Positions 1-64,000 of a stretch of DNA of 64,000 nucleotides are shown here, piece by piece. The notes under the pieces were generated by a model. It was not told where the DNA came from and did not search any database. It saw only the letters and a list, made by a program, of their open reading frames with translations. Numbering within the stretch: the first letter of the stretch is position 1; each line of letters starts with the position of its first letter. Made by a program: the position numbers and the translations under genes. The stretch spans positions 6,386,001-6,450,000 of the forward strand of contig NZ_CP045643.1 of the NCBI RefSeq assembly GCF_009498275.1. The letters run 5' to 3'. Source of the stretch: Streptomyces fagopyri (lineage in GTDB: Bacteria > Actinomycetota > Actinomycetes > Streptomycetales > Streptomycetaceae).

Positions 1-529
1 TCCCGACGTGGGCGGCGGTGACGGAGATGATCTGGTGGCGGAAGCCGAGGATCTCCATGCCGTGCAGCCACCAGGCGAACAGGGGCCAGGCGGTGGCGAA
101 GCGGGGGACGTTCTCGCAGATGACGGCGTCGAAGTTGTGGACTTCGGCGGCGCGCAGGATGTCGTAGGCCGTCGCGCGGGTGCGTTCCCACGCGGCTGCC
201 TGCATGGGGCCTTCCTGGAAGAGGTCCAGTTGCCCGGCGGAGAGCGGTGCCTTGGGGCGGCTGACGCCGTCGGCGGGGCTGCCCTCGGTGCAGATCGGGG
301 AGCCGACCAGGACGCGGGCCTTGGGCAGGCGCCGCATGTCGTAGTGGTCGAGGTCGACGCAGAGGTGTTCGGCCTCGGGGAAGTTGGCGGCGTGGGTCTC
401 GACCGCGCGGGACCAGTGGTTGGCGCCGAGGACGACGTCGAAGCCGGCGCGGCGGAATCCGTCCGAGTCGCCTCCGGCACCACAGAACAGGTGGATGGAC
501 GTGGGCCGGGAAGTGGCAGTGCGACGCAT
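1..529 (-). CDS. C5-cytosine DNA methyltransferase (C-terminus beyond window edge)
   Basis: The 176 readable residues are the N-terminal part of a C5-cytosine DNA methyltransferase, which would methylate cytosines in element or host DNA. SAM-binding motif I (FCGAGG) is at residues 15-20 and motif VI is CENVPRF. Motif IV reads SPICTEGSP instead of the classic PPCQ-F-S, a form I recall from actinobacterial mobile elements; the Cys of ICT is the expected nucleophile. The ATG at 529 lies just inside the end of the upstream gene. As the distal gene of the tra/spd operon it may protect the element from host restriction. The target-recognition region and C-terminus are outside the window. Confidence 0.85.
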   Translation of the reverse strand, partial: MRRTATSRPTSIHLFCGAGGDSDGFRRAGFDVVLGANHWSRAVETHAANFPEAEHLCVDLDHYDMRRLPKARVLVGSPICTEGSPADGVSRPKAPLSAGQLDLFQEGPMQAAAWERTRATAYDILRAAEVHNFDAVICENVPRFATAWPLFAWWLHGMEILGFRHQIISVTAAHVG

Positions 530-534
530 GACCG

Positions 535-723
535 TCACCGCCCGGCCGGGGAGAGGACGGAACGGCGTGCGGTGAGCGTGCCGGTGCCGTGGCAGGCGGG
601 GCACTGCGCGGTGATGGTCCGCAGGTGGCCGTTCCGGTCGCGGCCGCCGAGGGTGATGGCGGCGGAGGCGAAGCCGTCGCAGTTCGGGCAGATCCGGGAC
701 GGCGGGCGGGTGCGGTGCGTCAT
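535..723 (-). CDS. Small two-CxxC zinc-ribbon-like protein
   Basis: This 62-residue protein carries CPNC near residue 12 and CPACHGTGT near residue 41, the spacing of a four-cysteine zinc knuckle with a DnaJ-like second half. It lies in the transfer operon of the AICE between a Spd membrane protein and the methyltransferase. I know no assigned function; small zinc-ribbon proteins are common beside replication and transfer genes of such elements. The coding call rests on conserved-looking CxxC motifs, operon position and start/stop adjacency. Confidence 0.65.
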   Translation of the reverse strand: MTHRTRPPSRICPNCDGFASAAITLGGRDRNGHLRTITAQCPACHGTGTLTARRSVLSPAGR

Positions 724-811
724 GCTGGGGGTTCCTTCCGGTTGCGAGATCGGGATGGGGCACGGCTCCCGGGCGGGCGAGACTTGGCGGTTGAGGCCAC
801 CCGGGGGCCGG

Positions 812-1141
812 TCAGCGCCGCTTGGAGTCCGCGTTGATGAGCGAGCGGATGACCAGGGCGCAGATGGCGACGGATGCGCCGGTGATGGCGACCGCGAGGA
901 GCATCGAGACCAGGACGGCGCCGACGACCAGGACCACCGCGGTGCCGCTGCCGACGAGGGCGATGACGGCGCCGGGGGTGAGCTGCACGGCCGGCCGTGT
1001 CGGGACCGGAGCCGGGGAGACGAACGGGGCGGGAGCCGGGGTCTGCGGGGTGTGCTGGATGACGGCGGTCGGCTCGACGACCGCGGGCGGAGTCACGAAG
1101 CCGGTGGGCTGGGGCATGGCCGGGACCTTGGGGCGGAGCAT
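812..1141 (-). CDS. SpdB-type plasmid spread membrane protein
   Basis: A 109-residue protein with a Pro/Val-rich N-terminal half (residues 1-55) and a long hydrophobic C-terminal stretch (about 60-101) that can form one or two membrane helices, followed by a basic tail. This is the architecture of Spd proteins of Streptomyces conjugative elements, thought to move transferred DNA across septa within the recipient mycelium. It is cotranscribed with the other spd-like genes. Assignment is by architecture and neighbourhood, not by a recognised catalytic motif. Confidence 0.7.
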   Translation of the reverse strand: MLRPKVPAMPQPTGFVTPPAVVEPTAVIQHTPQTPAPAPFVSPAPVPTRPAVQLTPGAVIALVGSGTAVVLVVGAVLVSMLLAVAITGASVAICALVIRSLINADSKRR

Positions 1142-1165
1142 GGCGGGGTTTCCTTTCGTGGGTGG

Positions 1166-1321
1166 TTACTTGACGGCGGTGTCGATGGCGGGGGCGAGCA
1201 GGCTGTCGGCGAGGAGGTAGCCGCCAAGGAGGAGGACGGCGACGAGCCACCAGGGCGGGCGGATGAGCTTCACGCCGAGCCAGCCGACGACGATCAGGGC
1301 GAACCAGAGCGGGACCTGCAC
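1166..1321 (-). CDS. 51-residue SpdB-type membrane peptide
   Basis: I read this small gene directly from the minus strand. It starts at a GTG (1321) preceded by a clear GAGGAG ribosome site and ends at TAA (1166-1168). The peptide is mostly hydrophobic, with two helices (about residues 5-16 and 24-37) separated by LIRPPWW. Tiny two-helix proteins like this sit in the spread locus of pSAM2-type elements beside SpdA, as here. The start lies 11 bp after the stop of the SpdA-like gene, so translation is probably coupled. Confidence 0.75.
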   Translation of the reverse strand: MQVPLWFALIVVGWLGVKLIRPPWWLVAVLLLGGYLLADSLLAPAIDTAVK

Positions 1322-1331
1322 GGGTGTCTCC

Positions 1332-1523
1332 TCAGCGGGCGGTGCAGCGGTGGGTGCGGGCGGCGAGCTGGGCGGCGGACTGACTGGAGTAGTCGGCGGA
1401 CCAGCCGCAGCGGTCGTTGGTGCACACGGCGGCGTGTTTGGTGTGGCCGTGGCGGTCGCGGTGGGTGCCGATCTGCACGGGGCCGATCCGCATCACGGAG
1501 TGGAAGTGGTCGCGAGCGGGCAT
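1332..1523 (-). CDS. SpdA-like mobile element transfer protein
   Basis: The 63-residue product has the pattern of the small mobile element transfer proteins of actinomycete elements: an N-terminal basic strand with RIGPVQIGT, a K-H-A-A-V-C-T core, a second Cys in DRCGW, and an ending AARTHRC. The paired cysteines and histidine suggest a small zinc-binding fold. Homologues sit between the SpdB membrane proteins and the DUF2637 gene, as here. Role in intramycelial spread is inferred from the family. Confidence 0.85.
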   Translation of the reverse strand: MPARDHFHSVMRIGPVQIGTHRDRHGHTKHAAVCTNDRCGWSADYSSQSAAQLAARTHRCTAR

Positions 1524-1542
1524 GACGGGTTCTCCCTTCGGG

Positions 1543-2220
1543 TCAGGTGAGTTGGGCGGCGATGGCGTCGGCGAGGTGCGGGGGGACGCCGAGTCGGGCG
1601 CGGAGTGTGTCGGTGTCGATCGGTGATCCGGTGCGGGTGTGGTGGTCGGCGGCGAGTTTGCGGGCGTGGTCGACCAGCGCAGTCGGGACCGGCGGACCAG
1701 CCGGAGCAGAAGCGGCGGGGGTGAGAGCGGGAGTGTCCTCGGCTGCGGGAAGCGGTGCCGGTTCGGGCTGCGGTTCGGGGGCGGATTCCCGATCGGCTTC
1801 CGGCGCCGGGGCCGAGACCGCGGGGGCCGGCGGATTCGGTTCCGGGTCGTTGGCGGTGTGGGAGTGGGCGAGGAGGGTGCCGCCGAGGAAGGCGAGGGCG
1901 GGCCATCCGGCGATGCCGAAGCGCAGCCAGGCCGGGGGGTGTGCGAGGTCGAGGAATCCGGCGGTGGCGACGTTGGCGCCGAGCGAGGCGACCAGGGCGA
2001 TGAGGAACCAGGACCAGGCCAGCCGGGACGGACCGTCGCTCCGGAGTCGTCGCCAGGCGGCGACGAGGAGCAGGTCCACGGAGATGGGGTAGGCCCATCC
2101 TTTCCAGCCGGTTTGTCCGGCGGCGTCGGCGAGTTCGTGGAGGTGGGCGAAGGAGAGGGCTCCGGCGATGACGGCCTGAACGAGGACGGCGTCCACGCGG
2201 AACGCGGGGCGGGCCATCAC
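1543..2220 (-). CDS. DUF2637 SpdB-like membrane protein
   Basis: 225 residues. The N-terminal half carries about four membrane helices (roughly residues 10-30, 45-55, 68-90, 97-118), matching the DUF2637 family of Streptomyces plasmid/AICE spread proteins. The middle is a Pro/Ala/Glu-rich linker, and the last 50 residues (LVDHARKLAADHHTRTGSP onward) form a small helical cytoplasmic domain that resembles a DNA-binding tail. Its start overlaps the stop of the upstream gene by 4 bp. Expected role: spreading of the transferred element. Confidence 0.85.
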   Translation of the reverse strand: MMARPAFRVDAVLVQAVIAGALSFAHLHELADAAGQTGWKGWAYPISVDLLLVAAWRRLRSDGPSRLAWSWFLIALVASLGANVATAGFLDLAHPPAWLRFGIAGWPALAFLGGTLLAHSHTANDPEPNPPAPAVSAPAPEADRESAPEPQPEPAPLPAAEDTPALTPAASAPAGPPVPTALVDHARKLAADHHTRTGSPIDTDTLRARLGVPPHLADAIAAQLT

Positions 2221-2420
2221 GAGCCGCCGGGGTATTCGGGGCCGTCGGTGGGGTCGTAACCGGGCGGGAACATGCCCGGCGGGGGCTCGGGAAGCGACGC
2301 GGCGAGCGACGGGCCGATGGTGTCGATGAACGTGTCGTCGGCGCCGGGCGTGTCCGCGTAGAGGGCCAGGGCGCCGAGCATCAGCACGGTGCGGTGGAAG
2401 TCCTCGATGTGCTCACACAT
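2217..2420 (-). CDS. Small acidic protein of the AICE transfer operon
   Basis: A 67-residue acidic, Pro-rich protein. Residues 1-45 could be helical; the end is rich in Pro, Gly and Asp (PEPPPGMFPPGYDP). It overlaps the DUF2637 gene by 4 bp and follows the FtsK gene by about 80 bp. I do not recognise the family. Evidence for coding is the tight operon fit and the overlap. Confidence 0.6.
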   Translation of the reverse strand: MCEHIEDFHRTVLMLGALALYADTPGADDTFIDTIGPSLAASLPEPPPGMFPPGYDPTDGPEYPGGS

Positions 2421-2500
2421 AGGGGGCGTTCCTTCCTTCCGGCATGGAGGGGGTAGGGACCCGGCGCGAGACGGTCGCGCCAGCCGGGCAGCAGGAGGGG

Positions 2501-3856
2501 TCAGGCGGTCGCGGGAGCAGCCTTGGCCAGCGGCTCGGAGGCCAGTGCCGGGGTGCCGGCGACGGGCCGGAACGGCGCGAGGGCGGGCAGGTCCGGGGTG
2601 CGGCCGGCGTGCTTGTTGCAGAGGTTCACGGCTTGGCGCAGCGTGGTGTGCGGCGCGCGGATACGGGCCCAGCCGCCGGAGGAGTCGCCGGTCACGGCGA
2701 TGCCGGGGGTCTCGGTGGGGATCTGGATAGCGGCGAGGACCGCGTCGGGGGCGATGTCTCCGAAGGCCATGTTGGCGGAGGATTCGTCGTTGACGCGGTG
2801 GGCGGTGCGGCCGGTGAGCTGGGCCCGGAGCATGGTGATGCCCTTGCCTAGTTCGGAGCCGAAGCGCTGCCCGCAGATCTCCAGATAGATCCCAGCAGCC
2901 CGCCCGAGCTGGGCGAGGCGGACCAGGGCGGTGATGATGCGGTCCCGGCGCCTCTCCTCGTCCTTCGTGGCGAACAGGGCGAGTTCGGCGACCTCGTCGA
3001 CCAGGACCACGATCGGGACCGGGCGCAGGTGGTCGGGGAGGTCCCAGATGTCTGCGGCGATCTCCGCATCCGGCACGTTCACCGTGATCCGCTGCTCGGC
3101 CCGGATCACCTGGTAGACGTCTTCCATGTGGGAGACGAGGGCTTCGAGGAGGTCGAGGGCGGCGTTGGGATTGTCGGCGAGCGCGGAGAACCGGCGAGCC
3201 AGCGGGAAGAGTTCCACGCCCTGCTTGCAGTCGATCCCGACCAGCGCGACATCCATCGGGGCGAGGCCGGCCACCAGGTTGCGCTGGTAGACGGACTTCC
3301 CCGACTCCGTGGCACCGAGCGTGAGCCCGTGCGGGACGGTCCGGTAGTCGCGGTAGTGCACCGCACCGTCCTCGCGTAGGGCGACCGGGACCCGCATCGG
3401 TGCCGGATCGGTCTTGGCGGGCATCTGGACCCGCTTGAGGACGTCGTATCCGGTCATCCGGACCTCGACGACCCCGGAGCGCAGTTCACGTGAGGTGACG
3501 CCGTACATGGCGAAGGAGTGGCGCAGCCGGTCGCAGGAGGCGGAGACGTCGAAGGCGTCTTGCCCGGGACGGAGCTTGAGCCGGAGCACCAGGCCGGTCC
3601 GGGTGGGCCGGAGGCGCAGGATGCGTGGCGCGCGGGATTCGGGGACGGGCCGGTTGGCGAGACGGGCCATGGCCAGGCGCCAGCGCGACGGCGGAACCGT
3701 GAGCCCGCAGGCGTCCATCACGGAGGTGTACTGGAACAGGACGCGCACCGCGGCGAAGGCGGCACCGAAGACCAGCCAGTACCAGGCGGGGCGCCGCCAC
3801 CGCAGGACCAGCGCGGCAGCGATGACCACCACCAGCGCGACCGTTAACGCGGTCAT
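2501..3856 (-). CDS. TraSA/TraB-type FtsK-like DNA translocase
   Basis: 451 residues. An N-terminal membrane anchor (residues 3-45) precedes an FtsK/SpoIIIE motor with Walker A GATESGKS at 181-188 and Walker B VVLVDE ending at E288. It is the single protein that moves double-stranded DNA between hyphae in Streptomyces conjugation. I chose the ATG at 3856 because it overlaps the TGA of the upstream gene (TGATCATG) and begins directly with the membrane helix; a longer reading would run through the upstream gene. The operon is probably repressed by the GntR protein at 4352-5131 through the palindromes at 4245-4301. Confidence 0.95.
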   Translation of the reverse strand: MTALTVALVVVIAAALVLRWRRPAWYWLVFGAAFAAVRVLFQYTSVMDACGLTVPPSRWRLAMARLANRPVPESRAPRILRLRPTRTGLVLRLKLRPGQDAFDVSASCDRLRHSFAMYGVTSRELRSGVVEVRMTGYDVLKRVQMPAKTDPAPMRVPVALREDGAVHYRDYRTVPHGLTLGATESGKSVYQRNLVAGLAPMDVALVGIDCKQGVELFPLARRFSALADNPNAALDLLEALVSHMEDVYQVIRAEQRITVNVPDAEIAADIWDLPDHLRPVPIVVLVDEVAELALFATKDEERRRDRIITALVRLAQLGRAAGIYLEICGQRFGSELGKGITMLRAQLTGRTAHRVNDESSANMAFGDIAPDAVLAAIQIPTETPGIAVTGDSSGGWARIRAPHTTLRQAVNLCNKHAGRTPDLPALAPFRPVAGTPALASEPLAKAAPATA

Positions 3857-3858
3857 GA

Positions 3859-4212
3859 TCAGGCCGCCTTCGACGTCGAGCCGGCGGCGGCGAGCGAGGT
3901 GACGGCGACCGCGCGGAAGGCGATTCCGTGGCGCTTCTGGCCGTTGAACTCGTTCTCCCACGCCGAGGCGACCAGGCCCGTCAGGGCGACGGGGGTGCCC
4001 ATGGCCAGGTCCTCGGAGACGCCCGGCTGGGGGACGGTGAGCTTGAGGATCTCCACCTCGTCCGGCGTGGAGAACATGACCTCCACCGTCATCAGCGTGA
4101 CGCCGTCCTTGTCGAGGGCGATCTCACCGGTCCGGCGGTCCTTGACCTTCGGCTGCGGGGCCTTGGCGACCATCACGGTCGCGTTCGTGGTGTCGACGGG
4201 AATTTGGCGCAC
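3859..4212 (-). CDS. SCO3933-like AICE regulatory/accessory protein
   Basis: 117 residues, mostly beta-strand, with a central segment VKDRRTGEIALDKDGV and a C-terminal Ala-rich tail. It matches what I know as the SCO3933 family, small proteins encoded directly before the FtsK-like transfer gene in Streptomyces integrative elements, possibly with an OB-like fold. It is the first gene of the transfer operon and begins 33 bp downstream of the proximal operator. Function unproven. Confidence 0.75.
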   Translation of the reverse strand: MRQIPVDTTNATVMVAKAPQPKVKDRRTGEIALDKDGVTLMTVEVMFSTPDEVEILKLTVPQPGVSEDLAMGTPVALTGLVASAWENEFNGQKRHGIAFRAVAVTSLAAAGSTSKAA

Positions 4213-4244
4213 AGCGATTCACTCCTCTATAGAGGCTGGACTCC

Positions 4245-4301
4245 GTCACTCATGTACATGAGTGACATGAAGAAGAGTGCATGACTCCTGTACATGAGTC
4301 A
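4245..4301. promoter_or_regulatory. Two KorSA-type operators before the tra operon
   Basis: A perfect 22-bp palindrome occupies 4245-4266, with core ACTCATGTACATGAGT. A second, TGACTCCTGTACATGAGTCA (4282-4301), differs from perfect symmetry at one pair. Their centres are 36 bp apart. Both sit just upstream of the first transfer gene. A third copy lies at the korSA/pif divergent promoter. They are the expected binding sites of the GntR protein encoded next door. Confidence 0.85.
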
Positions 4302-4351
4302 ACCCGCCGCGAAAAATAACTCGCGACGGGCTGGGGGGAGTTGAGTGCGCG

Positions 4352-5131
4352 TCAGTCGACTGCGGGGATCCGATATTCGAAAACGAACTGGTCAGCGGCC
4401 ATGAGCGTGTCGCAGACCTCGACCACGCGACCCTCGGTCGTACGCGCCTCACGGATCAGATGAATCACGGGGGAGCCAGGGCTGAGAGCCAGCTCCGAGG
4501 ACTCCGCCTTGGAGGCCGGCCGCCCTTGCAGCGTCTCGACGAACTCCTCGAACTCGTGCCCATGGTCTTCGAGTCGGGCATAGATGCCGCCACCGCCGGG
4601 GTTCTCGGCGAACAGCTCGGGGATGTCCTTCACGACGTCCCACGGGAGGTACGACGTCGCCGTCTCGACGGGCGTGCCGTTGCGGAAGTAGAGGCGTCGC
4701 CGGGCGAGCACCTGAGTGCCGGCGGGGACCCCCAACCGCTCCGCGGCATCCTCGGGGGCCTCCATCGGGCCGATGTAGAGGACGCTCACCTTGGCCGTGG
4801 CGCCGGACTGCGCGGACTCGGCGAGATAGGCAGCTTTGCCACCCTGCCGAAGTGATCGCCGGAAGCGGTCGGAGGACCGATGGCGCACGGGCGGCCGATC
4901 CTTCACGATCGATCCCTTGCCGTGCCGTGTCTCGACCAGCCCGCTCGCACGCACCTCGACCATGGCCTTGCGGATCGTGCCGCCTGATACGCCGTAGCGG
5001 TCGACCAGCTCGGACTCGCTGGGCACCATGTCGCCGGGCTTGATGACACCGGCCCGAATCTGCTGCACGATCTCGTCGGCGATCTGTACGTAGCGAGGTA
5101 CGGACCGCTCACCTCCTACTGCTGTTCCCAT
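4352..5131 (-). CDS. KorSA-like GntR transcriptional repressor of transfer
   Basis: 259 residues. The winged-helix GntR domain is at about 12-80 (PSESELVDRYGVSGGTIRKAM is the recognition region) and a UTRA ligand-binding domain spans about 95-255. I start at ATG 5131 because it has an AGGAGG-type ribosome site and the GntR domain follows directly; a start at 5179 would cross the operator. In pSAM2 the equivalent protein represses transfer and replication genes. Here three near-identical palindromes, two before tra and one before its own gene, fit repression plus autoregulation. Confidence 0.92.
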   Translation of the reverse strand: MGTAVGGERSVPRYVQIADEIVQQIRAGVIKPGDMVPSESELVDRYGVSGGTIRKAMVEVRASGLVETRHGKGSIVKDRPPVRHRSSDRFRRSLRQGGKAAYLAESAQSGATAKVSVLYIGPMEAPEDAAERLGVPAGTQVLARRRLYFRNGTPVETATSYLPWDVVKDIPELFAENPGGGGIYARLEDHGHEFEEFVETLQGRPASKAESSELALSPGSPVIHLIREARTTEGRVVEVCDTLMAADQFVFEYRIPAVD

Positions 5132-5149
5132 AGTCCTTCTCTTCCTCCT

Positions 5150-5169
5150 ATGCTCCTGCACATGAGTAA
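5150..5169. promoter_or_regulatory. KorSA-type operator between korSA and pif
   Basis: CTCCTGCACATGAGT at 5153-5167 repeats the operator seen before the tra operon with one further change in the left arm. It lies between the divergent repressor (start 5131) and NUDIX gene (start 5162) and overlaps the latter's start codon. Binding would block both promoters. Confidence 0.75.
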
Positions 5170-5617
5170 CAGTGCCCATGAAGGCGAGTCAACGCCGCTC
5201 CACTCCGTGTCCGTAGCCGGAGTGGTGATTGGTGAGGACGGCCGACTCTTGGCGATCCGCCGCGCGGACAACGGCACTTGGGAACTTCCCGGTGGCGTAC
5301 TGGAACTCAACGAGACCCCCGAAGCCGGCGTCGCCCGCGAAGTCCTTGAGGAGACCGGCATCCACGTCGAGGTAGACCAGCTCACCGGGGTGTACAAGAA
5401 CACCACCCGGGGGATCGTCGCCCTGGTCTTCCGCTGCAAGCCCTCCGGCGGCACCGAGCGCACCTCCAGCGAATCAACCGCGGTCGACTGGCTCACGCCC
5501 GAAGAGGTCAGCGAGCGCATGGCCGAGGTCTTCGCAGTCCGGCTCCTGGACGCCTTGGACGGCAACGGGCCTCACGTGCGCAGCCACGACGGCAAGAGCC
5601 TCATCACGGCGCGGTAG
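5162..5617 (+). CDS. Pif-like NUDIX hydrolase of the AICE
   Basis: 151 residues with a complete Nudix box at residues 45-67 (G45, E51, REVLEETG at 59-66), so it should hydrolyse a nucleoside-diphosphate-linked substrate. In pSAM2 the NUDIX protein Pif prevents redundant transfer between cells that already carry the element, and this gene has the same place, divergent from the KorSA-like gene. I prefer ATG 5162 over 5150 because 5150 would place the whole operator inside the coding region; no clear ribosome site precedes either, so the mRNA may be leaderless. Confidence 0.88.
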   Translation: MSNSAHEGESTPLHSVSVAGVVIGEDGRLLAIRRADNGTWELPGGVLELNETPEAGVAREVLEETGIHVEVDQLTGVYKNTTRGIVALVFRCKPSGGTERTSSESTAVDWLTPEEVSERMAEVFAVRLLDALDGNGPHVRSHDGKSLITAR

Positions 5618-5658
5618 AACTTTCCCTACTTCATCAAGGCCCGCGCACGGCGCGGGTG

Positions 5659-5724
5659 CGCGCCGCCTTGTCGGCGGGGCCGCCGCCCTGTCTTCGCCAG
5701 CGGCGGCCCCGCCCGGCGGCGCGC
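5659..5724. terminator. Large nested GC-rich hairpin after pif
   Basis: The outer arms GCGCGCCGCC and GGCGGCGCGC enclose a perfect 11-bp stem GGGGCCGCCGC (5676-5686) / GCGGCGGCCCC (5700-5710). It lies about 40 bp after pif. A transcription terminator is the simplest reading. A transfer or replication origin structure is possible because such elements carry cis-acting clt and ori sites whose positions I cannot see. Nothing else coding is visible between 5618 and 6042. Confidence 0.6.
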
Positions 5725-6042
5725 TAGCGAGCTGCGGGCGTGAAGTGGGGGGACACCCTCTGTGGCTGGGGCGGTCGGCTCCACGGCTTTAGGCAGCCAC
5801 CATGGGGCGAGCCTCGAAGATCATGGCCCCAACGTCGTGCTTTAGCGGGCAGGTCCACAGACTGCCCGACTCGCCGGAAGCTTACGGGGCCATGATCACT
5901 CGCCCCATGGCAGCTCCCGCCCAAAGCCGCTCCGCCGACCTCGAGGGACACGGCTCGCTCGAGTGCTATCAGCAGCAAACATATAGATACGGCGGGAAGC
6001 GCACGCTACGCTGAGTATCGAATTACAACCAAGGAGCAACGC

Positions 6043-7164
6043 GTGACTGAGGATCAGACGCTGTTCGACGACGACGCCGACGAGGACGTTACGGGGGACC
6101 AACGAGAGCCCTTGAATCTCGCTAACCGCGAACGGCGACTCGTCACGCAACCGTACGATCTCTCCGTAGGCACCTTGGTTGATGACATCAAGAAAGACCG
6201 CCTGCTCCTCAACATCGAATATCAGCGCCAGTACGTGTGGGATAGGGCAAAAGCGAGCAGGCTAATCGAAAGCCTGCTCCTCAATATTCCTGTACCTGTG
6301 TGCTATTTTGCCGAAAACGAAGATGGCGCGTACGAAGTTATTGATGGGTTGCAGCGCATTACGACGATCAGTAACTACCTCGAGGGGGATTTCGAACTTA
6401 AAGGGATCCCGGTTCTTTCGGAGCTAGAAGGGAAGTTCTTCTCTGACTTGACAGTGCGAGATCAACGACGACTTAGCGGCAGGACCATCCGTTGCATTGT
6501 AATCACGGAGGATTCCGATCCAGACATCAAGTTCGACGTCTTCGAGCGTCTGAACACTGGATCCGCTCGCCTCGGTTCTCAGGAACTCAGGAATTGCATC
6601 TACAGAGGCGACCTAAACGACTTCTTGAGGCGCACGGCAGAACTTCCGTATTTCACAGGAATCCTCAGCGGCATCCGAAATCGACGGATGGAGTTTGAAG
6701 AGCTGGTTCTGCGCTTCTTCTCGCTCTATGAAACCATTGCCGACTACCGGCCTCCCCTCCGGCAGCTACTTAATAGCTACATGCGGGAAAATCGGGCAGG
6801 CGTTCCATCGAAAGCAGAAATGGACGTTTTCGCTGACGTGTGCCGCACGGTTGCCGAAGTATTCGGGGAATCCGCCTTCAGGCTTCCTGCGCCTAACGGC
6901 AGGCCCGCTCCGGGCATGAACAAGGCACTCTTTGATGCAATCATGATCCCCTTTGCTCACGCGGACCGCGAAGCGATCCGTGCTAAGCCAAACGAAGTAC
7001 GGGAGTTGCGGGAAGAGCTTCTACGGGACGAGAATTTTCTCTTCTCTATCGGTCGCGCCACCGCCGACCGGTCCCGAGTGCACTATCGGGTTTCCAGGTT
7101 TGCTAAGGGCTTGGCTGATCTCGGAATTTCATGCTCTCTGCATGAAGAGCTTGAGAGTGCATGA
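6043..7164 (+). CDS. DUF262 (GmrS/ParB-like) domain protein
   Basis: 373 residues; starts at GTG with AAGGAG 7 bp upstream. The DUF262 N-terminal domain shows IEYQRQYVW at 58-66 and the signature DGLQR at 101-105, the nucleotide-handling motif shared with GmrS and ParB/sulfiredoxin folds. The C-terminal half is helical without the DUF1524 nuclease of GmrD or GmrSD fusions. GC content and codon use are clearly lower than in the neighbours, indicating recent transfer. The stop is 3 bp before an HEPN gene, so the two probably act together. Family proteins occur in phage-defence systems; the function here is inferred. Confidence 0.88.
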   Translation: MTEDQTLFDDDADEDVTGDQREPLNLANRERRLVTQPYDLSVGTLVDDIKKDRLLLNIEYQRQYVWDRAKASRLIESLLLNIPVPVCYFAENEDGAYEVIDGLQRITTISNYLEGDFELKGIPVLSELEGKFFSDLTVRDQRRLSGRTIRCIVITEDSDPDIKFDVFERLNTGSARLGSQELRNCIYRGDLNDFLRRTAELPYFTGILSGIRNRRMEFEELVLRFFSLYETIADYRPPLRQLLNSYMRENRAGVPSKAEMDVFADVCRTVAEVFGESAFRLPAPNGRPAPGMNKALFDAIMIPFAHADREAIRAKPNEVRELREELLRDENFLFSIGRATADRSRVHYRVSRFAKGLADLGISCSLHEELESA

Positions 7165-7167
7165 TAA

Positions 7168-7884
7168 ATGTCGACCAAGCTTGCCGCGTACGAGGATTTT
7201 GTCAATAGCACGGCAGAACTCAATCTCTTGTTGGCGGTACGACCCCACTCGCCTCTTGTTCCTAGGGCCGACGAGGCCATCCAATTGGAGAATGCAGTAC
7301 ACCGCGCTTGTCTGGTCCTCCTAGTTGCACACTTTGAGGGATTCGCAAAGGGAGCGCTCAGCGAGTATGTCGACGAGGTCTGCGCAGTGCGCCCGCCCGC
7401 ACGCAAGATGCCTCCAGCATTCCTGGAGCTGTTCACCCGAGACAGGATTCAGGAGATTGCATCATTGCCGCCTGGCGTAGATCGAGTGCACAGAACAAGG
7501 CGGCTCTTTACAGCCTTCTCGGCCTTGTGGGACCAAGAACGCACTATTGACCCACAGGTAATTTCCTCAAAGATCCTGTCGCGTCAGATGACGAGCCTGA
7601 AACCCGATGTCTTGCGCGAATCATTCGCGCTGATCGGGATCGACGACATCATCGATAGTGCGACATCGCATCTGCAGGGCTCCGGGTTGAGTGTTCGCGT
7701 CGACATAAAGCTAGAAGAGATCGTGAACAAAAGGAATCTGATTGCACACGGAGACTATTCCGTTAAGCCTACTTCAGCAGATTTGGAAGATTACGTTCAA
7801 TTCTTCATGGCTGTTGGTGATGCGTTTTCAACATGTGTGGTGCGGGCGATTGAGGAAGCGTGCACGCTCAGACCACCTGTTTGA
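7168..7884 (+). CDS. HEPN-domain putative RNase (partner of DUF262 protein)
   Basis: 238 residues, largely helical. Residues 189-194 read RNLIAH, a clean HEPN R-x4-H motif; HEPN proteins with this motif are often metal-independent RNases in toxin-antitoxin, abortive infection and CRISPR systems. The overall pattern resembles MAE_28990/RiboL-PSP-type HEPN proteins. It follows the DUF262 gene by 3 bp and shares its low GC. I infer a two-component defence or addiction module in which the DUF262 protein senses or controls the HEPN effector. No separate immunity gene is visible. Confidence 0.8.
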   Translation: MSTKLAAYEDFVNSTAELNLLLAVRPHSPLVPRADEAIQLENAVHRACLVLLVAHFEGFAKGALSEYVDEVCAVRPPARKMPPAFLELFTRDRIQEIASLPPGVDRVHRTRRLFTAFSALWDQERTIDPQVISSKILSRQMTSLKPDVLRESFALIGIDDIIDSATSHLQGSGLSVRVDIKLEEIVNKRNLIAHGDYSVKPTSADLEDYVQFFMAVGDAFSTCVVRAIEEACTLRPPV

Positions 7885-8022
7885 GTCCATCAGTTGCTGG
7901 GGCCACGGACGCGGAGTGCTGCTGCCACGTGGCATCCTCTGGAGCAATCGGCATCGCACAGGTGAGAAGTGCCGGCCCCAGGTTGAGGGCCCACCCACTT
8001 GCTTCGGGACGAAGCGGTCCTC

Positions 8023-8167
8023 GTGCCACAGGCGTGCCACATCGTGCGGTCAACCACGGTCAACGACGGCTCGCCACAGTCAAGATGCACCGTTCACCCG
8101 GGCCGCCGCTACAGCCGTAGTGACCTGGACGGACATGCCGATGACCACGACCGCCCTTACAAGGCGG
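8023..8167. repeat. Internal element end: 128-bp repeat plus tRNA-Val anticodon-arm core
   Basis: This sequence begins with GTGCCACA..CGTGCCAC, continues with two GGTCAAC/ACGG direct repeats and ends with CCGCCCTTACAAGGCGG (8151-8167), a tRNA-Val(TAC) anticodon arm. The same 128 bp plus arm recurs at 21159-21303; by hand count 105 of 128 positions agree. The short direct repeats look like integrase arm-binding sites. No T-arm follows here, so this is a partial or degraded attachment site marking the right end of the AICE. Confidence 0.7.
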
Positions 8168-8211
8168 TGCTCACCAAGCCTCGGGGCGATGGGCCAAGTA
8201 GGGTCCCCCGG

Positions 8212-8460
8212 GTGACTGTTTCTCCTGAGCACGTCGACAGCAGAGAGGCCCTGGCCGCCTTCGTTTGCTCGTTGCAGCGCAGCCACGCCGAGGACGGAAG
8301 CTCATGGGAGAACGCGGACCTCCCGAGCTTCTTGGAGGCTTTGGCGGCATGGGTCGATGACGCCGACGGCTGGTACGGCAATGCCAGCCGCGAGCTGCCG
8401 GTCAGTGGCGACTGGACCTTCTTCGCACGAGCTCTGCAGGCCGCGACCATCTACGAGTAA
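8212..8460 (+). CDS. Small conserved protein, DUF7660-like
   Basis: 82 residues from GTG 8212. The core (WENADLPSFLEALAAWVDD, then W near residue 71 and a terminal A-A-T-I-Y-E) resembles a short helical family widespread in Streptomyces that I recall as DUF7660. A longer reading starting at 7999 would run through the att repeat and is unlikely. No convincing ribosome site is visible. It is the first gene after the internal attachment sequence. Confidence 0.65.
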   Translation: MTVSPEHVDSREALAAFVCSLQRSHAEDGSSWENADLPSFLEALAAWVDDADGWYGNASRELPVSGDWTFFARALQAATIYE

Positions 8461-8504
8461 TCCGCGCTGTGGCGAACGAACCAGGGCGACGGCAAGCTCT
8501 CTTG

Positions 8505-8750
8505 CTAGGCCGGCGGCCCCTCGGCATCCCTGCGGCTGGACACGACGTGCCGTGCGATCGTGGACAAGGCCAGCTCGCGATCCTCGTCAACCACAAGCCA
8601 ACCCTTGCCCAGGAGCGCTTGCAGCACTGGGCGAACCTCTTCACCCAGTTCCTTCGCCAAGTCGTCATCCGTGGGGGAGAGGCCATCCTGGACGAGGCTC
8701 GCCACGTGGAACACGACGGCTTCCTCCCCTGCGGTGATGTTGAAGTCCAT
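8505..8750 (-). CDS. Small winged-helix-like hypothetical protein
   Basis: 81 residues. Residues 9-60 read as helix-turn-helix plus wing (TDDDLAKELGEEVRPVLQALLGKGWLVVDEDRELALS), suggesting a small DNA-binding or anti-factor protein. It is isolated and convergent with the preceding gene. No family is recognised, and no strong ribosome site precedes the ATG. Confidence 0.5.
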   Translation of the reverse strand: MDFNITAGEEAVVFHVASLVQDGLSPTDDDLAKELGEEVRPVLQALLGKGWLVVDEDRELALSTIARHVVSSRRDAEGPPA

Positions 8751-9291
8751 GACGTGAAGGTATGCGAGCCCCTTGGCCGCGACATGCCGAGGGCCCTGTC
8801 GTCACGGCCCGGCCGTCACAGATTGCTCTGGTCGACGGCAGCGACAGCGTGGCTGAGGCTCGTGGGGGCGGAGCGAGGCATACGCGTGCGTGGTCGGTTG
8901 CCGCGCCCGCCGTCGTGGCTGACTGTTTTCGGCTGAGGCTCAGACGGCGCGCATCGACGGTGCCAGCTGTCAATCACGCGTGGCAAAGCCGGGCCGCGTC
9001 TGGATGGGCGGGACGGCCACGGGTTGGCCGTGGACGATCGCCCCACGCCGCCTCGCCGACACCTTCCAGCGCAGAGCCCACCATGCCGAGCCGCCGCCGG
9101 CCGCCGCACCCGCCGATGTTCACCCGGCTCTTGTTCTCGTTCTTCGCCCCGCTCGCCACGAGCACGCCTATGCGGATGGCGACCTGGCTGCTGCTGCCGC
9201 CCGGCACACCGGCGGGCACCTGGACGACCCTGCTCCTTCAGACCGCCGGCACCGCGGCCTACGCCTGCGCGCGACCGAGGTGGTAGGCGGT
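8751..9291. other. Gap without a convincing gene
   Basis: About 540 bp with only overlapping, compositionally poor reading frames. The best is a 56-residue hydrophobic frame on the plus strand (ATG 9116 to TAG 9286, FTRLLFSFFAPLA near its start) without a ribosome site. It could be a decayed membrane protein. Confidence 0.4.
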
Positions 9292-9321
9292 CCGGGCCCC
9301 CGGATCGATCCAGGGGCCCGG
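9292..9321 (-). terminator. Palindromic terminator of the secreted protein gene
   Basis: CCGGGCCCC (9292-9300) and GGGGCCCGG (9313-9321) enclose GGATCGATCC, giving a nearly perfect 30-bp dyad with one mismatch. It lies 15 bp past the stop codon of the minus-strand gene at 9336. Confidence 0.75.
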
Positions 9322-9335
9322 CAGGGTGAGCTGGA

Positions 9336-11900
9336 TCAGCGGACGTCGACGAAGTCGCCACTGGAGGTGGCGGTCGCGGTGGTGGACGTAGCGGTGAAGG
9401 CGTACCTCCAGTAGCCGTCCGTCGATGCCTTCACCGTGGTCTTCAGGCCTCCCGTGCTGCTGGTGGAGACCGTCTTCACCGTCGTGTACGCGGACGCCCC
9501 CTTCTTGCGGAACTGGAGCATCACCTTCTGTCCGACGTATCCGTGGTAGCCGCCGAGCGTCTCCCAGTCCGCGCGGGAGAGCTTGCCCGTGATGGTGATC
9601 GTCTTGCCCTTAGTCACCGGCTCGGGAGACGCGTCGGCCGTCACCGTCGCGTCGCGCAGCACGGACGGCGACTTGGCCGCGTGCAGATCCACGTGCCCCG
9701 TGCCGTCCGCGGACTCGGCCCAGACGGCGGCTTTCCAGGTACCGGCGAGGGAGTTGCGGCCGAGGGTCCAGCGGGGCTGGATGTAGGCAAACTCCGTCTC
9801 GCAGGTGGAGGTGGTCGCGTTCGTCTTGGTACAGGTCGCCGTCCAGGTGCCGTAGAGGATGGCGTCGGGGCTGGCGTACGACCCCCGGTAGAGGTACATG
9901 TCGCCGTTCGCGATTCCCGACGGGTCGGTCGCGGTGAACTTCGCCTGGAAATACTGGAGCGGCTGGTCGGTCAGCTCCACCGGCTTTCCGCCGTTCACCA
10001 CGACGTTCGAGATACGGGTCGCGCCCACCGTCTCGTCGCTCGGCGTGGCCGGGCCCCCGAACGCCCGCACGATGGTGCGGCGGAGGCTGCCGCCCCCGTC
10101 GTCGTCGGCGGTGACGCGCAGGGTGACGAAGGAAGCGGTGGCGGGTACGTCCAGGGTGGCGGAGCCGTCGGCCGCGACGGGCAGGTCGGTCCAGCTCGTG
10201 CCGTCGTCCGTGGAGTACGCGAGGCCCGTGACCTTGGTGTTCGCCTCGGCCGCGGCAGTGTTGCGGGTGCTCGCGCTCGCGTCGATCCGGACCGTCCCGG
10301 CAGCCGCACGGCCCAGGCTGTCAAGCCCCGAGACCTTCAGCCGGGCATCGATCAACGGGAGTTCCCTGCCCTCCGCGTAACCCGAGCGGAACGTCCACTC
10401 GTTGCGCACGTCCGTAGACAACGAGGAGTAAGGGACGCGGCGGTGCACGGTCTGGTCGAGGGCGTACACCCTCTCGAATGACGGCAGGCTCGACGACATC
10501 AGACCGTGGGAGCTGTCGAGTCCCGAAGCTTGGGCATAGGTGACGCCGTCCGACGTCAGCTTGTAGGAACTGGTCGCGCGGAAGTCGGAGCCCGAGTGGC
10601 CCGCGACGTCACCGAAGGCGTTTCCCTCGTACAGCGAGATCTTCCCGTAGTACCGCTGCGAGCCCATCCACTGGCCGCGCACCGGCTGGAGCGGGGCCGC
10701 GCCCAGGACCTCGCCCGCGCTGGTCCCGGCAGGCAGGGTGCGATCGGGAAGGTTCAGGTTCAGTTCGCCAGTGCCGTAGTTCAGGAGGCGGCTGTAGGTG
10801 ACGCCCGGGGTGGCGTACTCGGTGAGGGAACCGGCGGCCGGCACCGAGCCGCCGATGAACACCCCCGTCCACTCACCGAAAGAAGGGGAGCTCTGCAGGT
10901 ACGCGGTGGTGCGGGTGCCCGGGGCGTTGACCTTCGTGACGGTCTTCGCCAGGGCGGAGGTACGGACCGCGGTGACGGGCGAGGTGGGCACCGTCGTGGT
11001 GTAGCTGTGCGTGAGGTCGTAGCGGTAGGGGCTCGGAACGCTTGCGGAGGAGCCCTTCTTGCCGAGCACTTCGTGCAGTCGCAGCGAGACACCGGGCACC
11101 GAGAACGGGGTGACATACACCTTTTCGGGCCCGCCGCCGGCGAAGCCCGCCAGGTCGCCGCCCGGGACGCTGATCCACACGGCAGAGGAGTCCCGGGTGG
11201 CGGTGGTGTCGTCGGTGCGGATCGCGGTCTCCTTCGCCGCGCTCTGGTCGAAAGTGACCGTGGTGGCGGCCGAACCGACGGTAAAGGTACGAGTGAGCAG
11301 GTAGCTCGGCTCCAGCCAGTCGTTGTGCAACGCCACCGAGAAGTAGTCGCCCGGCGGCAGCTTCACGCTCGCCGTGCCGCCTGCGGTGTCACTGTTGACG
11401 GCGTACGACGTCCAGGTCTTGCGGTTCCAGACGTAGAAGAGCTTGGATCTGACGTCGGCGTGCGTGATGCTCAGTTTCACCGTATACGTCGACGCGGTGG
11501 CGGTCGCCGTCCTGAGACCGCTGCGCACGGTACCCGTCGCAGTCAGCGGAAGCTTCGCACCCGTACGGTCTGCCGCGGACTTCCCTGTCGGCCGTACGGA
11601 CAGCGTGCCGTTCATGGCGGCGACCGAGTAGCGGGCCGGGTGACCCCCGGAGCCTCCCGGGTCCGCCCTGACCCGGAGGTTCCGCCCGTCGACGAGTTCG
11701 ACGCGGCTACCGTCTCCCAACTCGGCACTCGACGCGCTGCGGTGTGCCGGGTCCTGTACCGAGGAGACCAGGCCTACCGTGGCGAGTTCGCCCTCCGCGG
11801 CACTCGCCACGGGTGCGAGCAGCACTGAGGCCGCGACCAACGCCCCGCTCGCTCCCACCACAGCGGGTCTTCGGATCCGCCCACCCCAAAATCCGGACAT
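9336..11900 (-). CDS. Large secreted beta-rich protein with C-terminal DUF5707-type module
   Basis: 854 residues with a ribosome site (GGGAAG) before ATG 11900. A Sec signal peptide ends near residue 34 (VASA/AE). Residues 40-620 are beta-rich repeats full of Thr, Ser and Gly with no catalytic motif I recognise. From about 625 a module begins with [14 protein letters not shown], contains two Cys, and ends with an Ig-like domain starting [18 protein letters not shown] and finishing GDFVDVR. The same two-part module forms the whole mature protein of the gene at 13401. Likely an extracellular adhesin-like or matrix protein; no cell-wall anchor is visible. Confidence 0.85.
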
Positions 11901-12053
11901 CAGTTGCTTCCCGCCCCTTTCCTTTGAAAACCAACTCCCGGCTCATCCAACACAGGAGTCGATCAGCTCACTCTAAGGTGAAGTGCAAAAACTTGCGTTC
12001 GATCGCTGCCACCCACTCACTCAGCGTGGCGCATACGGCGTGGTGGGGGAATC

Positions 12054-12398
12054 GTGGCAGCACTGACCTGGGGCATCGTGGGCATCGGCGCCCTCTTCAT
12101 CGTCGCGGCCATGTATTGACGCTTCATGGAACAAGAACGGGTACGCCGCGGAGCAGACGCCTTTCGCTTCCGCCTCTTCCGAGTCTGGCTTCCCCTCGGC
12201 TTCGGTGTCGCAGCACTGGGCAAGCTCCCCCGAGCTCTCAGCGCCCCGTTCCCGATCGTGGCCCTGTCCGAAGTGTTGAGCCTCGTGCCGACCGTCATCA
12301 TCGTTGGGCTGGGACTGATGGCTGCCAGAAAGCCACGCCCGGGAGCTCGCACCACAACCGCACCAGATCCAGCGGGGAACAGCGGGGAACCAAGGTGA
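12054..12398 (+). pseudogene. Small two-helix membrane protein gene interrupted by in-frame TGA
   Basis: From GTG 12054 (GGGGGA just upstream) the frame reads a hydrophobic segment ending AAMY, then TGA at 12117-12119, then continues in the same frame as RFMEQERVRRGADAFR with two more hydrophobic stretches to 12398. The parts before and after the stop read as one continuous protein. If the TGA was TGG (Trp), the product would be a 114-residue membrane protein. The downstream piece could still be made from ATG 12126 (90 residues). Family unknown. Confidence 0.6.
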
Positions 12399-12624
12399 AC
12401 GCGGCCCATTCCAACGAGGCCGCAGACGCGCCGTCCGCCCAGGTCAGCGCCCGAACCAGCCCCGAATGCCCACAGCTTCCCAAGCTGATGTGCTCCGCCC
12501 GGTCCTCGCACTGGCGTCTTGGTCCTCACCGTGATGGGGGGACCGTTCAGCGTGGCGTTGCGCCAGCCCCGGCCCTGTGGCGGCACTCTGGCACCCATCA
12601 AAGGCCAGCTGAGGAGATAGGCCC

Positions 12625-12949
12625 GTGACGAAGTTCGACGAAGTTCGACCAAGTACGGACGGCAGAGCTGCCAACCGGCAACGCGCAGTTGGTGCTGAGT
12701 CCTGAACACCTTCTCAACGTCCCTCTGCCCGATCTTCTCGCGGAGCTGGACGTCACGCTCGATGAGTCTTCGATCACCGACCCAAGCTTCACAGGCGCTG
12801 CGGTGGTCACCCGGGATCGTGTGATCCTCTCAATGAGGCCAGGCCAACCGGACTGCGAGCGCGATGCCGTTGCACGTGCTCTGTTGGGACACGTTCTCGA
12901 CGTGCCGTTGTCGCCGTTGCCTGAGCCGTACCGCATGAGCGAGGTATAG
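12625..12949 (+). pseudogene. Hypothetical gene frameshifted by a 10-bp tandem duplication
   Basis: A GAGGAG ribosome site precedes GTG 12625. The next bases are ACGAAGTTCG twice in tandem. Removing one copy gives a continuous frame MTKFDQVRTAELPTGNAQ joined to LVLSPEHLLN and the rest to 12949, about 105 residues. With the duplication the start frame hits a stop within 30 codons. The remaining open frame from TTG/GTG 12689-12692 encodes 86 residues (ending EPYRMSEV). I do not recognise the family. Confidence 0.7.
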
Positions 12950-13400
12950 GCCGGTCGGCCGTCCCGGGGTCGTCTCTGGGCCGTCCGAGGCTGACCGACA
13001 GCGGCCAAGGACGACCAACGGCGACCGCCAGGCGCCCGAGCCCACTGCCTCTGAGCAGCGAAAACGCAGGCCCTCAAGATCTCCGGCAAGACCCAGGGCA
13101 AGAAGAAGTAGCCTCGCGATCACGCCTGCCACCTGTGCGTACGGCGCGGATGGCAGGCATGGTGGCGTCTCGGGATCTGCCTCCCTGGAGGCTTGGCCCA
13201 TGTGCGCTTGCGGTCTGCGGTGTGCCCCGGGGCGTCGTGCAGGTGGTCCGGTCCTCCGCGATGTTGGTCGCGCTGGGGTTGGTGACTGACATACAGGTGG
13301 ACAATCAGCCAAGTTGGCGTGAACGCAGTACGCTCCCGCTATCTATCGTGGTGCCTGCGGCGGGGGCTCGACCGGCAGGCCTGATTTTCCTGGGGACTAC
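12950..13400. other. Gap with gene remnants only
   Basis: No convincing gene. A short lysine-rich C-terminal tail (ISGKTQGKKK then stop, near 13080-13111) preceded closely by a stop suggests an eroded gene. The upstream region of the secreted DUF5707 protein lies at the right end, with GGGGA 5 bp before its ATG. Confidence 0.4.
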
Positions 13401-14174
13401 ATGCGCTCAATCGCCATAGGTGCCGCTCTGTCCGGCGCCCTGGCACTCGCCGTCGCAAGCGCTCCAACGGCTCAGGCCGACGAGTCGTGGGGTGGCGACA
13501 CAACGATCACCAGCGTCACGGTCAACGGTGGCAAGCCCATCGTGGTCGGCATCTACAACACGGTCACCTTCTCGGCCTCGGTGACCGCCACCGATCCGGA
13601 CGGCATCGATACGGCCCGCGTGTTCGTGTGGCACGGCGGCCCCAAGGAAGAAGACACGGACATGACGGTGCCGTTCCGCCGTCCCACGTGCACAGCCGTC
13701 GACGCCACGACGAAGACCTGCGTTGTCCCCTTCACCCTCAACCCCCGCGACCTGGAGAAGAACTCTTGGTCCGGGCAGTGGAAAGTCGGCGTCGACGCCT
13801 TCGACAAGGGCAACGGCGGCATCTCCCTAGATGCCTACAAGTACACGAACATCCAGCGCTACTCGAAGCTCAGCGTCAACGCTTCACCGGAGCCGGTCGC
13901 CAAGGGCAAGACCATCACTGTCACGGGCAAACTGACCCGCGCCAACTGGGAGTCCCACGACTACCGTGGCTACACCAATCAGCCGGTCAAGCTGCAGTTC
14001 CGCAAAGCGGGAACAGACACCTACACGACGGTCAAAACCGTGTACACCAACAGCACCGGCAACCTGAAGGCCACTGCGACAGCTGCCAGCGACGGCTACT
14101 GGCGCTACTACTTCTCCGGCACCAGCACGACCGCGACGGTCAAGACCGCCGGGGACTACGTGGACGTGCGGTAG
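13401..14174 (+). CDS. Secreted DUF5707-type protein
   Basis: 257 residues. The signal peptide ends near residue 27 (AQA/DE). The first mature domain starts with ITSVTVNGGKPIVV and has a two-Cys loop (C-T-A-V...T-K-T-C). The second is an Ig-like domain opening ASPEPVAKGKTITVTGKL and ending GDYVDVR. It is a stand-alone version of the last 235 residues of the 854-residue protein encoded at 9336-11900 in the opposite orientation. I recall the first domain as DUF5707. Extracellular role unknown. Confidence 0.88.
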   Translation: MRSIAIGAALSGALALAVASAPTAQADESWGGDTTITSVTVNGGKPIVVGIYNTVTFSASVTATDPDGIDTARVFVWHGGPKEEDTDMTVPFRRPTCTAVDATTKTCVVPFTLNPRDLEKNSWSGQWKVGVDAFDKGNGGISLDAYKYTNIQRYSKLSVNASPEPVAKGKTITVTGKLTRANWESHDYRGYTNQPVKLQFRKAGTDTYTTVKTVYTNSTGNLKATATAASDGYWRYYFSGTSTTATVKTAGDYVDVR

Positions 14175-14191
14175 ACAGAGATATTACGCAT

Positions 14192-14239
14192 TGATCTAGC
14201 CCCCACCAACGGGTTCTCCGTTGCTGGGGAGCTAGATCA
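14192..14239 (+). terminator. Terminator after the DUF5707 gene
   Basis: TGATCTAGC (14192-14200) pairs with GCTAGATCA (14231-14239), with inner CCCC/GGGG pairing and a small AACGGGTTCTCCGTT top. It begins 18 bp after the stop. Confidence 0.75.
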
Positions 14240-14432
14240 GTGCTAGGGCCGTCAGCTGCTTGGCATGGCCGTCACCCAGCTGCCGCAGCTGTTTCGCTGA
14301 CATCCCACGCTGACATCAACGAGCCCGGACGGCGGCATACGGCAGTATCCGACAATGGCACCCGCGCACAGGTTGGACAGCAGCCACGCAGGCGCGGGAT
14401 CGAACTCCTAATACGGTGCTCTGAGAGAGCCG

Positions 14433-14993
14433 ATGCCTCCATCACCTGCGGTCGCTACGCTCGGACTCGTGAGCGATGCCGCCCGAGTGCTAGCGAACCA
14501 CCGAGCCCACGTTGTACCTGTGGTGCTGGCTCTGGCCAATCCGCCGTGGCAGCGGAATGTGTGGCTCGATCCGGCAGCGTTCGAAGGCCTGGCCCATGTC
14601 TTCCACACGCTCTTCGACGACTTCTGCGACGCCGACGAGCCAGAGCGGTACCTCGGCGTCAGCCTACGAAGTGACGAAGAGGTCGGTCTGATGAGAGAAC
14701 TCGGTGCCGCACTCAACGCCGCGGCTGCCGAGGCGCCCCACGACACCGACGCGGAGTATCTCCGGGCATCTGCCTGGCCAGAGGTCGTGGCCATCGCCGG
14801 ACGTCTCGCTCAAGTCATGGTCGCGAACGACCTAAGGGAACTCGCCGTACTGCTTGGCGACGCAGCCGTGCCAGACCCGTGCCAGATCGGGCGGGGAACC
14901 ACGGGGAACAGCGGGGAGGAGGCCGGCCGAGACTCAGGCTCCGACAGGGCATCGCCACAGGTCGGTTCGGCCACCTCCCGTAAACTCCCTTAG
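14433..14993 (+). CDS. SCO4402-like hypothetical protein
   Basis: Up to 186 residues; a GTG at 14469 (SDAARVLANHRA...) is an equally good start and gives 174. The core WQRNVWLDPAAFEGLAHVFHTLFDDFCD and YLGVSLRSDEEVGLM matches a helical Streptomyces family I know as SCO4402-like, normally about 130 residues. The last 40 residues (after the GDAAVPDP segment) are low-complexity and may be read-through of non-coding DNA, suggesting the original stop was lost. Function unknown. Confidence 0.7.
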   Translation: MPPSPAVATLGLVSDAARVLANHRAHVVPVVLALANPPWQRNVWLDPAAFEGLAHVFHTLFDDFCDADEPERYLGVSLRSDEEVGLMRELGAALNAAAAEAPHDTDAEYLRASAWPEVVAIAGRLAQVMVANDLRELAVLLGDAAVPDPCQIGRGTTGNSGEEAGRDSGSDRASPQVGSATSRKLP

Positions 14994-15073
14994 CTCCCGA
15001 AGCTCAGGACATCCGCTGCCCGGGAGGCGGGGTTTCGTCGGCTCTTTGGGACCTTCTCTTCGCTCGGCATCGA

Positions 15074-16339
15074 CTACCTGGTCTTGAATTCGACCTTTCC
15101 GGTGCTCATGCGGAAGTTCCCGTTGGAGTACAGCGTGGGGCGCGCCTCGACGTGGTTGCCGCTGTATTTCTCCACGTGCCGGATCTGGGCACCGCCGGGA
15201 ACTGTGAAGTCGATCAAAGCAATGGCGACCCAGTAGGACAAGTTGCGGTTGTTGAACAGCGGCACCGTCACTGTGGAGCCCCGGCCGTCGGTGACGACTG
15301 CCCGAGCCCCATACGACTTGAACGAACCGGCGCCATTCTCTACCGCGCTGTAGGCACACAAGAGGACGTAGCCCTGTAGGTCGGGGCGACGGATGGTGAT
15401 GGTCTCGCGGCCGGGCACCCGGGAGTCACCGGCGAGGGCGATGTAGGGCATGGCAAAGGGCGATCCGAGCTGCCGGTAGTAGACGACCTGATCAGATTTG
15501 TTCGGGCGCTTACCGGGAGGAGTAACGAGACTTCCGGGAACGTAGAGGGCATACAGGTCGAGGTCGGCGCCGGCTCGTCGCCGAGCTGCGCTTCCGCCGT
15601 TCCACTCCAACGTGGCCGTCACGACAAGGCTTGGGTCGTCCTTGCGCATGTCAATGGTCGCCTGGCCGGCCTTGGTGAGGGCGACTTTGCCCAGCGGTAC
15701 GGGTGGGCGAGACGGCGTCATCTGGCGGACTGGTGGGGCCGCTGTTGGCATGTGCGGCGCGTAGGTGGGCGGCGGCGGTACGGCAGGCGTGCGCCGGGTC
15801 TGTGCAGCCCTCACGGCGCGTGAGTCCTGAGACGGGGATGGCCCCGGATCGTCCACGACGATACCGAAGTCGGAAGCCAGCCCTGCCAGCCCTGTATCCC
15901 ACCCCTGGCCTACTGCTCTGGTCTTCCACCCGCCTGCACGTCTGTAGAGCTCAATCAGGATCACCACCGTCTCCCGATGCGTGAGCGGCGGCGGCAGAAA
16001 GGCGAACCGGGCGCTCCCGCAGTCGACGACTGCGTGCGGGGTGTTACTCGCATCGAAGTGAGTGACACGCAGTTCGGGGTCGATGCTGGCGACGACCGCA
16101 ATGCGGTCGACCGTGGTGGGGACCGCTGCCAGGTCCGCGACGATCGTTTGCTTTTCTTGTACGACCCCGTCCTGTGCCGGGTGGTTGTAGAAGACAAGAT
16201 CGTCATCGCCCCGGACTTTGCCGTCCTGCCCGAGTAGAACGGCAGAGACGTCGATGCCCGTCGTGGGCGAGGTGAGGGTGACGCGGCAGACCGCTGTGGA
16301 CAGAGCTGCATTGGCGCCTTTGGCAAGAGTGTTCGTCAT
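15074..16339 (-). CDS. Two-domain TerD-family protein
   Basis: 421 residues; ATG 16339 has GAGAGGG upstream. Residues 1-175 are a TerD domain (GANAALSTAVCRVTLTSP, DDLVFYNHP, IELYRRAGGWKTRAVGQGW). A Pro-rich linker follows (about 180-235), then a second TerD-like domain (LTKAGQATIDMRKDD, ADLDLYALYV, ending VEFKTR). TerD proteins bind calcium through paired acidic residues and occur in stress, tellurite and differentiation-linked operons of Streptomyces. Here it stands alone, without other ter genes. Confidence 0.88.
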   Translation of the reverse strand: MTNTLAKGANAALSTAVCRVTLTSPTTGIDVSAVLLGQDGKVRGDDDLVFYNHPAQDGVVQEKQTIVADLAAVPTTVDRIAVVASIDPELRVTHFDASNTPHAVVDCGSARFAFLPPPLTHRETVVILIELYRRAGGWKTRAVGQGWDTGLAGLASDFGIVVDDPGPSPSQDSRAVRAAQTRRTPAVPPPPTYAPHMPTAAPPVRQMTPSRPPVPLGKVALTKAGQATIDMRKDDPSLVVTATLEWNGGSAARRRAGADLDLYALYVPGSLVTPPGKRPNKSDQVVYYRQLGSPFAMPYIALAGDSRVPGRETITIRRPDLQGYVLLCAYSAVENGAGSFKSYGARAVVTDGRGSTVTVPLFNNRNLSYWVAIALIDFTVPGGAQIRHVEKYSGNHVEARPTLYSNGNFRMSTGKVEFKTR

Positions 16340-16740
16340 GGGTGCCCTCTCACGATGGTGCGTACATCGTGATGTCTCCGACCGGGCTGTGTACGACAAA
16401 CGCGGATGTCGGGTGATTAAGGCATGGCTGGGTCGATCATTTTTGGGGAGGGGCAGAGCGTGCACTGACGGCTCGGCTACAGCAGGGCGCCCCGGCACTC
16501 TTACGTGACAGAACACTGACGATCCGACCACATGTTCCTTGACAGTCCCGAGCAGCAGTCGAAGGGCCGTGCGAGGTGGTTCGACAGTGACGTGCGGCGA
16601 CAACCCGTGACAGGTCAGCTACCAGGGCACCCGGTGAACGGGCAGGTCACAGCCCCTGATCGAAGGGGTTTCCTTCCAGGGTCGGCTGCCCGTCAGGCGA
16701 GATGTGGTGTCTCTCGTTGTGGGCGTGGGAATGCACCATT
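16340..16740. other. Gap without a convincing gene
   Basis: About 400 bp upstream of the TerD gene. It should hold that gene's promoter, but no coding frame looks real and I could not pick out a clear promoter or dyad. Confidence 0.4.
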
Positions 16741-17165
16741 TTATATTTCGACGGGATCGTATGTGCCGTCGTGGAACTTGAAGGGGTTCACCTCGGTGTC
16801 GTGTACGTCGCGTATGTAGCCGCCGTAGCCTCGTTCCGCGACGTGAGGAGCGATCAGCTCGAGCAGTGCGTCAAGGTGGAGCGTGAGGTCATCTACCCAG
16901 TAGATGCGCACGAAGAGTTCCCATTCGTACCGCGTCCCCGATGATGTGAACTCCAGTACCGAACGGCGCAGGGACGCGATGTCGCCGCCGGGGAGTCGGC
17001 TCTGGCCCGGGAGGAGCAACGGGTACGGATGTCGTCCGGGTCCAGGCCTTCCGGATTTTTGACGTTGTCGTCCATGCCCATATGCCAACGCAGGGCCGCC
17101 AGAACCGAGGCAGGCGTGTCATCGTGCAGGAAGGTGGAGAAGACAAGTTCGTAGTGGTCGCTCAT
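16741..17165 (-). pseudogene. Hypothetical gene broken by a one-base frameshift
   Basis: From ATG 17165 the frame encodes MSDHYELVFSTFLHDD to GLDPDD (about residue 45), then degenerates. The next frame carries on at once with HPYPLLLPGQSRLPGGD and ends DGTYDPVEI at 16741. Adding one base around 17030-17040 joins them into about 141 residues with a coherent sequence. It is either a decayed gene or a sequencing/assembly slip. Family not recognised. Confidence 0.65.
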
Positions 17166-17410
17166 GGCCCGCATTCTGTTCGACTGCACTGACATCGCAC
17201 TGTCGTCGGTAACAGGTCCCGAGCCGGACGCGTGGCCGTTTGTACAGGGAACCACGTGGAACACCGGGGGTTGATGCCTCGAACCGCCTATGCCTACCAA
17301 GCCGAGAGCCCTGTGGCCGAGTGTCGTCGGTTGATTCGCAGAGCACGTGCAGTTCTTCACCTCTGGGTGTACCTGGCACGGTGCATCCGTTGAAGCTGAC
17401 CAGTGCAGAA

Positions 17411-17443
17411 GGGGGAAGAGTCAGGGGTGTTCGGCTCTTCCCC
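17411..17443 (-). terminator. Terminator of the GntR/small-gene operon
   Basis: GGGGAAGAG (17412-17420) pairs perfectly with CTCTTCCCC (17435-17443), about 55 bp beyond the last gene of the minus-strand operon. The rest of 17166-17497 shows no gene. Confidence 0.7.
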
Positions 17444-17497
17444 ATGTGCGGGAGATCGGAACGTTGCTGCCGGCGACCGCCCATGCCGATTGTCCTC

Positions 17498-17794
17498 TCA
17501 GGAGCGGTGAGCGTTCACCTCCCGAAGCTGACCGCGGCTGGTCGCAATGCGGAGGACGTCCCGCAGAGCTCCGGCCATTTCCTTCGCCAAGAGCCGCAGG
17601 TCTTCAGGGGTTGCCTGCTCCTCGGTGAGGGATTCCACCTGGTCCAGCAGTTCAGCCGCCGAGCCGAGCTGTATCGATTCGATGTTGTCCGCCAGGCGGG
17701 ACATGAAGCCGTCCCTGTCGTCCGTGCTCAGGTAGCACGGCTTGCCCTCGGGCCCCGTCCACGGGAGAAGTCGTAATTCGTCCTGCGCCGTCAT
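17498..17794 (-). CDS. Small helical protein coupled to a GntR regulator
   Basis: 98 residues, mostly helical and acidic (DNIESIQLGSAAELLDQVE; AKEMAGALRDVLRIA). Its start overlaps the GntR stop by 4 bp (ATGA), so it is translationally coupled. I do not recognise a domain; pairing with a GntR regulator suggests an accessory or partner role. Confidence 0.75.
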   Translation of the reverse strand: MTAQDELRLLPWTGPEGKPCYLSTDDRDGFMSRLADNIESIQLGSAAELLDQVESLTEEQATPEDLRLLAKEMAGALRDVLRIATSRGQLREVNAHRS

Positions 17795-18522
17795 CCGTGC
17801 TTCAGCCTCTCGTTGAGTACGTGGTGGGTAGTGAAAATTGCCTCGACGCGGTCTCCGGGGAACACCAGGAGTGCGGCTTCGAGGACGTGGCCGGCGGTGT
17901 CGGCGGCTACTCGGGTGATCGCGAGTACTGCCAGGCCCGGGTTGATCCGGAGAGCGGAAGCCTCATCTGGCGTCGGGAGGCGGGCGGAGACTGTCTCGCG
18001 GACCTCCGCCGACAGGGCGCTCAGAACGGCAAAACTCGCTTCTGCACGCACGTAGGAAGCGCCGTTGTCGAGTACTTCAGTGGGTTCCGGTCCGCGGGGG
18101 ACGTAGATGCGGGCCAGGCTGTGCGGGGAGTCTCCCTCGTAGCTGACGCTGAGGTATTCGGTCAGCGGGCTGCCGTTGGGGAGGCGTAGCAGGGCTGCCA
18201 GATGTCCGTGAGCTTCGATCGCGGTGGCCTGGTCGGTGACGCGCAGAGCCGTTTCGGCCGCCGTCCACGGGTCCAGCGTTCCCCAGCCTCCGACGTATGT
18301 GATCTTGCGGGGGCGGTGGCGGACGTAGTTGCCCTTGCCGTGGATCTTCTCGACCAGGCCTTCCCCTTGCAGTAGCGCGAGGGCGCTGCGCAGGGTCGCT
18401 GTGCTGACCGTGTATCGGTCGGCCAGCCCGGATTCGGATGGGAGGCGTTCGCCGGGCTTGATGCGGCCGGTCGTGATCTGGCGCCGGAGGTCGTCGGCGA
18501 TGTCGTGGTGGCGGGCAGGCAT
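17791..18522 (-). CDS. GntR-family regulator with UTRA domain
   Basis: 243 residues. GntR winged helix at about 1-70 (PSESGLADRYTVSTATLRSAL recognition region) and a UTRA-type sensor in the remainder. The start at ATG 18522 places the HTH directly at the N-terminus; longer frames lack support. It belongs to a minus-strand run of tiny genes that begins at 19587, and ATGA overlap links it to the next gene. Its own operator is not obvious. Confidence 0.88.
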   Translation of the reverse strand: MPARHHDIADDLRRQITTGRIKPGERLPSESGLADRYTVSTATLRSALALLQGEGLVEKIHGKGNYVRHRPRKITYVGGWGTLDPWTAAETALRVTDQATAIEAHGHLAALLRLPNGSPLTEYLSVSYEGDSPHSLARIYVPRGPEPTEVLDNGASYVRAEASFAVLSALSAEVRETVSARLPTPDEASALRINPGLAVLAITRVAADTAGHVLEAALLVFPGDRVEAIFTTHHVLNERLKHG

Positions 18523-18530
18523 GGTCCGGG

Positions 18531-18755
18531 TCACCGCCTTCTCGACATGCGTACGGCGAGTAGCCGGGTCCGTGTGTGCATGGTCAGCAACTCGCCTGAC
18601 TCGAAGAGCAGTTGTTTGGCTCCTTGGGGCAGCTGGAAAAGGTCTCTCACTCTGTACGCGTGACCGCCGATCTGGATGACGTCGCCGCGTTGCACGGTCG
18701 TCGAGGTGATCTCGACTTGGGAGACCAGCGCGCCGCTGGGCGTTCAGTCCCTCAC
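18531..18755 (-). pseudogene. Small conserved gene with nonsense codon at position 4
   Basis: A GGAGGT ribosome site precedes GTG 18755, overlapping the upstream stop (GTGA). The frame reads V-R-D, then TGA (18744-18746), then continues without another stop as TPSGALVSQVEITSTTVQRG, DVIQIGGHAYRVRDLFQL and ends RMSRRR at 18531. The remainder looks like a conserved 70-residue Streptomyces protein. Without readthrough, only a shorter product from the internal GTG in the TTVQRG segment is possible. Confidence 0.65.
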
Positions 18756-18958
18756 TGCTGCACCTCCGTGGGTGCGGGCCGGCTGGGCGTCGAGTGGCAC
18801 GGGCAGGCGCACGCCTCGTACACCACCGGTACATCCACCGGTGCCGCGTCGGGGGAGGACTCCGAGCAGGCGTGGTGTGTGCCGAGCCGGCACGCGGTCG
18901 ACCGGTAGGGGATGGGTGAAGTGTCCGTGATTCGGGGGCGCTGGTGGGCGGGCATCAT
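18752..18958 (-). CDS. Cysteine-rich small protein
   Basis: 68 residues from ATG 18958, with GGGAGG just upstream. Five cysteines and several histidines (STACRLGTHHAC; EACACPCHS) suggest metal binding. It overlaps both the preceding gene (by 4 bp) and the following broken gene (GTGA). Such tiny Cys-rich proteins travel with GntR regulators in Streptomyces; function unknown. Confidence 0.75.
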   Translation of the reverse strand: MMPAHQRPRITDTSPIPYRSTACRLGTHHACSESSPDAAPVDVPVVYEACACPCHSTPSRPAPTEVQQ

Positions 18959-19269
18959 CGGCCTCCCGCGAGGAGCGACCAGGCCGCGGGTGGCAGATGG
19001 GGGGCCACGATCATCGAATGCCGTGGGCGTCTGCGCTCCTCCCAGGCCAGGACGTACGGTCGAACGAGGAGGATGTCCGGCCCCGTTGGCGAGTCCATGC
19101 GGTGGGGGCGGCCGGGGTGTTGCCGCAGGATGGCCGCGGCCTCGGCAACTGGCGCCGAGCGGGCGCGGGCACCCGTCGGTCCCGTGGAGGCTAAGGCGCG
19201 GCGGTGCCGGTCCTTGGGGGAGTGGTGCCTTCTGGTGAGTGAGAGGGCGCGGCGGATGCGGTTGAGCAC
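18955..19269 (-). CDS. Basic small hypothetical protein
   Basis: 104 residues, very basic at the N-terminus (LNRIRRALSLTRRHH), with a core DILLVRPYVLAWEERRR found in many Streptomyces small proteins next to regulators. It overlaps the next gene by 4 bp. Function unknown; the fold may bind nucleic acid, judging by charge only. Confidence 0.7.
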   Translation of the reverse strand: MLNRIRRALSLTRRHHSPKDRHRRALASTGPTGARARSAPVAEAAAILRQHPGRPHRMDSPTGPDILLVRPYVLAWEERRRPRHSMIVAPHLPPAAWSLLAGGR

Positions 19270-19281
19270 GGGTTTCAGCTC

Positions 19282-19587
19282 CTATCGCTGATGGCTGGGT
19301 CCCCCGACATCGCCCGTCGCGGGGGCCGTTTTGCGTACGACCGCCCAGAGGGTGCGGCCGTTCAGGCTGGTGGCGAAGAGGCCGAATCGATCTGCCTCGG
19401 CCACCACTTCCAGGACCTCCCGCCATGAGTCCGCGGAGAGCTCTTCCGGCACCTCCGCTTCGATCGAGGTGTGCCGGTCGTGTTCCTCCAGGCGCGTGGG
19501 GAGCCCAGCGGCGGACAGTCGTGCGGCGATGGCGGCCGCGCTTACTCCCGAAGCGGGCACAGGGCAGCCTCCGTCACCGGCGATCAC
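19282..19587 (-). CDS. Small hypothetical protein, first gene of the tiny-gene operon
   Basis: 101 residues with alternating helices and strands (AIAARLSAAGLPTRLEEHDRH; WREVLEVVAEADRFGLFATS; GRTLWAVVRK). It faces the GntR gene at 19639 across the operator region 19599-19629, so it is probably controlled by that regulator. No domain recognised. Confidence 0.72.
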   Translation of the reverse strand: MIAGDGGCPVPASGVSAAAIAARLSAAGLPTRLEEHDRHTSIEAEVPEELSADSWREVLEVVAEADRFGLFATSLNGRTLWAVVRKTAPATGDVGGPSHQR

Positions 19588-19598
19588 TTTGAGTAAAG

Positions 19599-19629
19599 CT
19601 AGTTAACTAGATTAGGGCTAGTGGACTAG
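19599..19629. promoter_or_regulatory. Paired CTAG-palindrome operators
   Basis: CTAGTTAACTAG (19599-19610) is a perfect 12-bp palindrome. CTAGTGGACTAG (19618-19629) repeats its arms 19 bp further on. They lie in the 51-bp gap between divergent genes, 10 bp before the GntR start. Likely GntR binding sites controlling both directions. Confidence 0.75.
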
Positions 19630-19638
19630 ATTTTCTAC

Positions 19639-20394
19639 ATGCCTGAGCAGCCGCCGTATCTCCGTATCGCCGACGAACTCCGGCGGCGCATCGCGGAGCA
19701 CGTCTGGGAGCCGGGGGATCGCCTCCCCTCCCGTTCCCAGATCGGCCAGGAGTGCGGCGTGGGCGAGAACGTGGTGCGCCGGGCGCAGGAGTTGCTGATC
19801 TCCCAGGGCGTGTTGGAGGGCCGGGCCGGTTCGGGGACGTACGTGGCCGAACCGCGGCAGCGGGTGCGGGTCGTCCGTTCGTCAGCGCGCGAGCAGCCGG
19901 ACGGGTCACCGTTCCGTACGGATATGAAGGCAGTCGGCAGGCAGGGTGACTGGGAGAGCCGGACCGACGCCAAGGTGCCGGCGCCCGAGGAGATCGCGCA
20001 GCGTCTCGGTATCGCGGACGGCGACCTGTGCGTCCGGACGACGTACGAGTTCCTGGCCGATGGCAGGCCGGTGCAGCTGTCGACGAGTTGGGAGCCCTAC
20101 GACCTCACCGCCGGCACTCTCGTCGTTCTCCCGGAGGGCGGGCCGCATGCCGGAGCGGGTGTCGTGAACCGGATGGCCGCCATCGGTGTCACCGTCAGCC
20201 ATGCCGTGGAGCAGCCGGAGCCGCGGCAGGCGACCGCCGAGGAGGCGTCCCTGCTCGGCATCCAGAAGGCCGCGCTTGTCACGCACATCCGGCGGACGTA
20301 CTACAGCGACCAGGGGCGACCGGTCGAGACGGCGGACATCGTTGTGCCCGCTGCGCACTGCGAGATCGTTTACGAGATCCCGATCAACCGGTAG
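19639..20394 (+). CDS. GntR-family regulator with UTRA domain
   Basis: 251 residues: GntR winged helix at 5-70 (PSRSQIGQECGVGENVVRRAQ) and UTRA domain at about 95-250 (LSTSWEPYDLTAGT; ETADIVVPAAHCEIVYEIPINR). It is a paralogue of the regulator at 17791 and of the AICE repressor. The adjacent CTAG palindromes point to autoregulation and control of the divergent tiny-gene operon. Confidence 0.92.
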   Translation: MPEQPPYLRIADELRRRIAEHVWEPGDRLPSRSQIGQECGVGENVVRRAQELLISQGVLEGRAGSGTYVAEPRQRVRVVRSSAREQPDGSPFRTDMKAVGRQGDWESRTDAKVPAPEEIAQRLGIADGDLCVRTTYEFLADGRPVQLSTSWEPYDLTAGTLVVLPEGGPHAGAGVVNRMAAIGVTVSHAVEQPEPRQATAEEASLLGIQKAALVTHIRRTYYSDQGRPVETADIVVPAAHCEIVYEIPINR

Positions 20395-20445
20395 CCGGCA
20401 CATGTAGGACGACAACTGAACTGGCGGCTGCCGATCAGCCCGGAC

Positions 20446-20724
20446 TCAGCTCTCCTCGTCCTCGATCATGCCGATGTCGAGGGGGAACGACTTCAGGAAG
20501 TCACGTACCGCAGGTTCCTGCTCCGCTTCGGCCAAGTCTGTGATCACTTGCAGGAATCGGCGGCGTTGATCGGACGGTAGTTGCAGCAGCGCCCAGCCAA
20601 TGGTTTCCATCATCTTCACCGCGGAGTCGGGGTTCACTTCGTCGTCGTCGCAGTCGTCCAGCCACCGCACGATGTCGACGAGCAGTCGGGTCAGCGCGGG
20701 CACGAGTGGATCTCTGTCAGTCAT
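20446..20724 (-). CDS. Small acidic helical protein
   Basis: 92 residues from ATG 20724 and strongly acidic (DDCDDDEVNPDS; MIEDEES). Predicted all-helical (LTRLLVDIVRWL; RRRFLQVITDLAEAE). The composition resembles immunity or DNA-mimic proteins, but no family is recognised. Convergent with the GntR gene. Confidence 0.72.
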   Translation of the reverse strand: MTDRDPLVPALTRLLVDIVRWLDDCDDDEVNPDSAVKMMETIGWALLQLPSDQRRRFLQVITDLAEAEQEPAVRDFLKSFPLDIGMIEDEES

Positions 20725-20826
20725 GTGGGCAACGTAGCCGAGGCCTGCGACAGCGCCTCGCGGATCGGTCAGCGGACTGCAATGGGGACGGCCCCACACC
20801 GTTCGCCAACCTCGTATCGTGCGTGC

Positions 20827-21027
20827 ATGCGCAATGAGCGGCACGACGAGCCACTGTCCAAAGCGGAGTTGGAGTTGTTCCTCCAGTATCTGCACCGGTT
20901 CGCCAACCACGATGTGGATCAGTTCGCCAACATGCAGGTGGGTTATCGCGAGTACCCCGTCTATGTGAGCTTCGCCAGGCAGCCCGAGGCGGGAGTTGAC
21001 GTCGAGGAGGTCTACCTGCGGCCGTAG
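20827..21027 (+). CDS. 66-residue hypothetical protein
   Basis: Encodes MRNERHDEPLSKAELELFLQ and a short beta part ending VEEVYLRP. It is divergent from the gene at 20446-20724 with about 100 bp between them. It is small but has a coherent helix-then-strand pattern and normal codon use. No family recognised. Confidence 0.6.
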   Translation: MRNERHDEPLSKAELELFLQYLHRFANHDVDQFANMQVGYREYPVYVSFARQPEAGVDVEEVYLRP

Positions 21028-21158
21028 CGAAGCCATGCCCTGTCGAATGTGTGTCGAGGACTGGCCGACTGAGAGTCGGGGCGGGGGAGCGGCGCAGGTT
21101 AGAGGCGGTGCCACGCTCGACGCGCCAAGCGCCTTCTAAGCGCTCCGTCGATCGCACC

Positions 21159-21336
21159 GTGCCACAGTCGTGCCACATCGTGCGGTCAACCACGGTCAAT
21201 GACGGCTCGTCGCAGTCGAGATGCACTGTTCACCTGGGTCGTCGCTACAGCCGATGCGACCTGGGGAACTACGTCGCCGACCACGGCCGCCCTTACGAGG
21301 CGGATGTCGGCGGTTCGAAACCGTCCGCGCCCACCA
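21159..21336 (+). repeat. attR: integrase arm region plus tRNA-Val(TAC) 3' half
   Basis: Positions 21159-21286 repeat 8023-8150 without gaps (about 82% by hand count). Then 21287-21336 is a true tRNA 3' half: anticodon arm CCGCC-CTTACGA-GGCGG (anticodon TAC), a five-base variable loop, a T-arm with TTCGAAA loop, acceptor strand CGCGCCC, A73 and encoded CCA. The 5' half of the tRNA is absent, so this is the right attachment site of an element integrated into tRNA-Val(TAC); the intact tRNA should lie beyond the left edge of the window. Confidence 0.82.
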
Positions 21337-21568
21337 GGAATGAGGCCCCCGGCTGATCATGGTGAACGATCGACCAAGGCGCAAGGGCCGTTGGTCGACG
21401 TTGACGGACCCCCGTGATCGACCCGATAAGAAGGATGAGGTCACGTCTCAAAGCCTGTGCTGGGCGTGCATCGCCCTTGGCCGGTCGGCGACGGGGCGTC
21501 GAGCGCGCGTTGCGCCCTGGGCCGACAGTCCGGGCGCCGGCTCCGGATGCGAAGGAGTCGGGCGAGCA

Positions 21569-21585
21569 ATACCCTGCCGGGGTAT
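21569..21585 (+). promoter_or_regulatory. CsoR-like copper operator
   Basis: ATACCCTGCCGGGGTAT has perfect 6-bp arms (ATACCC/GGGTAT) and matches the pattern of CsoR-family sites that release on Cu(I). It lies about 60 bp before the DUF6153 gene. Confidence 0.65.
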
Positions 21586-21643
21586 CGTCCAGTAGGGCGG
21601 TACGCGGACGGCGAGCACGGTCGAGCACGGGAGGGGAACGGTT

Positions 21644-22111
21644 GTGGGTGGCGGACAGGCGGGCAACCGGGGAGTCACCCGGCTGCTGGCGGTGTGCGCG
21701 GTCCTGTTCGGCCTGTTCTTCATGCATGGCGCTCCGGCCACCGCCGCCGGTGGCTGCCACGGGGCGATGCCGGCGATGTCGTCGCCGATGTCCTCACCCA
21801 TGTCCTCATCGATGTCCGACGGGCATGACCTTGCCCCGGTGACCATGGGCCATGCGCCGGGCGCGCATCAGCCGGGCCTGAGTGTGCGCCACGCTGATGC
21901 TTCGGGGATGCCCGGGGTGCTGTGTGTGTCCACGCCGGCGTCCAAGCGGATCCCCCTGCCGACGCCAGGCCTGCTCGCGCCGGCCGCTGTCGCGGTGCCG
22001 GCTTTCTGGATGCCCGCGGGACTGCGGGCGGCGGTCGGCCGGACGGGGCGGCGGGGTCCGCCGACCAGTGGACGGGATCTCCTGAATCAGGTGTGCGTCG
22101 CGCGGACCTGA
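21644..22111 (+). CDS. DUF6153-family membrane/secreted protein, copper-linked
   Basis: 155 residues from GTG 21644 with GGGAGGGGA upstream. An N-terminal hydrophobic segment (RLLAVCAVLFGLFFMHGA) is followed by a Met/Ser-rich stretch with repeated MSSPMSS units and GH/MGHA motifs, then a Cys near residue 95 and a Pro-rich tail. This fits the DUF6153 family found beside copper genes in Streptomyces. The Met and His clusters are plausible Cu(I)/Cu(II) ligands. The preceding CsoR-like dyad and following lipoprotein suggest one copper-responsive operon. Confidence 0.72.
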   Translation: MGGGQAGNRGVTRLLAVCAVLFGLFFMHGAPATAAGGCHGAMPAMSSPMSSPMSSSMSDGHDLAPVTMGHAPGAHQPGLSVRHADASGMPGVLCVSTPASKRIPLPTPGLLAPAAVAVPAFWMPAGLRAAVGRTGRRGPPTSGRDLLNQVCVART

Positions 22112-22214
22112 CAGACACGACGCCGAACCTCGGCGACAGCCGGTTCGGCCCCGTGTCCTGTTCACTTCCGCGCGCCACCGGTGTGGTGCGCCCACCCGGA
22201 AAGACCACCACTCG

Positions 22215-23141
22215 ATGTTCGCTTCATCTCGTTCCACTGTGCGCCGCCGTGCTGTCGCCGCGGCCGGTACGGCAGTCGCTCTCGCGCTGACTCTGGCCGC
22301 CTGCGGCTCCTCGGGCGACTCCTCGTCCATGCCCGGCATGGACCACGACACCAAGGCCTCGGCGTCCTCGTCGCGGAGCGCGTCACCCTCGATGGGCGAC
22401 ATGCCGGGCATGGACCACATGGCCGACGGGAACGGACTGTCCGACACTCAGGACGGCTACCGCCTCGCCTCGAAGGACACGACCCTGCCGTCCGGCAAGC
22501 GGGCCGCCTACCGATTCACCGTCACCGGCACGGGGGACAAGCCGGTCACCGGCTTCGCCCTCGACCAGACCAAGCGGATGCACTTCTACGCCATCCGCTC
22601 CGACCTGACCGGCTTCCAGCACATCCACCCCACGATGGCCCCGGACGGCACCTGGACGGCCGATCTGACCGCCCTGGCACCCGGCTCCTGGCGCACCTTC
22701 GCCGGTTTCACCCCCGACAGCGGGACGGGGAAGGGCAGGGACTTCGTCCTCAGCCGCACCGTGACCGTCCCCGGTAACGCCACGAAAACCCCGCTGCCCG
22801 CGCCGGCCACCACCGCGGAGGTCGATGGGTACACCGTCACCGTCAAGGGCGAACCGATGGCCGGCATGGCCCACCCCTTGGGCGTCAGCGTGTCGAAGGA
22901 CGGCAAGCCGGTCACCGGCCTCGAGCCCTACCTGAACACCTACGCCCACCTGACTGCCTTCCACGAGGGCAACCAGGAGTTCGCTCATCTTCACCCGACC
23001 ACCAAGGTCACCGGCGGCAACGGAGGCCCGGATCTGGCCTTCCACGCCGAACTGCCCACCGCGGGCAACTGGCGGCTGTTCTTGCAGTTCCGGACTGGCG
23101 GCACGCTCCACACGGCCGCCTTGACCCTGCACGTCGGCTGA
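22215..23141 (+). CDS. Met/His-rich lipoprotein, probable extracellular copper binder
   Basis: 308 residues. The signal sequence ends with lipobox LAAC near residue 30. Next come two SMPGMDH/DMPGMDHM clusters (residues 39-70), typical Cu-binding repeats. Two beta-sandwich domains follow, each with a conserved H-x-H element (FQHIHPTMAPDGTW and FAHLHPTTKV). It lies 100 bp after the DUF6153 gene. Likely role: extracytoplasmic copper binding or sequestration; the substrate is inferred from the motifs. Confidence 0.82.
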   Translation: MFASSRSTVRRRAVAAAGTAVALALTLAACGSSGDSSSMPGMDHDTKASASSSRSASPSMGDMPGMDHMADGNGLSDTQDGYRLASKDTTLPSGKRAAYRFTVTGTGDKPVTGFALDQTKRMHFYAIRSDLTGFQHIHPTMAPDGTWTADLTALAPGSWRTFAGFTPDSGTGKGRDFVLSRTVTVPGNATKTPLPAPATTAEVDGYTVTVKGEPMAGMAHPLGVSVSKDGKPVTGLEPYLNTYAHLTAFHEGNQEFAHLHPTTKVTGGNGGPDLAFHAELPTAGNWRLFLQFRTGGTLHTAALTLHVG

Positions 23142-23149
23142 CGTCCGGA

Positions 23150-23176
23150 GGGGCGCCGTCCAGGCGGCGGCGCCCC
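23150..23176 (+). terminator. Terminator of the copper lipoprotein gene
   Basis: GGGGCGCCG (23150-23158) and CGGCGCCCC (23168-23176) form a perfect 9-bp stem 9 bp after the stop codon. Confidence 0.8.
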
Positions 23177-23357
23177 GTCCGAGTCTCAGGTCTGCCACCG
23201 GCACCCGACACCAACAGGCGCGAACGCGGGCGGTCGACGCCGCACCCCAGCGGCCAACAGGACCGGGCAGAGGGCAGGTTGACCCGCCGTCGACGGGTCC
23301 CTGTGATCGGTCCGACAAGGAAGCGGACCGAGTGCAAGCGTCCGCGTACGGCCCGGA

Positions 23358-23564
23358 TCAGTCTTCGGCGTCGTGGAAGTAGACCGTAAGACTCGGCCAA
23401 TAGCCGTCCGCGGTGACCTCCGTATGCATGACGAGATCCTGGACCTCGACCGAGCCGAGGTTTTCGATGGAGTCGGCGACTCTGCGAAGCAGCGCAGGTA
23501 CGTCATCCTGCCCGGTTCCTGCCGGGTTGGCCTGGGAGAAGTGCTTGATCGTCCACGATTCCAT
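23358..23564 (-). CDS. Conserved 68-residue Streptomyces protein
   Basis: From ATG 23564: WTIKHFSQANPAGTGQDDVP then LLRRVADSIENLG, and an end VTADGYWPSLTVYFHDAED. I recognise this small alpha/beta family as frequent in Streptomyces, often described only as hypothetical. It is isolated from operons. Longer frames starting at 23765 add compositionally unlikely sequence. Confidence 0.75.
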   Translation of the reverse strand: MESWTIKHFSQANPAGTGQDDVPALLRRVADSIENLGSVEVQDLVMHTEVTADGYWPSLTVYFHDAED

Positions 23565-24175
23565 GCGTTGATGATCGCGCAAGCGCCGGCCGCCACGCTG
23601 TCTCGTTCGGGGGCGGACCCTCCAGGGGTGCCGTACAGCAGCGAAGTACGGCAACTTCCGTCCCTCCGAGCGACCGCCACCAGGCCCAAGCGGCCGACTG
23701 ACGTGCCCGGCAGACCCCAGGACCGCCGTGCCCACGGCTCGGGACGAAGGGTGGCGTCGTGCCATTCACGCGCCGGAGAGCCCACACGGAGTCCACGCAC
23801 CGGCGCGTGGTCCGTGCGGTGCTTCGGTCGTGGGTGGTGGAGGGGGCTGGTGCGGGGGCTGGGGCTGGATTGCAGAGCCTGTTCGTGGCGCTTAGCGTGA
23901 TGTGGGGGACCAGGGGCCCGCGGGTGCGGGTGCGGTGCGTACGGCGGGTCGGCAGAGGATGTGCCCGGGGTCCGGTCCATCGAGGTGATGAACGCCGACC
24001 GACGGCACACAGGCGCTCGTCACGCGTCTCGCCGACACCTTCAGACAGCCGATCCGTTCGCCGGTCCTCCGCCCGGCCTCGGATCCGCCGGTCCTCCGCT
24101 CGGCGCGACGAGCGGACCCGAACACTGACCTCGGCCCGCCGGGTTCGTCGGCCGCCGAGAGACGGAAGGTCACTC
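23565..24175. other. 610-bp gap without a convincing gene
   Basis: GC-rich with long shadow frames only. CCGGTCCTCCGC occurs twice, 28 bp apart (near 24061 and 24089), just before the oxidoreductase gene. The oxidoreductase ribosome site GGAAGG is at its right end. Confidence 0.4.
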
Positions 24176-25249
24176 ATGCCCCGGTCCATGCGCGCGCTCG
24201 TAGCCGGAAAGGTCGGCGAGCCGGCCGACGTCCTGCGGCTGGAATCCCGTCCCGTTCCCACGCCGGACGCCGGTCAGGCCCTCGTCCGTGTGAAGGCGAC
24301 TCCGATCCACGCCAGTGATCTGCACGTGCTGGGTGGCCGCTACGGCTTCTCGCCCGAGTTCCCGACTGTCGGGGGGCACATGGAATGCGTGGGCCGTGTC
24401 GAGGCGCTCGGTCCGCACACCGAGGGACTGGAGACCGGTGATCGCGTGGTGGCCGCCGCCGTCCCCGCGGTACCCGGGCCGAGTGTGGCCGGCACCTGGC
24501 AGGAGTACCTCGTCGCCGATGCACGGAGACTTCTGCCGGTCCCCGATCATCTGAGTGACTCCAGCGCCTGTCAGCTCGCCGTCAACCCGTTGACCGCGCT
24601 GCTCCTGGTGACTCGCGAACTCGACGTACAGCCGGGTGAATGGCTGTTGCAGACGGCCGCGGGCTCCACCGTCGGCCGGCTCGTCATCCAGTTGGCCAGG
24701 CACCTGGGTATCCGCACGATCAACGTCGTCCGGCGGCGCGACGCCGTCGAGGAGATCAGGACGTTCGGTGGTGACGAGGTCATCTGCACGGAGGACGAGG
24801 ACCTGATGCGGCGTGTGGCCGACATCGCCGGATCGGCCGGTGTGCGCAAGGCCGTCGACTGTGTCGCGGGCCATGTGGGTGCCCAGGTTTCCCAGGCCCT
24901 GGCTCCAGGAGGGCAGGTCGTGGTCTACGGCGCGCTCTCCACCCATCGGCAGACCGAGCCGGCGGCGCTGACGATCCCGCTGTCGGCACGCTCGGTCATC
25001 TACGAGACCAAGACGGTCCGGGGCTTCTGGCTGAACCGCTGGTTCGGCGCCACCTCGCCGGAGGACGCGCTGCGCGCGCTGTCCGAGGTCCGCGGACTCG
25101 TCACCGACGAAGTGCTGAGCATTCCCGAGGGCGAGCCGTTCCCGCTCGAACGGTTCACCGAGGCCATCTCGTTCGCCGAAGCACCCGGGCACGGCGCGAA
25201 ACCGCTCTTCGTCTTCGCGGACGGCGTCCGGGGCGAAGGCGACGGATAG
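24176..25249 (+). CDS. Zinc-independent medium-chain dehydrogenase/quinone oxidoreductase
   Basis: 357 residues from ATG 24176 (GGAAGG ribosome site). N-terminal GroES-like domain (VRVKATPIHASDLHVLGGRYG; GHMECVGRVEALG; GDRVVAAA) and a Rossmann NADPH domain (LQTAAGSTVGRLVIQLARHLG). The pattern matches MECR/quinone oxidoreductase-like proteins, which reduce enoyl or quinone substrates with NADPH; the catalytic zinc ligands of alcohol dehydrogenases are not seen. No operon partners. Confidence 0.88.
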   Translation: MPRSMRALVAGKVGEPADVLRLESRPVPTPDAGQALVRVKATPIHASDLHVLGGRYGFSPEFPTVGGHMECVGRVEALGPHTEGLETGDRVVAAAVPAVPGPSVAGTWQEYLVADARRLLPVPDHLSDSSACQLAVNPLTALLLVTRELDVQPGEWLLQTAAGSTVGRLVIQLARHLGIRTINVVRRRDAVEEIRTFGGDEVICTEDEDLMRRVADIAGSAGVRKAVDCVAGHVGAQVSQALAPGGQVVVYGALSTHRQTEPAALTIPLSARSVIYETKTVRGFWLNRWFGATSPEDALRALSEVRGLVTDEVLSIPEGEPFPLERFTEAISFAEAPGHGAKPLFVFADGVRGEGDG

Positions 25250-25359
25250 GGCTCGGCCCTTCAACCCGACCCCACCGTGACCGCGTCGGCACGGGCTCGG
25301 ACCGGACAACGAACTCACCTGGCGGATCCCGGTGGTTGGAAACCTTCCGTCCTCCGGAT

Positions 25360-25674
25360 CTACGACTGGAAGTACTCCGACGTCAGGTCGCTGACCCGTT
25401 CCGGCTGCCTGGTGTGGGCGGGGAGGAACTCGGTCGTCGTCGGCTTCAGGTCGATGACCGGGGTCCCCGAGACCGCGTCGAGGCCCACCACCGTCGACGC
25501 GTGGACGCGGATGGATTCGACGGCGCAGCTCGTCACCCCGATGCGATTCGGCCGGCGGGGGCCGCGGCCGGCGAAGACACCGACGGGCGGGAGGTCGGAG
25601 CGGCCGCGGTAGGGGCGGGGTTCGCGGTGGCCGTCCTGTTCCGGGAACCGGTCGAAGACGAAGAGGACCTCCAC
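25360..25674 (-). pseudogene. TrmO-like tRNA methyltransferase lacking its N-terminal third
   Basis: 104 residues from GTG 25674. EVLFVFDRF, then R-P-Y-R-G-R, then PVGVFAGRGPRRPNRIGVT and the GLDAVSGTPVIDLKP motif are characteristic of TrmO (YaeB/VirR), which methylates N6-threonylcarbamoyladenosine at tRNA position 37. The N-terminal portion expected before EVLFVF is missing; directly upstream is only a short spacer and the next gene. It is probably non-functional, unless a shortened form is used. Confidence 0.7.
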
Positions 25675-25700
25675 GGGTGGCGCTGCCCGCGCGGGGACCC

Positions 25701-26291
25701 TCAGAAGGTGCCGTTGGCGAGGATCTGGCCGGCCTTGTCGTAGACGGTGACGAGGCCGTTGTCCGACTCGTAGCAGGAGCTGAACGCGGAGGCGATGAGC
25801 TTGCCCTCGCCCTGGTGCGGGCCGGTGAGGCCGCCGCTGAAGTCGGTGAACACCTCAGGGGCGTCGAGGATGTTGTTCCGTTTGTCGGCCCCGGTCACCT
25901 TCGTGATGTGCCGGACGGCCGCCTTCTCGGTGGCGGTGCCGTTCTTGTCCACGCAGGACCTGAAGTCGGCGGCCTGTGATCCGGCTCCGGTGTCCCCGGC
26001 CCCGTCGCCGGAGCCGTCGCGTGAGTCGCTCCTCGCCTCGCTCCTCGCCTCGTTGTGGACGGAGGAGTTCGAGGCGCCGCTGTCCTCGTCCGCGCCGCCG
26101 CCGCGGCCGGCCGCCCCGGCGATCCCGATGACCACGATGAGGCCGAGGACGCCGAGGAGGCCCAGCCCCACGACTCTGCCCACCCCGCGCTTCCTCGGCG
26201 GCCGGGGTGCGGACGCCCCGTGACCCGGCGCCTGGGGCGGTCCGCCCCATCCGGGCTGCTGTTGGCGCTCCTGGTGCTGGTGGTCGCTCAT
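25701..26291 (-). CDS. Membrane-anchored hypothetical protein
   Basis: 196 residues. The cytoplasmic N-terminus is rich in Gln, Pro and Gly; a single membrane helix (VGLGLLGVLGLIVVIGIAGAA) is at about 40-62, then a Ser/Asp/Arg linker. An extracellular domain of about 85 residues has two Cys (FRSCVDKNG; FSSCYESDNGLVTVYDKAG). This single-pass architecture is common for Streptomyces proteins of unknown function. Confidence 0.78.
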   Translation of the reverse strand: MSDHQHQERQQQPGWGGPPQAPGHGASAPRPPRKRGVGRVVGLGLLGVLGLIVVIGIAGAAGRGGGADEDSGASNSSVHNEARSEARSDSRDGSGDGAGDTGAGSQAADFRSCVDKNGTATEKAAVRHITKVTGADKRNNILDAPEVFTDFSGGLTGPHQGEGKLIASAFSSCYESDNGLVTVYDKAGQILANGTF

Positions 26292-26395
26292 GGTCTCCCC
26301 TGGGGCGGTCGGTGTCGTGTGGGTCTACGACGTGGCGGGGAGACGCGAGGTTGTCTCCGTCCGCCGGATTTCACCCGAAAGGGGAGAGGGCGCGG

Positions 26396-27283
26396 TCACT
26401 CCTCGGCGAAGACCAGGTCGGTGACGGGGTGGGTCATGCGGACCGTTCCGTCCGTGACGTCGACGACGTGGTGCAGTCCGGTCAGGGTCTTGGCGGCCGG
26501 GCCCTGGGAGAGGACACGGAACCGGTCGCCGCCGCCGAAGAGGTAGGCGCGGAAGCCGTCCAATGAGGGACCGTCGGCGAAGCGGAGGTAGTCCGCGAGG
26601 CGGCGGAAGAGTTTCGGGAGGAGCACCAGGTCGTCCGTGATCGAGGACAGCCCCGTGATCTTCGCCCCCTCGGTGGTCCGGTCGGCGGCCCATACGCCGA
26701 GGCCCGCCGCGTCGGCCTGCGCGGCCGCGGCGGTCATCTCGGCGCGGAGGCCGGAGGAGAGGTTCGCGTAGAAGGTCGGGAAGACCAGGCCGAGCGCGAG
26801 CAGGTGGTGGTTGACGGTGGTCCGCAGCAGGGGCGCGTCCACGGTCACCCAGTCACCGCTCCTGGTGCCGGCGGGCGGCGCGCCCCGCCCGGCCAGCGCG
26901 ACGCAGCGGCTGTGGACGTCGATGGTGCTGGCCAGAACGAAGCCGGGCACGCTCGCCGGAGTCGTGCCGGTGACCTTCTCGCCCGAGAGCTGGACGGCGG
27001 TGAAGCCGAGCCAGGCCAGCAGTTCGTCCCGGGCGGCGTGCGCCCAGTCCAGCGGCTGGTGCACCTGGTGCGGGCCCGTGCCCAGGTAATGGGTCTCCAG
27101 CGCGTCGATCGAGTCGAGCCTGAGATTGGCGCCGCCGCGGCTGTTGCGGTGGCTCTTGTCGATCCTGTGCGAGCCGGGGACGTCGTACCAGAAGGCCGCG
27201 TCGTGGGGGTCGAAGCGGACGGTGTCGCCGTCCGGTTCCCCGTTCAGGATCCGGTAGTCACCCTCGATGAGGAGCATGCGCAT
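26396..27283 (-). CDS. Staphylococcal-nuclease-like protein, possibly inactive
   Basis: 295 residues. DGDTVRF near residue 19 and LRLDSIDALETHYLG near 54 match the two active-site segments of thermonuclease-like (SNase) folds. The C-terminal part (NHHLLALGLVFPTFYANL, AAAQADAAGLGVW) matches the closing helices. The usual IDAPE reads IDALE and the protein is about twice normal length with inserted loops. No signal peptide is evident. It could act on nucleic acids, or keep the fold only. Confidence 0.72.
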   Translation of the reverse strand: MRMLLIEGDYRILNGEPDGDTVRFDPHDAAFWYDVPGSHRIDKSHRNSRGGANLRLDSIDALETHYLGTGPHQVHQPLDWAHAARDELLAWLGFTAVQLSGEKVTGTTPASVPGFVLASTIDVHSRCVALAGRGAPPAGTRSGDWVTVDAPLLRTTVNHHLLALGLVFPTFYANLSSGLRAEMTAAAAQADAAGLGVWAADRTTEGAKITGLSSITDDLVLLPKLFRRLADYLRFADGPSLDGFRAYLFGGGDRFRVLSQGPAAKTLTGLHHVVDVTDGTVRMTHPVTDLVFAEE

Positions 27284-27652
27284 GGCCGCCTCCGCGTAAT
27301 CGCCGGTGACTCATTGTGTTGGCTCGCGGGGTTCCTGGGTACCTCGGACGCGACTTCCGGTGTGGTGAATTCGCCGCGGTTCAGAAGGAGTTGGCCGCGA
27401 CCCGGGGGGAGTTGCGGCGGCCGCCATGACGGCCGGCCCGTACTCCGGCCGTCGCGCCGTGCGAGGGTCACCCTCCTGTACGCCGTCCACCGGACCTCGT
27501 ACGCGCCCGCTGGACCCTGTACGCCGTCCACCGGACCTCGTGCGCGCCCGCCGGACCCTGAACCCCGCCCGCCGGCCCCCGTACGCCGCCCGCCACCTCC
27601 CACGTACTCCTGTCGCCGCGTACGCGGGCCGTCGGTCCGTCCCGGAGGCGGT
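27284..27652. repeat. Non-coding stretch with 41-bp tandem duplication
   Basis: Between two minus-strand genes. Units 27476-27516 and 27517-27557 (both beginning CTGTACGCCGTCCACCGG) match except for two positions, and a degraded third unit follows. No gene is supported here. Confidence 0.7.
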
Positions 27653-27997
27653 TTACGACGGGTTCGTTGTCGGCGACCCATGGGCGTGCTTCAGGTTCGC
27701 GCGGGCGTCGACCGTGTCCGGAGGCGCGACCTCCGCCCAGAAGCGGTGGCAGGTCACGAACACGGCGAGCTCGCGCTCACGCTGTCTGAGCTTCTCCACC
27801 TCGGCCTGCTCGTCGGCGGTCCAGCCGGGGGACGCGGGGCGTTCCACCTGGCGCCAGCCCCTGTCGTCGCTGAAGCCGTCCAGGGGTTCCACCGACCAGG
27901 GGAGCCGCTTGAGCAGGGCCAGGAGCTCCGCCCGGACCTGATGCAGGTCCTCCTGGCCGGCCAGGAGGTCACTCGGAAAGTCATAGGTCGCCGCCAC
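27653..27997 (-). CDS. Conserved Streptomyces hypothetical protein
   Basis: 114 residues; long helices (QVRAELLALLKRLPWSVEPL; EQAEVEKLRQRERELAVFV) flank an aromatic segment WRQVERPASPGWTADEQ. The central region resembles proteins in which a coiled coil follows a W-rich motif; no function is known. It stands alone upstream of the MarR locus. Confidence 0.75.
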   Translation of the reverse strand: MAATYDFPSDLLAGQEDLHQVRAELLALLKRLPWSVEPLDGFSDDRGWRQVERPASPGWTADEQAEVEKLRQRERELAVFVTCHRFWAEVAPPDTVDARANLKHAHGSPTTNPS

Positions 27998-28135
27998 CCG
28001 ACAATGGTACGCCTGTTCGATTTTGGGGTGCGAGTTCCTTCCGGGAGTTCATGCGAACGGGTGGCCGCCCCGGATCGTGCGGTGCGAACCGGCCGGCTTG
28101 GATCGGCCGGCTCGGACTGGTCGGCCCGGACTGGG

Positions 28136-28175
28136 CAGTCTCAACTGGTCAGTTCAAACTGGACAGTCTTGACTG
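28136..28175. promoter_or_regulatory. Three MarR-type dyads at 14-bp spacing
   Basis: CAGTCTCAACTG (28136-28147), CAGTTCAAACTG (28150-28161) and CAGTCTTGACTG (28164-28175) are imperfect 12-bp dyads of the form CAGTY-n2-RACTG, starting every 14 bp. The last ends 19 bp before the MarR start. They probably bind the MarR dimer for autorepression. Confidence 0.78.
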
Positions 28176-28194
28176 ACGGATTTAGTGTGGCGCC

Positions 28195-28644
28195 ATGGAC
28201 GACAGCGCCGAGGGCGTCTCCGAGTCGGCCGCCCGCGCGGCACAGGATCTGCGGGTGGCGTTCAACCGGCTGCGGCGGCGGATCAGGGAGGTCTCCGAAC
28301 GTCAGGACCTCACCCCCTCACAGGTCTCCGCGCTCACCCTGGTGAGCAAGAGCGGAGCCGCCACGGCGAGTGCGCTGGCCGCCACCGAGGGCGTACGGCC
28401 GCAGTCCATGGCCGCCACGCTCGCCGTGCTCGACCAGCAGGGACTGATCGCCCGCAACCCGGACCCGGGAGACGGCCGCCGACAGCTCGTCACGCTGACC
28501 GACGCCGGCCGCGAGCGCGTCGAGGGCACGCGGCAGGCCCGCGGGGAATGGCTGGCCAAGGCCCTTCAGGACCGTTGCACGGAGGCCGAGCGGCAGAGCG
28601 TCATCGAGGCGATGGCCGTACTGGACCGGCTCACGCGCCCGTGA
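28195..28644 (+). CDS. MarR-family transcriptional regulator
   Basis: 149 residues. Winged helix with SALTLVSKSG, the recognition segment VRPQSMAATLAVLDQQGLI and wing DPGDGRRQLVTLTDAGRE. MarR repressors usually respond to small aromatic ligands or oxidants and autoregulate; the three upstream dyads fit this. The isochorismatase-fold hydrolase 410 bp downstream on the same strand may be in the same regulon. Confidence 0.93.
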   Translation: MDDSAEGVSESAARAAQDLRVAFNRLRRRIREVSERQDLTPSQVSALTLVSKSGAATASALAATEGVRPQSMAATLAVLDQQGLIARNPDPGDGRRQLVTLTDAGRERVEGTRQARGEWLAKALQDRCTEAERQSVIEAMAVLDRLTRP

Positions 28645-29053
28645 CACCCGCCCCCCGCGCACGACTCCGGCGGAGTTCCGCCCCCCGCGCACGGCCGACG
28701 CGGAGTCCCGCCCCCCGGCGCCGCCACTCCACGCCCTGCCCGCCGCCGCCGACGTCGTCCGCGCGGACGACGCCGACGCCGGCTGACCGCACCGAGCGTC
28801 CCCCGTCCTTCCTGGCCGCCGGCGCCGTACCGCTCCCGGCGGCGCCGCTCCCGGACCGTTCACCCCGTACCCACACCGGCACCCGTACCCACACCGGCAC
28901 CCGTACCCACACCGGCACCCGCACCCACACCGGCACCCGCACCGGCACCGGCACCCGCACCGGCACCGGCACCCGTACCCACACCGGCACCCGTACCCGC
29001 ACCGGCACCCACACCGGCACCCGTACCCGCACAACCCTCCGAAAGGCCTGACC
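28645..29053. repeat. 18-bp/12-bp minisatellite between marR and the hydrolase
   Basis: From 28864 to about 29032 the unit CCCGTACCCACACCGGCA and shorter CCCGCACCGGCA variants repeat about ten times with few changes. Before it, CCCCCCGCGCACG-type degenerate repeats occupy 28650-28720. Long open frames appear on both strands only because the unit is a multiple of three. No gene supported. Confidence 0.85.
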
Positions 29054-29641
29054 ATGGCAGTCACCACGCTCGACCCGCACACCGCCCTCGTCGTCATCGA
29101 CCTGCAGAACGGCATCGTCGGGAACCCGGGCCTCGTCCCCCACACCGCCGCCGAGGTCGTGGAGCGGTCGGTGCTGCTCGCCGACGCCTTCCGCGAGCAG
29201 GGGCTCCCGGTCGTCCTCGTACGGGTCACCGCCGCCGCGGACGGAGCGGACGCCGTACGCGGCCGCATCGACGGTCCGAGCCGCGCCCGCAGCTTCCCGG
29301 AGGGCTGGGACGTCGTCGTCGACGAACTGGCCGGACACCCCGGGGACATCACCGTCACCAAGCGGAACTGGGGCGCCTTCCACGGCACCGACCTCGACCT
29401 GCAGCTGCGCCGCCGCGGGGTCACCCAGATCGTGCTGACCGGCATCGCCACCAGCATCGGCGTCGAGTCCAGCGCCCGTGCCGCCCACGAGCACGGCTAC
29501 CACGTGACCCTGGCCACCGACGCCATGTCCGACCTGGACGGCGAGACCCACCGCAACAGCGTCGAGCGGATCTTCCCCCGTCTCGGCGAGACCGGTACGA
29601 CCGCCGAGATCGTGGAGCTGCTGGCCAAGACCCACGCGTGA
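29054..29641 (+). CDS. Isochorismatase-fold hydrolase lacking the catalytic Cys
   Basis: 195 residues. Asp16 (VVIDLQNG) and Lys103 (TVTKRNWGAF) of the cysteine-hydrolase triad are present. The nucleophile position in the conserved G-x-A-T-x-x-C segment is Gly136 (GIATSIGVESSAR). Isochorismatases such as EntB and PhzD also have Gly there and hydrolyse a vinyl ether without a Cys, so this protein may act on isochorismate-like rather than amide substrates. It lies downstream of marR. Confidence 0.85.
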   Translation: MAVTTLDPHTALVVIDLQNGIVGNPGLVPHTAAEVVERSVLLADAFREQGLPVVLVRVTAAADGADAVRGRIDGPSRARSFPEGWDVVVDELAGHPGDITVTKRNWGAFHGTDLDLQLRRRGVTQIVLTGIATSIGVESSARAAHEHGYHVTLATDAMSDLDGETHRNSVERIFPRLGETGTTAEIVELLAKTHA

Positions 29642-29654
29642 CCCGTGCCCCGCG

Positions 29655-30590
29655 TCAGCGGGGACCCGCGCCCTCCAGCTCCCGCACCAGCCGCTCGGCG
29701 ACCGGCACGGGCACCCCGTGCCGGGCCGCGGCGCGCAGCAACGCGCCGCCGATCGCGTCCAGTTCGAGCGGACGACCCGCCTCGGCGTCACGCTGCATGG
29801 AGGACTTCGTGCCGGGCGGGAAGGCGTCGTAGCGGGCGAGGGCCGCGGCGGCGTCGGCAGGGGCCCCGCTCGCCCGGCTGACGGCGGCCGTCTCCGCCAC
29901 CAGAGCCGTCAACTCCGTGCGGTGCAGCGTACGGACGTCGCCCAGCGGCAGCCCGTAACGGGTCGTCAGCAGCGCGAACGGGGCGAGGAACGACATCTTC
30001 GCCCACAGCACCGCCGCCTCGCCGGCCTGGACGCGGACGGCCGGACCGGCCGCCGCGAGGACCCCGGCGAGCGCGTCGAGCCGCTCGCGCGCCACCGTGT
30101 CGCCGGTCAGATCGATCTCCGCGAAGGGGCTCCCGTGTTCGATCACTCCGGGGGCGGTCCGGGTCGACTCGACACGGATGACGGCGGGGGCCACCCGGGC
30201 GGACCCGTAGCGGGCGCGCAGGGCCGCGGGGTGTTCGACGCCGTTCAGGAAGGGGACGAGCAGGCCGTCGCCGAGCGCCCCAGCGGGTACCCGGTCGAGT
30301 GCCGCGTCGAGCGCCGTGTGCTTGACCGCGATCAGACATGCGTCGACCGGTTCGCGCAGCTCGGTGTCCGCCTCGACCCGCGCCGTGAAATCCCCGAACC
30401 GGCCGCTGCGGACCTGGATGCCGTCCGCGCGCAGCACCTCCGCCGTGTCGTCCCCGGCCAGGCAGATCACCCGGTGTCCGGCCCGCGCCACCAGCGCGGC
30501 GAGCAGCCCGCCGACACCGCCGGGGCCCAGCACCGCCACCGTGAACCGCTCATCGCGCCCGTCGTGCTCGTCGCGTACGTCCTTCGTCAT
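29655..30590 (-). CDS. Ketopantoate reductase (PanE/ApbA) family protein
   Basis: 311 residues. NADPH-binding GPGGVGG at about 22-28, VKHT, the catalytic-lysine segment LWAKMSFLAP near 198-207 and a C-terminal ELDAIGGALLRAAARHGV helix are the PanE/ApbA hallmarks. These enzymes reduce 2-dehydropantoate in pantothenate synthesis, but Streptomyces carry several paralogues with other ketoacid substrates, and no pantothenate genes are nearby. Convergent with the isochorismatase-fold gene. Confidence 0.88.
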   Translation of the reverse strand: MTKDVRDEHDGRDERFTVAVLGPGGVGGLLAALVARAGHRVICLAGDDTAEVLRADGIQVRSGRFGDFTARVEADTELREPVDACLIAVKHTALDAALDRVPAGALGDGLLVPFLNGVEHPAALRARYGSARVAPAVIRVESTRTAPGVIEHGSPFAEIDLTGDTVARERLDALAGVLAAAGPAVRVQAGEAAVLWAKMSFLAPFALLTTRYGLPLGDVRTLHRTELTALVAETAAVSRASGAPADAAAALARYDAFPPGTKSSMQRDAEAGRPLELDAIGGALLRAAARHGVPVPVAERLVRELEGAGPR

Positions 30591-30670
30591 GCCCGTCCGA
30601 TCCTCTCGTCGGTCGGCCCCGGAAAGGTGGCCGCCTGGGAGTGGATCATGCCGGGCCGCGCCGTCCGGCG

Positions 30671-30892
30671 CTACAGCCGCACCGACGCCCCCGGCTCCAA
30701 CAGGTGCAGCCGGTCGCCGAGTCCGGCCTCCGTGAAGGCCTTCGCCGGCGTGGCACCGTCCTCGGTGAAGTGGCCCCAGTGCTCGAAGCGCGGGGGACGA
30801 CGTGCCGGGCTCCCAGGATCACGGCGGCCCGCGCGGCCCGCGCGGCCTGCTCGCTGGTCGGGGTCAGCGGGGAGTCCGGCACGAGCGGGGTG
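30671..30892 (-). pseudogene. C-terminal remnant of an UlaG-like MBL-fold hydrolase
   Basis: One frame encodes PLTPTSEQAARAARAAVILG then ARHVVPR. Around 30795 the sense continues in another frame as FEHWGHFTEDGATPAKAF, then TEAGLGDRLHLLEPGASVRL and TAG (30671-30673). Together they match the C-terminal end of metallo-beta-lactamase-fold hydrolases, but the metal-binding N-terminal part is absent. A decayed gene. Confidence 0.65.
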
Positions 30893-31005
30893 CGCGCCGC
30901 GCCGGGATCACGAACGCGGGCGGCGTCCGGTAGGGGCGTCCGGTAGGGGCGACCGGATGTGCCGACCGGAGGCCACGGAGGCGTCGTCCGCGCGAGACTG
31001 GGCGT

Positions 31006-31233
31006 ATGTGCCGCAGCATCAAGACTCTCCGCCCGCCCGTACTCCCCGAAGAGGCCACCGAGGAGGACATCCACGCCGCCGCCCTCCAGTACGTCCGCAA
31101 GGTCTCCGGCTTCCGTGCCCCGGCCGCGCACAACCGCGAGGTCTTCGAGCGGGCGGTGGAGGCGGTCGCGGCCGCCACGGCCGAGCTGCTGGACGGCCTG
31201 GAGGTACGAGGGGTCACCCAGCGGGCCGGATGA
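31006..31233 (+). CDS. DUF2277 domain protein
   Basis: 75 residues beginning MCRSIKTLRPP, the hallmark of DUF2277, followed by two helices (ATEEDIHAAALQYVRKVSGF; REVFERAVEAVAAATAELL). These small proteins are widespread in actinobacteria and of unknown function; the N-terminal Cys may be a ligand or modification site. Single gene. Confidence 0.88.
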   Translation: MCRSIKTLRPPVLPEEATEEDIHAAALQYVRKVSGFRAPAAHNREVFERAVEAVAAATAELLDGLEVRGVTQRAG

Positions 31234-31357
31234 ACCGACCTGGCGGAACGGCCGCGCGGAGCACCTCATGAAGCATCATGAAGCACCCCGGGCGTCCCGT
31301 CCGCTTCCGGCGTCCCGTGGGCTCTGGGCGCTCCGTACGTCCCGGGCGCTCCGTGCG

Positions 31358-31990
31358 TCAGGCGCCGGTGCTCGACTCCTGGGGTACGGGCCGGCGCATC
31401 AGGTACGCCGCGCCCGCGCCGGCGCCGAACAGCGCCGCGAACGAGACCGCCGTGGCGAGCCAGGTCGCGCCCAGCCACTGGCCGCCGAAGTAGCCGAGGG
31501 CCACGCTGTATACGGCCCAGGTCAGGCTCGCGAGTATGGACCAGGGCAGGAACTCGCGGACGCGGCGGTGGGCGGCGCCGGCGCCGAGCGAGACGACCGA
31601 GCGGCCGGCGGGCGCGAAGCGGGCGAGGACGACCAGCGCGCCGCCCGCGCCTCCGCCGCGCGCGAGGACCGCGCCGAGACGTTCCTGCGCGCTGGAGAGG
31701 CGGCGGGAGCGGGCGATGGCACGGTCCAGACGTTCGCCGCCGCGCCAGGCCAGCCGGTACGCCACCAGGTCGCCGAGGACCGAGGCGGTGGCGGCGGAGA
31801 GGGTGAGCGCCAGGATGTCGGGCACCGCGTGCGGCACGGCTCCCGTGGAACCCGCCGCCGCGGCGGTGGCCGCGGTGATGACCAGGACGCCGCTGGGCAG
31901 CACCGGCAGGAAGACGTCCAGCAGGACCGAGACGGCCACCGCCGCGTAGATCCATGGGCTGCCCGTCAGCGACCCCACACTCTCCAGCAC
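31358..31990 (-). CDS. DedA-family membrane protein
   Basis: 210 residues from GTG 31990 (AGGGGAG upstream; a start at 32071 would add an atypical Arg/Pro segment). Helices at about 15-40 and 45-70, then an amphipathic loop with F-A-P-A-G-R and a final pair of helices, match the DedA/SNARE-associated family. DedA proteins flip undecaprenyl phosphate or phospholipids and support envelope homeostasis. Confidence 0.85.
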   Translation of the reverse strand: MLESVGSLTGSPWIYAAVAVSVLLDVFLPVLPSGVLVITAATAAAAGSTGAVPHAVPDILALTLSAATASVLGDLVAYRLAWRGGERLDRAIARSRRLSSAQERLGAVLARGGGAGGALVVLARFAPAGRSVVSLGAGAAHRRVREFLPWSILASLTWAVYSVALGYFGGQWLGATWLATAVSFAALFGAGAGAAYLMRRPVPQESSTGA

Positions 31991-32206
31991 CGAAACTCCC
32001 CTGTACTCCCCCGAGGGCACGACCTCGCCGCTACGTCGCGGGGGAGCGGCAGGGCGGCCTGTGACAGCCATACAGCGTACGCGGCGGGTGTGACAGTGGG
32101 GTCACGGGGGGCTTATGTGTTGCTCACGGTGCGTTGACGCCGGGGGAGCGGGAGGGCGAGCGGGGGCAGCCGGAGCGGGGTGGGGACGAAAGGGGTCCGA
32201 AGGGGC

Positions 32207-32239
32207 GGCGCCCGTCACCTCCGTGAGGTGGCGGGCGCC
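32207..32239 (-). terminator. Terminator downstream of DoxX gene
   Basis: GGCGCCCG-t-CACCTC (32207-32221) pairs with GAGGTG-g-CGGGCGCC (32225-32239): 14 pairs, one mismatch, 3-base loop. Confidence 0.82.
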
Positions 32240-32295
32240 GTGGTCGTGCGGTGCGGTGCGGGGCGGGTCAGGGTGCTCGTGCGGTGCCGGCCGGG

Positions 32296-32754
32296 TCAGG
32301 CCGCGACGGGCTCCGTGGCCCGCTCGTCCTCGCCGGGGGCCCGGGTCGCGCGCGCGGTGAGCAGCCGGTCGAGACCGAGGGCGCCCGAGCCGGTGAAGAC
32401 CAGCAGGAGCATGGCCCAGCAGAACAGCGCCGACAGCTCGCCGCCGTTCTCGATCGGCCACAGGGCCGTCGACTGGTGCACGTCGAAATAGGCGTACGCC
32501 ATCGAGCCCGACGCGAGGAACGCGGCGCCGCGGGTGCCGAGGCCCAGCAGCACCAGGGTGCCGCCGACGAGTTGGATCACGGCCGCGTACCAGCCCGGCC
32601 AGGTGCCGGAGGGGATGGCGCCTCCGTCGGTGCCCGCGGCGCCGCCGAGGACGCCGAAGAGGGAGGCGGCGCCGTGCACGGCGAAGAGCAGGCCTATGAC
32701 GAGGCGGAACAGGCCGATGGCGTACGGCTGGGCGCTGTCGAGACGCTCGGTCAT
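32296..32754 (-). CDS. DoxX-family membrane protein
   Basis: 152 residues, four predicted membrane helices (IGLFRLVIGLLFAVHGAASLFG; AAVIQLVGGTLVLLGLG; AAFLASGSMAYAYF; SALFCWAMLLLVFTG), with the HG of helix 1 and Y-A-Y-F of helix 3 typical of DoxX. DoxX proteins act in membrane redox and sulfur/thiol stress. An iron-box-like dyad 77 bp upstream suggests repression by DmdR/IdeR under iron-replete conditions. Confidence 0.9.
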   Translation of the reverse strand: MTERLDSAQPYAIGLFRLVIGLLFAVHGAASLFGVLGGAAGTDGGAIPSGTWPGWYAAVIQLVGGTLVLLGLGTRGAAFLASGSMAYAYFDVHQSTALWPIENGGELSALFCWAMLLLVFTGSGALGLDRLLTARATRAPGEDERATEPVAA

Positions 32755-32830
32755 GTGGGGGGACTCCTTCGGTCTGGTCCGGTCCGTGGGGAACCGGATC
32801 CTGGGGGCGGAACCGAGTGAGTCAACAACG

Positions 32831-32844
32831 TTAGGGTAACCTAA
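32831..32844 (-). promoter_or_regulatory. DmdR/IdeR-type iron box before doxX
   Basis: TTAGGGTAACCTAA has perfect TTAGG/CCTAA arms and fits the DtxR-family consensus TTAGGTTAGGCTAACCTAA core. It is 77 bp upstream of the DoxX start and overlaps the stop codon of the neighbouring FAD gene. Confidence 0.75.
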
Positions 32845-34772
32845 TCTATGCTTGCAAGTTCAACATTTAGCCACGGTCCGACTTCCGTTTCCGGTTCCGT
32901 TTCGGGTGTTGTCGCACGTAGCGCGGCCCGCGCCACCGCGTCGGCGTCCGACAGCGTGACCGAATCCACTCCTGGTCTGGCGCCGGCCGCGGTCACCCAG
33001 TGCACGCCCTCCGTCGGTACTCCGAAGGCGAACCGCCGTGCGTGCGCGTGACCCTGACGATCCATCAGGTGATACGGGCGGCGTGTCACGTCCAGCCCCC
33101 CGGTTTCGTGGCCGTCCGTCGTGTGCGGGCGGCACTGGCCCGTCTTCAGCAGCCGGGCGAGCAGTTCGTCGGCGGTCCGCCTGAGGTCCGGTTCCGGGAG
33201 CCGTGCCTCTATGAGCGTGGTCGCGCGTACGGCCGAGCCCGGTACGTCCGGGGAGTGCGCGATCCAGGCCCCGTCCTCGGCCCGCACGTCGAGCCGGGGG
33301 CCGAGGACGTCCAGGACACCCGCCTCGATCAGCGCGGTCATCTCCTCGACGCGTCGGCGGGGCGGCCCGATGGACAGGAAGGCGTTCAGCGGCGTGTACC
33401 AGCGGTCCAGGTGTTCCCGGCGCGAATGGCCCCGCAGGCCGCCGTGGTCGACGACCAGCCGTACCTCGTTGCGCAGGTCCCGCAGCACGTCCAGGGCGGC
33501 CTTCAGCGGGCCCTCGACATTCCCGAGCGCGGCCTGCTCGGCGTCCTCGCGCAGATGGGCGAGCAGCCAGCCGCGCCACTCGCCCGCGTCGGCGAAGGCG
33601 TGCCCGCCGTACGGACGCGACATGCGGTCCCAGGACCAGCGGTCGGCTTCCGGCACGTCGAACTCGTCCAGGGCGAGGGCCTCTTGGGGATCGCCGTGGG
33701 GTACGGCGAGGAAGCGCCGCCTGAACTCGTCCGTGACGCCGTGGAGCCTCCCGCGTCCCCTCAACAGCCGCTCGTAGTACACGGTTTCGACCTCCTTCGC
33801 CACCAACGGCCATATCTCGCCCAGGAAGTCCGGCGCCGCACCCGAGTCGGCGCGTGCGCGGAAGCGGGCGATGGCCTCGGGGGTGAGGACGAGCGGGGTG
33901 TGACGGCCGTACGGTCCCTTCGCGTTGTCGCCGCGGGCCTGGTACGGGACGCCGCGGCGTGAGCCCGCGTACAGCCGGGGCTCCCGGCCCGAGGGGTGGT
34001 AACGCAGGCCCCGCCGGGTCCGGGTGAAGCGGCCGCCGCGGCCCGCCGTCAGCAGCGCCATGTGGTCGAAGAAGTTGAGGCCGAGCCCGCGCAGCAGGAC
34101 GGGCTCGCGGGGCGCGAGGGCGGAGAGGTCGACGTCGGCCGGATTGGCGGGCGGGACGTGCCGCAGACCGTGCCGTCGTGCGTACGAGGCGAGGCCGCGC
34201 GGGCTCCGGTCCGCGGACACCGGCAGATGGCCCTGCGCGAGCACGACCGCGGACAGTCCGGGCAGCGTGCGTCCGTCGTCGAGGGTGAGGGTCTGGTGGC
34301 CGCCGGGGCCGTCGTCGAGCCGTACCGCGCGCGCCCGGTGCGTCCGGACGCGGACCGTGTCCGGTGCTCCCCGCGCCACCTCGGCGAACACCCACTCCAG
34401 ATAGCGGCCGTAGTGGGCGCGGGTCGGGTATTCGTCCGGGCCGAGGTCACCGCCCGCCCAGGTGTGCAGGCTCGGCCCGGGGCGGATCGGGCCCGAGCAG
34501 TCCACGCTGTCGTCGGTGAAGAGGGTCACCTGCGAGGCCACGGTGTTCATCAGCAGGTGCGGTGACTGCGCGGTGCGCCAGACGCGGCCGGGACCGGGCG
34601 GTGCCGGGTCGACGACGTGGACGGTCAGTCTGGTGTCCGGCGGGAGGAGCTCCGGCGCGGAGGCGCAGAGACGTTCGAGGACGCTCGTACCGCGCGGTCC
34701 GGCGCCCACCACGGCGACGGAGACCTCGGTCGGCTCGGCGGGCCCTGCGGATTCCGCGGTCGGTGCAGACAA
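32841..34772 (-). CDS. FAD/NAD(P)-binding protein (NAD_binding_9 type)
   Basis: 643 residues from a TTG start at 34772 (GGGAG upstream). The N-terminal Rossmann motif VAVVGAGPRG is followed by L-E-R-L; VVDPAPPGPGRVWR and the LMNTVASQVTLF segment are typical of a large family of FAD-dependent proteins found near siderophore and iron genes. The middle (LRGLGLNFFDHMALLT) and the C-terminal third are conserved-looking. Substrate unknown. Its end overlaps the iron box that probably controls the downstream doxX gene. Confidence 0.82.
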   Translation of the reverse strand: MSAPTAESAGPAEPTEVSVAVVGAGPRGTSVLERLCASAPELLPPDTRLTVHVVDPAPPGPGRVWRTAQSPHLLMNTVASQVTLFTDDSVDCSGPIRPGPSLHTWAGGDLGPDEYPTRAHYGRYLEWVFAEVARGAPDTVRVRTHRARAVRLDDGPGGHQTLTLDDGRTLPGLSAVVLAQGHLPVSADRSPRGLASYARRHGLRHVPPANPADVDLSALAPREPVLLRGLGLNFFDHMALLTAGRGGRFTRTRRGLRYHPSGREPRLYAGSRRGVPYQARGDNAKGPYGRHTPLVLTPEAIARFRARADSGAAPDFLGEIWPLVAKEVETVYYERLLRGRGRLHGVTDEFRRRFLAVPHGDPQEALALDEFDVPEADRWSWDRMSRPYGGHAFADAGEWRGWLLAHLREDAEQAALGNVEGPLKAALDVLRDLRNEVRLVVDHGGLRGHSRREHLDRWYTPLNAFLSIGPPRRRVEEMTALIEAGVLDVLGPRLDVRAEDGAWIAHSPDVPGSAVRATTLIEARLPEPDLRRTADELLARLLKTGQCRPHTTDGHETGGLDVTRRPYHLMDRQGHAHARRFAFGVPTEGVHWVTAAGARPGVDSVTLSDADAVARAALRATTPETEPETEVGPWLNVELASID

Positions 34773-35098
34773 GAGTGTGACTCCCGGACATGGTGGGGCG
34801 CATGGCGGTGAACTGCCCGCTGGAAGCGGACGGTCCGCCTCATCATGCCGTCGCGGGCCACGGGGGCGGAGCCCCGGGCGGCTGGAGGGGCGCCGGTTGT
34901 GTGATGCGTCACGAGCATCACGGGCGACGCGCGCGACAACCGTATACACCGCCCGCAAGGGGCGGTTGCGGACGACTGCGGACGTGCGGGACCCCAGGGG
35001 ACTCCCGTAAACGGCCCACCCGCCGCCTCCCGGACCCGCCGCCTCCGGACCCACGGCCTCCCGGACTCACGGGCCCCCGGACGTACCGCCTCCCGGAC
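34773..35098. other. Intergenic stretch with short repeats
   Basis: About 325 bp. It should contain the FAD-gene promoter. CCTCCCGGACTCACGGGC occurs twice (about 35056 and 35090) within a CCGCCTCCGGACCC-rich stretch. No gene seen. Confidence 0.45.
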
Positions 35099-36853
35099 TC
35101 ACGGGCTCAACTCGGACTCCGCGACGGTCCGCAGCCGGGCACCGCCGTTCCTCCCGTCGTTCGTGCCCCCGTTCCTTCCGTCGTTCCTGCCCCCGCTCCC
35201 GCTCCCGCTCCCGCTGCCGTTCTTGCCGCTGTTCCTGTCGCCGTTCCTGCCCCCGACGCTCCACCCCGTCCGCGCCTGTTCCAGTCGCAACCGGGCGGAA
35301 CGGCCTTGCAGGGTCAGGGTCATGAGCTGGTTGCCGAACCAGGGTCCGCCCGTCCTGCGCCAGCTGACGGCGGGGCGCGCACAGCCGCCGTGCCGGGCCA
35401 GACGGCGGCCGATCGCCCGGCCCGCCGCACTCCATCCGAAGCGGAATCCGAGCCGTATGTACAGGGGTATGGAGTTGTGGACGGGGGAGCAGGTCAGCTG
35501 GAGCACGCGGGCGTCGGGGCCGGGCGTGCCCTCGGGCCAGGCGGGCTCGGCGACATAGGCGTGGTGGACGTCTCCCGACAGCACGCACACGGTGGCCGGC
35601 GCGTCCGGACCCGTACCGGCCTCGGCGAGCAGCCCGGCCAGCGCGTCGAAGGAGGCGGGGAAGGCCGCCCAGTGCTCCAGGTCGGCCCCGCGGCGCAGCT
35701 TCTCCCCGAACCCGGCCCAGCGCGCGCCCCGTTCGCCCCGGCACAGCGCGGCGTCCCAGGCCTCGGCGTCGTGCACCAGATGGGGGAGCAGCCAGGGCAG
35801 TGAGGTCCCGATCAGGAGGTGGTCGTACGAGCCCGGGGCGTCGAGCGCCTGCTCGCGCAGCCACCCGGCCTCGCCCGGGTCCAGCATCGCCCGCTCGTCC
35901 TCGGCCAGCACCCGGGCTGCCCGGGTGTCCACCATCAGGACCCGGACGCGGCCGAAGTCGCGGCGGTAGCTCCAGCGTACGGAGGCGGGGTCGGCGTCGG
36001 ACTGGGCGGCGAAGCCGCGCAGCACGTCCGTGCCGTCGGGGGTCTCGCGCACGGCGGCGTAGAGGGGGTCCTCGGCGAGTTCGCGCGGCGAGAGGTTGCC
36101 GAGGTGCTGGTGGACCCAGTACGACATCAGGCCGCTCAGCAGCCGTTCGCGCCACCACACCGTGGCCCGGATGTCGGCGACCCACGCGGCGCTGGTGTTC
36201 CAGTCGTCTATGACGTCGTGGTCGTCGAAGATCATGCAGCTGGGCACGGTCGACAGCAGCCAGCGGACCTCGGGGTCGAGCCACGATTCGTAGTAGAGGC
36301 GGGTGTACTCCTCGTAGTCCGCGACCTGGCTGCCCGGGGGGTCGGCGAGACTGCGGCGGGCGGTGAGCCACGCGCGGGTGGCGTCCGAGACCTCGTCGGC
36401 GTACACCTGGTCGCCCAACAGCAGGAGGACGTCGGGGCGTTCGCCGTCGGGGGTGGCGGCGACACGTCGTGCGAGGGTGTCCAGGGCGTCGGGGCCCACC
36501 GGGTCCTTCTCGTCGGCGGGGGGAGCCGCCCAGCGACAGGAGCCGAAGGTGACCCGGACCGCGTCCTGTCCGTCCGGGGTACGGACGACCGAGGGCGGGA
36601 AGGCCGAGTCGGGCAGCGGCCAGACGGCGACATCGTCCAGCAGCACCTCGTACGCGGACACCGTGCCCGGCGTCAGTCCGTCGACCGGCACCAACGCGTA
36701 GTGGTGTCCGGCGACTTGGAACGTGCGTGCCTCGCCGTGGGCGCCGTCCGCCAGACGTACCTCGGCGGTGCACGGACGGTTCGCCTCGACCCAGAAGGTC
36801 GCGGACGAGCCGTCGACATACCTCAACAGCGGCCCCAGGAGCAGCTCCGCCAT
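35099..36853 (-). CDS. PhoD-like alkaline phosphatase/phosphodiesterase
   Basis: 584 residues from ATG 36853 with GGAGGAGGG upstream. Metal-site motifs of the PhoD family: FGSCRWA, LLLGDQVYADE, IFDDHDVIDDWN and SGDVHHAYV. Family enzymes hydrolyse phosphate mono/diesters such as teichoic acids, usually exported by Tat. No twin-arginine signal is visible here, so this form may be cytoplasmic or lack secretion. The last 60 residues are a Gly/Asn/Arg/Ser repeat tail (NGSGSGSGSGGRN) of unknown role. Confidence 0.9.
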   Translation of the reverse strand: MAELLLGPLLRYVDGSSATFWVEANRPCTAEVRLADGAHGEARTFQVAGHHYALVPVDGLTPGTVSAYEVLLDDVAVWPLPDSAFPPSVVRTPDGQDAVRVTFGSCRWAAPPADEKDPVGPDALDTLARRVAATPDGERPDVLLLLGDQVYADEVSDATRAWLTARRSLADPPGSQVADYEEYTRLYYESWLDPEVRWLLSTVPSCMIFDDHDVIDDWNTSAAWVADIRATVWWRERLLSGLMSYWVHQHLGNLSPRELAEDPLYAAVRETPDGTDVLRGFAAQSDADPASVRWSYRRDFGRVRVLMVDTRAARVLAEDERAMLDPGEAGWLREQALDAPGSYDHLLIGTSLPWLLPHLVHDAEAWDAALCRGERGARWAGFGEKLRRGADLEHWAAFPASFDALAGLLAEAGTGPDAPATVCVLSGDVHHAYVAEPAWPEGTPGPDARVLQLTCSPVHNSIPLYIRLGFRFGWSAAGRAIGRRLARHGGCARPAVSWRRTGGPWFGNQLMTLTLQGRSARLRLEQARTGWSVGGRNGDRNSGKNGSGSGSGSGGRNDGRNGGTNDGRNGGARLRTVAESELSP

Positions 36854-36969
36854 GGTGATCACCCTCCTCCGTCGCCCCGTACGGTACGGAACGACGGAGG
36901 GGAGCGCGGAGGTTCCGCGAAGCGCGCCGGTTTCGGAGGTGGGGGGACGGCGCTGGTTCGGCGGCCGTT

Positions 36970-37614
36970 TCAGCAGCCGTTGAGGACGGAGCTCAGCTTG
37001 GCCTTCTCGGCGGAGTCGACGGCGAGGTTGTAGTAGTACTTCACCTGGACCCAGGCGCGGACGTAGGTGCAGGCGTACGAGCTGAGCGGGGGCATCCACT
37101 CGGCCGGGTCCTGGTCGCTCTTCTGCTGGTTGACGTTGTCCGTGACGGCGATGAGCTGCGGGCGGGTCACGTCGTTGGCGAAGGCCTGACGCTGCGCGGT
37201 GGTCCAGGCGCCGGCGCCGGAGTCCCAGGCCTCGGCGAGCGGTACGAGGTGGTCGATGTCCAGGTCGGAGGCGGCGGTCCAGGTGGCGCCGTCGTAGACG
37301 GAGTACCAACTGCCGCTGGTGGCCGTGCAGGCGGAGTTGGTGACGACGTTCGAACCGTCGCGCTTGATGACGTACTCACGGGTGTTGCAGGTGCCGCTGA
37401 TGGTGATCCAGGTGGGGAACAGGTCACGGTTGTAGCCGGTGCGGTTCTCCGTCTTCACCGAGAGGGAGGCGAGGTAGGTGCGGGCGGTGGCGGCGCTGAC
37501 CGGGGTGGGCAGCGCGGCGGAGGCGGTGGGGCCGTTGAATATCCCGGCCATGGCTATCAGGCCGGTGAAGGCTGCGAGTATGCTCAGCCGTCGACGCGCG
37601 TAGACCTTCGGCAT
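36970..37614 (-). CDS. Secreted HNH-type nuclease (DUF1524)
   Basis: 214 residues from ATG 37614; signal peptide to about residue 33 (ASA/AL). The catalytic region DIDHLVPLAEAWDSGA, with W-T-T-A-Q-R-Q-A-F-A-N-D and NQQKSDQDPAEW, is the DxHxxP form of His-Me finger nuclease found in secreted Streptomyces DUF1524 proteins. Two Cys pairs likely stabilise it extracellularly. Role: nutritional or competitive DNA degradation. Confidence 0.9.
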   Translation of the reverse strand: MPKVYARRRLSILAAFTGLIAMAGIFNGPTASAALPTPVSAATARTYLASLSVKTENRTGYNRDLFPTWITISGTCNTREYVIKRDGSNVVTNSACTATSGSWYSVYDGATWTAASDLDIDHLVPLAEAWDSGAGAWTTAQRQAFANDVTRPQLIAVTDNVNQQKSDQDPAEWMPPLSSYACTYVRAWVQVKYYYNLAVDSAEKAKLSSVLNGC

Positions 37615-37818
37615 GCGAACTCCCTTGGAGTGGGGGGACGTTGGAGCGAGCGGGCCCATGCTTGCGCCGGCTCGTTTCCGGGAGGGGTGCGTCAGGTAAG
37701 AAACTAGTGACGTGCTCATGACATGCCAAGACCTCTGACGTCACGGATCGCCGGCTCCCGTCGAAGGGACCTTCGGCCCTTACCCGGCCTTTTCGCCGTC
37801 CCGTAGAGTGGTCGGCGC
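37615..37818. other. Divergent promoter region, nuclease gene / Mn riboswitch
   Basis: About 200 bp separating the nuclease from the riboswitch leader. A TAGAGT hexamer at 37804-37809, about 10 bp before the leader, fits an actinobacterial -10 (TANNNT); no good -35 is seen. Confidence 0.4.
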
Positions 37819-37945
37819 AGAAGGGGAGTAGCTCTTCGCCGGACCGTCGACATACTGCTCAGCTCGTCTGAGCCGGCGCCCGGAAGCAGGCCTCGACCGG
37901 GACCCACGGGTCCGTGCGGGCCGGCTGGCGAGACCTTCGGCAACG
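37819..37945 (+). ncRNA. yybP-ykoY manganese riboswitch
   Basis: The leader has both conserved strands of the yybP-ykoY aptamer: AAGGGGAGTAGCTC at 37821-37834 and GGCGAGACCTTCGGC at 37927-37941. They are separated by helices including ACCGTCGACATACT (start near 37843) and a GC-rich three-way junction. This RNA senses Mn(II) and controls manganese exporters. The downstream gene is a TMEM165/GDT1 family transporter, the expected partner. The expression platform (37946-38060) contains GC-rich stems before a GAGGGA ribosome site, suggesting translational control. Confidence 0.85.
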
Positions 37946-38062
37946 CAGTGCACCGCCCGCCGCGTCCTCGTGCGCGCGGGCGCCGATGTGTGCTGCCGTG
38001 CCGAGGTGTCGCGTCGCAGTCACAGCACTCTCGGTGGGGCGGCCCCGACCGATTGAGGGATT

Positions 38063-38644
38063 TTGATCAGCATCACCGTGATGGCGCTCGTGTTCGGCGT
38101 CGTCTTCCTCGCCGAGCTGCCGGACAAGACCGCGCTCGCCGGGCTCGTCCTGGGCACCCGCTACCGCGCCTCGTACGTCTTCGCGGGCGTCGCCGCCGCG
38201 TTCGCCGTGCATGTCGCGCTCGCCGTGGCGGCGGGCAGCGTGCTGACCCTGCTGCCGCAGCAGATCGTGCACGCGCTCACGGGTGTGCTCTTCCTCGCCG
38301 GTGCGGCCGTGCTGCTGCTGAAGAAGGGCGAGGACGAGGAGGAGGTCCGCAAGCCGGAGAACCAGACCTTCTGGAAGGTCTCGGGGGCGGGCTTCATGCT
38401 CATCCTGGCCGCCGAGTTCGGTGACCTCACGCAGATCATGACGGCGAACCTCGCGGCCCGCTACGACGACCCGCTCTCCGTGGGTCTCGGTGCGGTGCTC
38501 GCGCTCTGGGCGGTCGGCGGGCTCGGTATCGTCGGCGGAAAGGCGCTGATGAAGCGGGTGCCGCTGGAACTCATCACCAAGGTCGCCGCGGTGCTGATGC
38601 TCGCGCTCGGGGTGTGGAGCCTGTACGAGGCGGTCGCGGGCTGA
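38063..38644 (+). CDS. TMEM165/GDT1 (UPF0016) Mn/Ca exporter
   Basis: 193 residues, six to seven membrane helices in two homologous halves. Each half carries the family's cation motif: ELPDKTAL near residue 18 and EFGDLTQI near residue 116. The central loop is charged (KKGEDEEEVRKPENQ). Family members export Mn(II) or Ca(II). TTG 38063 is the annotated start, with GAGGGA unusually close; ATG 38081 is a possible alternative. Control by the upstream yybP-ykoY riboswitch is expected. Confidence 0.92.
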   Translation: MISITVMALVFGVVFLAELPDKTALAGLVLGTRYRASYVFAGVAAAFAVHVALAVAAGSVLTLLPQQIVHALTGVLFLAGAAVLLLKKGEDEEEVRKPENQTFWKVSGAGFMLILAAEFGDLTQIMTANLAARYDDPLSVGLGAVLALWAVGGLGIVGGKALMKRVPLELITKVAAVLMLALGVWSLYEAVAG

Positions 38645-38883
38645 GCCGGCCGGAACGGTGCCGAGCCGCCCGGAACGGGTGGGGTCCCGGCGGAAGCGGT
38701 GGCGCCGGGGCCGCCCGTTTTGTATCGTAGAGAAACAAAGTGGCTCCCGTCCGCACTCCCTGACCGGCGGACGGGGCCGCCTTGTCCCTCCGGGGGGACC
38801 CGGTGCCGGGCCTCGGCCGGACCGGACATCGCCCCCTCCGCCGTGCCCTTCCTCTCTTTCCCCCCGCGTTCTGGAGCCTGCCG

Positions 38884-39543
38884 ATGACGGCCACCACCGT
38901 TCTGACCGCCCGCGCCCTCCTGCTCGACATGGACGGCACCCTCGTCAACTCGGACACCGTCGTCGAGCGCTGCTGGCGCCGCTGGGCGGACCGGCACGGG
39001 CTGGACGGGGACGAGGTCATGAAGGTCGTCCACGGACGGCAGGGGTTCGCCTCGATGGCGGTACTGCTGCCGCACCGGCCCATGGAGCAGAACCACGCCG
39101 ACAACGCGCGGATGCTCGCCGAGGAGACCGCCGACATGGACGGCGTGGTCGCCGTCCCCGGTGCCGCGGAGTTCCTGGCCTCGCTCGACGGACTGCCGCA
39201 CGCGCTGGTCACCTCGGCGGACGTGGGCCTGTCCAGCGCGCGGATGGCCGCCGCCGGGCTGGAACTGCCCGACGTACGGGTGACCGCCGAGTCGGTCGGG
39301 GCGAGCAAGCCGGATCCCGAGGGGTTCCTGAAGGGCGCCGCCGAGCTGGGCGTCGCGCCCGAGGACTGTGTCGTCTTCGAGGACTCCGGTGCGGGGATAT
39401 CGGCCGGGCGGGCGGCGGGGATGCGGGTGGTCGGGGTCGGGCCGCGGGCCGGCTTCCACCGTCCCGACGTCCTCGTCCGCGACCTGACGCAGATACGGGT
39501 GGAGCGGGTCGGCGACGGTTCCCTGCGCCTGCACGTCAACTGA
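38884..39543 (+). CDS. HAD-superfamily sugar phosphatase
   Basis: 219 residues from ATG 38884. Motif I DMDGTLVNSD (D15/D17), motif II VTSAD, motif III with Lys in ASKPDPEGF, motif IV FEDSGAG: a complete HAD-IA phosphatase active site. The cap domain resembles hexose-phosphate phosphatases such as DOG1/GPP. A TTTGT..ACAAA imperfect dyad lies near 38720, possibly regulatory. Confidence 0.9.
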   Translation: MTATTVLTARALLLDMDGTLVNSDTVVERCWRRWADRHGLDGDEVMKVVHGRQGFASMAVLLPHRPMEQNHADNARMLAEETADMDGVVAVPGAAEFLASLDGLPHALVTSADVGLSSARMAAAGLELPDVRVTAESVGASKPDPEGFLKGAAELGVAPEDCVVFEDSGAGISAGRAAGMRVVGVGPRAGFHRPDVLVRDLTQIRVERVGDGSLRLHVN

Positions 39544-39945
39544 CCCGGGCGGCCGGTTCCCTCACCCCCGCCGCCCCTGCCCTCCCGAGGGGCGAGGCCT
39601 CCGCCCCCAGCGCAGCCGGGCCCCCAACCCAGCCGGGCCCCCAACCCAGCCCGGGGCTGATCCCTACGCCCTTGGGGCTGCGCCTCGGCTCCTCCGCGGG
39701 TTGATGGGGTGATGGCTCCCCGGGGGTTGATGGGGTGATGACCCCGCACGCAGGGAGCGCTCCCCCTCCCGCAGCCGTTCGTCCTGCGGGAGGGGCCGGG
39801 GCGGTACGTCGTAAGGGTGTCGCTTACGTTCGGATCGAGCTGCGGGTCGCTTGCCCGGACTGCGTCTGATCCGGCGGCGACACCCTCGACGTACCGCCCC
39901 GGCCCCGCCCCACCACCCAGCGGCTACGGCCCCACCACCCAGCGG
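39544..39945. repeat. Convergent-gene spacer with long inverted repeat and short tandem repeats
   Basis: A near-perfect inverted repeat has arms 39792-39811 plus 39815-39823 pairing with 39877-39885 plus 39887-39906 (29 bp, one small bulge). Its interior CGGATC (39831-39836) pairs with GATCCG (39868-39873). Also GGGTTGATGGGGTGATG twice (39698, 39724) and CACCACCCAGCGGCTACGGC twice (39911-39948 region). It may act as a bidirectional terminator for the convergent genes or be a small mobile palindrome. Confidence 0.8.
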
Positions 39946-40965
39946 CTACGGCTCCCGCGTCTCCGATTCGAGGCTCGCCCGGGTCGCCGTGCCGTACACG
40001 CCCTGTTCGTCACTCCTGATGCCGCGGGCCCACTGGTACCGGCGTACGGCGTCCTCCACCTGACGTGAGTAGGTGCCGTCGGCCTTGCCGTTGTAGAGGA
40101 AGAGCTGACGCAGACGCAGCTGGAGCTCGGTGACCTCCGGCCCCCGGTCGCCGCGCCGCAGCGTCGCCGACAGCTGTCCGTTCGACGGCGAGGTCTCCTG
40201 TCCGGGCGCCGCCGGGGCAGTCGTCGCGGGACTCCGGGGAGACTGCGACGGCCCGGCCGACCGTGACGGCGAAGCCGATGAGGACGGCGAGGCCGACGCG
40301 GTCGAGGCCGACGCCGAGGGCGACGGACCGGTACTGGACGGCGCCGCGGCCACCGCCGACCGCGACGATCGCGGCGCGGACGCCGACGCCGAGGCGGACG
40401 TCGGCGACGGATCCGGCACGCTCGCCCTCACCTCGTCCGGCAGCGCCCCGTCCCGCGCGGGAGCGTCGTACGAGAAGAGCCCGCTCACGAACCCCGCCGC
40501 CGCGACAGCCACGACCACACCGGCGGCGGCCAGCAACGCGGTCCGCCGCCCCCGCCGCGGCCGCCCCGCCCCGGCGCCACGGTCCGTATCCGCATCCGCC
40601 TCGGCGCCGGCACCGGCGCCCGCCCCGGCACCCGGAGCCGGCATCCCGTGCCCGACCCGGAAGAGCGCCACCGTGTCGTCGGCCGGCACCCTCCCCAGCC
40701 GCATCGTCCGAGCCGAAGCGTCCTCGTCCCCGCCTCCGTCCACGCCTCCGCGCGCGGCGCCGGATGGCTCACCTCCGCCGCCCACCCCGAGCTCCACGTA
40801 CGGACGTATCCGCAGCGGATCGAAGTCCTCCGCCGCGGCCGCCTCCGCCGTACGGGCGTCCCGCAGGGCGTCGGACGCGCGTAGCGTGCAGGCGCACGAC
40901 GGCGTCCCGTCCCCCGCCCGGGGCACGGCACACTCCGGACAGACATGCCCGTTCGGTTCAGTCAC
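39946..40965 (-). CDS. Membrane-anchored peptidoglycan-binding protein with zinc ribbon
   Basis: 339 residues. N-terminal Cys cluster (CPECAVPRAG; CACTL) suggests a cytoplasmic zinc ribbon. A membrane helix follows at about 143-163 (LLAAAGVVVAVAAAGFVSGLF), then a 90-residue Ser/Ala/Pro linker suited to span the wall. The C-terminal PG_binding_1 domain (LRRGDRGPEVTELQLRLRQL; GTYSRQVEDAVRRYQ) binds peptidoglycan. Likely a sensor or structural link between cytoplasm and wall. Confidence 0.88.
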   Translation of the reverse strand: MTEPNGHVCPECAVPRAGDGTPSCACTLRASDALRDARTAEAAAAEDFDPLRIRPYVELGVGGGGEPSGAARGGVDGGGDEDASARTMRLGRVPADDTVALFRVGHGMPAPGAGAGAGAGAEADADTDRGAGAGRPRRGRRTALLAAAGVVVAVAAAGFVSGLFSYDAPARDGALPDEVRASVPDPSPTSASASASAPRSSRSAVAAAPSSTGPSPSASASTASASPSSSASPSRSAGPSQSPRSPATTAPAAPGQETSPSNGQLSATLRRGDRGPEVTELQLRLRQLFLYNGKADGTYSRQVEDAVRRYQWARGIRSDEQGVYGTATRASLESETREP

Positions 40966-41108
40966 GCCTTGGGTCCCCTCCCCTGAAGATCCCCCGCTGA
41001 GCCCCTGAGGCTATCCACAGGTCCCCCGGCCACTTCCGGGAGCCCCCGGAACTCCCCCTTCCGGCTCGACAGGCCGCAGACGGACATACCGCCCACCATG
41101 GAGGGTGA

Positions 41109-43301
<2,193 letters not shown>

Positions 43302-43463
43302 CGCCCCGAACCCACACCCACACCACACACCACGGCACGCACACCACCGCACGCACACCAGCGCACGCACACCACCGCACCCCGACCACCGACCCTGACC
43401 CCCTCCCCAGATCCGCCCCCGTACCCAGATCCGCCCTGACGACGAGATCGGCGCGACGACAGC
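43302..43463. repeat. CACGCACACC short tandem repeat
   Basis: Between 43312 and 43380 the sequence is built from CACACACCACGGCACGCACAC-like units (about 14-20 bp, degenerate). It separates the convergent MFS and GNAT genes. Confidence 0.6.
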
Positions 43464-44114
43464 TCAGGAGGGTGTCCGCAACCGCTTCGCGAACCAGTGG
43501 TCGGCGTAGACGTCGTCGTTGTGGGCCGCGGTCTCCTCGTAGCCGTGCCGCGCGTAGAGCGTGCGCGCCTCCACGAGGTCGCCGCGGGTGTCGAGGACCA
43601 GTTTCCGGGCGCCGAGGCCGAGTGCCGCCCGCTCGGCCGCGGCGAGCAGCAGTGCCGCGCCGCCCCGGCCGCGCAGCTCCGGCCGTACGAAGACCCGCTT
43701 CAGTTCACCCGTGACGGTGTCGAGCATCCGTACTCCCGCCATGCCCCCGGGTTCGCCGCCGTACCGGGCGACCAGCAGCACTCCGGTGGGCGCGGTGAAT
43801 TCGGCCCCCGTGCTCGCGGCGATCTCCCGCTCCAGCTCGCCGGGATCGGTCGCGTGGCCCTCGTGCAGCAGGTACCAGCGGTCGCTGACCTCGGTGTAGT
43901 AGGCCCGCCACAGTGCCCGGGCGGCGGGGGAGCCGAAGGGCTCGGGGCCGACGGTCCAGGAAGCCACGTCCGTCGCGTGGCTCGGCACACAGCTGCGCGC
44001 GGGGCCGGTCGAGCCGCTCGCGGCGGCCGCCTCGGCGTCGTTCTTCGGGTCGTTCCTCGCGTCGTCGGCCGTCTCGTCGGTCGCGGGGTCGCCGGTACGT
44101 GTCATGGCGGTCAT
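43464..44114 (-). CDS. GNAT-family N-acetyltransferase
   Basis: 216 residues. N-terminal 50 residues are low-complexity Ala/Asp. The GNAT fold follows with acetyl-CoA loop RGRGGAALLLAAAERAAL near 150 and LDTRGDLVEARTLYARHGYEE near 180. Substrate unknown; the YEETAAHNDD ending resembles acetyltransferases acting on small amines. Divergent from the gene at 44271. Confidence 0.88.
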   Translation of the reverse strand: MTAMTRTGDPATDETADDARNDPKNDAEAAAASGSTGPARSCVPSHATDVASWTVGPEPFGSPAARALWRAYYTEVSDRWYLLHEGHATDPGELEREIAASTGAEFTAPTGVLLVARYGGEPGGMAGVRMLDTVTGELKRVFVRPELRGRGGAALLLAAAERAALGLGARKLVLDTRGDLVEARTLYARHGYEETAAHNDDVYADHWFAKRLRTPS

Positions 44115-44270
44115 TGTCAGGAGGCACCGGGCCCGGTCCGCAACCGGTTATGCGTCGACCGGCGCCGGATCGTGCGGGACCGGGCGCGGCCGGCCCCGTT
44201 TGAAGGCGTACTTCCGGGCAACCCGATCCGCGAACCGGCCCGTTGGGTCGAGAAACCCCGGAAGGCATCC

Positions 44271-44915
44271 ATGTCCACAGGCGTCATCATCGCTCTGATC
44301 GTGATCGTGGCGGCCGTTGCCGTTGTCGCAGCCGCCCTGACCCTTCTCGCCCGCAGGCCGCAGGGCGGACGCACGTTGCGGCGGCGCTTCGGGCCCGAGT
44401 ACGACCGGGTCGTCGCCCGGCACGACGGCGACGCCAGGGCCGCCGAGCGCGACCTCGCCGAGCGCGTCAAGCGCCACGGCTCGCTGCGGCGGCGGCCGTT
44501 GGAGGAGGCGGCCCGTGAGCGGTACACGGCCCGCTGGACGGCGGCCCAGGAACGTTTCGTCGACTCCCCCCGGGACGCGGTGGCCGAGGCGGACCAGCTG
44601 CTCGGCGAGGTGGCCGGTGAGCGCGGCTTCCCCGACGGTGAGCGCTACGACGAGCGGCTGGAGGCACTCTCGGTCCACCACGGACACCGTGTCCACGGCT
44701 ACCGGCGGGTTCACGAGGCCACGCACAGCCCCACCCCGGACGACCGCGCCGGCACTGAGGAACTCCGCGAGGCCATGATCGAGGCCCGCGGCCTCTTCGA
44801 GGAACTGGTGTCCACCGAGCGCCAGGACTCCGCCGCCGACCGGCCGGACCCGGCTCCCGACAACCGATCCCGGACGCCGTGGGCGCTCAACAGGCGCCAG
44901 GTGAAGGGGAGTTGA
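44271..44915 (+). CDS. Membrane-anchored conserved protein with helical domain
   Basis: 214 residues from ATG 44271 (GGAAGG upstream). One N-terminal membrane helix (VIIALIVIVAAVAVVAAALTLLA), then a basic segment and a helical domain (about 85-190) with FVDSPRDAVAEADQLLGEVA and ELREAMIEARGLFEELV. The same domain forms the C-terminus of the next gene, 15 bp downstream. Widespread in Streptomyces, function unknown. Confidence 0.8.
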   Translation: MSTGVIIALIVIVAAVAVVAAALTLLARRPQGGRTLRRRFGPEYDRVVARHDGDARAAERDLAERVKRHGSLRRRPLEEAARERYTARWTAAQERFVDSPRDAVAEADQLLGEVAGERGFPDGERYDERLEALSVHHGHRVHGYRRVHEATHSPTPDDRAGTEELREAMIEARGLFEELVSTERQDSAADRPDPAPDNRSRTPWALNRRQVKGS

Positions 44916-44929
44916 GGAAGGTGAATGAC

Positions 44930-45853
44930 ATGACACCGGACGAAGGCAAGGACACGGCGACCCGCCGCGAGGTGCTGAAGGGCGACGCGGAGGCGGCACC
45001 CGCCGGGCGGACCCCGCGACACGAGACGACCCCGCGGGACGAGTCGGCACCGAGGACCGGGACGACATCGAAGACCGAGGCCGAGAAGACCGAAGCCGAC
45101 AGGGCCGACGCCGAGAAGGCCGGGACCAGTGGTACCGGCGCCGAGCGGACCGACGGCGCGGCGGTACGAGGGGACGAGCGCAACCGCGGCCGCGCGGCCA
45201 CGGACACCCTGCGCGACACCCCGGACCGGGCGGCCGGTGCCGGTGAGCGCGGCACGGCGGCGCGCACCCCCTTCCCCGCGCCCGCCCAACAGACGGTGGC
45301 CCCGTCCGGCGCGACCGCGGACGATCACCCTGAGACACCGGACCGGGCCGCATCCACCACCGGCGAGCACGCCGTGACGCCGCGCACTCCGGTCCCCCTG
45401 GGCTCCCGCGAGGCGACCACCTCCCGCGAGGCGACCTCGGCGCGTGAGTCCAAGGGCTCCCGCGGGACCGGGACCCCGGCCGCCGGGCGCGCGGCGGACG
45501 GCTCCGGAGAGCCCGCCCGTACCGGCGCGCACGACCCGGGTACGGCACGCGGGAACGGTGTCTCCGGCGCGGACGACAGCGCGCTGCTGTCCCACGACGC
45601 GTGCGACAAGTACGCGCTGCGGATGCGGCACGCGGTCGGCGGGTTCGTCGACGGTCCGCGGGCGTCCGTCGAGGAGGCCGATCATGTCCTCGAGGAGCTC
45701 ACGGCCCAGTTCACGGACGCGATGGCCCGGCGTCGGCGCACGCTGCGCACGTCCTGGGAGAAGGCCGGCGCGGACGAGGCGTCCGACACCGAGCAACTGC
45801 GCCTGGCCCTGCGGGACTACCGCGAGGTCACGGAGCGCCTGCTCCACCTCTGA
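44930..45853 (+). CDS. Low-complexity protein with paralogous C-terminal helical domain
   Basis: 307 residues. GAGGAAGG sits 8 bp before ATG 44930, making it the best start. Residues 1-215 are disordered and rich in Thr, Ala, Arg, Glu and Pro. The last 85 (SHDACDKYALRMRHAVGGFV; SVEEADHVLEELTAQF; RLALRDYREVTERLLHL) align with the domain of the membrane protein upstream. Together they could form a membrane-linked complex through that domain; no enzyme motif seen. Confidence 0.78.
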   Translation: MTPDEGKDTATRREVLKGDAEAAPAGRTPRHETTPRDESAPRTGTTSKTEAEKTEADRADAEKAGTSGTGAERTDGAAVRGDERNRGRAATDTLRDTPDRAAGAGERGTAARTPFPAPAQQTVAPSGATADDHPETPDRAASTTGEHAVTPRTPVPLGSREATTSREATSARESKGSRGTGTPAAGRAADGSGEPARTGAHDPGTARGNGVSGADDSALLSHDACDKYALRMRHAVGGFVDGPRASVEEADHVLEELTAQFTDAMARRRRTLRTSWEKAGADEASDTEQLRLALRDYREVTERLLHL

Positions 45854-45887
45854 ACGGCACCGCACCGCACGGCACAGCACGGCAATC

Positions 45888-45929
45888 GTGAGGCCGCGTC
45901 CCGGACCATGTTCCGGGGCGCGGCCTCAC
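45888..45929. terminator. Bidirectional terminator
   Basis: GTGAGGCCGCGtCCCGGA (45888-45905) pairs with TCCGGGgCGCGGCCTCAC (45912-45929), 17 of 18 pairs, between convergent genes. Confidence 0.85.
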
Positions 45930-45942
45930 GCGTCGACGCCGG

Positions 45943-46347
45943 TCACCCGGCCCGGCGCTCGCGCCAGTCCCGGACGATCTCGTCCACGTCGTAGGGCTTG
46001 AGGCCGAGCGGAGGCCCGGGCGGCGGCTTGAACATGACCTCGCGGATCTTGGCGTTGATGTCCTCGACGATCCGGCGCACGGCCCGCTCCGAGGGCGCCG
46101 CCGACGCCGCGGCGAGCGCGTCCTCGGCCTCCTTGCGCAGGGCGAGGGTCGGGGGCAGCACCGACAGGCCCTCGCGGGCCATCTTCCGCTTGATCCACCA
46201 CAGTTCGTCGTACGACGTGTCGGTCACCTCGGGCAACGGTTTTCCCGCGCCGGGGAGGTCCGTGAACTCACCGCGTGCCTCCGCCTCGCGGATCTGCCGG
46301 TCGACCCAGGACTCGAAGCTGACGCCGGGTGGCTTGCGCTCGGTCAT
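45943..46347 (-). CDS. DUF1992 (DnaJ-C28-like) protein
   Basis: 134 residues. The core WVDRQIREAEARGEFTDLPG then KPLP, and DELWWIKRKMAREGLSVLP, are diagnostic of DUF1992, also found as the J-domain-less region of DNAJC28. Function unknown. Divergent from the FHA gene across about 130 bp. Confidence 0.9.
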   Translation of the reverse strand: MTERKPPGVSFESWVDRQIREAEARGEFTDLPGAGKPLPEVTDTSYDELWWIKRKMAREGLSVLPPTLALRKEAEDALAAASAAPSERAVRRIVEDINAKIREVMFKPPPGPPLGLKPYDVDEIVRDWRERRAG

Positions 46348-46479
46348 ACGTCCATTGTGCCGGAGGACGCCCGAGCGGACGATCGGTCGAATTATCATGC
46401 GGCGGCGGCGTGTCGACCACGCCCGGCACCAGGACGATCGAACCGGTGGGAAGCACCACCGGAACGCGAAGGAGCGCAC

Positions 46480-46875
46480 GTGCTCGAACTCACCATGGCC
46501 TCGGTCACCGGGGCGGACGCGGGCGCGACGGCCGGAATGCTGATGGCCGACGCACCGAGCGACCCCGGCGCCGTGCTGCGGGTGGGCCGGGACCGGACCG
46601 TGTGCCGGCTCGCGACCCCCGACGACTGGCTGTTCGTCTCCCGGGTCCATCTGGAGTTCCTGTGCGGTCCGGAGGGCTCCTGGCAGGTCACGTGGCTGCA
46701 CGGTTCCCGTCCGGAGCCCTCCTCCGAGGTCCGGCTGACCTTCGCCGGGATGTCGACCCGGTCCGTCCCGTACGGCGGGACGGCGCAGCTCCCCGCGGGC
46801 AGCACCGGAGAGATCGTCATCTTCGACCGCACCGGCCCGCAGAGCGTCAACGTGGGCTTCTACCACGAGCGGTAG
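46480..46875 (+). CDS. FHA-like domain protein
   Basis: 131 residues from GTG 46480 with GAAGGAG 7 bp upstream; an earlier ATG at 46357 would lack a ribosome site. A single beta-sandwich: RVGRDRTVCRL near residue 36 and SRVHLEF near 54 match the phosphothreonine-binding R-S/S-x-x-H pattern of FHA domains. A phosphopeptide-binding adaptor is likely; partners unknown. Confidence 0.78.
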   Translation: MLELTMASVTGADAGATAGMLMADAPSDPGAVLRVGRDRTVCRLATPDDWLFVSRVHLEFLCGPEGSWQVTWLHGSRPEPSSEVRLTFAGMSTRSVPYGGTAQLPAGSTGEIVIFDRTGPQSVNVGFYHER

Positions 46876-46897
46876 CGCCCGCGAACGCGTCCCGGGC

Positions 46898-46922
46898 GCC
46901 CGGCCGGTCTCCCCGGCCGGGC
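46898..46922. terminator. Bidirectional terminator
   Basis: GCCCGGCCGG (46898-46907) and CCGGCCGGGC (46913-46922), perfect 10-bp stem with 5-base loop, between convergent FHA and methyltransferase genes. Confidence 0.85.
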
Positions 46923-46925
46923 TCC

Positions 46926-47597
46926 TCAGTCGAGGACCCGGGCCAGCGCGAACCCGTCGTACCCCTTGCTGCCCACGGTCTGGATCGCCGTACCGCTCAA
47001 CCTGGGGTGGGCGGCGATCAGTTCCAGCGCGGCGCGGGTGCCGCGCACGCTCGGGTCGGTGCTGTCCGCGTCGGTCACGCGGCCGTCGCGGACGACGTTG
47101 TCGACGACGATCAGGCTGCCCGGGCGGGTGAGTTCGAGGGCCCACTCCACGTAGCGCGGGTTGTTCACCTTGTCCGCGTCGATGAAGACGAAGTCGAACG
47201 GCTCCGGGTTCTCCTCGGCCAGCTTCGGCAGCGACTCCAGCGCGGGACCCACCCGCACCTCGGCGATCCGGTCGAGGCCGGCGCGGGCGAGGTTGCGGCG
47301 GGCGACCTCCGCGTGGGTGGCGTCGTACTCGAAGGTCACCAGCCGGCCGTCGGCGGGCAGCGCGCGGCCCAGCCAGATCGTGCTGTAGCCGCCGAGGGTG
47401 CCGATCTCCAGGATGCGGCGCGCGCCCTGGACATGGGCGAGGAGCTGGAGCAGCTTGCCCTGGTTCGGCGCGACGCCGATCTTCGGAAGGCCGGCGGCGT
47501 CGCTGTCGCGCAGCGCGGCGGTCAGGGTCTCGTCGGCGGGGGCGAGGAGGGCGGTGAAGTAGTCGTCGACGTCGTTCCACAACTGCGACTCGCTCAT
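46926..47597 (-). CDS. Class I O-methyltransferase (COMT/YrrM type)
   Basis: 223 residues. SAM-binding ILEIGTLGGYSTIWLGRAL, EYDATHAEVARRNLARAGL, DFVFIDADKVNN and LIVVDNVVRDGRV are the motifs of cation-dependent O-methyltransferases acting on catechol-like substrates. No biosynthetic cluster surrounds it, so the substrate is open. A strong inverted repeat 20 bp upstream of the start suggests repressor control. Confidence 0.92.
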   Translation of the reverse strand: MSESQLWNDVDDYFTALLAPADETLTAALRDSDAAGLPKIGVAPNQGKLLQLLAHVQGARRILEIGTLGGYSTIWLGRALPADGRLVTFEYDATHAEVARRNLARAGLDRIAEVRVGPALESLPKLAEENPEPFDFVFIDADKVNNPRYVEWALELTRPGSLIVVDNVVRDGRVTDADSTDPSVRGTRAALELIAAHPRLSGTAIQTVGSKGYDGFALARVLD

Positions 47598-47617
47598 GCA
47601 CCATACCTTTCGTATGC

Positions 47618-47638
47618 CTAGTTAGAAGTGCTAACTAG
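47618..47638 (-). promoter_or_regulatory. Operator-like inverted repeat before the O-methyltransferase
   Basis: CTAGTTAG and CTAACTAG are perfect 8-bp arms with a 5-bp spacer, 21 bp upstream of the ATG at 47597. The regulator is not adjacent; the arms resemble the CTAG operators at 19599 but with different spacing. Confidence 0.65.
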
Positions 47639-47809
47639 TTCCGTCGACGAATCTAGTCGCGCTCCCCGCGCTTGTCAGCCGCATGACCGGAGTGGTCCTC
47701 CGGACGCGGCGGTGGGATGGGCCGATCAGCGGTGGTGATACGGGCCGGTCGGCGGCGGTGACGCGGGCCGATCGGTGTTGGCGGCACGGGCCCGATCCCC
47801 GGCGGTGGG

Positions 47810-49255
47810 TCAGGCGTCGGTCCCGGCGGCGCGCGGGGTGCCGGTTCCGGCGTCGGGCCGGGTGCCGGGTTCGACGGCCGGGGCGGAACCCGGCAGTGGC
47901 AGGCCCGCCGACTCGGACATGAACCACACCGCCACACCGCCGATCACGGCCGCGGCCATCATGTAGTACGCGGGCATCATCATGTTGCCGGTCGCCCCGA
48001 TGAGCGCCGTGACCACCAGCGGGGTCGTGCCGCCGAAGAGCGAGACGGAGATGTTGAAGCCGATGGAGAGCGAGCCGTAGCGGACCTTCGTCGGGAAGAG
48101 CGCGGGCAGCGCGGCGGGCATCGCGGAGGTGAAGCACACCAGCAGCAGGCCCAGCGCGCCCATGCCGAGCGCGACCGCGAGCAGGCTGCCCTGGCGGATG
48201 AGCAGGATGGCCGGGACGGACAGCGCGAGGAATCCGGCACAGCCGGCCGCGATCACCGGGCGGCGGCCGACCCGGTCGGTCAGCGCGCCCGCGAAGGGCT
48301 GCACGATCATCATCAGCGCCATTACGCCGAGGACGACCAGCAGGCCGTGCGTCTCGTCGTACTTCAGCTCGCTCGTCAGATAGCTCGGCATGTACGACAG
48401 CAGCATGTAGTCGGTGACGTTGAAGACCAGCACCAGGCCGACGCAGAGCAGCAGCGCGCGCCACTGGCCGGCGAGCATCGTGCGCAGCGCCACCTTGGGG
48501 CGGTCCTTCTCCTTCTTGGAGGCCTTCTCCAGCTCCGCCGCGAACGCCGGGGTCTCCTCCAGGCGCAACCGCAGATACAGCCCGATGACGCCCATCGGGC
48601 CCGCGATCAGGAACGGCACGCGCCATCCCCAGGCCAGCAGGTCCTCGGTCGACAGGAAGGCGGTCATGAGGGTGACCAGACCCGCGCCGCCGATGTATCC
48701 GGCGAGCGTGCCGAACTCCAGCCAGCTGCCGAAGAAGCCGCGCTTCTTGTCGGGCGCGTACTCGGCGATGAAGGTGGAGGCGCCCGCGTACTCGCCGCCG
48801 GTGGAGAAGCCCTGCACCAGCCGGGCGGCGAGCAGCAGCAGGGGGGCGCCGACTCCGATCGTCGCGTACGACGGGATCAGGCCGATCGCGAAGGTGCCCG
48901 CCGCCATCATGATCATGGTGAGCGCCAGGACCTTCTGGCGGCCGATGCGGTCGCCCAGCGGTCCGAAGACCATGCCGCCGAGCGGGCGGACGAGGAAGGC
49001 CGCGGCGAACGCGCCGAAGGTGGACAGCAGCTGGGCGGTGGGGTTGCCGGACGGGAAGAAGACCTTGCCCAGCGTCACCGCGATGTAGCTGTAGACGCCG
49101 AAGTCGAACCACTCCATCGCGTTGCCGAGGGCGGCGGCCTTCACGGCGCGCTTCACCAGGGCGGGGTCGGTGACGGTGACCTCCGGGCGCGCCGGGGGCC
49201 GGAGCCGGACAGGAGCGACGGGAGCTGCGGGAGCGACGGGACTGACGGAGGGCAA
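47810..49255 (-). CDS. MHS-family MFS transporter (ProP-like)
   Basis: 481 residues, 12 predicted helices. The MHS signature GNAMEWFDFGVYSYIAV, RPLGGMVFGPLGDRIGRQK and ARLVQGFSTGGEYAGAS are clear. MHS transporters are proton symporters for osmolytes, proline/betaine or organic acids. The first codon here would be TTG 49255 with a weak ribosome site; the membrane part begins near residue 38. About 170 bp separate its end from the O-methyltransferase operator, with no gene between. Confidence 0.92.
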   Translation of the reverse strand: MPSVSPVAPAAPVAPVRLRPPARPEVTVTDPALVKRAVKAAALGNAMEWFDFGVYSYIAVTLGKVFFPSGNPTAQLLSTFGAFAAAFLVRPLGGMVFGPLGDRIGRQKVLALTMIMMAAGTFAIGLIPSYATIGVGAPLLLLAARLVQGFSTGGEYAGASTFIAEYAPDKKRGFFGSWLEFGTLAGYIGGAGLVTLMTAFLSTEDLLAWGWRVPFLIAGPMGVIGLYLRLRLEETPAFAAELEKASKKEKDRPKVALRTMLAGQWRALLLCVGLVLVFNVTDYMLLSYMPSYLTSELKYDETHGLLVVLGVMALMMIVQPFAGALTDRVGRRPVIAAGCAGFLALSVPAILLIRQGSLLAVALGMGALGLLLVCFTSAMPAALPALFPTKVRYGSLSIGFNISVSLFGGTTPLVVTALIGATGNMMMPAYYMMAAAVIGGVAVWFMSESAGLPLPGSAPAVEPGTRPDAGTGTPRAAGTDA

Positions 49256-49667
49256 GATTCCGCTCGCCTGCCTTTCGACGGGGACAAGGACGTGGTCCGC
49301 CCCGGGGGTGACCCGGGACAGACGGAAAAGCGACCATAGGGTCGCTCCGTCCCGTCACGCGCCGTCGCCGAACCTGCGCGCAACGTGCGCAAACGCCGTG
49401 TGCGCAGGGGTGACGGGCGGCCGGGGGGCGGGCTCCGGATGGCCTGTCTGTGACCTTTGTCGCGGACGAATGTGATCCATGTCGCAGACCGGGCGGGGAA
49501 CCGAACCGATCTCGCACTATCGTCATCCGGACAAAAGGTAGGGGGACGTCAGGTGAAGGGGGGGTTGCCTGCGTCCATCCACGGGGGTGGTGCGAGCCTC
49601 TAGAGGTTCGGAAGGAAACCGGCGCACGGGACATGCGGGACGAACGGGGCGGGAGGGTCGACGGGGC
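49256..49667. other. Divergent intergenic region with 22-bp direct repeat
   Basis: About 410 bp. TGTGACCTTTGTCGCGGACG (49449) and TGTGATCCATGTCGCAGACC (49471) are direct repeats with 22-bp period, possibly regulator sites for the plus-strand gene. The ribosome site GGGAGGG is at 49651. Confidence 0.5.
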
Positions 49668-51764
49668 GTGGCGAATGTGGAGCACGGCGGGCGAGCGGGT
49701 GGTGCCTTCGGGGCGGGGGCGGCGGAATCGGCGCAGGCGCGGCTGCGCACGATCCGTATCGGGTTGTGGCTGATCACCGCGGTCCTCGCGGTGCGACAGG
49801 TCGCCGTCGTCCTGAGCACCCCCAAAGGGGACCGGCTGACCGACCTGGAGACCTGGGTCGGACCTGAGGGCGTCCTGCATGTGAAGGGGTCGCTGTACGA
49901 CTCGACGCAGTTCACCGGAACCCCTTTCGGGGGACTCGTCCTCAAGCCGCTCACCCGCGCCGCCGAACAGGGGCTCGGCTGGGGATGGACCTTCGGCAGC
50001 CTGTCGCTCGTCGTCGTGCTCGGTGTGGTCGCCGCGCGCGCCCTGCCGCAGCCCGTGAGCCGCCGCACCTCGCTGCTCGCCGCACCCGTGGCCATCAGCC
50101 TGCTGATGCTGTCGCTGCCGGTCCGCAACGCCCTCTACCTCGGCCAGACCAGCATCATCCCGGTCCTGCTCGTCCTGCTGGGCTGCTTCACCGTCCGCGG
50201 GGAGCGCGCGAGCGGCGTCCTGATCGGCCTCGCGGCGGCGCTGCAGCCCACCGTGCTGCTCTTCGCGCCGCTGCTCTGGTTCACCGGGCGCCGCCGCGCC
50301 ACCGTGTCCGGCGCGCTGACCTTCGCCGCCTGCACGGCCCTCGCCTGGGCCGCGATGCCGCACGACTCCCACACGTACTGGGTGCACCACCTCGGAGGTG
50401 TCGGGCTCGGCGGGGAGGCCGACGGCCTCGCCAACCAGTCGCTGCACGGCGCGCTGCTGCGTATCGGCCTCAACGGCCCTCTGGAGATCGGCCTGTTCCT
50501 GCTGCTCGGCGCGGCCGTCGCGGTGCTCGGCCTGCGCCGTGCCGTGCGCTACGCCGAGGACGGGCAGCTGCTCCTGGCCGTGGCGATCACCGGCTGCGTC
50601 GCCGTCGCCGTCTCACCGACCACCTGGCAGCACCAGTTGCTGTGGGTCCTGCTCGCGCTGGTCGGCCGCGTCGGCAGGAAGGCCTCGGACCGCGCCATGT
50701 GGCCCGTCGCCGTCATCCTCGTGATGACCCTGCCGGCGACGATGATGCTGCCGAACATGACCGTGGTCCACCCGCTGCGCGACAACGTGGTGCTGCTCGC
50801 CGCGCTCGCCGCCGCCACGGTCGTGCCGTTCCTCTCCCGCACCTCGGAGTACTACCGGGCGCCGATCCCCACGGACTACGCGAAGCCCGTCCCCACCCGG
50901 TGGAAGCGGGTGCCGCTGCTGCCCTTCCTCGGCCGCGTCCGCACCCGGCCGAACCTGCTGCTCGAACTGCTCCTGATCCGCGTCGGCTACTCCGCCTACC
51001 AGCAGGTCAGACTGGCCGCGACGGGCGGCACCAACGCGGGCGGCCGGGCCACCGCCGAGCACCACGGCGACCAGATACTGTCCATCGAGCGGTTCCTGCA
51101 CGTCGACATCGAACACTGGGCCAACCACGCCGTGTTCAAGGTCGAGTGGCTGCGGGACTTCTTCGACTTCTATTACGAGTCGTTCCACTTCGTCGTCCCG
51201 CTCACCGTCCTCGCCCTGCTCTACATCCGGCGTCCCGGCGACTACCGCTGGGCGCGCTCGGCACTCGGCTTCGCCACGCTGCTGGCGCTCGTCGGTTTCT
51301 GGCTCTACCCGCTGGCCCCGCCGCGCCTGATGCCGGGGCTGGGTGTCATCGACACCGTGCACGGCGTGCAGGACTTCTCCAAGCCGGACTACGGCACGCT
51401 GACCGCGCTCACCAACCAGTACGCGGCGATGCCCTCGCTGCACTTCGGCTGGTCCCTGTGGTGCGGACTGGTGATCGTGATCCTGGCGCCCAAGTGGTGG
51501 ATGAAGGCCCTCGGTCTGCTGCACCCGCTCTTCACCGTGTCGGCGATCGTGGCGACCGGCAACCACTGGGTACTGGACGCGGTGGGCGGCGCGGCGGTCG
51601 TCGCCGCGGGTTTCGGCCTGACCCACCTCCTCCAGGGCCCGAGGCCACGGACACCGGCCGTGGCGACCGGTACGGAGGAGCCGGCCGCGGCGACAGCCGC
51701 TCCCGCGGGCAGCCGGGCGGGCGCTCCCGCGGACAACCCGGCGGGTGGGCAGGTCGGCGGGTGA
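49668..51764 (+). CDS. GT87-like mannosyltransferase fused to PAP2 phosphatase
   Basis: 698 residues from GTG 49668. Residues about 25-420 are a polytopic GT87 (DUF2029) glycosyltransferase domain (LYDSTQFTGTPFGGLVLKPL loop, many helices). From about 430 a PAP2/inositolphosphotransferase-like domain follows, with AMPSLHFGWSLW and GNHWVLDAVGG supplying the two catalytic His regions. The fusion probably works on polyprenyl-phosphate-linked sugars or glycolipids: transfer and lipid-phosphate recycling in one protein. The C-terminal tail is Pro/Ala rich. Confidence 0.9.
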   Translation: MANVEHGGRAGGAFGAGAAESAQARLRTIRIGLWLITAVLAVRQVAVVLSTPKGDRLTDLETWVGPEGVLHVKGSLYDSTQFTGTPFGGLVLKPLTRAAEQGLGWGWTFGSLSLVVVLGVVAARALPQPVSRRTSLLAAPVAISLLMLSLPVRNALYLGQTSIIPVLLVLLGCFTVRGERASGVLIGLAAALQPTVLLFAPLLWFTGRRRATVSGALTFAACTALAWAAMPHDSHTYWVHHLGGVGLGGEADGLANQSLHGALLRIGLNGPLEIGLFLLLGAAVAVLGLRRAVRYAEDGQLLLAVAITGCVAVAVSPTTWQHQLLWVLLALVGRVGRKASDRAMWPVAVILVMTLPATMMLPNMTVVHPLRDNVVLLAALAAATVVPFLSRTSEYYRAPIPTDYAKPVPTRWKRVPLLPFLGRVRTRPNLLLELLLIRVGYSAYQQVRLAATGGTNAGGRATAEHHGDQILSIERFLHVDIEHWANHAVFKVEWLRDFFDFYYESFHFVVPLTVLALLYIRRPGDYRWARSALGFATLLALVGFWLYPLAPPRLMPGLGVIDTVHGVQDFSKPDYGTLTALTNQYAAMPSLHFGWSLWCGLVIVILAPKWWMKALGLLHPLFTVSAIVATGNHWVLDAVGGAAVVAAGFGLTHLLQGPRPRTPAVATGTEEPAAATAAPAGSRAGAPADNPAGGQVGG

Positions 51765-51809
51765 GTCGGCGGATCGCGACACGCGCCGCGTCCGGGGGCC
51801 GGCCCTCGG

Positions 51810-51850
51810 GGGAGGCAGGGGCGGAGCGTAGGGGGCTGCCCCTGCCTCCC
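51810..51850. terminator. Bidirectional terminator
   Basis: GGGAGGCAGGGGC (51810-51822) and GCCCCTGCCTCCC (51838-51850), perfect 13-bp stem, between the convergent GT87-PAP2 and CYP125 genes. Confidence 0.88.
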
Positions 51851-51903
51851 GCGGGACGGGCCGACGGGCGCCGGGAGGCCGCCGGCCCGAGCGGGTGCCG
51901 GGG

Positions 51904-53139
51904 TCAGCCGGCGTCGACCTGGAGCTCCTTGACACCGTTGATCCACGCGGAGCGCAGCCGGCGTGGGTCGCCCACCAGGGAGAGGTCCGGCATCGCGTCG
52001 GCGATCGCGTGGAAGATGAGGTCGATCTCCAGCACGGCCAGGGACTTGCCCAGGCAGTAGTGCGGGCCTCCGCCACCGAAGCCGAGGTGGGGGTTGGGGT
52101 CACGCGTGATGTCGAAGTCGTCGGGGTTCGCGAACACCTCGGGGTCGTGGTTGGCGGAGGCGTAGAACAGGCCGACGCGGTCGCCCTTCCTGATCCGTTT
52201 GCCGCCCAGTTCGGTGTCCTGGGTCGCCGTGCGCTGGAAGGAGACCACGGGGGTCGCCCAGCGGACGATCTCCTCGGCGGTGGTCGCCGGACGGGTGCGC
52301 TTGTAGAGCTCCCACTGCTCGGGGTGGGTGAGGAAGGCGTGCATGCCGTGCGTGATGGCGTTGCGGGTGGTCTCGTTGCCGGCGACGGACAGCATCAGCA
52401 CGAAGAAGCCGAACTCGTCGGAGCCGAGGTTGCCCTCGTCCTCGGCCGCCACCAGGGTGCTGACGATGTCCTTCGCCGGGCACTGCTTGCGGTCGGCGGC
52501 CATGTTCATGGCGTACGAGATGAGTTCGGTGGCCGACTCGGCGCCGACCTCCTCGGTGATGGCGTATTCCGGGTCGTCGTACGCGATCATCCGGTTGGAC
52601 CACTCGAAGATCTTGACCCGGTCGTCCTGCGGGATGCCGATCAGTTCGGCTATCGCCTGGAGGGGCAGTTCGCAGGCGACCTCGGTGACGAAGTCGAAGG
52701 GCCCGGAGTGGGCACGCGCGCTCCCGACGATCGCGAGGGCGCGGTCGCGCAGCCGCTGCTCCAGCGCCCGGATGGCCCGCGGGGTGAAACCGCGCTGCAC
52801 GATCTGGCGGACGCGGGTGTGTTCGGGCGGGTCCATGTTGAGCAGGATCAGCCGCTGGGCGTCGATCGCGTCGCGCTCGATGTGGTCGTTGAAGCGGATG
52901 ATCGCGGTGTTGAGGGACGAGGAGAAGAGCTCCGGGTGCGTGGAGACGTACCTGACGTCCGCGTGCCGGGTCACCGCCCAGTAGCCCTCGTCCTGGAAGC
53001 CGGCCAGGTTGGGCGGCTGGGGTATCCAGCGGACCGGTTCGGCCCGGCGCAGCTCGGCGAACTCCGGCAGGGGCACACGATGGTGCAGCAGGTCGGGGTC
53101 GGTGAAGTCGAACCCGTCGGGCAGCGCTGGACAGGGCAT
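51904..53139 (-). CDS. cyp125: CYP125-type steroid C26/27 monooxygenase
   Basis: 411 residues; ATG 53139 has GGAG 8 bp upstream. Heme-binding GFGGGGPHYCLG near residue 350, I-helix AGNETTRNAITHG with the oxygen-activating T, and the ExxR-type EEIVRW region. The N-terminal DFTDPDLLHHRVPLPEFAELR and LNMDPPEHTRVRQIV match CYP125 of mycobacteria and rhodococci, which oxidises the sterol side chain to start cholesterol catabolism. The divergent thiolase and KstR-like box support this. Confidence 0.88.
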   Translation of the reverse strand: MPCPALPDGFDFTDPDLLHHRVPLPEFAELRRAEPVRWIPQPPNLAGFQDEGYWAVTRHADVRYVSTHPELFSSSLNTAIIRFNDHIERDAIDAQRLILLNMDPPEHTRVRQIVQRGFTPRAIRALEQRLRDRALAIVGSARAHSGPFDFVTEVACELPLQAIAELIGIPQDDRVKIFEWSNRMIAYDDPEYAITEEVGAESATELISYAMNMAADRKQCPAKDIVSTLVAAEDEGNLGSDEFGFFVLMLSVAGNETTRNAITHGMHAFLTHPEQWELYKRTRPATTAEEIVRWATPVVSFQRTATQDTELGGKRIRKGDRVGLFYASANHDPEVFANPDDFDITRDPNPHLGFGGGGPHYCLGKSLAVLEIDLIFHAIADAMPDLSLVGDPRRLRSAWINGVKELQVDAG

Positions 53140-53168
53140 CGGCAACTCCAGGTCTCACGCGTTCCGTT

Positions 53169-53240
53169 GTGACGACGTTGTTCCACGCCGTGTTCTGACG
53201 CCGTTGTCGTGACGACGTCGTTCCGACGCCGTGTTCTGAC
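53169..53240. repeat. 40-bp tandem duplication upstream of CYP125
   Basis: GTGACGACGTTGTTCCACGC at 53169 and GTGACGACGTCGTTCCGACG at 53209, each followed by CGTGTTCTGAC, form two units of about 40 bp. They lie in the CYP125 5' region. Confidence 0.7.
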
Positions 53241-53439
53241 AGTCGTGCCGCGGCAGCCGAGTTCCAACCGCCTGACGGCCCATCAGAAGATGGGAAGTGC
53301 CGTGAAGGTAATAACGGGTTCTACAAGTCGCAAGGGGTGCGGCGCCCTCAATTGAGGGCGGAGACGGCGTCGGTGACGACTTCGGGGCCTGCACGACCCT
53401 TGCGGCGCGGGGGCTCGGCTCAGCAGACTGCACGGAGAA

Positions 53440-53455
53440 CTAGTACAGGTTCTAG
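53440..53455. promoter_or_regulatory. KstR-like operator in the cyp125/thiolase divergent region
   Basis: CTAGTACAGGTTCTAG sits at 53440-53455 and differs from the CTAGAACnnGTTCTAG pattern by one base. It is 67 bp before the thiolase start. A weaker AACGGGTT site is at 53313-53320, nearer CYP125. KstR is a TetR repressor released by sterol-CoA intermediates. Confidence 0.65.
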
Positions 53456-54691
<1,236 letters not shown>

Positions 54692-54718
54692 CCGGGAGGC
54701 ACCGGAGTCACGTCGGGC

Positions 54719-54744
54719 GGGGGCTGACACGGAGGTCAGCCCCC
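54719..54744. terminator. Bidirectional terminator
   Basis: GGGGGCTGAC (54719-54728) and GTCAGCCCCC (54735-54744), perfect stem with 6-base loop, between convergent genes. Confidence 0.88.
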
Positions 54745-54775
54745 AAGTCCCCCACTCGTGTGGCCGTTCGTGTCC

Positions 54776-55360
54776 CTACTTGTTCACCGCGAAGCGCATC
54801 AGGTCCCGCTCGTCACCCTGCTTGATCCTGCCCGTCTGGTTGATCACCTCCAGCTTCCAGACACCGCCGGCCCTTATCGCCTTGGCCACGGCGCAGCCGT
54901 TGTCGTTGCTGAGCAGGCTCGGCCAGATGTCGGCGACCTGCTGGGTGCTGCCCCCGGTCGCGTCGTACACCTTGATGCTGATGTTCCGCGCCTTCTGGAA
55001 GGAACTGCCCTTCTTGAACGCGGCGGCGACGAAGACGATCGACGTGACGTTGGCCGGCACCCGGGCGAACTCGACGGTCACCGTCTCGTCGTCACCCTCA
55101 CCGCGTCCGGTCTGGTTGTCGCCGCTGTGCACCAACGAGCCGTTGCCCAGCGGGTCCAGGGAGTCGAGGCCCGCCAGCCGCACCGGGTCCGAGCCCTGCA
55201 TCGCGATCGCGATCAGGTCGAGGTCGGTGCCGGCCTGCCGGCGGAGCTTTCCCATCAGTCCGCCGCTCGATCCGGCGGTGGGGTCCCAGGACACCCCGAT
55301 GGACAGATGGGTCACTCCGTCCAGGTCCGCCGGGCCGTCTTCCTTCGTGAGCGTGATCAT
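54776..55360 (-). CDS. TerD-family stress protein
   Basis: 194 residues, a single TerD domain: ITLTKEDGPADLDGVTHLSI, TDLDLIAIAMQ, LVHSGDNQTGRGEGDDETV, and VFVAAAFKKGSSFQKARN. Acidic loops probably bind calcium. TerD proteins act in tellurite, oxidative and developmental stress responses. It stands alone, unlike the two-domain TerD protein at 15074. Confidence 0.92.
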   Translation of the reverse strand: MITLTKEDGPADLDGVTHLSIGVSWDPTAGSSGGLMGKLRRQAGTDLDLIAIAMQGSDPVRLAGLDSLDPLGNGSLVHSGDNQTGRGEGDDETVTVEFARVPANVTSIVFVAAAFKKGSSFQKARNISIKVYDATGGSTQQVADIWPSLLSNDNGCAVAKAIRAGGVWKLEVINQTGRIKQGDERDLMRFAVNK

Positions 55361-55507
55361 GCGTGGTCCTCCTGGTCATGGGACTGCTCCGATGCAGTCT
55401 GCCCGGAGCCCCGTGGACGGCGGCAGCCGGGTGAGCCCAAGGGCCGCTCCCGCCCGGAGCATGCCCGCTCCCGCCCGGTGGCAGCCCACTCCCGTCCGGG
55501 GGTCGGA

Positions 55508-56200
55508 CTACTCCCGCCCGGAGGCCGCCACGGCCAGCGCCCCCGTCACCACCGCCGCGATCAGCAGCGGGATCCCCAGTCCGTGACGGAGCACCAGCCA
55601 CGCGCCCAGCAGCGCGCCCACGGCCATCGCGGCGACGGAGGCCGCGCGCCGAGGGGAGCGGTTGCCCGCACCGGCGCCGACGGCCGTGTCGGCGGCGAGG
55701 CCCGTCAGTGTCATCGTCAGGACCGTGGTCGTCAGGTCGGGGACGCCCAGTTTGCGGACGGTCGCGTTGCGCAGGCCCATGGCGAAGGCCGTGACGGCGA
55801 TCAGGGTGTACGTCGTGCCGGTGGCGTCCGGCGCGGCGAAGGCGACCGCCGCGCACCCGCCGACCAGCAGCGCCTCGACGGCGAGCGTGACCCGCGCCCA
55901 GGACCGGCGGGAGCGGCCGCCGAACCGCACCGCGACCCGTCCGCCGACCGCGGCGCCGACCAGGAAGCAGGCGAGCGAGGTCAGCGTGTGCCACACGGAG
56001 AAGCCGGGTGCCCCGGCCGCGGCGAAGCCCAGCACCACCACGTTGCCGGTCATGTTCGCGGTGAAGACGTGCCCGAGCCCGAGATAACTCACCGCGTCGA
56101 TGAGCCCGCTGACCACGGTCAGCCCCAACAGCACCACGACCAGGCGCAGTCCGCGCTCTTCGTGGTCGTCGGTCCGCGCGGCCGCGCTGTCCGCACTCAT
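55508..56200 (-). CDS. YoaK-family (DUF1275) membrane protein
   Basis: 230 residues from ATG 56200. Six predicted helices with the DUF1275 motifs SGLIDAVSYLGLGHVFTANM then TGN, and FAMGLRNATVRKLGVPDLTT then VLTMTLTGLA. YoaK-type proteins are of unknown function, possibly small-molecule permeases. The N-terminal 15 residues are charged and cytoplasmic. Confidence 0.92.
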   Translation of the reverse strand: MSADSAAARTDDHEERGLRLVVVLLGLTVVSGLIDAVSYLGLGHVFTANMTGNVVVLGFAAAGAPGFSVWHTLTSLACFLVGAAVGGRVAVRFGGRSRRSWARVTLAVEALLVGGCAAVAFAAPDATGTTYTLIAVTAFAMGLRNATVRKLGVPDLTTTVLTMTLTGLAADTAVGAGAGNRSPRRAASVAAMAVGALLGAWLVLRHGLGIPLLIAAVVTGALAVAASGRE

Positions 56201-56787
56201 GGGGCCTCCGGTCGGCTGGACGGTCGTGGTGCGCCCAAGTCCACCACGGACGCCTGGGCCGCCCGGATGTCCGGGGTCCCGCGCCGGGGGCGCAGACCGC
56301 CACCGGATCGCCGCGGTTCGGCGCACGGGTGTCGCGGAGTCCGGGCGTGGCGGGGTCCGGGCGTGGCGGGGTCCGGGCGTACGGCGCCCGGAGGTTTCGG
56401 CAGGGCCCCTCACCCGGGCGGGCGCGGCGACCGGCCGCGACCGGGCGCCCTCCACGGCGGGGGCTTCGCGCGTGGGTGCCGTCCCGCTCGACGCCACCGG
56501 GGGCCGTGGCCCGTGCAGGGCGGCGAGTGCGGCCTGTGCCGGGCGGGATGCGAGGCCCGGGCCAGGTGGGGTACGCGGCCCGTGCCGGGCGGGGTAGGCA
56601 GCCGGGGCACGTGGGGTACGCGGCGTGTGCCGGGCGGGGTAAGGGGTCCGGGTCAGGTGGGGTACGTGGCCCGTGCCGGGAGGGATACGCGGCCGGGGGC
56701 ACGCGGCGTACGCGGCCCGAGGCGGATCGGGTACGCGGCCCGGCCGGGTCAGGCCCGGTCAGGCCCGGTACGGGGCCCGGGAATGGC
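56201..56787. repeat. GC-rich spacer with degenerate repeats
   Basis: About 590 bp. GGCGGGGTCCGGGCGT-type units recur near 56340-56380. From about 56540 to 56760 units built from GTGCCGGGCGGGGTAC and GGGTACGCGGCCC recur every 30-55 bp with variation. No gene is supported. Confidence 0.6.
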
Positions 56788-56825
56788 GAAGGCGGCGGCC
56801 CCGGGGATCGGGGGCCGCCGCCTTC
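56788..56825 (-). terminator. Strong terminator of the transglycosylase gene
   Basis: GAAGGCGGCGGCCCC (56788-56802) and GGGGCCGCCGCCTTC (56811-56825), a perfect 15-bp stem with an 8-base loop, 19 bp after the stop. Confidence 0.9.
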
Positions 56826-56843
56826 ACGTGCGGTGGGGGTCGC

Positions 56844-57257
56844 TCAGTACCAGTTGTGGGCCTGCCAGAAGCTCCACGCGGCGGCCGGGCTGCCGTAGCG
56901 GGAGTTCATGTAGTCCAGACCCCACTTGATCTGCGTGGCGGGGTTGGTCTTCCAGTCGGAGCCGGCGGTCGACATCTTCGACGCGGGCAGGGCCTGGACC
57001 AGACCGTAGGCGCCGGACGCGGCGTTCGTGGCGCTGGGGTTCCAGCCGCTCTCGCGCTCGACGATCTTGCTGAAGGCGGTGAACTGCGTGGCGTCCGGGA
57101 TCATCTCGTGCGCGATCGACTGGGCGGAGGAGGCCGAGGTGGTGGCGGCCTGGGCGGGAGCCGCGGCCAGAGCCATGCCGACGGTGGCGGTGGCCACGGC
57201 GGCAGTGGTGAGGACCTTCTTCGGAGAGGCGATGCGGCGGATGAAGGAGACGGACAC
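56844..57257 (-). CDS. Secreted SLT-domain transglycosylase
   Basis: 137 residues. Signal peptide to about residue 38 (AQAATT), then a compact lytic-transglycosylase-like domain: IVERESGWNPSATNAASGAYG with the catalytic Glu (E69) and GLVQALPASKM, ending WGLDYMNSRYGS and WSFWQAHNWY. These small enzymes cleave peptidoglycan during growth and germination. The 5' leader contains a stem-loop at 57331-57363 that may regulate expression. Confidence 0.88.
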   Translation of the reverse strand: MSVSFIRRIASPKKVLTTAAVATATVGMALAAAPAQAATTSASSAQSIAHEMIPDATQFTAFSKIVERESGWNPSATNAASGAYGLVQALPASKMSTAGSDWKTNPATQIKWGLDYMNSRYGSPAAAWSFWQAHNWY

Positions 57258-57633
57258 GGAGAACCTTTTTCTTCGGGGACACGACCGTCGCGGTAGGCCG
57301 GAACCATGTGGTGCGTGGTGACTGCGTACGTCGGTGCCGAAACCCGGGTGGGTTCTTCGGCGCCTCGCGACTGCTTCAGAGAAACAGGCCGGCGGCCGGT
57401 CCGCAATGACCCCCTTTTACTAGTGGTGGTCGCATCCGGGGAGAAAGTGCCTTATGTGATCTGGCTCTCAAACCCCAGGTCAGAGGGCACAACGACGCGT
57501 TCATGCCACCAGGAATCGCTACTATCGCGCCTCGGATGTGACCAACGTCCTGTGGGCTGCCTCACCCTCCGTCTCGCACAGCGCGCACGGGGATGTGCGG
57601 AGCGCGTCCGGCCGGTGTGACCGGCGCCGCAGA
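57258..57633. other. Long leader and promoter region of the transglycosylase gene
   Basis: About 375 bp with no gene. A hairpin GGTGCCGAAaCCC (57331-57343) / GGGTTcTTCGGCGCC (57348-57362) lies in the presumed 5' leader. The motif pattern of the c-di-AMP ydaO riboswitch was looked for and not found convincingly. Confidence 0.5.
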
Positions 57634-58482
57634 TCACCGGGGGTCGAACGTGACCGGCGTCTCGAAGGCGGCCCGCCGGGTGGCCCGGCGCAGCGCCCTG
57701 AGGAGCGGCGCGCCCAGCGTCAGTGTCAGGACGACCGTCACGACGGCCCGGCCCAGGTCCCAGCCGAGCGAGGTGGCCAGGCAGTACGCGAGGAAGCGGG
57801 CCAGGTTGGCGGGGACGCCGGCGTGCGGGTCGAAGGCGACGTTCGAGGCCAGCGCGTTCATGAAGGGCCAGCCCTCCAGGTTCATGACGGTGCCGTACGC
57901 GAAGGCGGCCAGGAACCCGTACGCGGCGAGCAGCGACAGCTCGGCGCGCCCGCGCAGGCGGTCCGGCCCCGGCAGCAGTCCGGCGCCCATCGTGAACCAG
58001 CCCATGGCGAGCATCTGGAACGGCATCCACGGCCCCACCCCGCCGGTGAGCAGCGCGGACGAGAACATGGTCACGGACCCGAGCACGAACCCGAACCCCG
58101 GTCCGAGCACCCGTCCGCTCAGCACCATCAGGAAGAACATCGGCTCGATCCCGGCGGTCCCGGCCCCGATCGGCCGCAGGGCGGCACCGGTCGCGGCCAG
58201 CACCCCGAGCATGGCCACCGCCTTCGGGCCGAGCCCGGACTCGGAGATCGTCGCGGCCACGACCGCGACGAGCAGGACCAGCAGCCCCGCGAACAGCCAG
58301 GGGGCGTCCTGCGCGTGTGTGCCGACCTGGGAGGCGGGGTCGGCGAAGAGCGGCCAGCCGAATCCGGCGACGCCGATGACGCTCACCAGGCAGAGCGCGG
58401 CGAGGGAGCGGGGGCCGAGGCGGACGGCACGGACCTGGGGCTGGTGCGGTGCGGGGCGTCGTGGGGTGCTGGACCCGGTCAT
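57634..58482 (-). CDS. ECF transporter S (substrate-binding) component
   Basis: 282 residues; start overlaps the preceding gene stop (ATGA). About 7-8 helices, including AMLGVLAATGAALRPIGAG, FFLMVLSGRVLGPGFGFVLG and PFQMLAMGWFTMGAGLLPG, the typical glycine-rich membrane architecture of ECF S components that capture vitamins or cofactors. It is the last gene of a five-gene operon and partners the A-A protein and CbiQ-type T protein encoded upstream. Substrate not readable from the sequence. Confidence 0.85.
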   Translation of the reverse strand: MTGSSTPRRPAPHQPQVRAVRLGPRSLAALCLVSVIGVAGFGWPLFADPASQVGTHAQDAPWLFAGLLVLLVAVVAATISESGLGPKAVAMLGVLAATGAALRPIGAGTAGIEPMFFLMVLSGRVLGPGFGFVLGSVTMFSSALLTGGVGPWMPFQMLAMGWFTMGAGLLPGPDRLRGRAELSLLAAYGFLAAFAYGTVMNLEGWPFMNALASNVAFDPHAGVPANLARFLAYCLATSLGWDLGRAVVTVVLTLTLGAPLLRALRRATRRAAFETPVTFDPR

Positions 58483-60212
58483 GCGAGCGTGTCCCTCGTG
58501 AGCGCGTCCCTGATCTGGGCGACGGTGAGCCACGGCTGCGGGGCCAGCACCTTCGTGACCTGCGGGGCGAAGGACGGGGACGCGACGACCACCTCGGCCG
58601 TCGGGCCGTCGGCGACGACCTCGCCGTCCGCGAGCACGACCACGCGGTGCGCGAGCTCCGCGGCGAGTTCCACGTCGTGGGTCGCCAGGACGATGGCGTG
58701 CCCTTCGGCGGCCAGCTCGCGCAGGATGGCGACCAGCCGGGCCTTCGCCGCGTAGTCGAGGCCCCGGGTCGGTTCGTCGAGGAGCAGCAGCGGGGGGCGG
58801 GCCGTCAGGACGACGGCCAGCGCCAGCGCCAGCCGCTGCCCCTCCGACAGGTCCCGGGGGTGGGTGTCGTCGGTGATCGCGGGCAGCAGCGCGGAGACCA
58901 GTGCCCGGCAGGTACCCGCCTCGGCGCCCGCGTCGGCGTCGGCCGCGGCGCACTCGGCGGCGACCGTGTCGGCGTAGAGCAGGTCCCGTGGCTCCTGCGG
59001 TACGAGACCGACGCGCCGGATCAGGTCCTGGGGTGCCGTCCGGTGCGGGACCGCGCCTTTGACCCGGACGGATCCGGCGGCCGGTTCGACCAGCCCGACC
59101 AGTGTGCCGAGCAGGGTGGACTTGCCGGCTCCGTTGCGTCCCATCAGCGCGACGATCCCGCCGGGGGAGGCGGTCAGGTCCACGCGGCGGAGCGCCTCGA
59201 CCGGACCGCGGCGGACGGCGAGGCCCTCGACGACGGCGACCGGTGCGGCCGGGTCCGGGGAATCGGGGGTGTGCCGGCGCAGGAGACGCGGACGCGGACG
59301 TGCGGGCGGGAAGGACCGGGGACGCGGGGGCGGCCCGGCGGCGGGGGCGCCCGACGCGGGGCGGAGCCCGCGTGCCGAGGTCGCCGGCGGTACGAGCTCC
59401 GCGAGCCGTTCGCGCAGCGCCCCCGCCCTGCGCCGCGCGTCGCGCACGGTGAGGGGGAGCGGGGACCAGCCGGCCAGCCGGCCGAGTTCCACCACCGGCG
59501 GACACACCGGGGAGACGGCCATGATCTCGGCCGGGGTGCCGAGGAGCGGCGGTGTCCCGGGGGAGGGGAGGAGGACGACGCGGTCGGCGTACTGGATGAC
59601 GCGTTCGAGGCGGTGCTCGGCCAGCAGGACGGTCGTGCCGAGGTCGTGGACGAGGCGCTGCAGGACGGCGAGGACCTCCTCGGCCGCGGCCGGGTCCAGG
59701 GCGGAGGTGGGTTCGTCGAGGACCAGGACCCGCGGATGGGGGGTGAGGACCGAGCCGATGGCGACCCGCTGCTGCTGACCGCCGGAGAGGGTGGCGATGG
59801 GGTGGTCACGCAGGTCGGCCAGGCCCAGCAGATCGAGGGTCTCCTCGACGCGGCGGCGCATCACCGCCGGTGCGATACCGAGCGACTCCATGCCGTAGGC
59901 GAGTTCGTCCTCGACCGTGTCCGTCACGAAATGGGACAGCGGGTCCTGGCCCACCGTGCCGACTACGTCGGCGAGTTCACGTGGTTTGTGGGTGCGGGTG
60001 TCCCGGCCGGCGACCGTGACACGACCGCGCAGGGTGCCGCCCGTGAAGTGGGGGACGAGACCGCCGACCGCGCCGAGAACGGTGGACTTGCCGACCCCGG
60101 ACGGCCCGGCGAGCAGCACCAGTTCACCCTCGGGCACCTCGAAGTCCACGCCCTGGACGGTGGGTTCGGCCGCTCCGTCGTACGTCACGGAGACATCCTC
60201 GAAGCGGATCAT
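58479..60212 (-). CDS. Fused ECF ATPase (two ABC domains)
   Basis: 577 residues. First ABC: Walker A GPSGVGKST at 36-44, signature LSGGQQQR, Walker B VLVLDEPT. Second ABC after a Pro/Arg linker: Walker A GRNGAGKST, signature LSEGQRLALA, Walker B LLLLDEPT. Most ECF systems use two separate ATPases (EcfA and EcfA'); here they are one chain. Starts overlap on both sides with neighbours, fixing the frame. Confidence 0.94.
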   Translation of the reverse strand: MIRFEDVSVTYDGAAEPTVQGVDFEVPEGELVLLAGPSGVGKSTVLGAVGGLVPHFTGGTLRGRVTVAGRDTRTHKPRELADVVGTVGQDPLSHFVTDTVEDELAYGMESLGIAPAVMRRRVEETLDLLGLADLRDHPIATLSGGQQQRVAIGSVLTPHPRVLVLDEPTSALDPAAAEEVLAVLQRLVHDLGTTVLLAEHRLERVIQYADRVVLLPSPGTPPLLGTPAEIMAVSPVCPPVVELGRLAGWSPLPLTVRDARRRAGALRERLAELVPPATSARGLRPASGAPAAGPPPRPRSFPPARPRPRLLRRHTPDSPDPAAPVAVVEGLAVRRGPVEALRRVDLTASPGGIVALMGRNGAGKSTLLGTLVGLVEPAAGSVRVKGAVPHRTAPQDLIRRVGLVPQEPRDLLYADTVAAECAAADADAGAEAGTCRALVSALLPAITDDTHPRDLSEGQRLALALAVVLTARPPLLLLDEPTRGLDYAAKARLVAILRELAAEGHAIVLATHDVELAAELAHRVVVLADGEVVADGPTAEVVVASPSFAPQVTKVLAPQPWLTVAQIRDALTRDTLA

Positions 60213-61966
60213 GAGGGCTCCTCGGGGGCGGCGGGCTCTCGGGCCGGGCGTTCCGCGGGCGGGCGGGGCGACCCGGGAACGGGGGCGACGAAGGCGGGCA
60301 GCAGGCCGACCAGCACGGTGGCCGCGGGCCACAGGGGAAGGGCCGGCGCCACCAGCGGGACGACACCGGTGCGCAGCGACACGGGGTCGTACGCGGCGCA
60401 GACGATCAGTCCGGTGGCGACGGCGACGCCGGACCCGGCCACCAGCCATGCCCGTGCGCCCCACACGTCGGGGCGGTAGCGCGTGCGCGGGGAGCGACGG
60501 CCGCCCAGCCACAGACCGCCAAGTGCGGCGGCCAGCCCGGCGAGCAGTACGGGTGGTCCGTAACCGTCGCCCTCGGCGGTCAGCAGTCCGTACGTGCCGG
60601 CGCAGACGCCGACCAGGCCGCTCAGCGTCAGGACGGCGGTGGTGCGGCGGACGGCGGGCGCCACCTCGGCGGTCCGGCCGTAGCCGCGCGCGTCCATCGC
60701 CGCGGCGAGCGCGACCGAACGCTCCAGCGCGCTCTCCAGGACCGGGAGGGCGACCTGCAGCAGACCGCGCAGGCCCCGGTCGGGGCGGCCACGCAGCCGG
60801 CGGGCGGCGCGCATCCGCCCGGCGTCGGCGATCAGGTGCGGTGCGAAGGTCAGCGCGACGACGACCGCGACACCCGCCTCGTACAGCGCGCCCGGCAGGG
60901 ACTTCAGGAGCCGTGCCGGGTTCGCGAGGGCGTTCGCGGCGCCGACGCAGATGAGGAGCGTGGCCAGTTTCAGGCCGTCGTAGAGCGCGAAGACCAGGCC
61001 CTCGGCGGTGACCCGGCCACCGATGCGGATGCCCTGCGCCCAGTGCGGGAGGGGGACCTCGGGGAGCGTCACGAGGACATGCGAACCGGGGACGGGGGAG
61101 CCGAGGAGGACCGCGAAGGCGAGACGGATGCCGAGCACGGCCAGACCGAGCCTGACGAACGCGCCGTACGAGCGGGACCAGGGGGCCGAGGTGCGGCGTG
61201 CCGCCACCACGTATCCGGCCGTGCCGACGAGGAGGGCGAGCAGCAGCGGGTTGGTGGTGCGGGAGGCGGCGGTACCCAGACCCAGGGCCCAGATCCACCA
61301 GGCGCCGGGATGCAGGGCGTTGCCGCGGTGCGTCTGCGGCGCGCGGGTACGGGGTGGCCGCCGACGCCCGCGCCCGCCGCTGCCGTCGTCCGGCACGACG
61401 GACAGGGCGGAGTCGGACTCAGGCCGGGGGAGCCGCCGGTTCGAGCGGACGCGGGCCGGGACGGGTTCGCCGGGTGCGGCGTGGGTCATGGACGTGCGGG
61501 GGGCGACGGGGGTGGCGGGTGTGGCGGGTTCGCCGAGCGCGGCGGGGGTTACAGAAGTGCCGGACGCGATGAGGGTGGCGGGGGCGTCGGGTTCGCCGGG
61601 CATCGCGGCGGGTTCGCCGAGCCCGGCGGGGGCGGGTGCGTCGGGTTGGGCGGGCGCGGCGGAGGCCGCGGAAGTGCCGGGTTCGCCGGGCACGGCGGGA
61701 GTGACAGGTGTGTCGGGCGCGGCGGAGGCGTCGGGTGCGGCGGAAGTGCCGGGTGCGGTTGGTGTGCCGAAGGCGGGCGGCGCGGATGACGCGGGCCGTG
61801 TGGCCGGGACGACAGGGGTCGCCGCCGATGGTGCCGGTGTCGGCACCGGTGCGGCAGGTGTGGCCGACAGCGGTGTCCCGGGTGGCGTGGTCGGCGCCGC
61901 GGGCCTCCGCCGGGCGACGTACCGGCCGGCCGCCGCCGCTTCCCGTTTCTCGTTGCCTGTCGTCAT
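60209..61966 (-). CDS. CbiQ-family ECF T component with long N-terminal extension
   Basis: 585 residues. The first 185 are low-complexity Ala/Pro/Gly/Glu, with GEPGTSAASAAPAQPDAPAP-like repeats, unlike standard T components of about 250 residues. The CbiQ domain follows (about 210-460) with the coupling motif AMDARGYG near 430, which contacts the ATPase groove. Downstream helices may be extra membrane segments. Stop overlaps the ATPase start by 4 bp. Confidence 0.88.
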   Translation of the reverse strand: MTTGNEKREAAAAGRYVARRRPAAPTTPPGTPLSATPAAPVPTPAPSAATPVVPATRPASSAPPAFGTPTAPGTSAAPDASAAPDTPVTPAVPGEPGTSAASAAPAQPDAPAPAGLGEPAAMPGEPDAPATLIASGTSVTPAALGEPATPATPVAPRTSMTHAAPGEPVPARVRSNRRLPRPESDSALSVVPDDGSGGRGRRRPPRTRAPQTHRGNALHPGAWWIWALGLGTAASRTTNPLLLALLVGTAGYVVAARRTSAPWSRSYGAFVRLGLAVLGIRLAFAVLLGSPVPGSHVLVTLPEVPLPHWAQGIRIGGRVTAEGLVFALYDGLKLATLLICVGAANALANPARLLKSLPGALYEAGVAVVVALTFAPHLIADAGRMRAARRLRGRPDRGLRGLLQVALPVLESALERSVALAAAMDARGYGRTAEVAPAVRRTTAVLTLSGLVGVCAGTYGLLTAEGDGYGPPVLLAGLAAALGGLWLGGRRSPRTRYRPDVWGARAWLVAGSGVAVATGLIVCAAYDPVSLRTGVVPLVAPALPLWPAATVLVGLLPAFVAPVPGSPRPPAERPAREPAAPEEPS

Positions 61967-61972
61967 CGTGGC

Positions 61973-62653
61973 TCAGCCCCGGCGGCGGCGGGCCTGCCAG
62001 ATCGCGGCCGCGCCCAGCAGGGCCACCGCCGCGAGGCCCGCGAGCAGGCCCGCGGACGGACCGTGGTGGGGTGCCCCGGACCGGGGGTGGCCGGAGGCCG
62101 TGGGCTGGTGCGGGGCCGAGACCTGCTCGCCGCAGCCGGCCCGCGGGTACCCGGCGATGGCGCACAGCAGGGCGTTGGTGTCGTAGCGGAGCGGCTTGGC
62201 CACCGAGGCCAGGGCGTCCGCCGCCGTCGCGTCGGAGGGGACGCGGGCGCAGGCCGTACGCGGTGCCGGAGGCGCTTCTCCGGAGGGGGCGTCGGCCGCC
62301 GTGCCGAAGTCGAGGACCAGGGCCACCCGTTTGGTGCCCGCCCGTGTCCCGGTCCCGGCGCAGACGGACGCGAAGTCGGCCTTCCCGCGCGGCTTCGAGG
62401 CGTCCTGCGAGTCCTCGCTCACCGCGAAGCGGAAACCCTCGACGTCGCCGTCGGACGGCCGCGCGGTCGACGGGCCCTGTGTCGCGTACGTCCAGGTGCC
62501 GCCGGTCCGGTCCCAGAAGGACCAGTAGCGGTAGCCGACGGCCTGCGCCTGCCCGGCGGCGGTGAGGACGAGCAGCAGCGGAGCGAGCAGCAGGGAGAGG
62601 AGGACCAGTGGGGCGAGGAGGGGGGCCGGGGCCGTCGTACGGCGCCTGCTCAC
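61973..62653 (-). CDS. SCO2322-like secreted, membrane-anchored beta protein
   Basis: 226 residues from GTG 62653 (GTGA overlap with the toroid gene stop). Signal sequence to about residue 33, then GYRYWSFWDRTGGTWTYATQ near residue 35 and PSDGDVEGFRFAVSED, a beta-domain pattern with conserved W and GD. A C-terminal helix (LLAGLAAVALLGAAAIW) plus basic tail anchors it. I recall the family as SCO2322-like, linked with ECF genes. Might correspond to the beta domain of intrinsic-factor-type cobalamin binders (inference). Confidence 0.78.
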   Translation of the reverse strand: MSRRRTTAPAPLLAPLVLLSLLLAPLLLVLTAAGQAQAVGYRYWSFWDRTGGTWTYATQGPSTARPSDGDVEGFRFAVSEDSQDASKPRGKADFASVCAGTGTRAGTKRVALVLDFGTAADAPSGEAPPAPRTACARVPSDATAADALASVAKPLRYDTNALLCAIAGYPRAGCGEQVSAPHQPTASGHPRSGAPHHGPSAGLLAGLAAVALLGAAAIWQARRRRG

Positions 62654-63894
62654 GGCTGCTGCTTCTTCGAGCGTCCGCTGATCAGGAAGCCGATGCCGAT
62701 GCCGCCGACGAGACCGACACCGATGATCCACCAGACGTTGACGCCCTTGTTGTCGTCCTTCTGGTCCTTCTGGTCCTTCTTCTCCGCGCCGGCGGACGCC
62801 TGGACGGCCGGGCCCGTCGCGCCGAGCCGCTCGACGAGGTCGGTGCCGCCGAACGCGCGCGGGTCGGTGCCGGTGGCGTGCGCGGCGAGGATCAGCTGCG
62901 CGTACGCGGCCGGACCGGACGCCGTGGCCCAGGGCCCGGAGTTCTTCTCCAGCCAGGCGAGGGGCTTCTTCGTCTCCGCGATCCCGCCCTGGGCGGCCAG
63001 CGCGACGACCGCGTCCGCGGTGTTGCCGTAGTCGGGCCGGTCCTTGGCGCCGGGCATCGCCGACTTCAGGTACGGGGTGTCGTGCAGCAGACGGGCGAGC
63101 TGGAAGGCGCCGTTGTTCGCGGCCTGCCCGGGCGTCGGGGTGGCCGCCTTCTCACAGGTGTAGCCGTGCGGGAGAGGCTTTCCGGCCGTCGTCACGAGCC
63201 CCTTGCCGAGGGATCCCAGCACCGCCGCGGCCGTGGCGTCCGCGTTGGCCGCCAGCGCGCCGTGCTTGTCCGGCTGGTAGGCGAAGCCGCCCGCGTCGGC
63301 GCCCTTGCCGTCGCACGGAACCGACAGCTTCACCAGCGCGTCGTACGGCGACCCGCCCTCCTTGGACTTCACGTCCCCGGGCTTGCCGCCGGCCGCGGCC
63401 AGCGCCCCGACCACCACCGACGTGGAGTTCGCGTCGCTGGGCCCGCCCGCCGTGTAGCCCCAGCCGCCGTCCTTGTTCTGTACGGACTCCAGCCAGCCGA
63501 CCGCCTTACGCGTCCCGCCGTCGTGGCCGCCGAGCGCGGCGAGGGCCTGGACGGCCGCCGCGGTGCTGTTCGTGTCGACCATGGTCTTCGTGTCGCACGC
63601 GGCCGCGGCGTCGGCGCGGTACGCGGCGAACGCGCCGTTCGCACACTGCTGACCGGCCAGCCAGTCGACGGCCTTGGACGCGGGCCGCTCGCCCACCGTG
63701 TGCTGGGCGAGCAGGGCGAGGGACTGCCGCCACACGCCGTCGTAGGTGGGGTCGGTGCTGCCGAAGAGGCCGGAGGGTATCGCCGGGGACGCGGTGGGGG
63801 ACGGGGAGGAACCGTCCGCCACGGCGGCCGGGACGAGGGCCGTACCGATCACGACGGTGGCTGCCAGTACCGCGGCGGTGCGGCGAACGATCAT
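62650..63894 (-). CDS. Secreted prenyltransferase/squalene-oxidase-repeat toroid protein
   Basis: 414 residues from ATG 63894. Signal peptide (TAAVLAATVVIGTALVPAAVA), then alpha/alpha repeats: AVDWLAGQQCANGAFAAYR, AVGWLESVQNKDGGWGYTAG with QW-like DGGWGY, and similar units to about residue 350. A C-terminal membrane helix (VWWIIGVGLVGGIGIGFLI) and basic tail anchor it outside. No prenyltransferase catalytic motif is present. First gene of the ECF operon. Extracellular ligand capture for the transporter is my inference. Confidence 0.85.
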   Translation of the reverse strand: MIVRRTAAVLAATVVIGTALVPAAVADGSSPSPTASPAIPSGLFGSTDPTYDGVWRQSLALLAQHTVGERPASKAVDWLAGQQCANGAFAAYRADAAAACDTKTMVDTNSTAAAVQALAALGGHDGGTRKAVGWLESVQNKDGGWGYTAGGPSDANSTSVVVGALAAAGGKPGDVKSKEGGSPYDALVKLSVPCDGKGADAGGFAYQPDKHGALAANADATAAAVLGSLGKGLVTTAGKPLPHGYTCEKAATPTPGQAANNGAFQLARLLHDTPYLKSAMPGAKDRPDYGNTADAVVALAAQGGIAETKKPLAWLEKNSGPWATASGPAAYAQLILAAHATGTDPRAFGGTDLVERLGATGPAVQASAGAEKKDQKDQKDDNKGVNVWWIIGVGLVGGIGIGFLISGRSKKQQP

Positions 63895-64000
63895 GACTCT
63901 CCCTGCGGGGGCCGGGCAGCACCGGGCGCAGGCTTGGCCCCGAGCGGCTCCGGCTCCGTATGCCTCGACGGTGCCGGCCACCGGCGGGCTGCCGATGGCA
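63895..64000 (-). promoter_or_regulatory. Leader region of the ECF operon
   Basis: A CCTGCG/CGCAGG stem immediately before the GGGAG ribosome site (about 63900-63930) could mask it. I could not recognise a complete cobalamin riboswitch in the visible 106 bp; more leader lies beyond the window edge. Confidence 0.35.

Follow-up and report, generated by a model that had tools for sequence, protein, structure and literature searches.

Five genes on the minus strand, spanning exactly positions 57634-63894 of the 64-kb stretch of Streptomyces fagopyri DNA that was analysed (the window), make up an operon for an ECF importer that is widespread in actinobacteria. The imported substrate is, with high confidence, a corrinoid (vitamin B12 or close relatives). 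The system as a whole is likely to be an ECF corrinoid importer with a dedicated T component and double ATPase (A-A) and with two capture proteins anchored at the cell surface.

Gene layout and importer components

The features of the operon are listed in Table 1. Overlaps of 4 bases were found between the toroid and beta genes, between the T and double ATPase genes, and between the double ATPase and S genes. The preliminary description had proposed a five-gene ECF operon with overlaps or 7-bp gaps; the operon and its overlaps stood, but the gap between the beta and T genes was counted at 6 bases. Its gene layout and domain patterns were confirmed by coordinates and by family profile matches. 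The same gene order recurred in loci throughout the class, which takes the operon far beyond chance. A plasmid origin was considered and rejected; two short matches to plasmids were obtained.

Table 1 Features of the operon and its leader (window positions)
Feature	Position	Strand	Details
SCO2321-family secreted alpha/alpha-toroid protein, C-terminal anchor	62650..63894	-	414 aa, ATG start; NF053823
SCO2322-family secreted beta protein, GPS-CTERM anchor	61973..62653	-	226 aa, GTG start; NF040672
ECF T component (CbiQ)	60209..61966	-	585 aa; PF02361
ECF double ATPase (A-A' fusion)	58479..60212	-	577 aa; two ABC_tran stretches
ECF S component	57634..58482	-	282 aa; PF12822
5' leader	63895..64000	-	interrupted cobalamin aptamer past the window edge, placed by coordinates and leader alignment

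An S component, a T component and two ATPases are encoded together, the set by which an ECF importer is recognised. The T component matched CbiQ at 32.7 bits (cut-off 25) over residues 255-431 and carries an N-terminal extension of approximately 200 aa that reads as Pro/Ala/Thr-rich. The double ATPase scored 290 and 288 bits against TIGR04521 and TIGR04520, respectively, under their cut-offs of 330 and 315. The S component was assigned to ECF_trnsprt at 32 bits (cut-off 30.7) and shared 45-85% identity with the 21 family members in the alignment; its specificity would be for a corrinoid. A paralogous operon is present in the same genome. Its S component is 48% identical to that of the window, a single 930-aa fusion protein carries both its beta and its toroid domains, and a riboswitch match just under the cut-off lies upstream. 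An S component clearly belonging to another substrate family would have spoken against the preliminary description and was not seen, the folate-family match of the paralogue being weak (22 bits, cut-off 60).

Riboswitches and the imported substrate

Outside the window's genus, 48 loci could be tested, and in 45 of them a cobalamin-class riboswitch was located directly upstream (28 matches over the Rfam cut-off and 17 below). No riboswitch match was obtained at the other three loci (L077, L088 and L099), of which L077 and L088 were tested at the gathering score only. The matches were placed on the same strand as the genes, in most cases 100-350 bases ahead of the first HMM match (the exceptions being L094 at 14, L069 at 447 and L065 at 571 bases), and chance placement was rejected on this ground. 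No other riboswitch class was over its cut-off at the relatives' loci; other vitamins were rejected because no further RNA family exceeded its gathering score there.

Within the genus, 15 of 20 Streptomyces leaders gave a cobalamin-class match at E ≤ 1 (seven over the cut-off), and the sole match outside the cobalamin clan at this threshold was to a snoRNA family (E 0.27, below cut-off). The aptamer is mostly kept in the leaders of window-type operons of other Streptomyces, and some copies are damaged. The RNAalifold covariation term for 14 Streptomyces cores was slightly unfavourable (+0.84).

Nine of the 30 genomes examined carry the operon and B12-binding domains with no match to CbiC or to a BtuC-type permease (FecCD), and these genomes therefore need the corrin ring from outside. 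Together with the riboswitches upstream of orthologous and paralogous operons, where no different vitamin signal appeared, they support the preliminary description in its guess at the vitamin.

Uptake of B12 precursors and of cobalt is also under cobalamin riboswitch control. The substrate could thus be a precursor or salvage product (cobinamide, alpha-ribazole or dimethylbenzimidazole) or cobalt in place of intact cobalamin, and the presence of CbiC in the window's genome means that precursors would be usable. This alternative is nevertheless rather improbable, as the nine genomes above require an external corrin ring and large external binding domains would presumably be superfluous for cobalt.

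The window's own cobalamin aptamer lies beyond the window edge (window-equivalent 64022-64172). Alignment with 18 other Streptomyces leaders placed an interruption of approximately 39 bases in its core, and Rfam gave no match at E ≤ 1 at this leader. Considered with the damaged leaders of some other Streptomyces and the second operon behind a riboswitch match in the same genome, this would fit an operon that is no longer under B12 control in the window's strain and is on its way towards constitutive expression or a different role. Such a loss is judged unlikely, though it deserves some weight: all five reading frames are intact, and the S component still shares 70-89% identity with the listed orthologues of the window type in Streptomyces.

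The two secreted proteins

The toroid protein matched SCO2321_fam at 614 bits (cut-off 300). Structure prediction confirmed an alpha/alpha toroid fold for this SCO2321-family protein, so that the secreted alpha/alpha toroid of the preliminary description was borne out at the domain level. A hydrophobic C-terminal tail is visible in the sequence; in the model, pLDDT fell below 50 at residues 1-22 and 382-413, and the tail had no helix. Terpene cyclases and sugar epimerases were the top fold matches among the 50 matches listed, transcobalamin was not among these 50, and SQHop_cyclase_C matched the protein at 31 bits, above its cut-off. These matches would suit a secreted enzyme (a terpene cyclase or a glycan-active protein) that sits in the operon for some other reason. 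That reading is very unlikely, given that DxDD, the acid motif of class II terpene cyclases, was found in 0 of 46 aligned toroid proteins and that the toroid gene is linked to the importer in operons.

The beta protein matched SCO2322_fam at 233 bits (cut-off 85) and the GPS-CTERM anchor NF040681 at 32 bits (cut-off 28). Its model had a pLDDT of 87.6, with helices for the signal and the anchor at residues 13-32 and 201-225, and returned no useful PDB fold match, as might happen with a rotated fold. PDB sequence searches with both beta families gave chance-level matches only. Judged from sequence comparison, the window's beta protein is circularly permuted relative to a second, unpermuted (type-2) beta family. 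The rotation scan is the stronger test of this permutation; in the duplication test, 12 of 28 type-2 ORFs outscored every one of the 20 half-shuffled controls, and the other 16 failed to do so.

Profile comparison of the type-2 family with DUF4430 (PF14478), which we take to be the family of the intrinsic factor and transcobalamin beta domains, gave 88.9% probability over 100 columns. The match of the window's beta type to DUF4430 spans approximately 42 columns, and rotation brought no gain in score (about 33 at most cuts); its tie to DUF4430 is indirect, through rotation onto the type-2 family. The preliminary description had compared the two halves with intrinsic factor and transcobalamin, which it described as exactly an alpha/alpha toroid plus a small beta domain. 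For the beta half, the likeness would be that of a rotated relative of a DUF4430-linked family; given the circular permutation in the window's protein, "exactly" claimed too much. In four distant operons, DUF4430 also occurs together with ECF genes and a toroid, and a riboswitch search of distant DUF4430 operons returned none at E ≤ 0.01. A 503-aa toroid-DUF4430 protein was also seen in a genome that carries the type-2 beta domain.

Proposed capture model and comparison with known systems

In the proposed mechanism, a corrinoid would be bound by two parts tethered outside the membrane, the small beta domain and the toroid with its missing cyclase motif, and would most likely be held between them as in intrinsic factor. 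The corrinoid would then be passed from the capture proteins to the S component, with uptake powered by the T component and the double ATPase. A capture role for the secreted proteins is probable, and the hand-over to the S component is proposed. For a joint toroid-plus-beta clamp, the case is evenly balanced.

The beta protein could instead bind the corrinoid alone, with the toroid as an accessory (a spacer, a scaffold or a binder of a B12 carrier) and with no clamp of the intrinsic-factor kind. Beta-T-A-A-S operons without a toroid gene occur in many loci of several lineages, and genomes such as G025, G030 and G044 gave no SCO2321-family match at E ≤ 0.001; such lineages argue against an obligatory two-half clamp. 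On the other hand, toroid and plain DUF4430 recur together in the distant operons and the paralogue joins both domains in one protein. Binding by the beta protein alone is a serious possibility, albeit short of an even chance.

The fullest reading, put forward tentatively and with slightly less than even confidence, is that bacteria have a form of intrinsic factor made of two separate anchored proteins, the beta half being permuted in one lineage, which jointly clamp corrinoids at the cell surface and deliver them to an ECF importer. Many actinobacteria would rely on this system as their main or sole route for B12, and the relatives with DUF4430 plus a toroid would correspond, on the bacterial side, to intrinsic factor and transcobalamin of animals. 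If true, two NCBI families named without function would gain a role, actinobacteria with neither CbiC nor a BtuC-type permease would have a B12 uptake route, and a natural circular permutation would become available for studying clamp function. Bacteria would also be shown to use the principle of two-domain capture known from animal intrinsic factor, with each domain on a surface protein of its own.

ECF systems for B12 may already have been predicted in actinobacteria. Both secreted proteins of the operon score over cut-off for their families, SCO2321_fam (toroid) and SCO2322_fam (beta), whose names carry no function; in S. coelicolor, importer genes lie next to SCO2321 and SCO2322. The importer, the regulator class and the domain relationship are inferred here. 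ECF-CbrT of Lactobacillus is an ECF cobalamin transporter with a cobalamin S component. It has the ECF architecture in common with the present system, which differs in an S family for which a PDB sequence search up to E 10 gave no relative, in T and fused A-A components encoded in the same operon, and in its secreted proteins. In BtuG/BtuH of Bacteroides and in BtuF-BtuCD, B12 is captured at the surface or in the periplasm and then handed over to a transporter. Capture outside the membrane followed by transport is the likeness to the operon, for which hand-over is proposed, whereas the folds are not known to be related and the transporter class differs. In animal intrinsic factor, transcobalamin and haptocorrin, an alpha/alpha toroid and a small beta domain jointly hold cobalamin extracellularly. 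The operon likewise encodes an alpha/alpha toroid and a small beta domain, but here the halves are separate and membrane-anchored, the beta domain is permuted, binding is predicted, and an ECF importer is encoded alongside.

Operon architecture and distribution

The five genes of the window operon occupy positions 57634-63894 on the minus strand and were assigned by family scan. As proposed in the preliminary description, their identities, order and overlaps were borne out (three junctions are 4-base overlaps), but the fourth junction is a gap of 6 bases rather than the 7 claimed. The window covers G000:C1:6386001-6450000 of an 8.88-Mb contig, and its named relatives suggest a Streptomyces genome. 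A paralogous operon is located at the start of the same contig (region L040, G000:C1:1-20000). The S component encoded there shares 48% identity with that of the window and matches a folate family weakly, at 22 bits where the cut-off is 60. The 503-aa toroid protein in the same region carries a weak DUF4430 match at its C-terminus (E 0.013, below cut-off), which suggests a one-chain, intrinsic-factor-like layout.

Features of the window operon and of the paralogous region L040
Feature	Location	Strand	Basis or remark
SCO2321-family toroid protein	window operon	-	family scan
SCO2322-family beta protein with GPS-CTERM anchor	window operon	-	family scan
CbiQ T component	window operon	-	family scan
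Pro/Ala/Thr-rich extension at T component N-terminus	window 61360-61966	-	~200 aa
Double ABC ATPase (A-A)	window operon	-	family scan
PF12822 S component	window operon	-	family scan
930-aa secreted protein of paralogous operon	L040, contig start		beta domain plus toroid repeats
318-aa beta protein of paralogous operon	L040, contig start		
T, A-A and S genes of paralogous operon	L040, contig start		
Cobalamin riboswitch	L040 9210-9383	-	strong, 78 bits; just downstream of paralogous S gene
Riboswitch match before paralogous operon	L040 16968-17111	-	31.0 bits, slightly below the cut-off of 31.5
503-aa secreted toroid protein	L040 17302-18813	+	preceded by riboswitch over cut-off
PF01497 binding protein	L040 18961-19872	+	next after 503-aa toroid gene

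The operon is common in the class, where the S component was present in 159 of 296 sampled genomes (65 of 114 genera). The SCO2322 family was found in 125 of these genomes (103 over cut-off). SCO2321-like toroids, counted together with generic toroids, occurred in 142 (27 over cut-off). Across a sample of the phylum, the S family was detected at E ≤ 1e-20 in 82/396 genomes. A scan of named genomes confirmed at least 555 relatives, and the 80 retained loci include Streptomyces, Kitasatospora, Kribbella, Terrabacter, Phytoactinopolyspora, Intrasporangium and Nanopelagicales MAGs. Named loci uncut by a contig end keep the gene order beta, T, A-A, S with an optional leading toroid gene, the exception being L154, a MAG locus with toroid and beta genes and no T, A-A or S recognised in the 8 kb read downstream. 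Toroid-less operons (L141, L145, L147, L149 and others) were seen in Phytoactinopolyspora, Actinopolymorpha, Kribbella, Humibacillus and relatives.

Cobalamin riboswitches and B12 physiology

Sixty operon regions were hand-picked from the S-component list at about one per genus; 54 come from other genera and 6 from the window's own. Six outside-genus regions run into a contig edge no later than the first gene (L048, L050, L054, L055, L056, L087), leaving 48. A cobalamin-class riboswitch lies directly upstream on the same strand in 45 of these, which strongly supports the earlier guess that the vitamin is a corrinoid. The Rfam gathering score (RF00174, RF01482, RF01689) was reached by 28, and 17 below it came from whole-genome searches (E ≤ 0.0034). 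One of the 45, L062, was left out of the gathering scan and counted by whole-genome search (24.2 bits); in a separate search its E-value stayed above 0.01. No upstream cobalamin riboswitch was found in L077, L088 or L099, the search of the first two covering matches at the gathering score only. At L061 and L078 the distance from the riboswitch to the downstream toroid match is 180 and 122 bases, with an unrelated ATPase upstream in both; at L092 the riboswitch precedes T, and the genome's toroid and beta matches are on another contig. All over-cut-off RNA matches in the gathering scans belonged to the cobalamin clan. Inside the genus, four of six regions had an upstream match at or below gathering (L101, L102, L103, L105), and L104 and L106 had none on the right strand.

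Leaders of 20 window-type Streptomyces operons were also compared with the cobalamin clan: 15 matched at E ≤ 1, of which 13 had E ≤ 0.0015 and 7 exceeded the gathering score, with no match at E ≤ 1 in L115, L120, L122, L123 and the window's own leader, L125. When the 13 best-matching leaders and L122 were aligned over their cores, mean column identity was 73%. Using RNAalifold, five pairs change on both sides and are still paired in at least one sequence; the covariation term was slightly unfavourable (+0.84), so the case for a Streptomyces aptamer rests on the Rfam models and not on the RNAalifold fold. The window's own aptamer lies past the window edge (window-equivalent 64022-64172), and its conserved core holds approximately 39 extra bases, so B12 control of this operon copy has probably been lost or altered. 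Damaged or interrupted cobalamin aptamers were observed in several Streptomyces leaders (L112, L115, L118, L125), the extra core sequence being GC-rich and hairpin-like in L112 and L125.

Among 30 hand-picked operon-carrying genomes, CbiC, a marker of de novo corrin ring synthesis, was present in 5 and a B12-binding domain in all 30. A FecCD (BtuC-type) permease match (E ≤ 0.001) was found in 21 (19 over cut-off). The nine genomes with no such match (G103, G175, G193, G201, G114, G210, G236, G294, G280) are 96-100% complete and likewise lack CbiC; among the systems searched for, the operon is their sole candidate corrinoid importer.

Rotated beta domains and DUF4430

Type-2 beta domains, those of the paralogue type, contain the same two blocks as window-type domains in reversed order, and on these profiles the two are rotated relatives. 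Profile A3, built from 73 window-type sequences, was searched against tandem-duplicated type-2 ORFs; the best single match beat all 20 half-shuffled controls in 12/28 and did not in 16/28. For 36 window-type domains, duplication added no more than 1.8 bits against A3, and 560 fully shuffled duplicates reached a maximum of 2.4. Profile comparison was clearer than this duplication test: unrotated A3 scored 85 over 50 columns against type-2, versus 139-143 over 104-116 columns when cut near residues 79-111 and rotated.

Type-2 was also compared with a profile from 28 of 30 fetched DUF4430 domains (probability 88.9, score 39.8, 100 columns). In intrinsic factor and transcobalamin, DUF4430 forms the beta domain. 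Controls scored lower (best of 60 column shuffles, 23.9 with DUF4430 shuffled and 17.0 with type-2 shuffled; reversed profile, 10.0; toroid profile, 19.0; S profile, 13.3). Window-type beta scored 33 over ~42 columns against DUF4430 with no gain on rotation, so its link to this family is indirect. The structure predicted for the window's beta protein, with a pLDDT of 87.6, gave no useful match in a PDB fold search, so a fold link to transcobalamin is putative.

Eight regions with remote S components were also read from the phylum sample. Four (L240-L243) were chosen for a DUF4430 match sharing a contig with S, and in all four the gene with this domain is upstream of T; the four comparison regions end before the point where it would lie. 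The toroid, which was no part of the selection, follows S in 7/8 regions, and DUF4430, toroid and ECF genes thus occur together. S was the sole component recognised in L245, and no riboswitch was found in the distant regions at E ≤ 0.01.

Proposed capture and uptake

The operon probably functions in surface corrinoid capture followed by ECF uptake. The toroid and beta proteins, both predicted to be secreted and anchored on the outer side of the membrane, would bind and clamp a corrinoid and may present it to the S component, with uptake driven by T and A-A. Evidence against an obligatory clamp comes from the many operons that lack a toroid gene. The comparison with intrinsic factor is supported for the kinds of domain (a toroid, and a beta family linked to DUF4430) but not for the mechanism. 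B12 uptake through ECF transporters is an established type of system; a split, anchored and rotated capture pair may be a new version of it.
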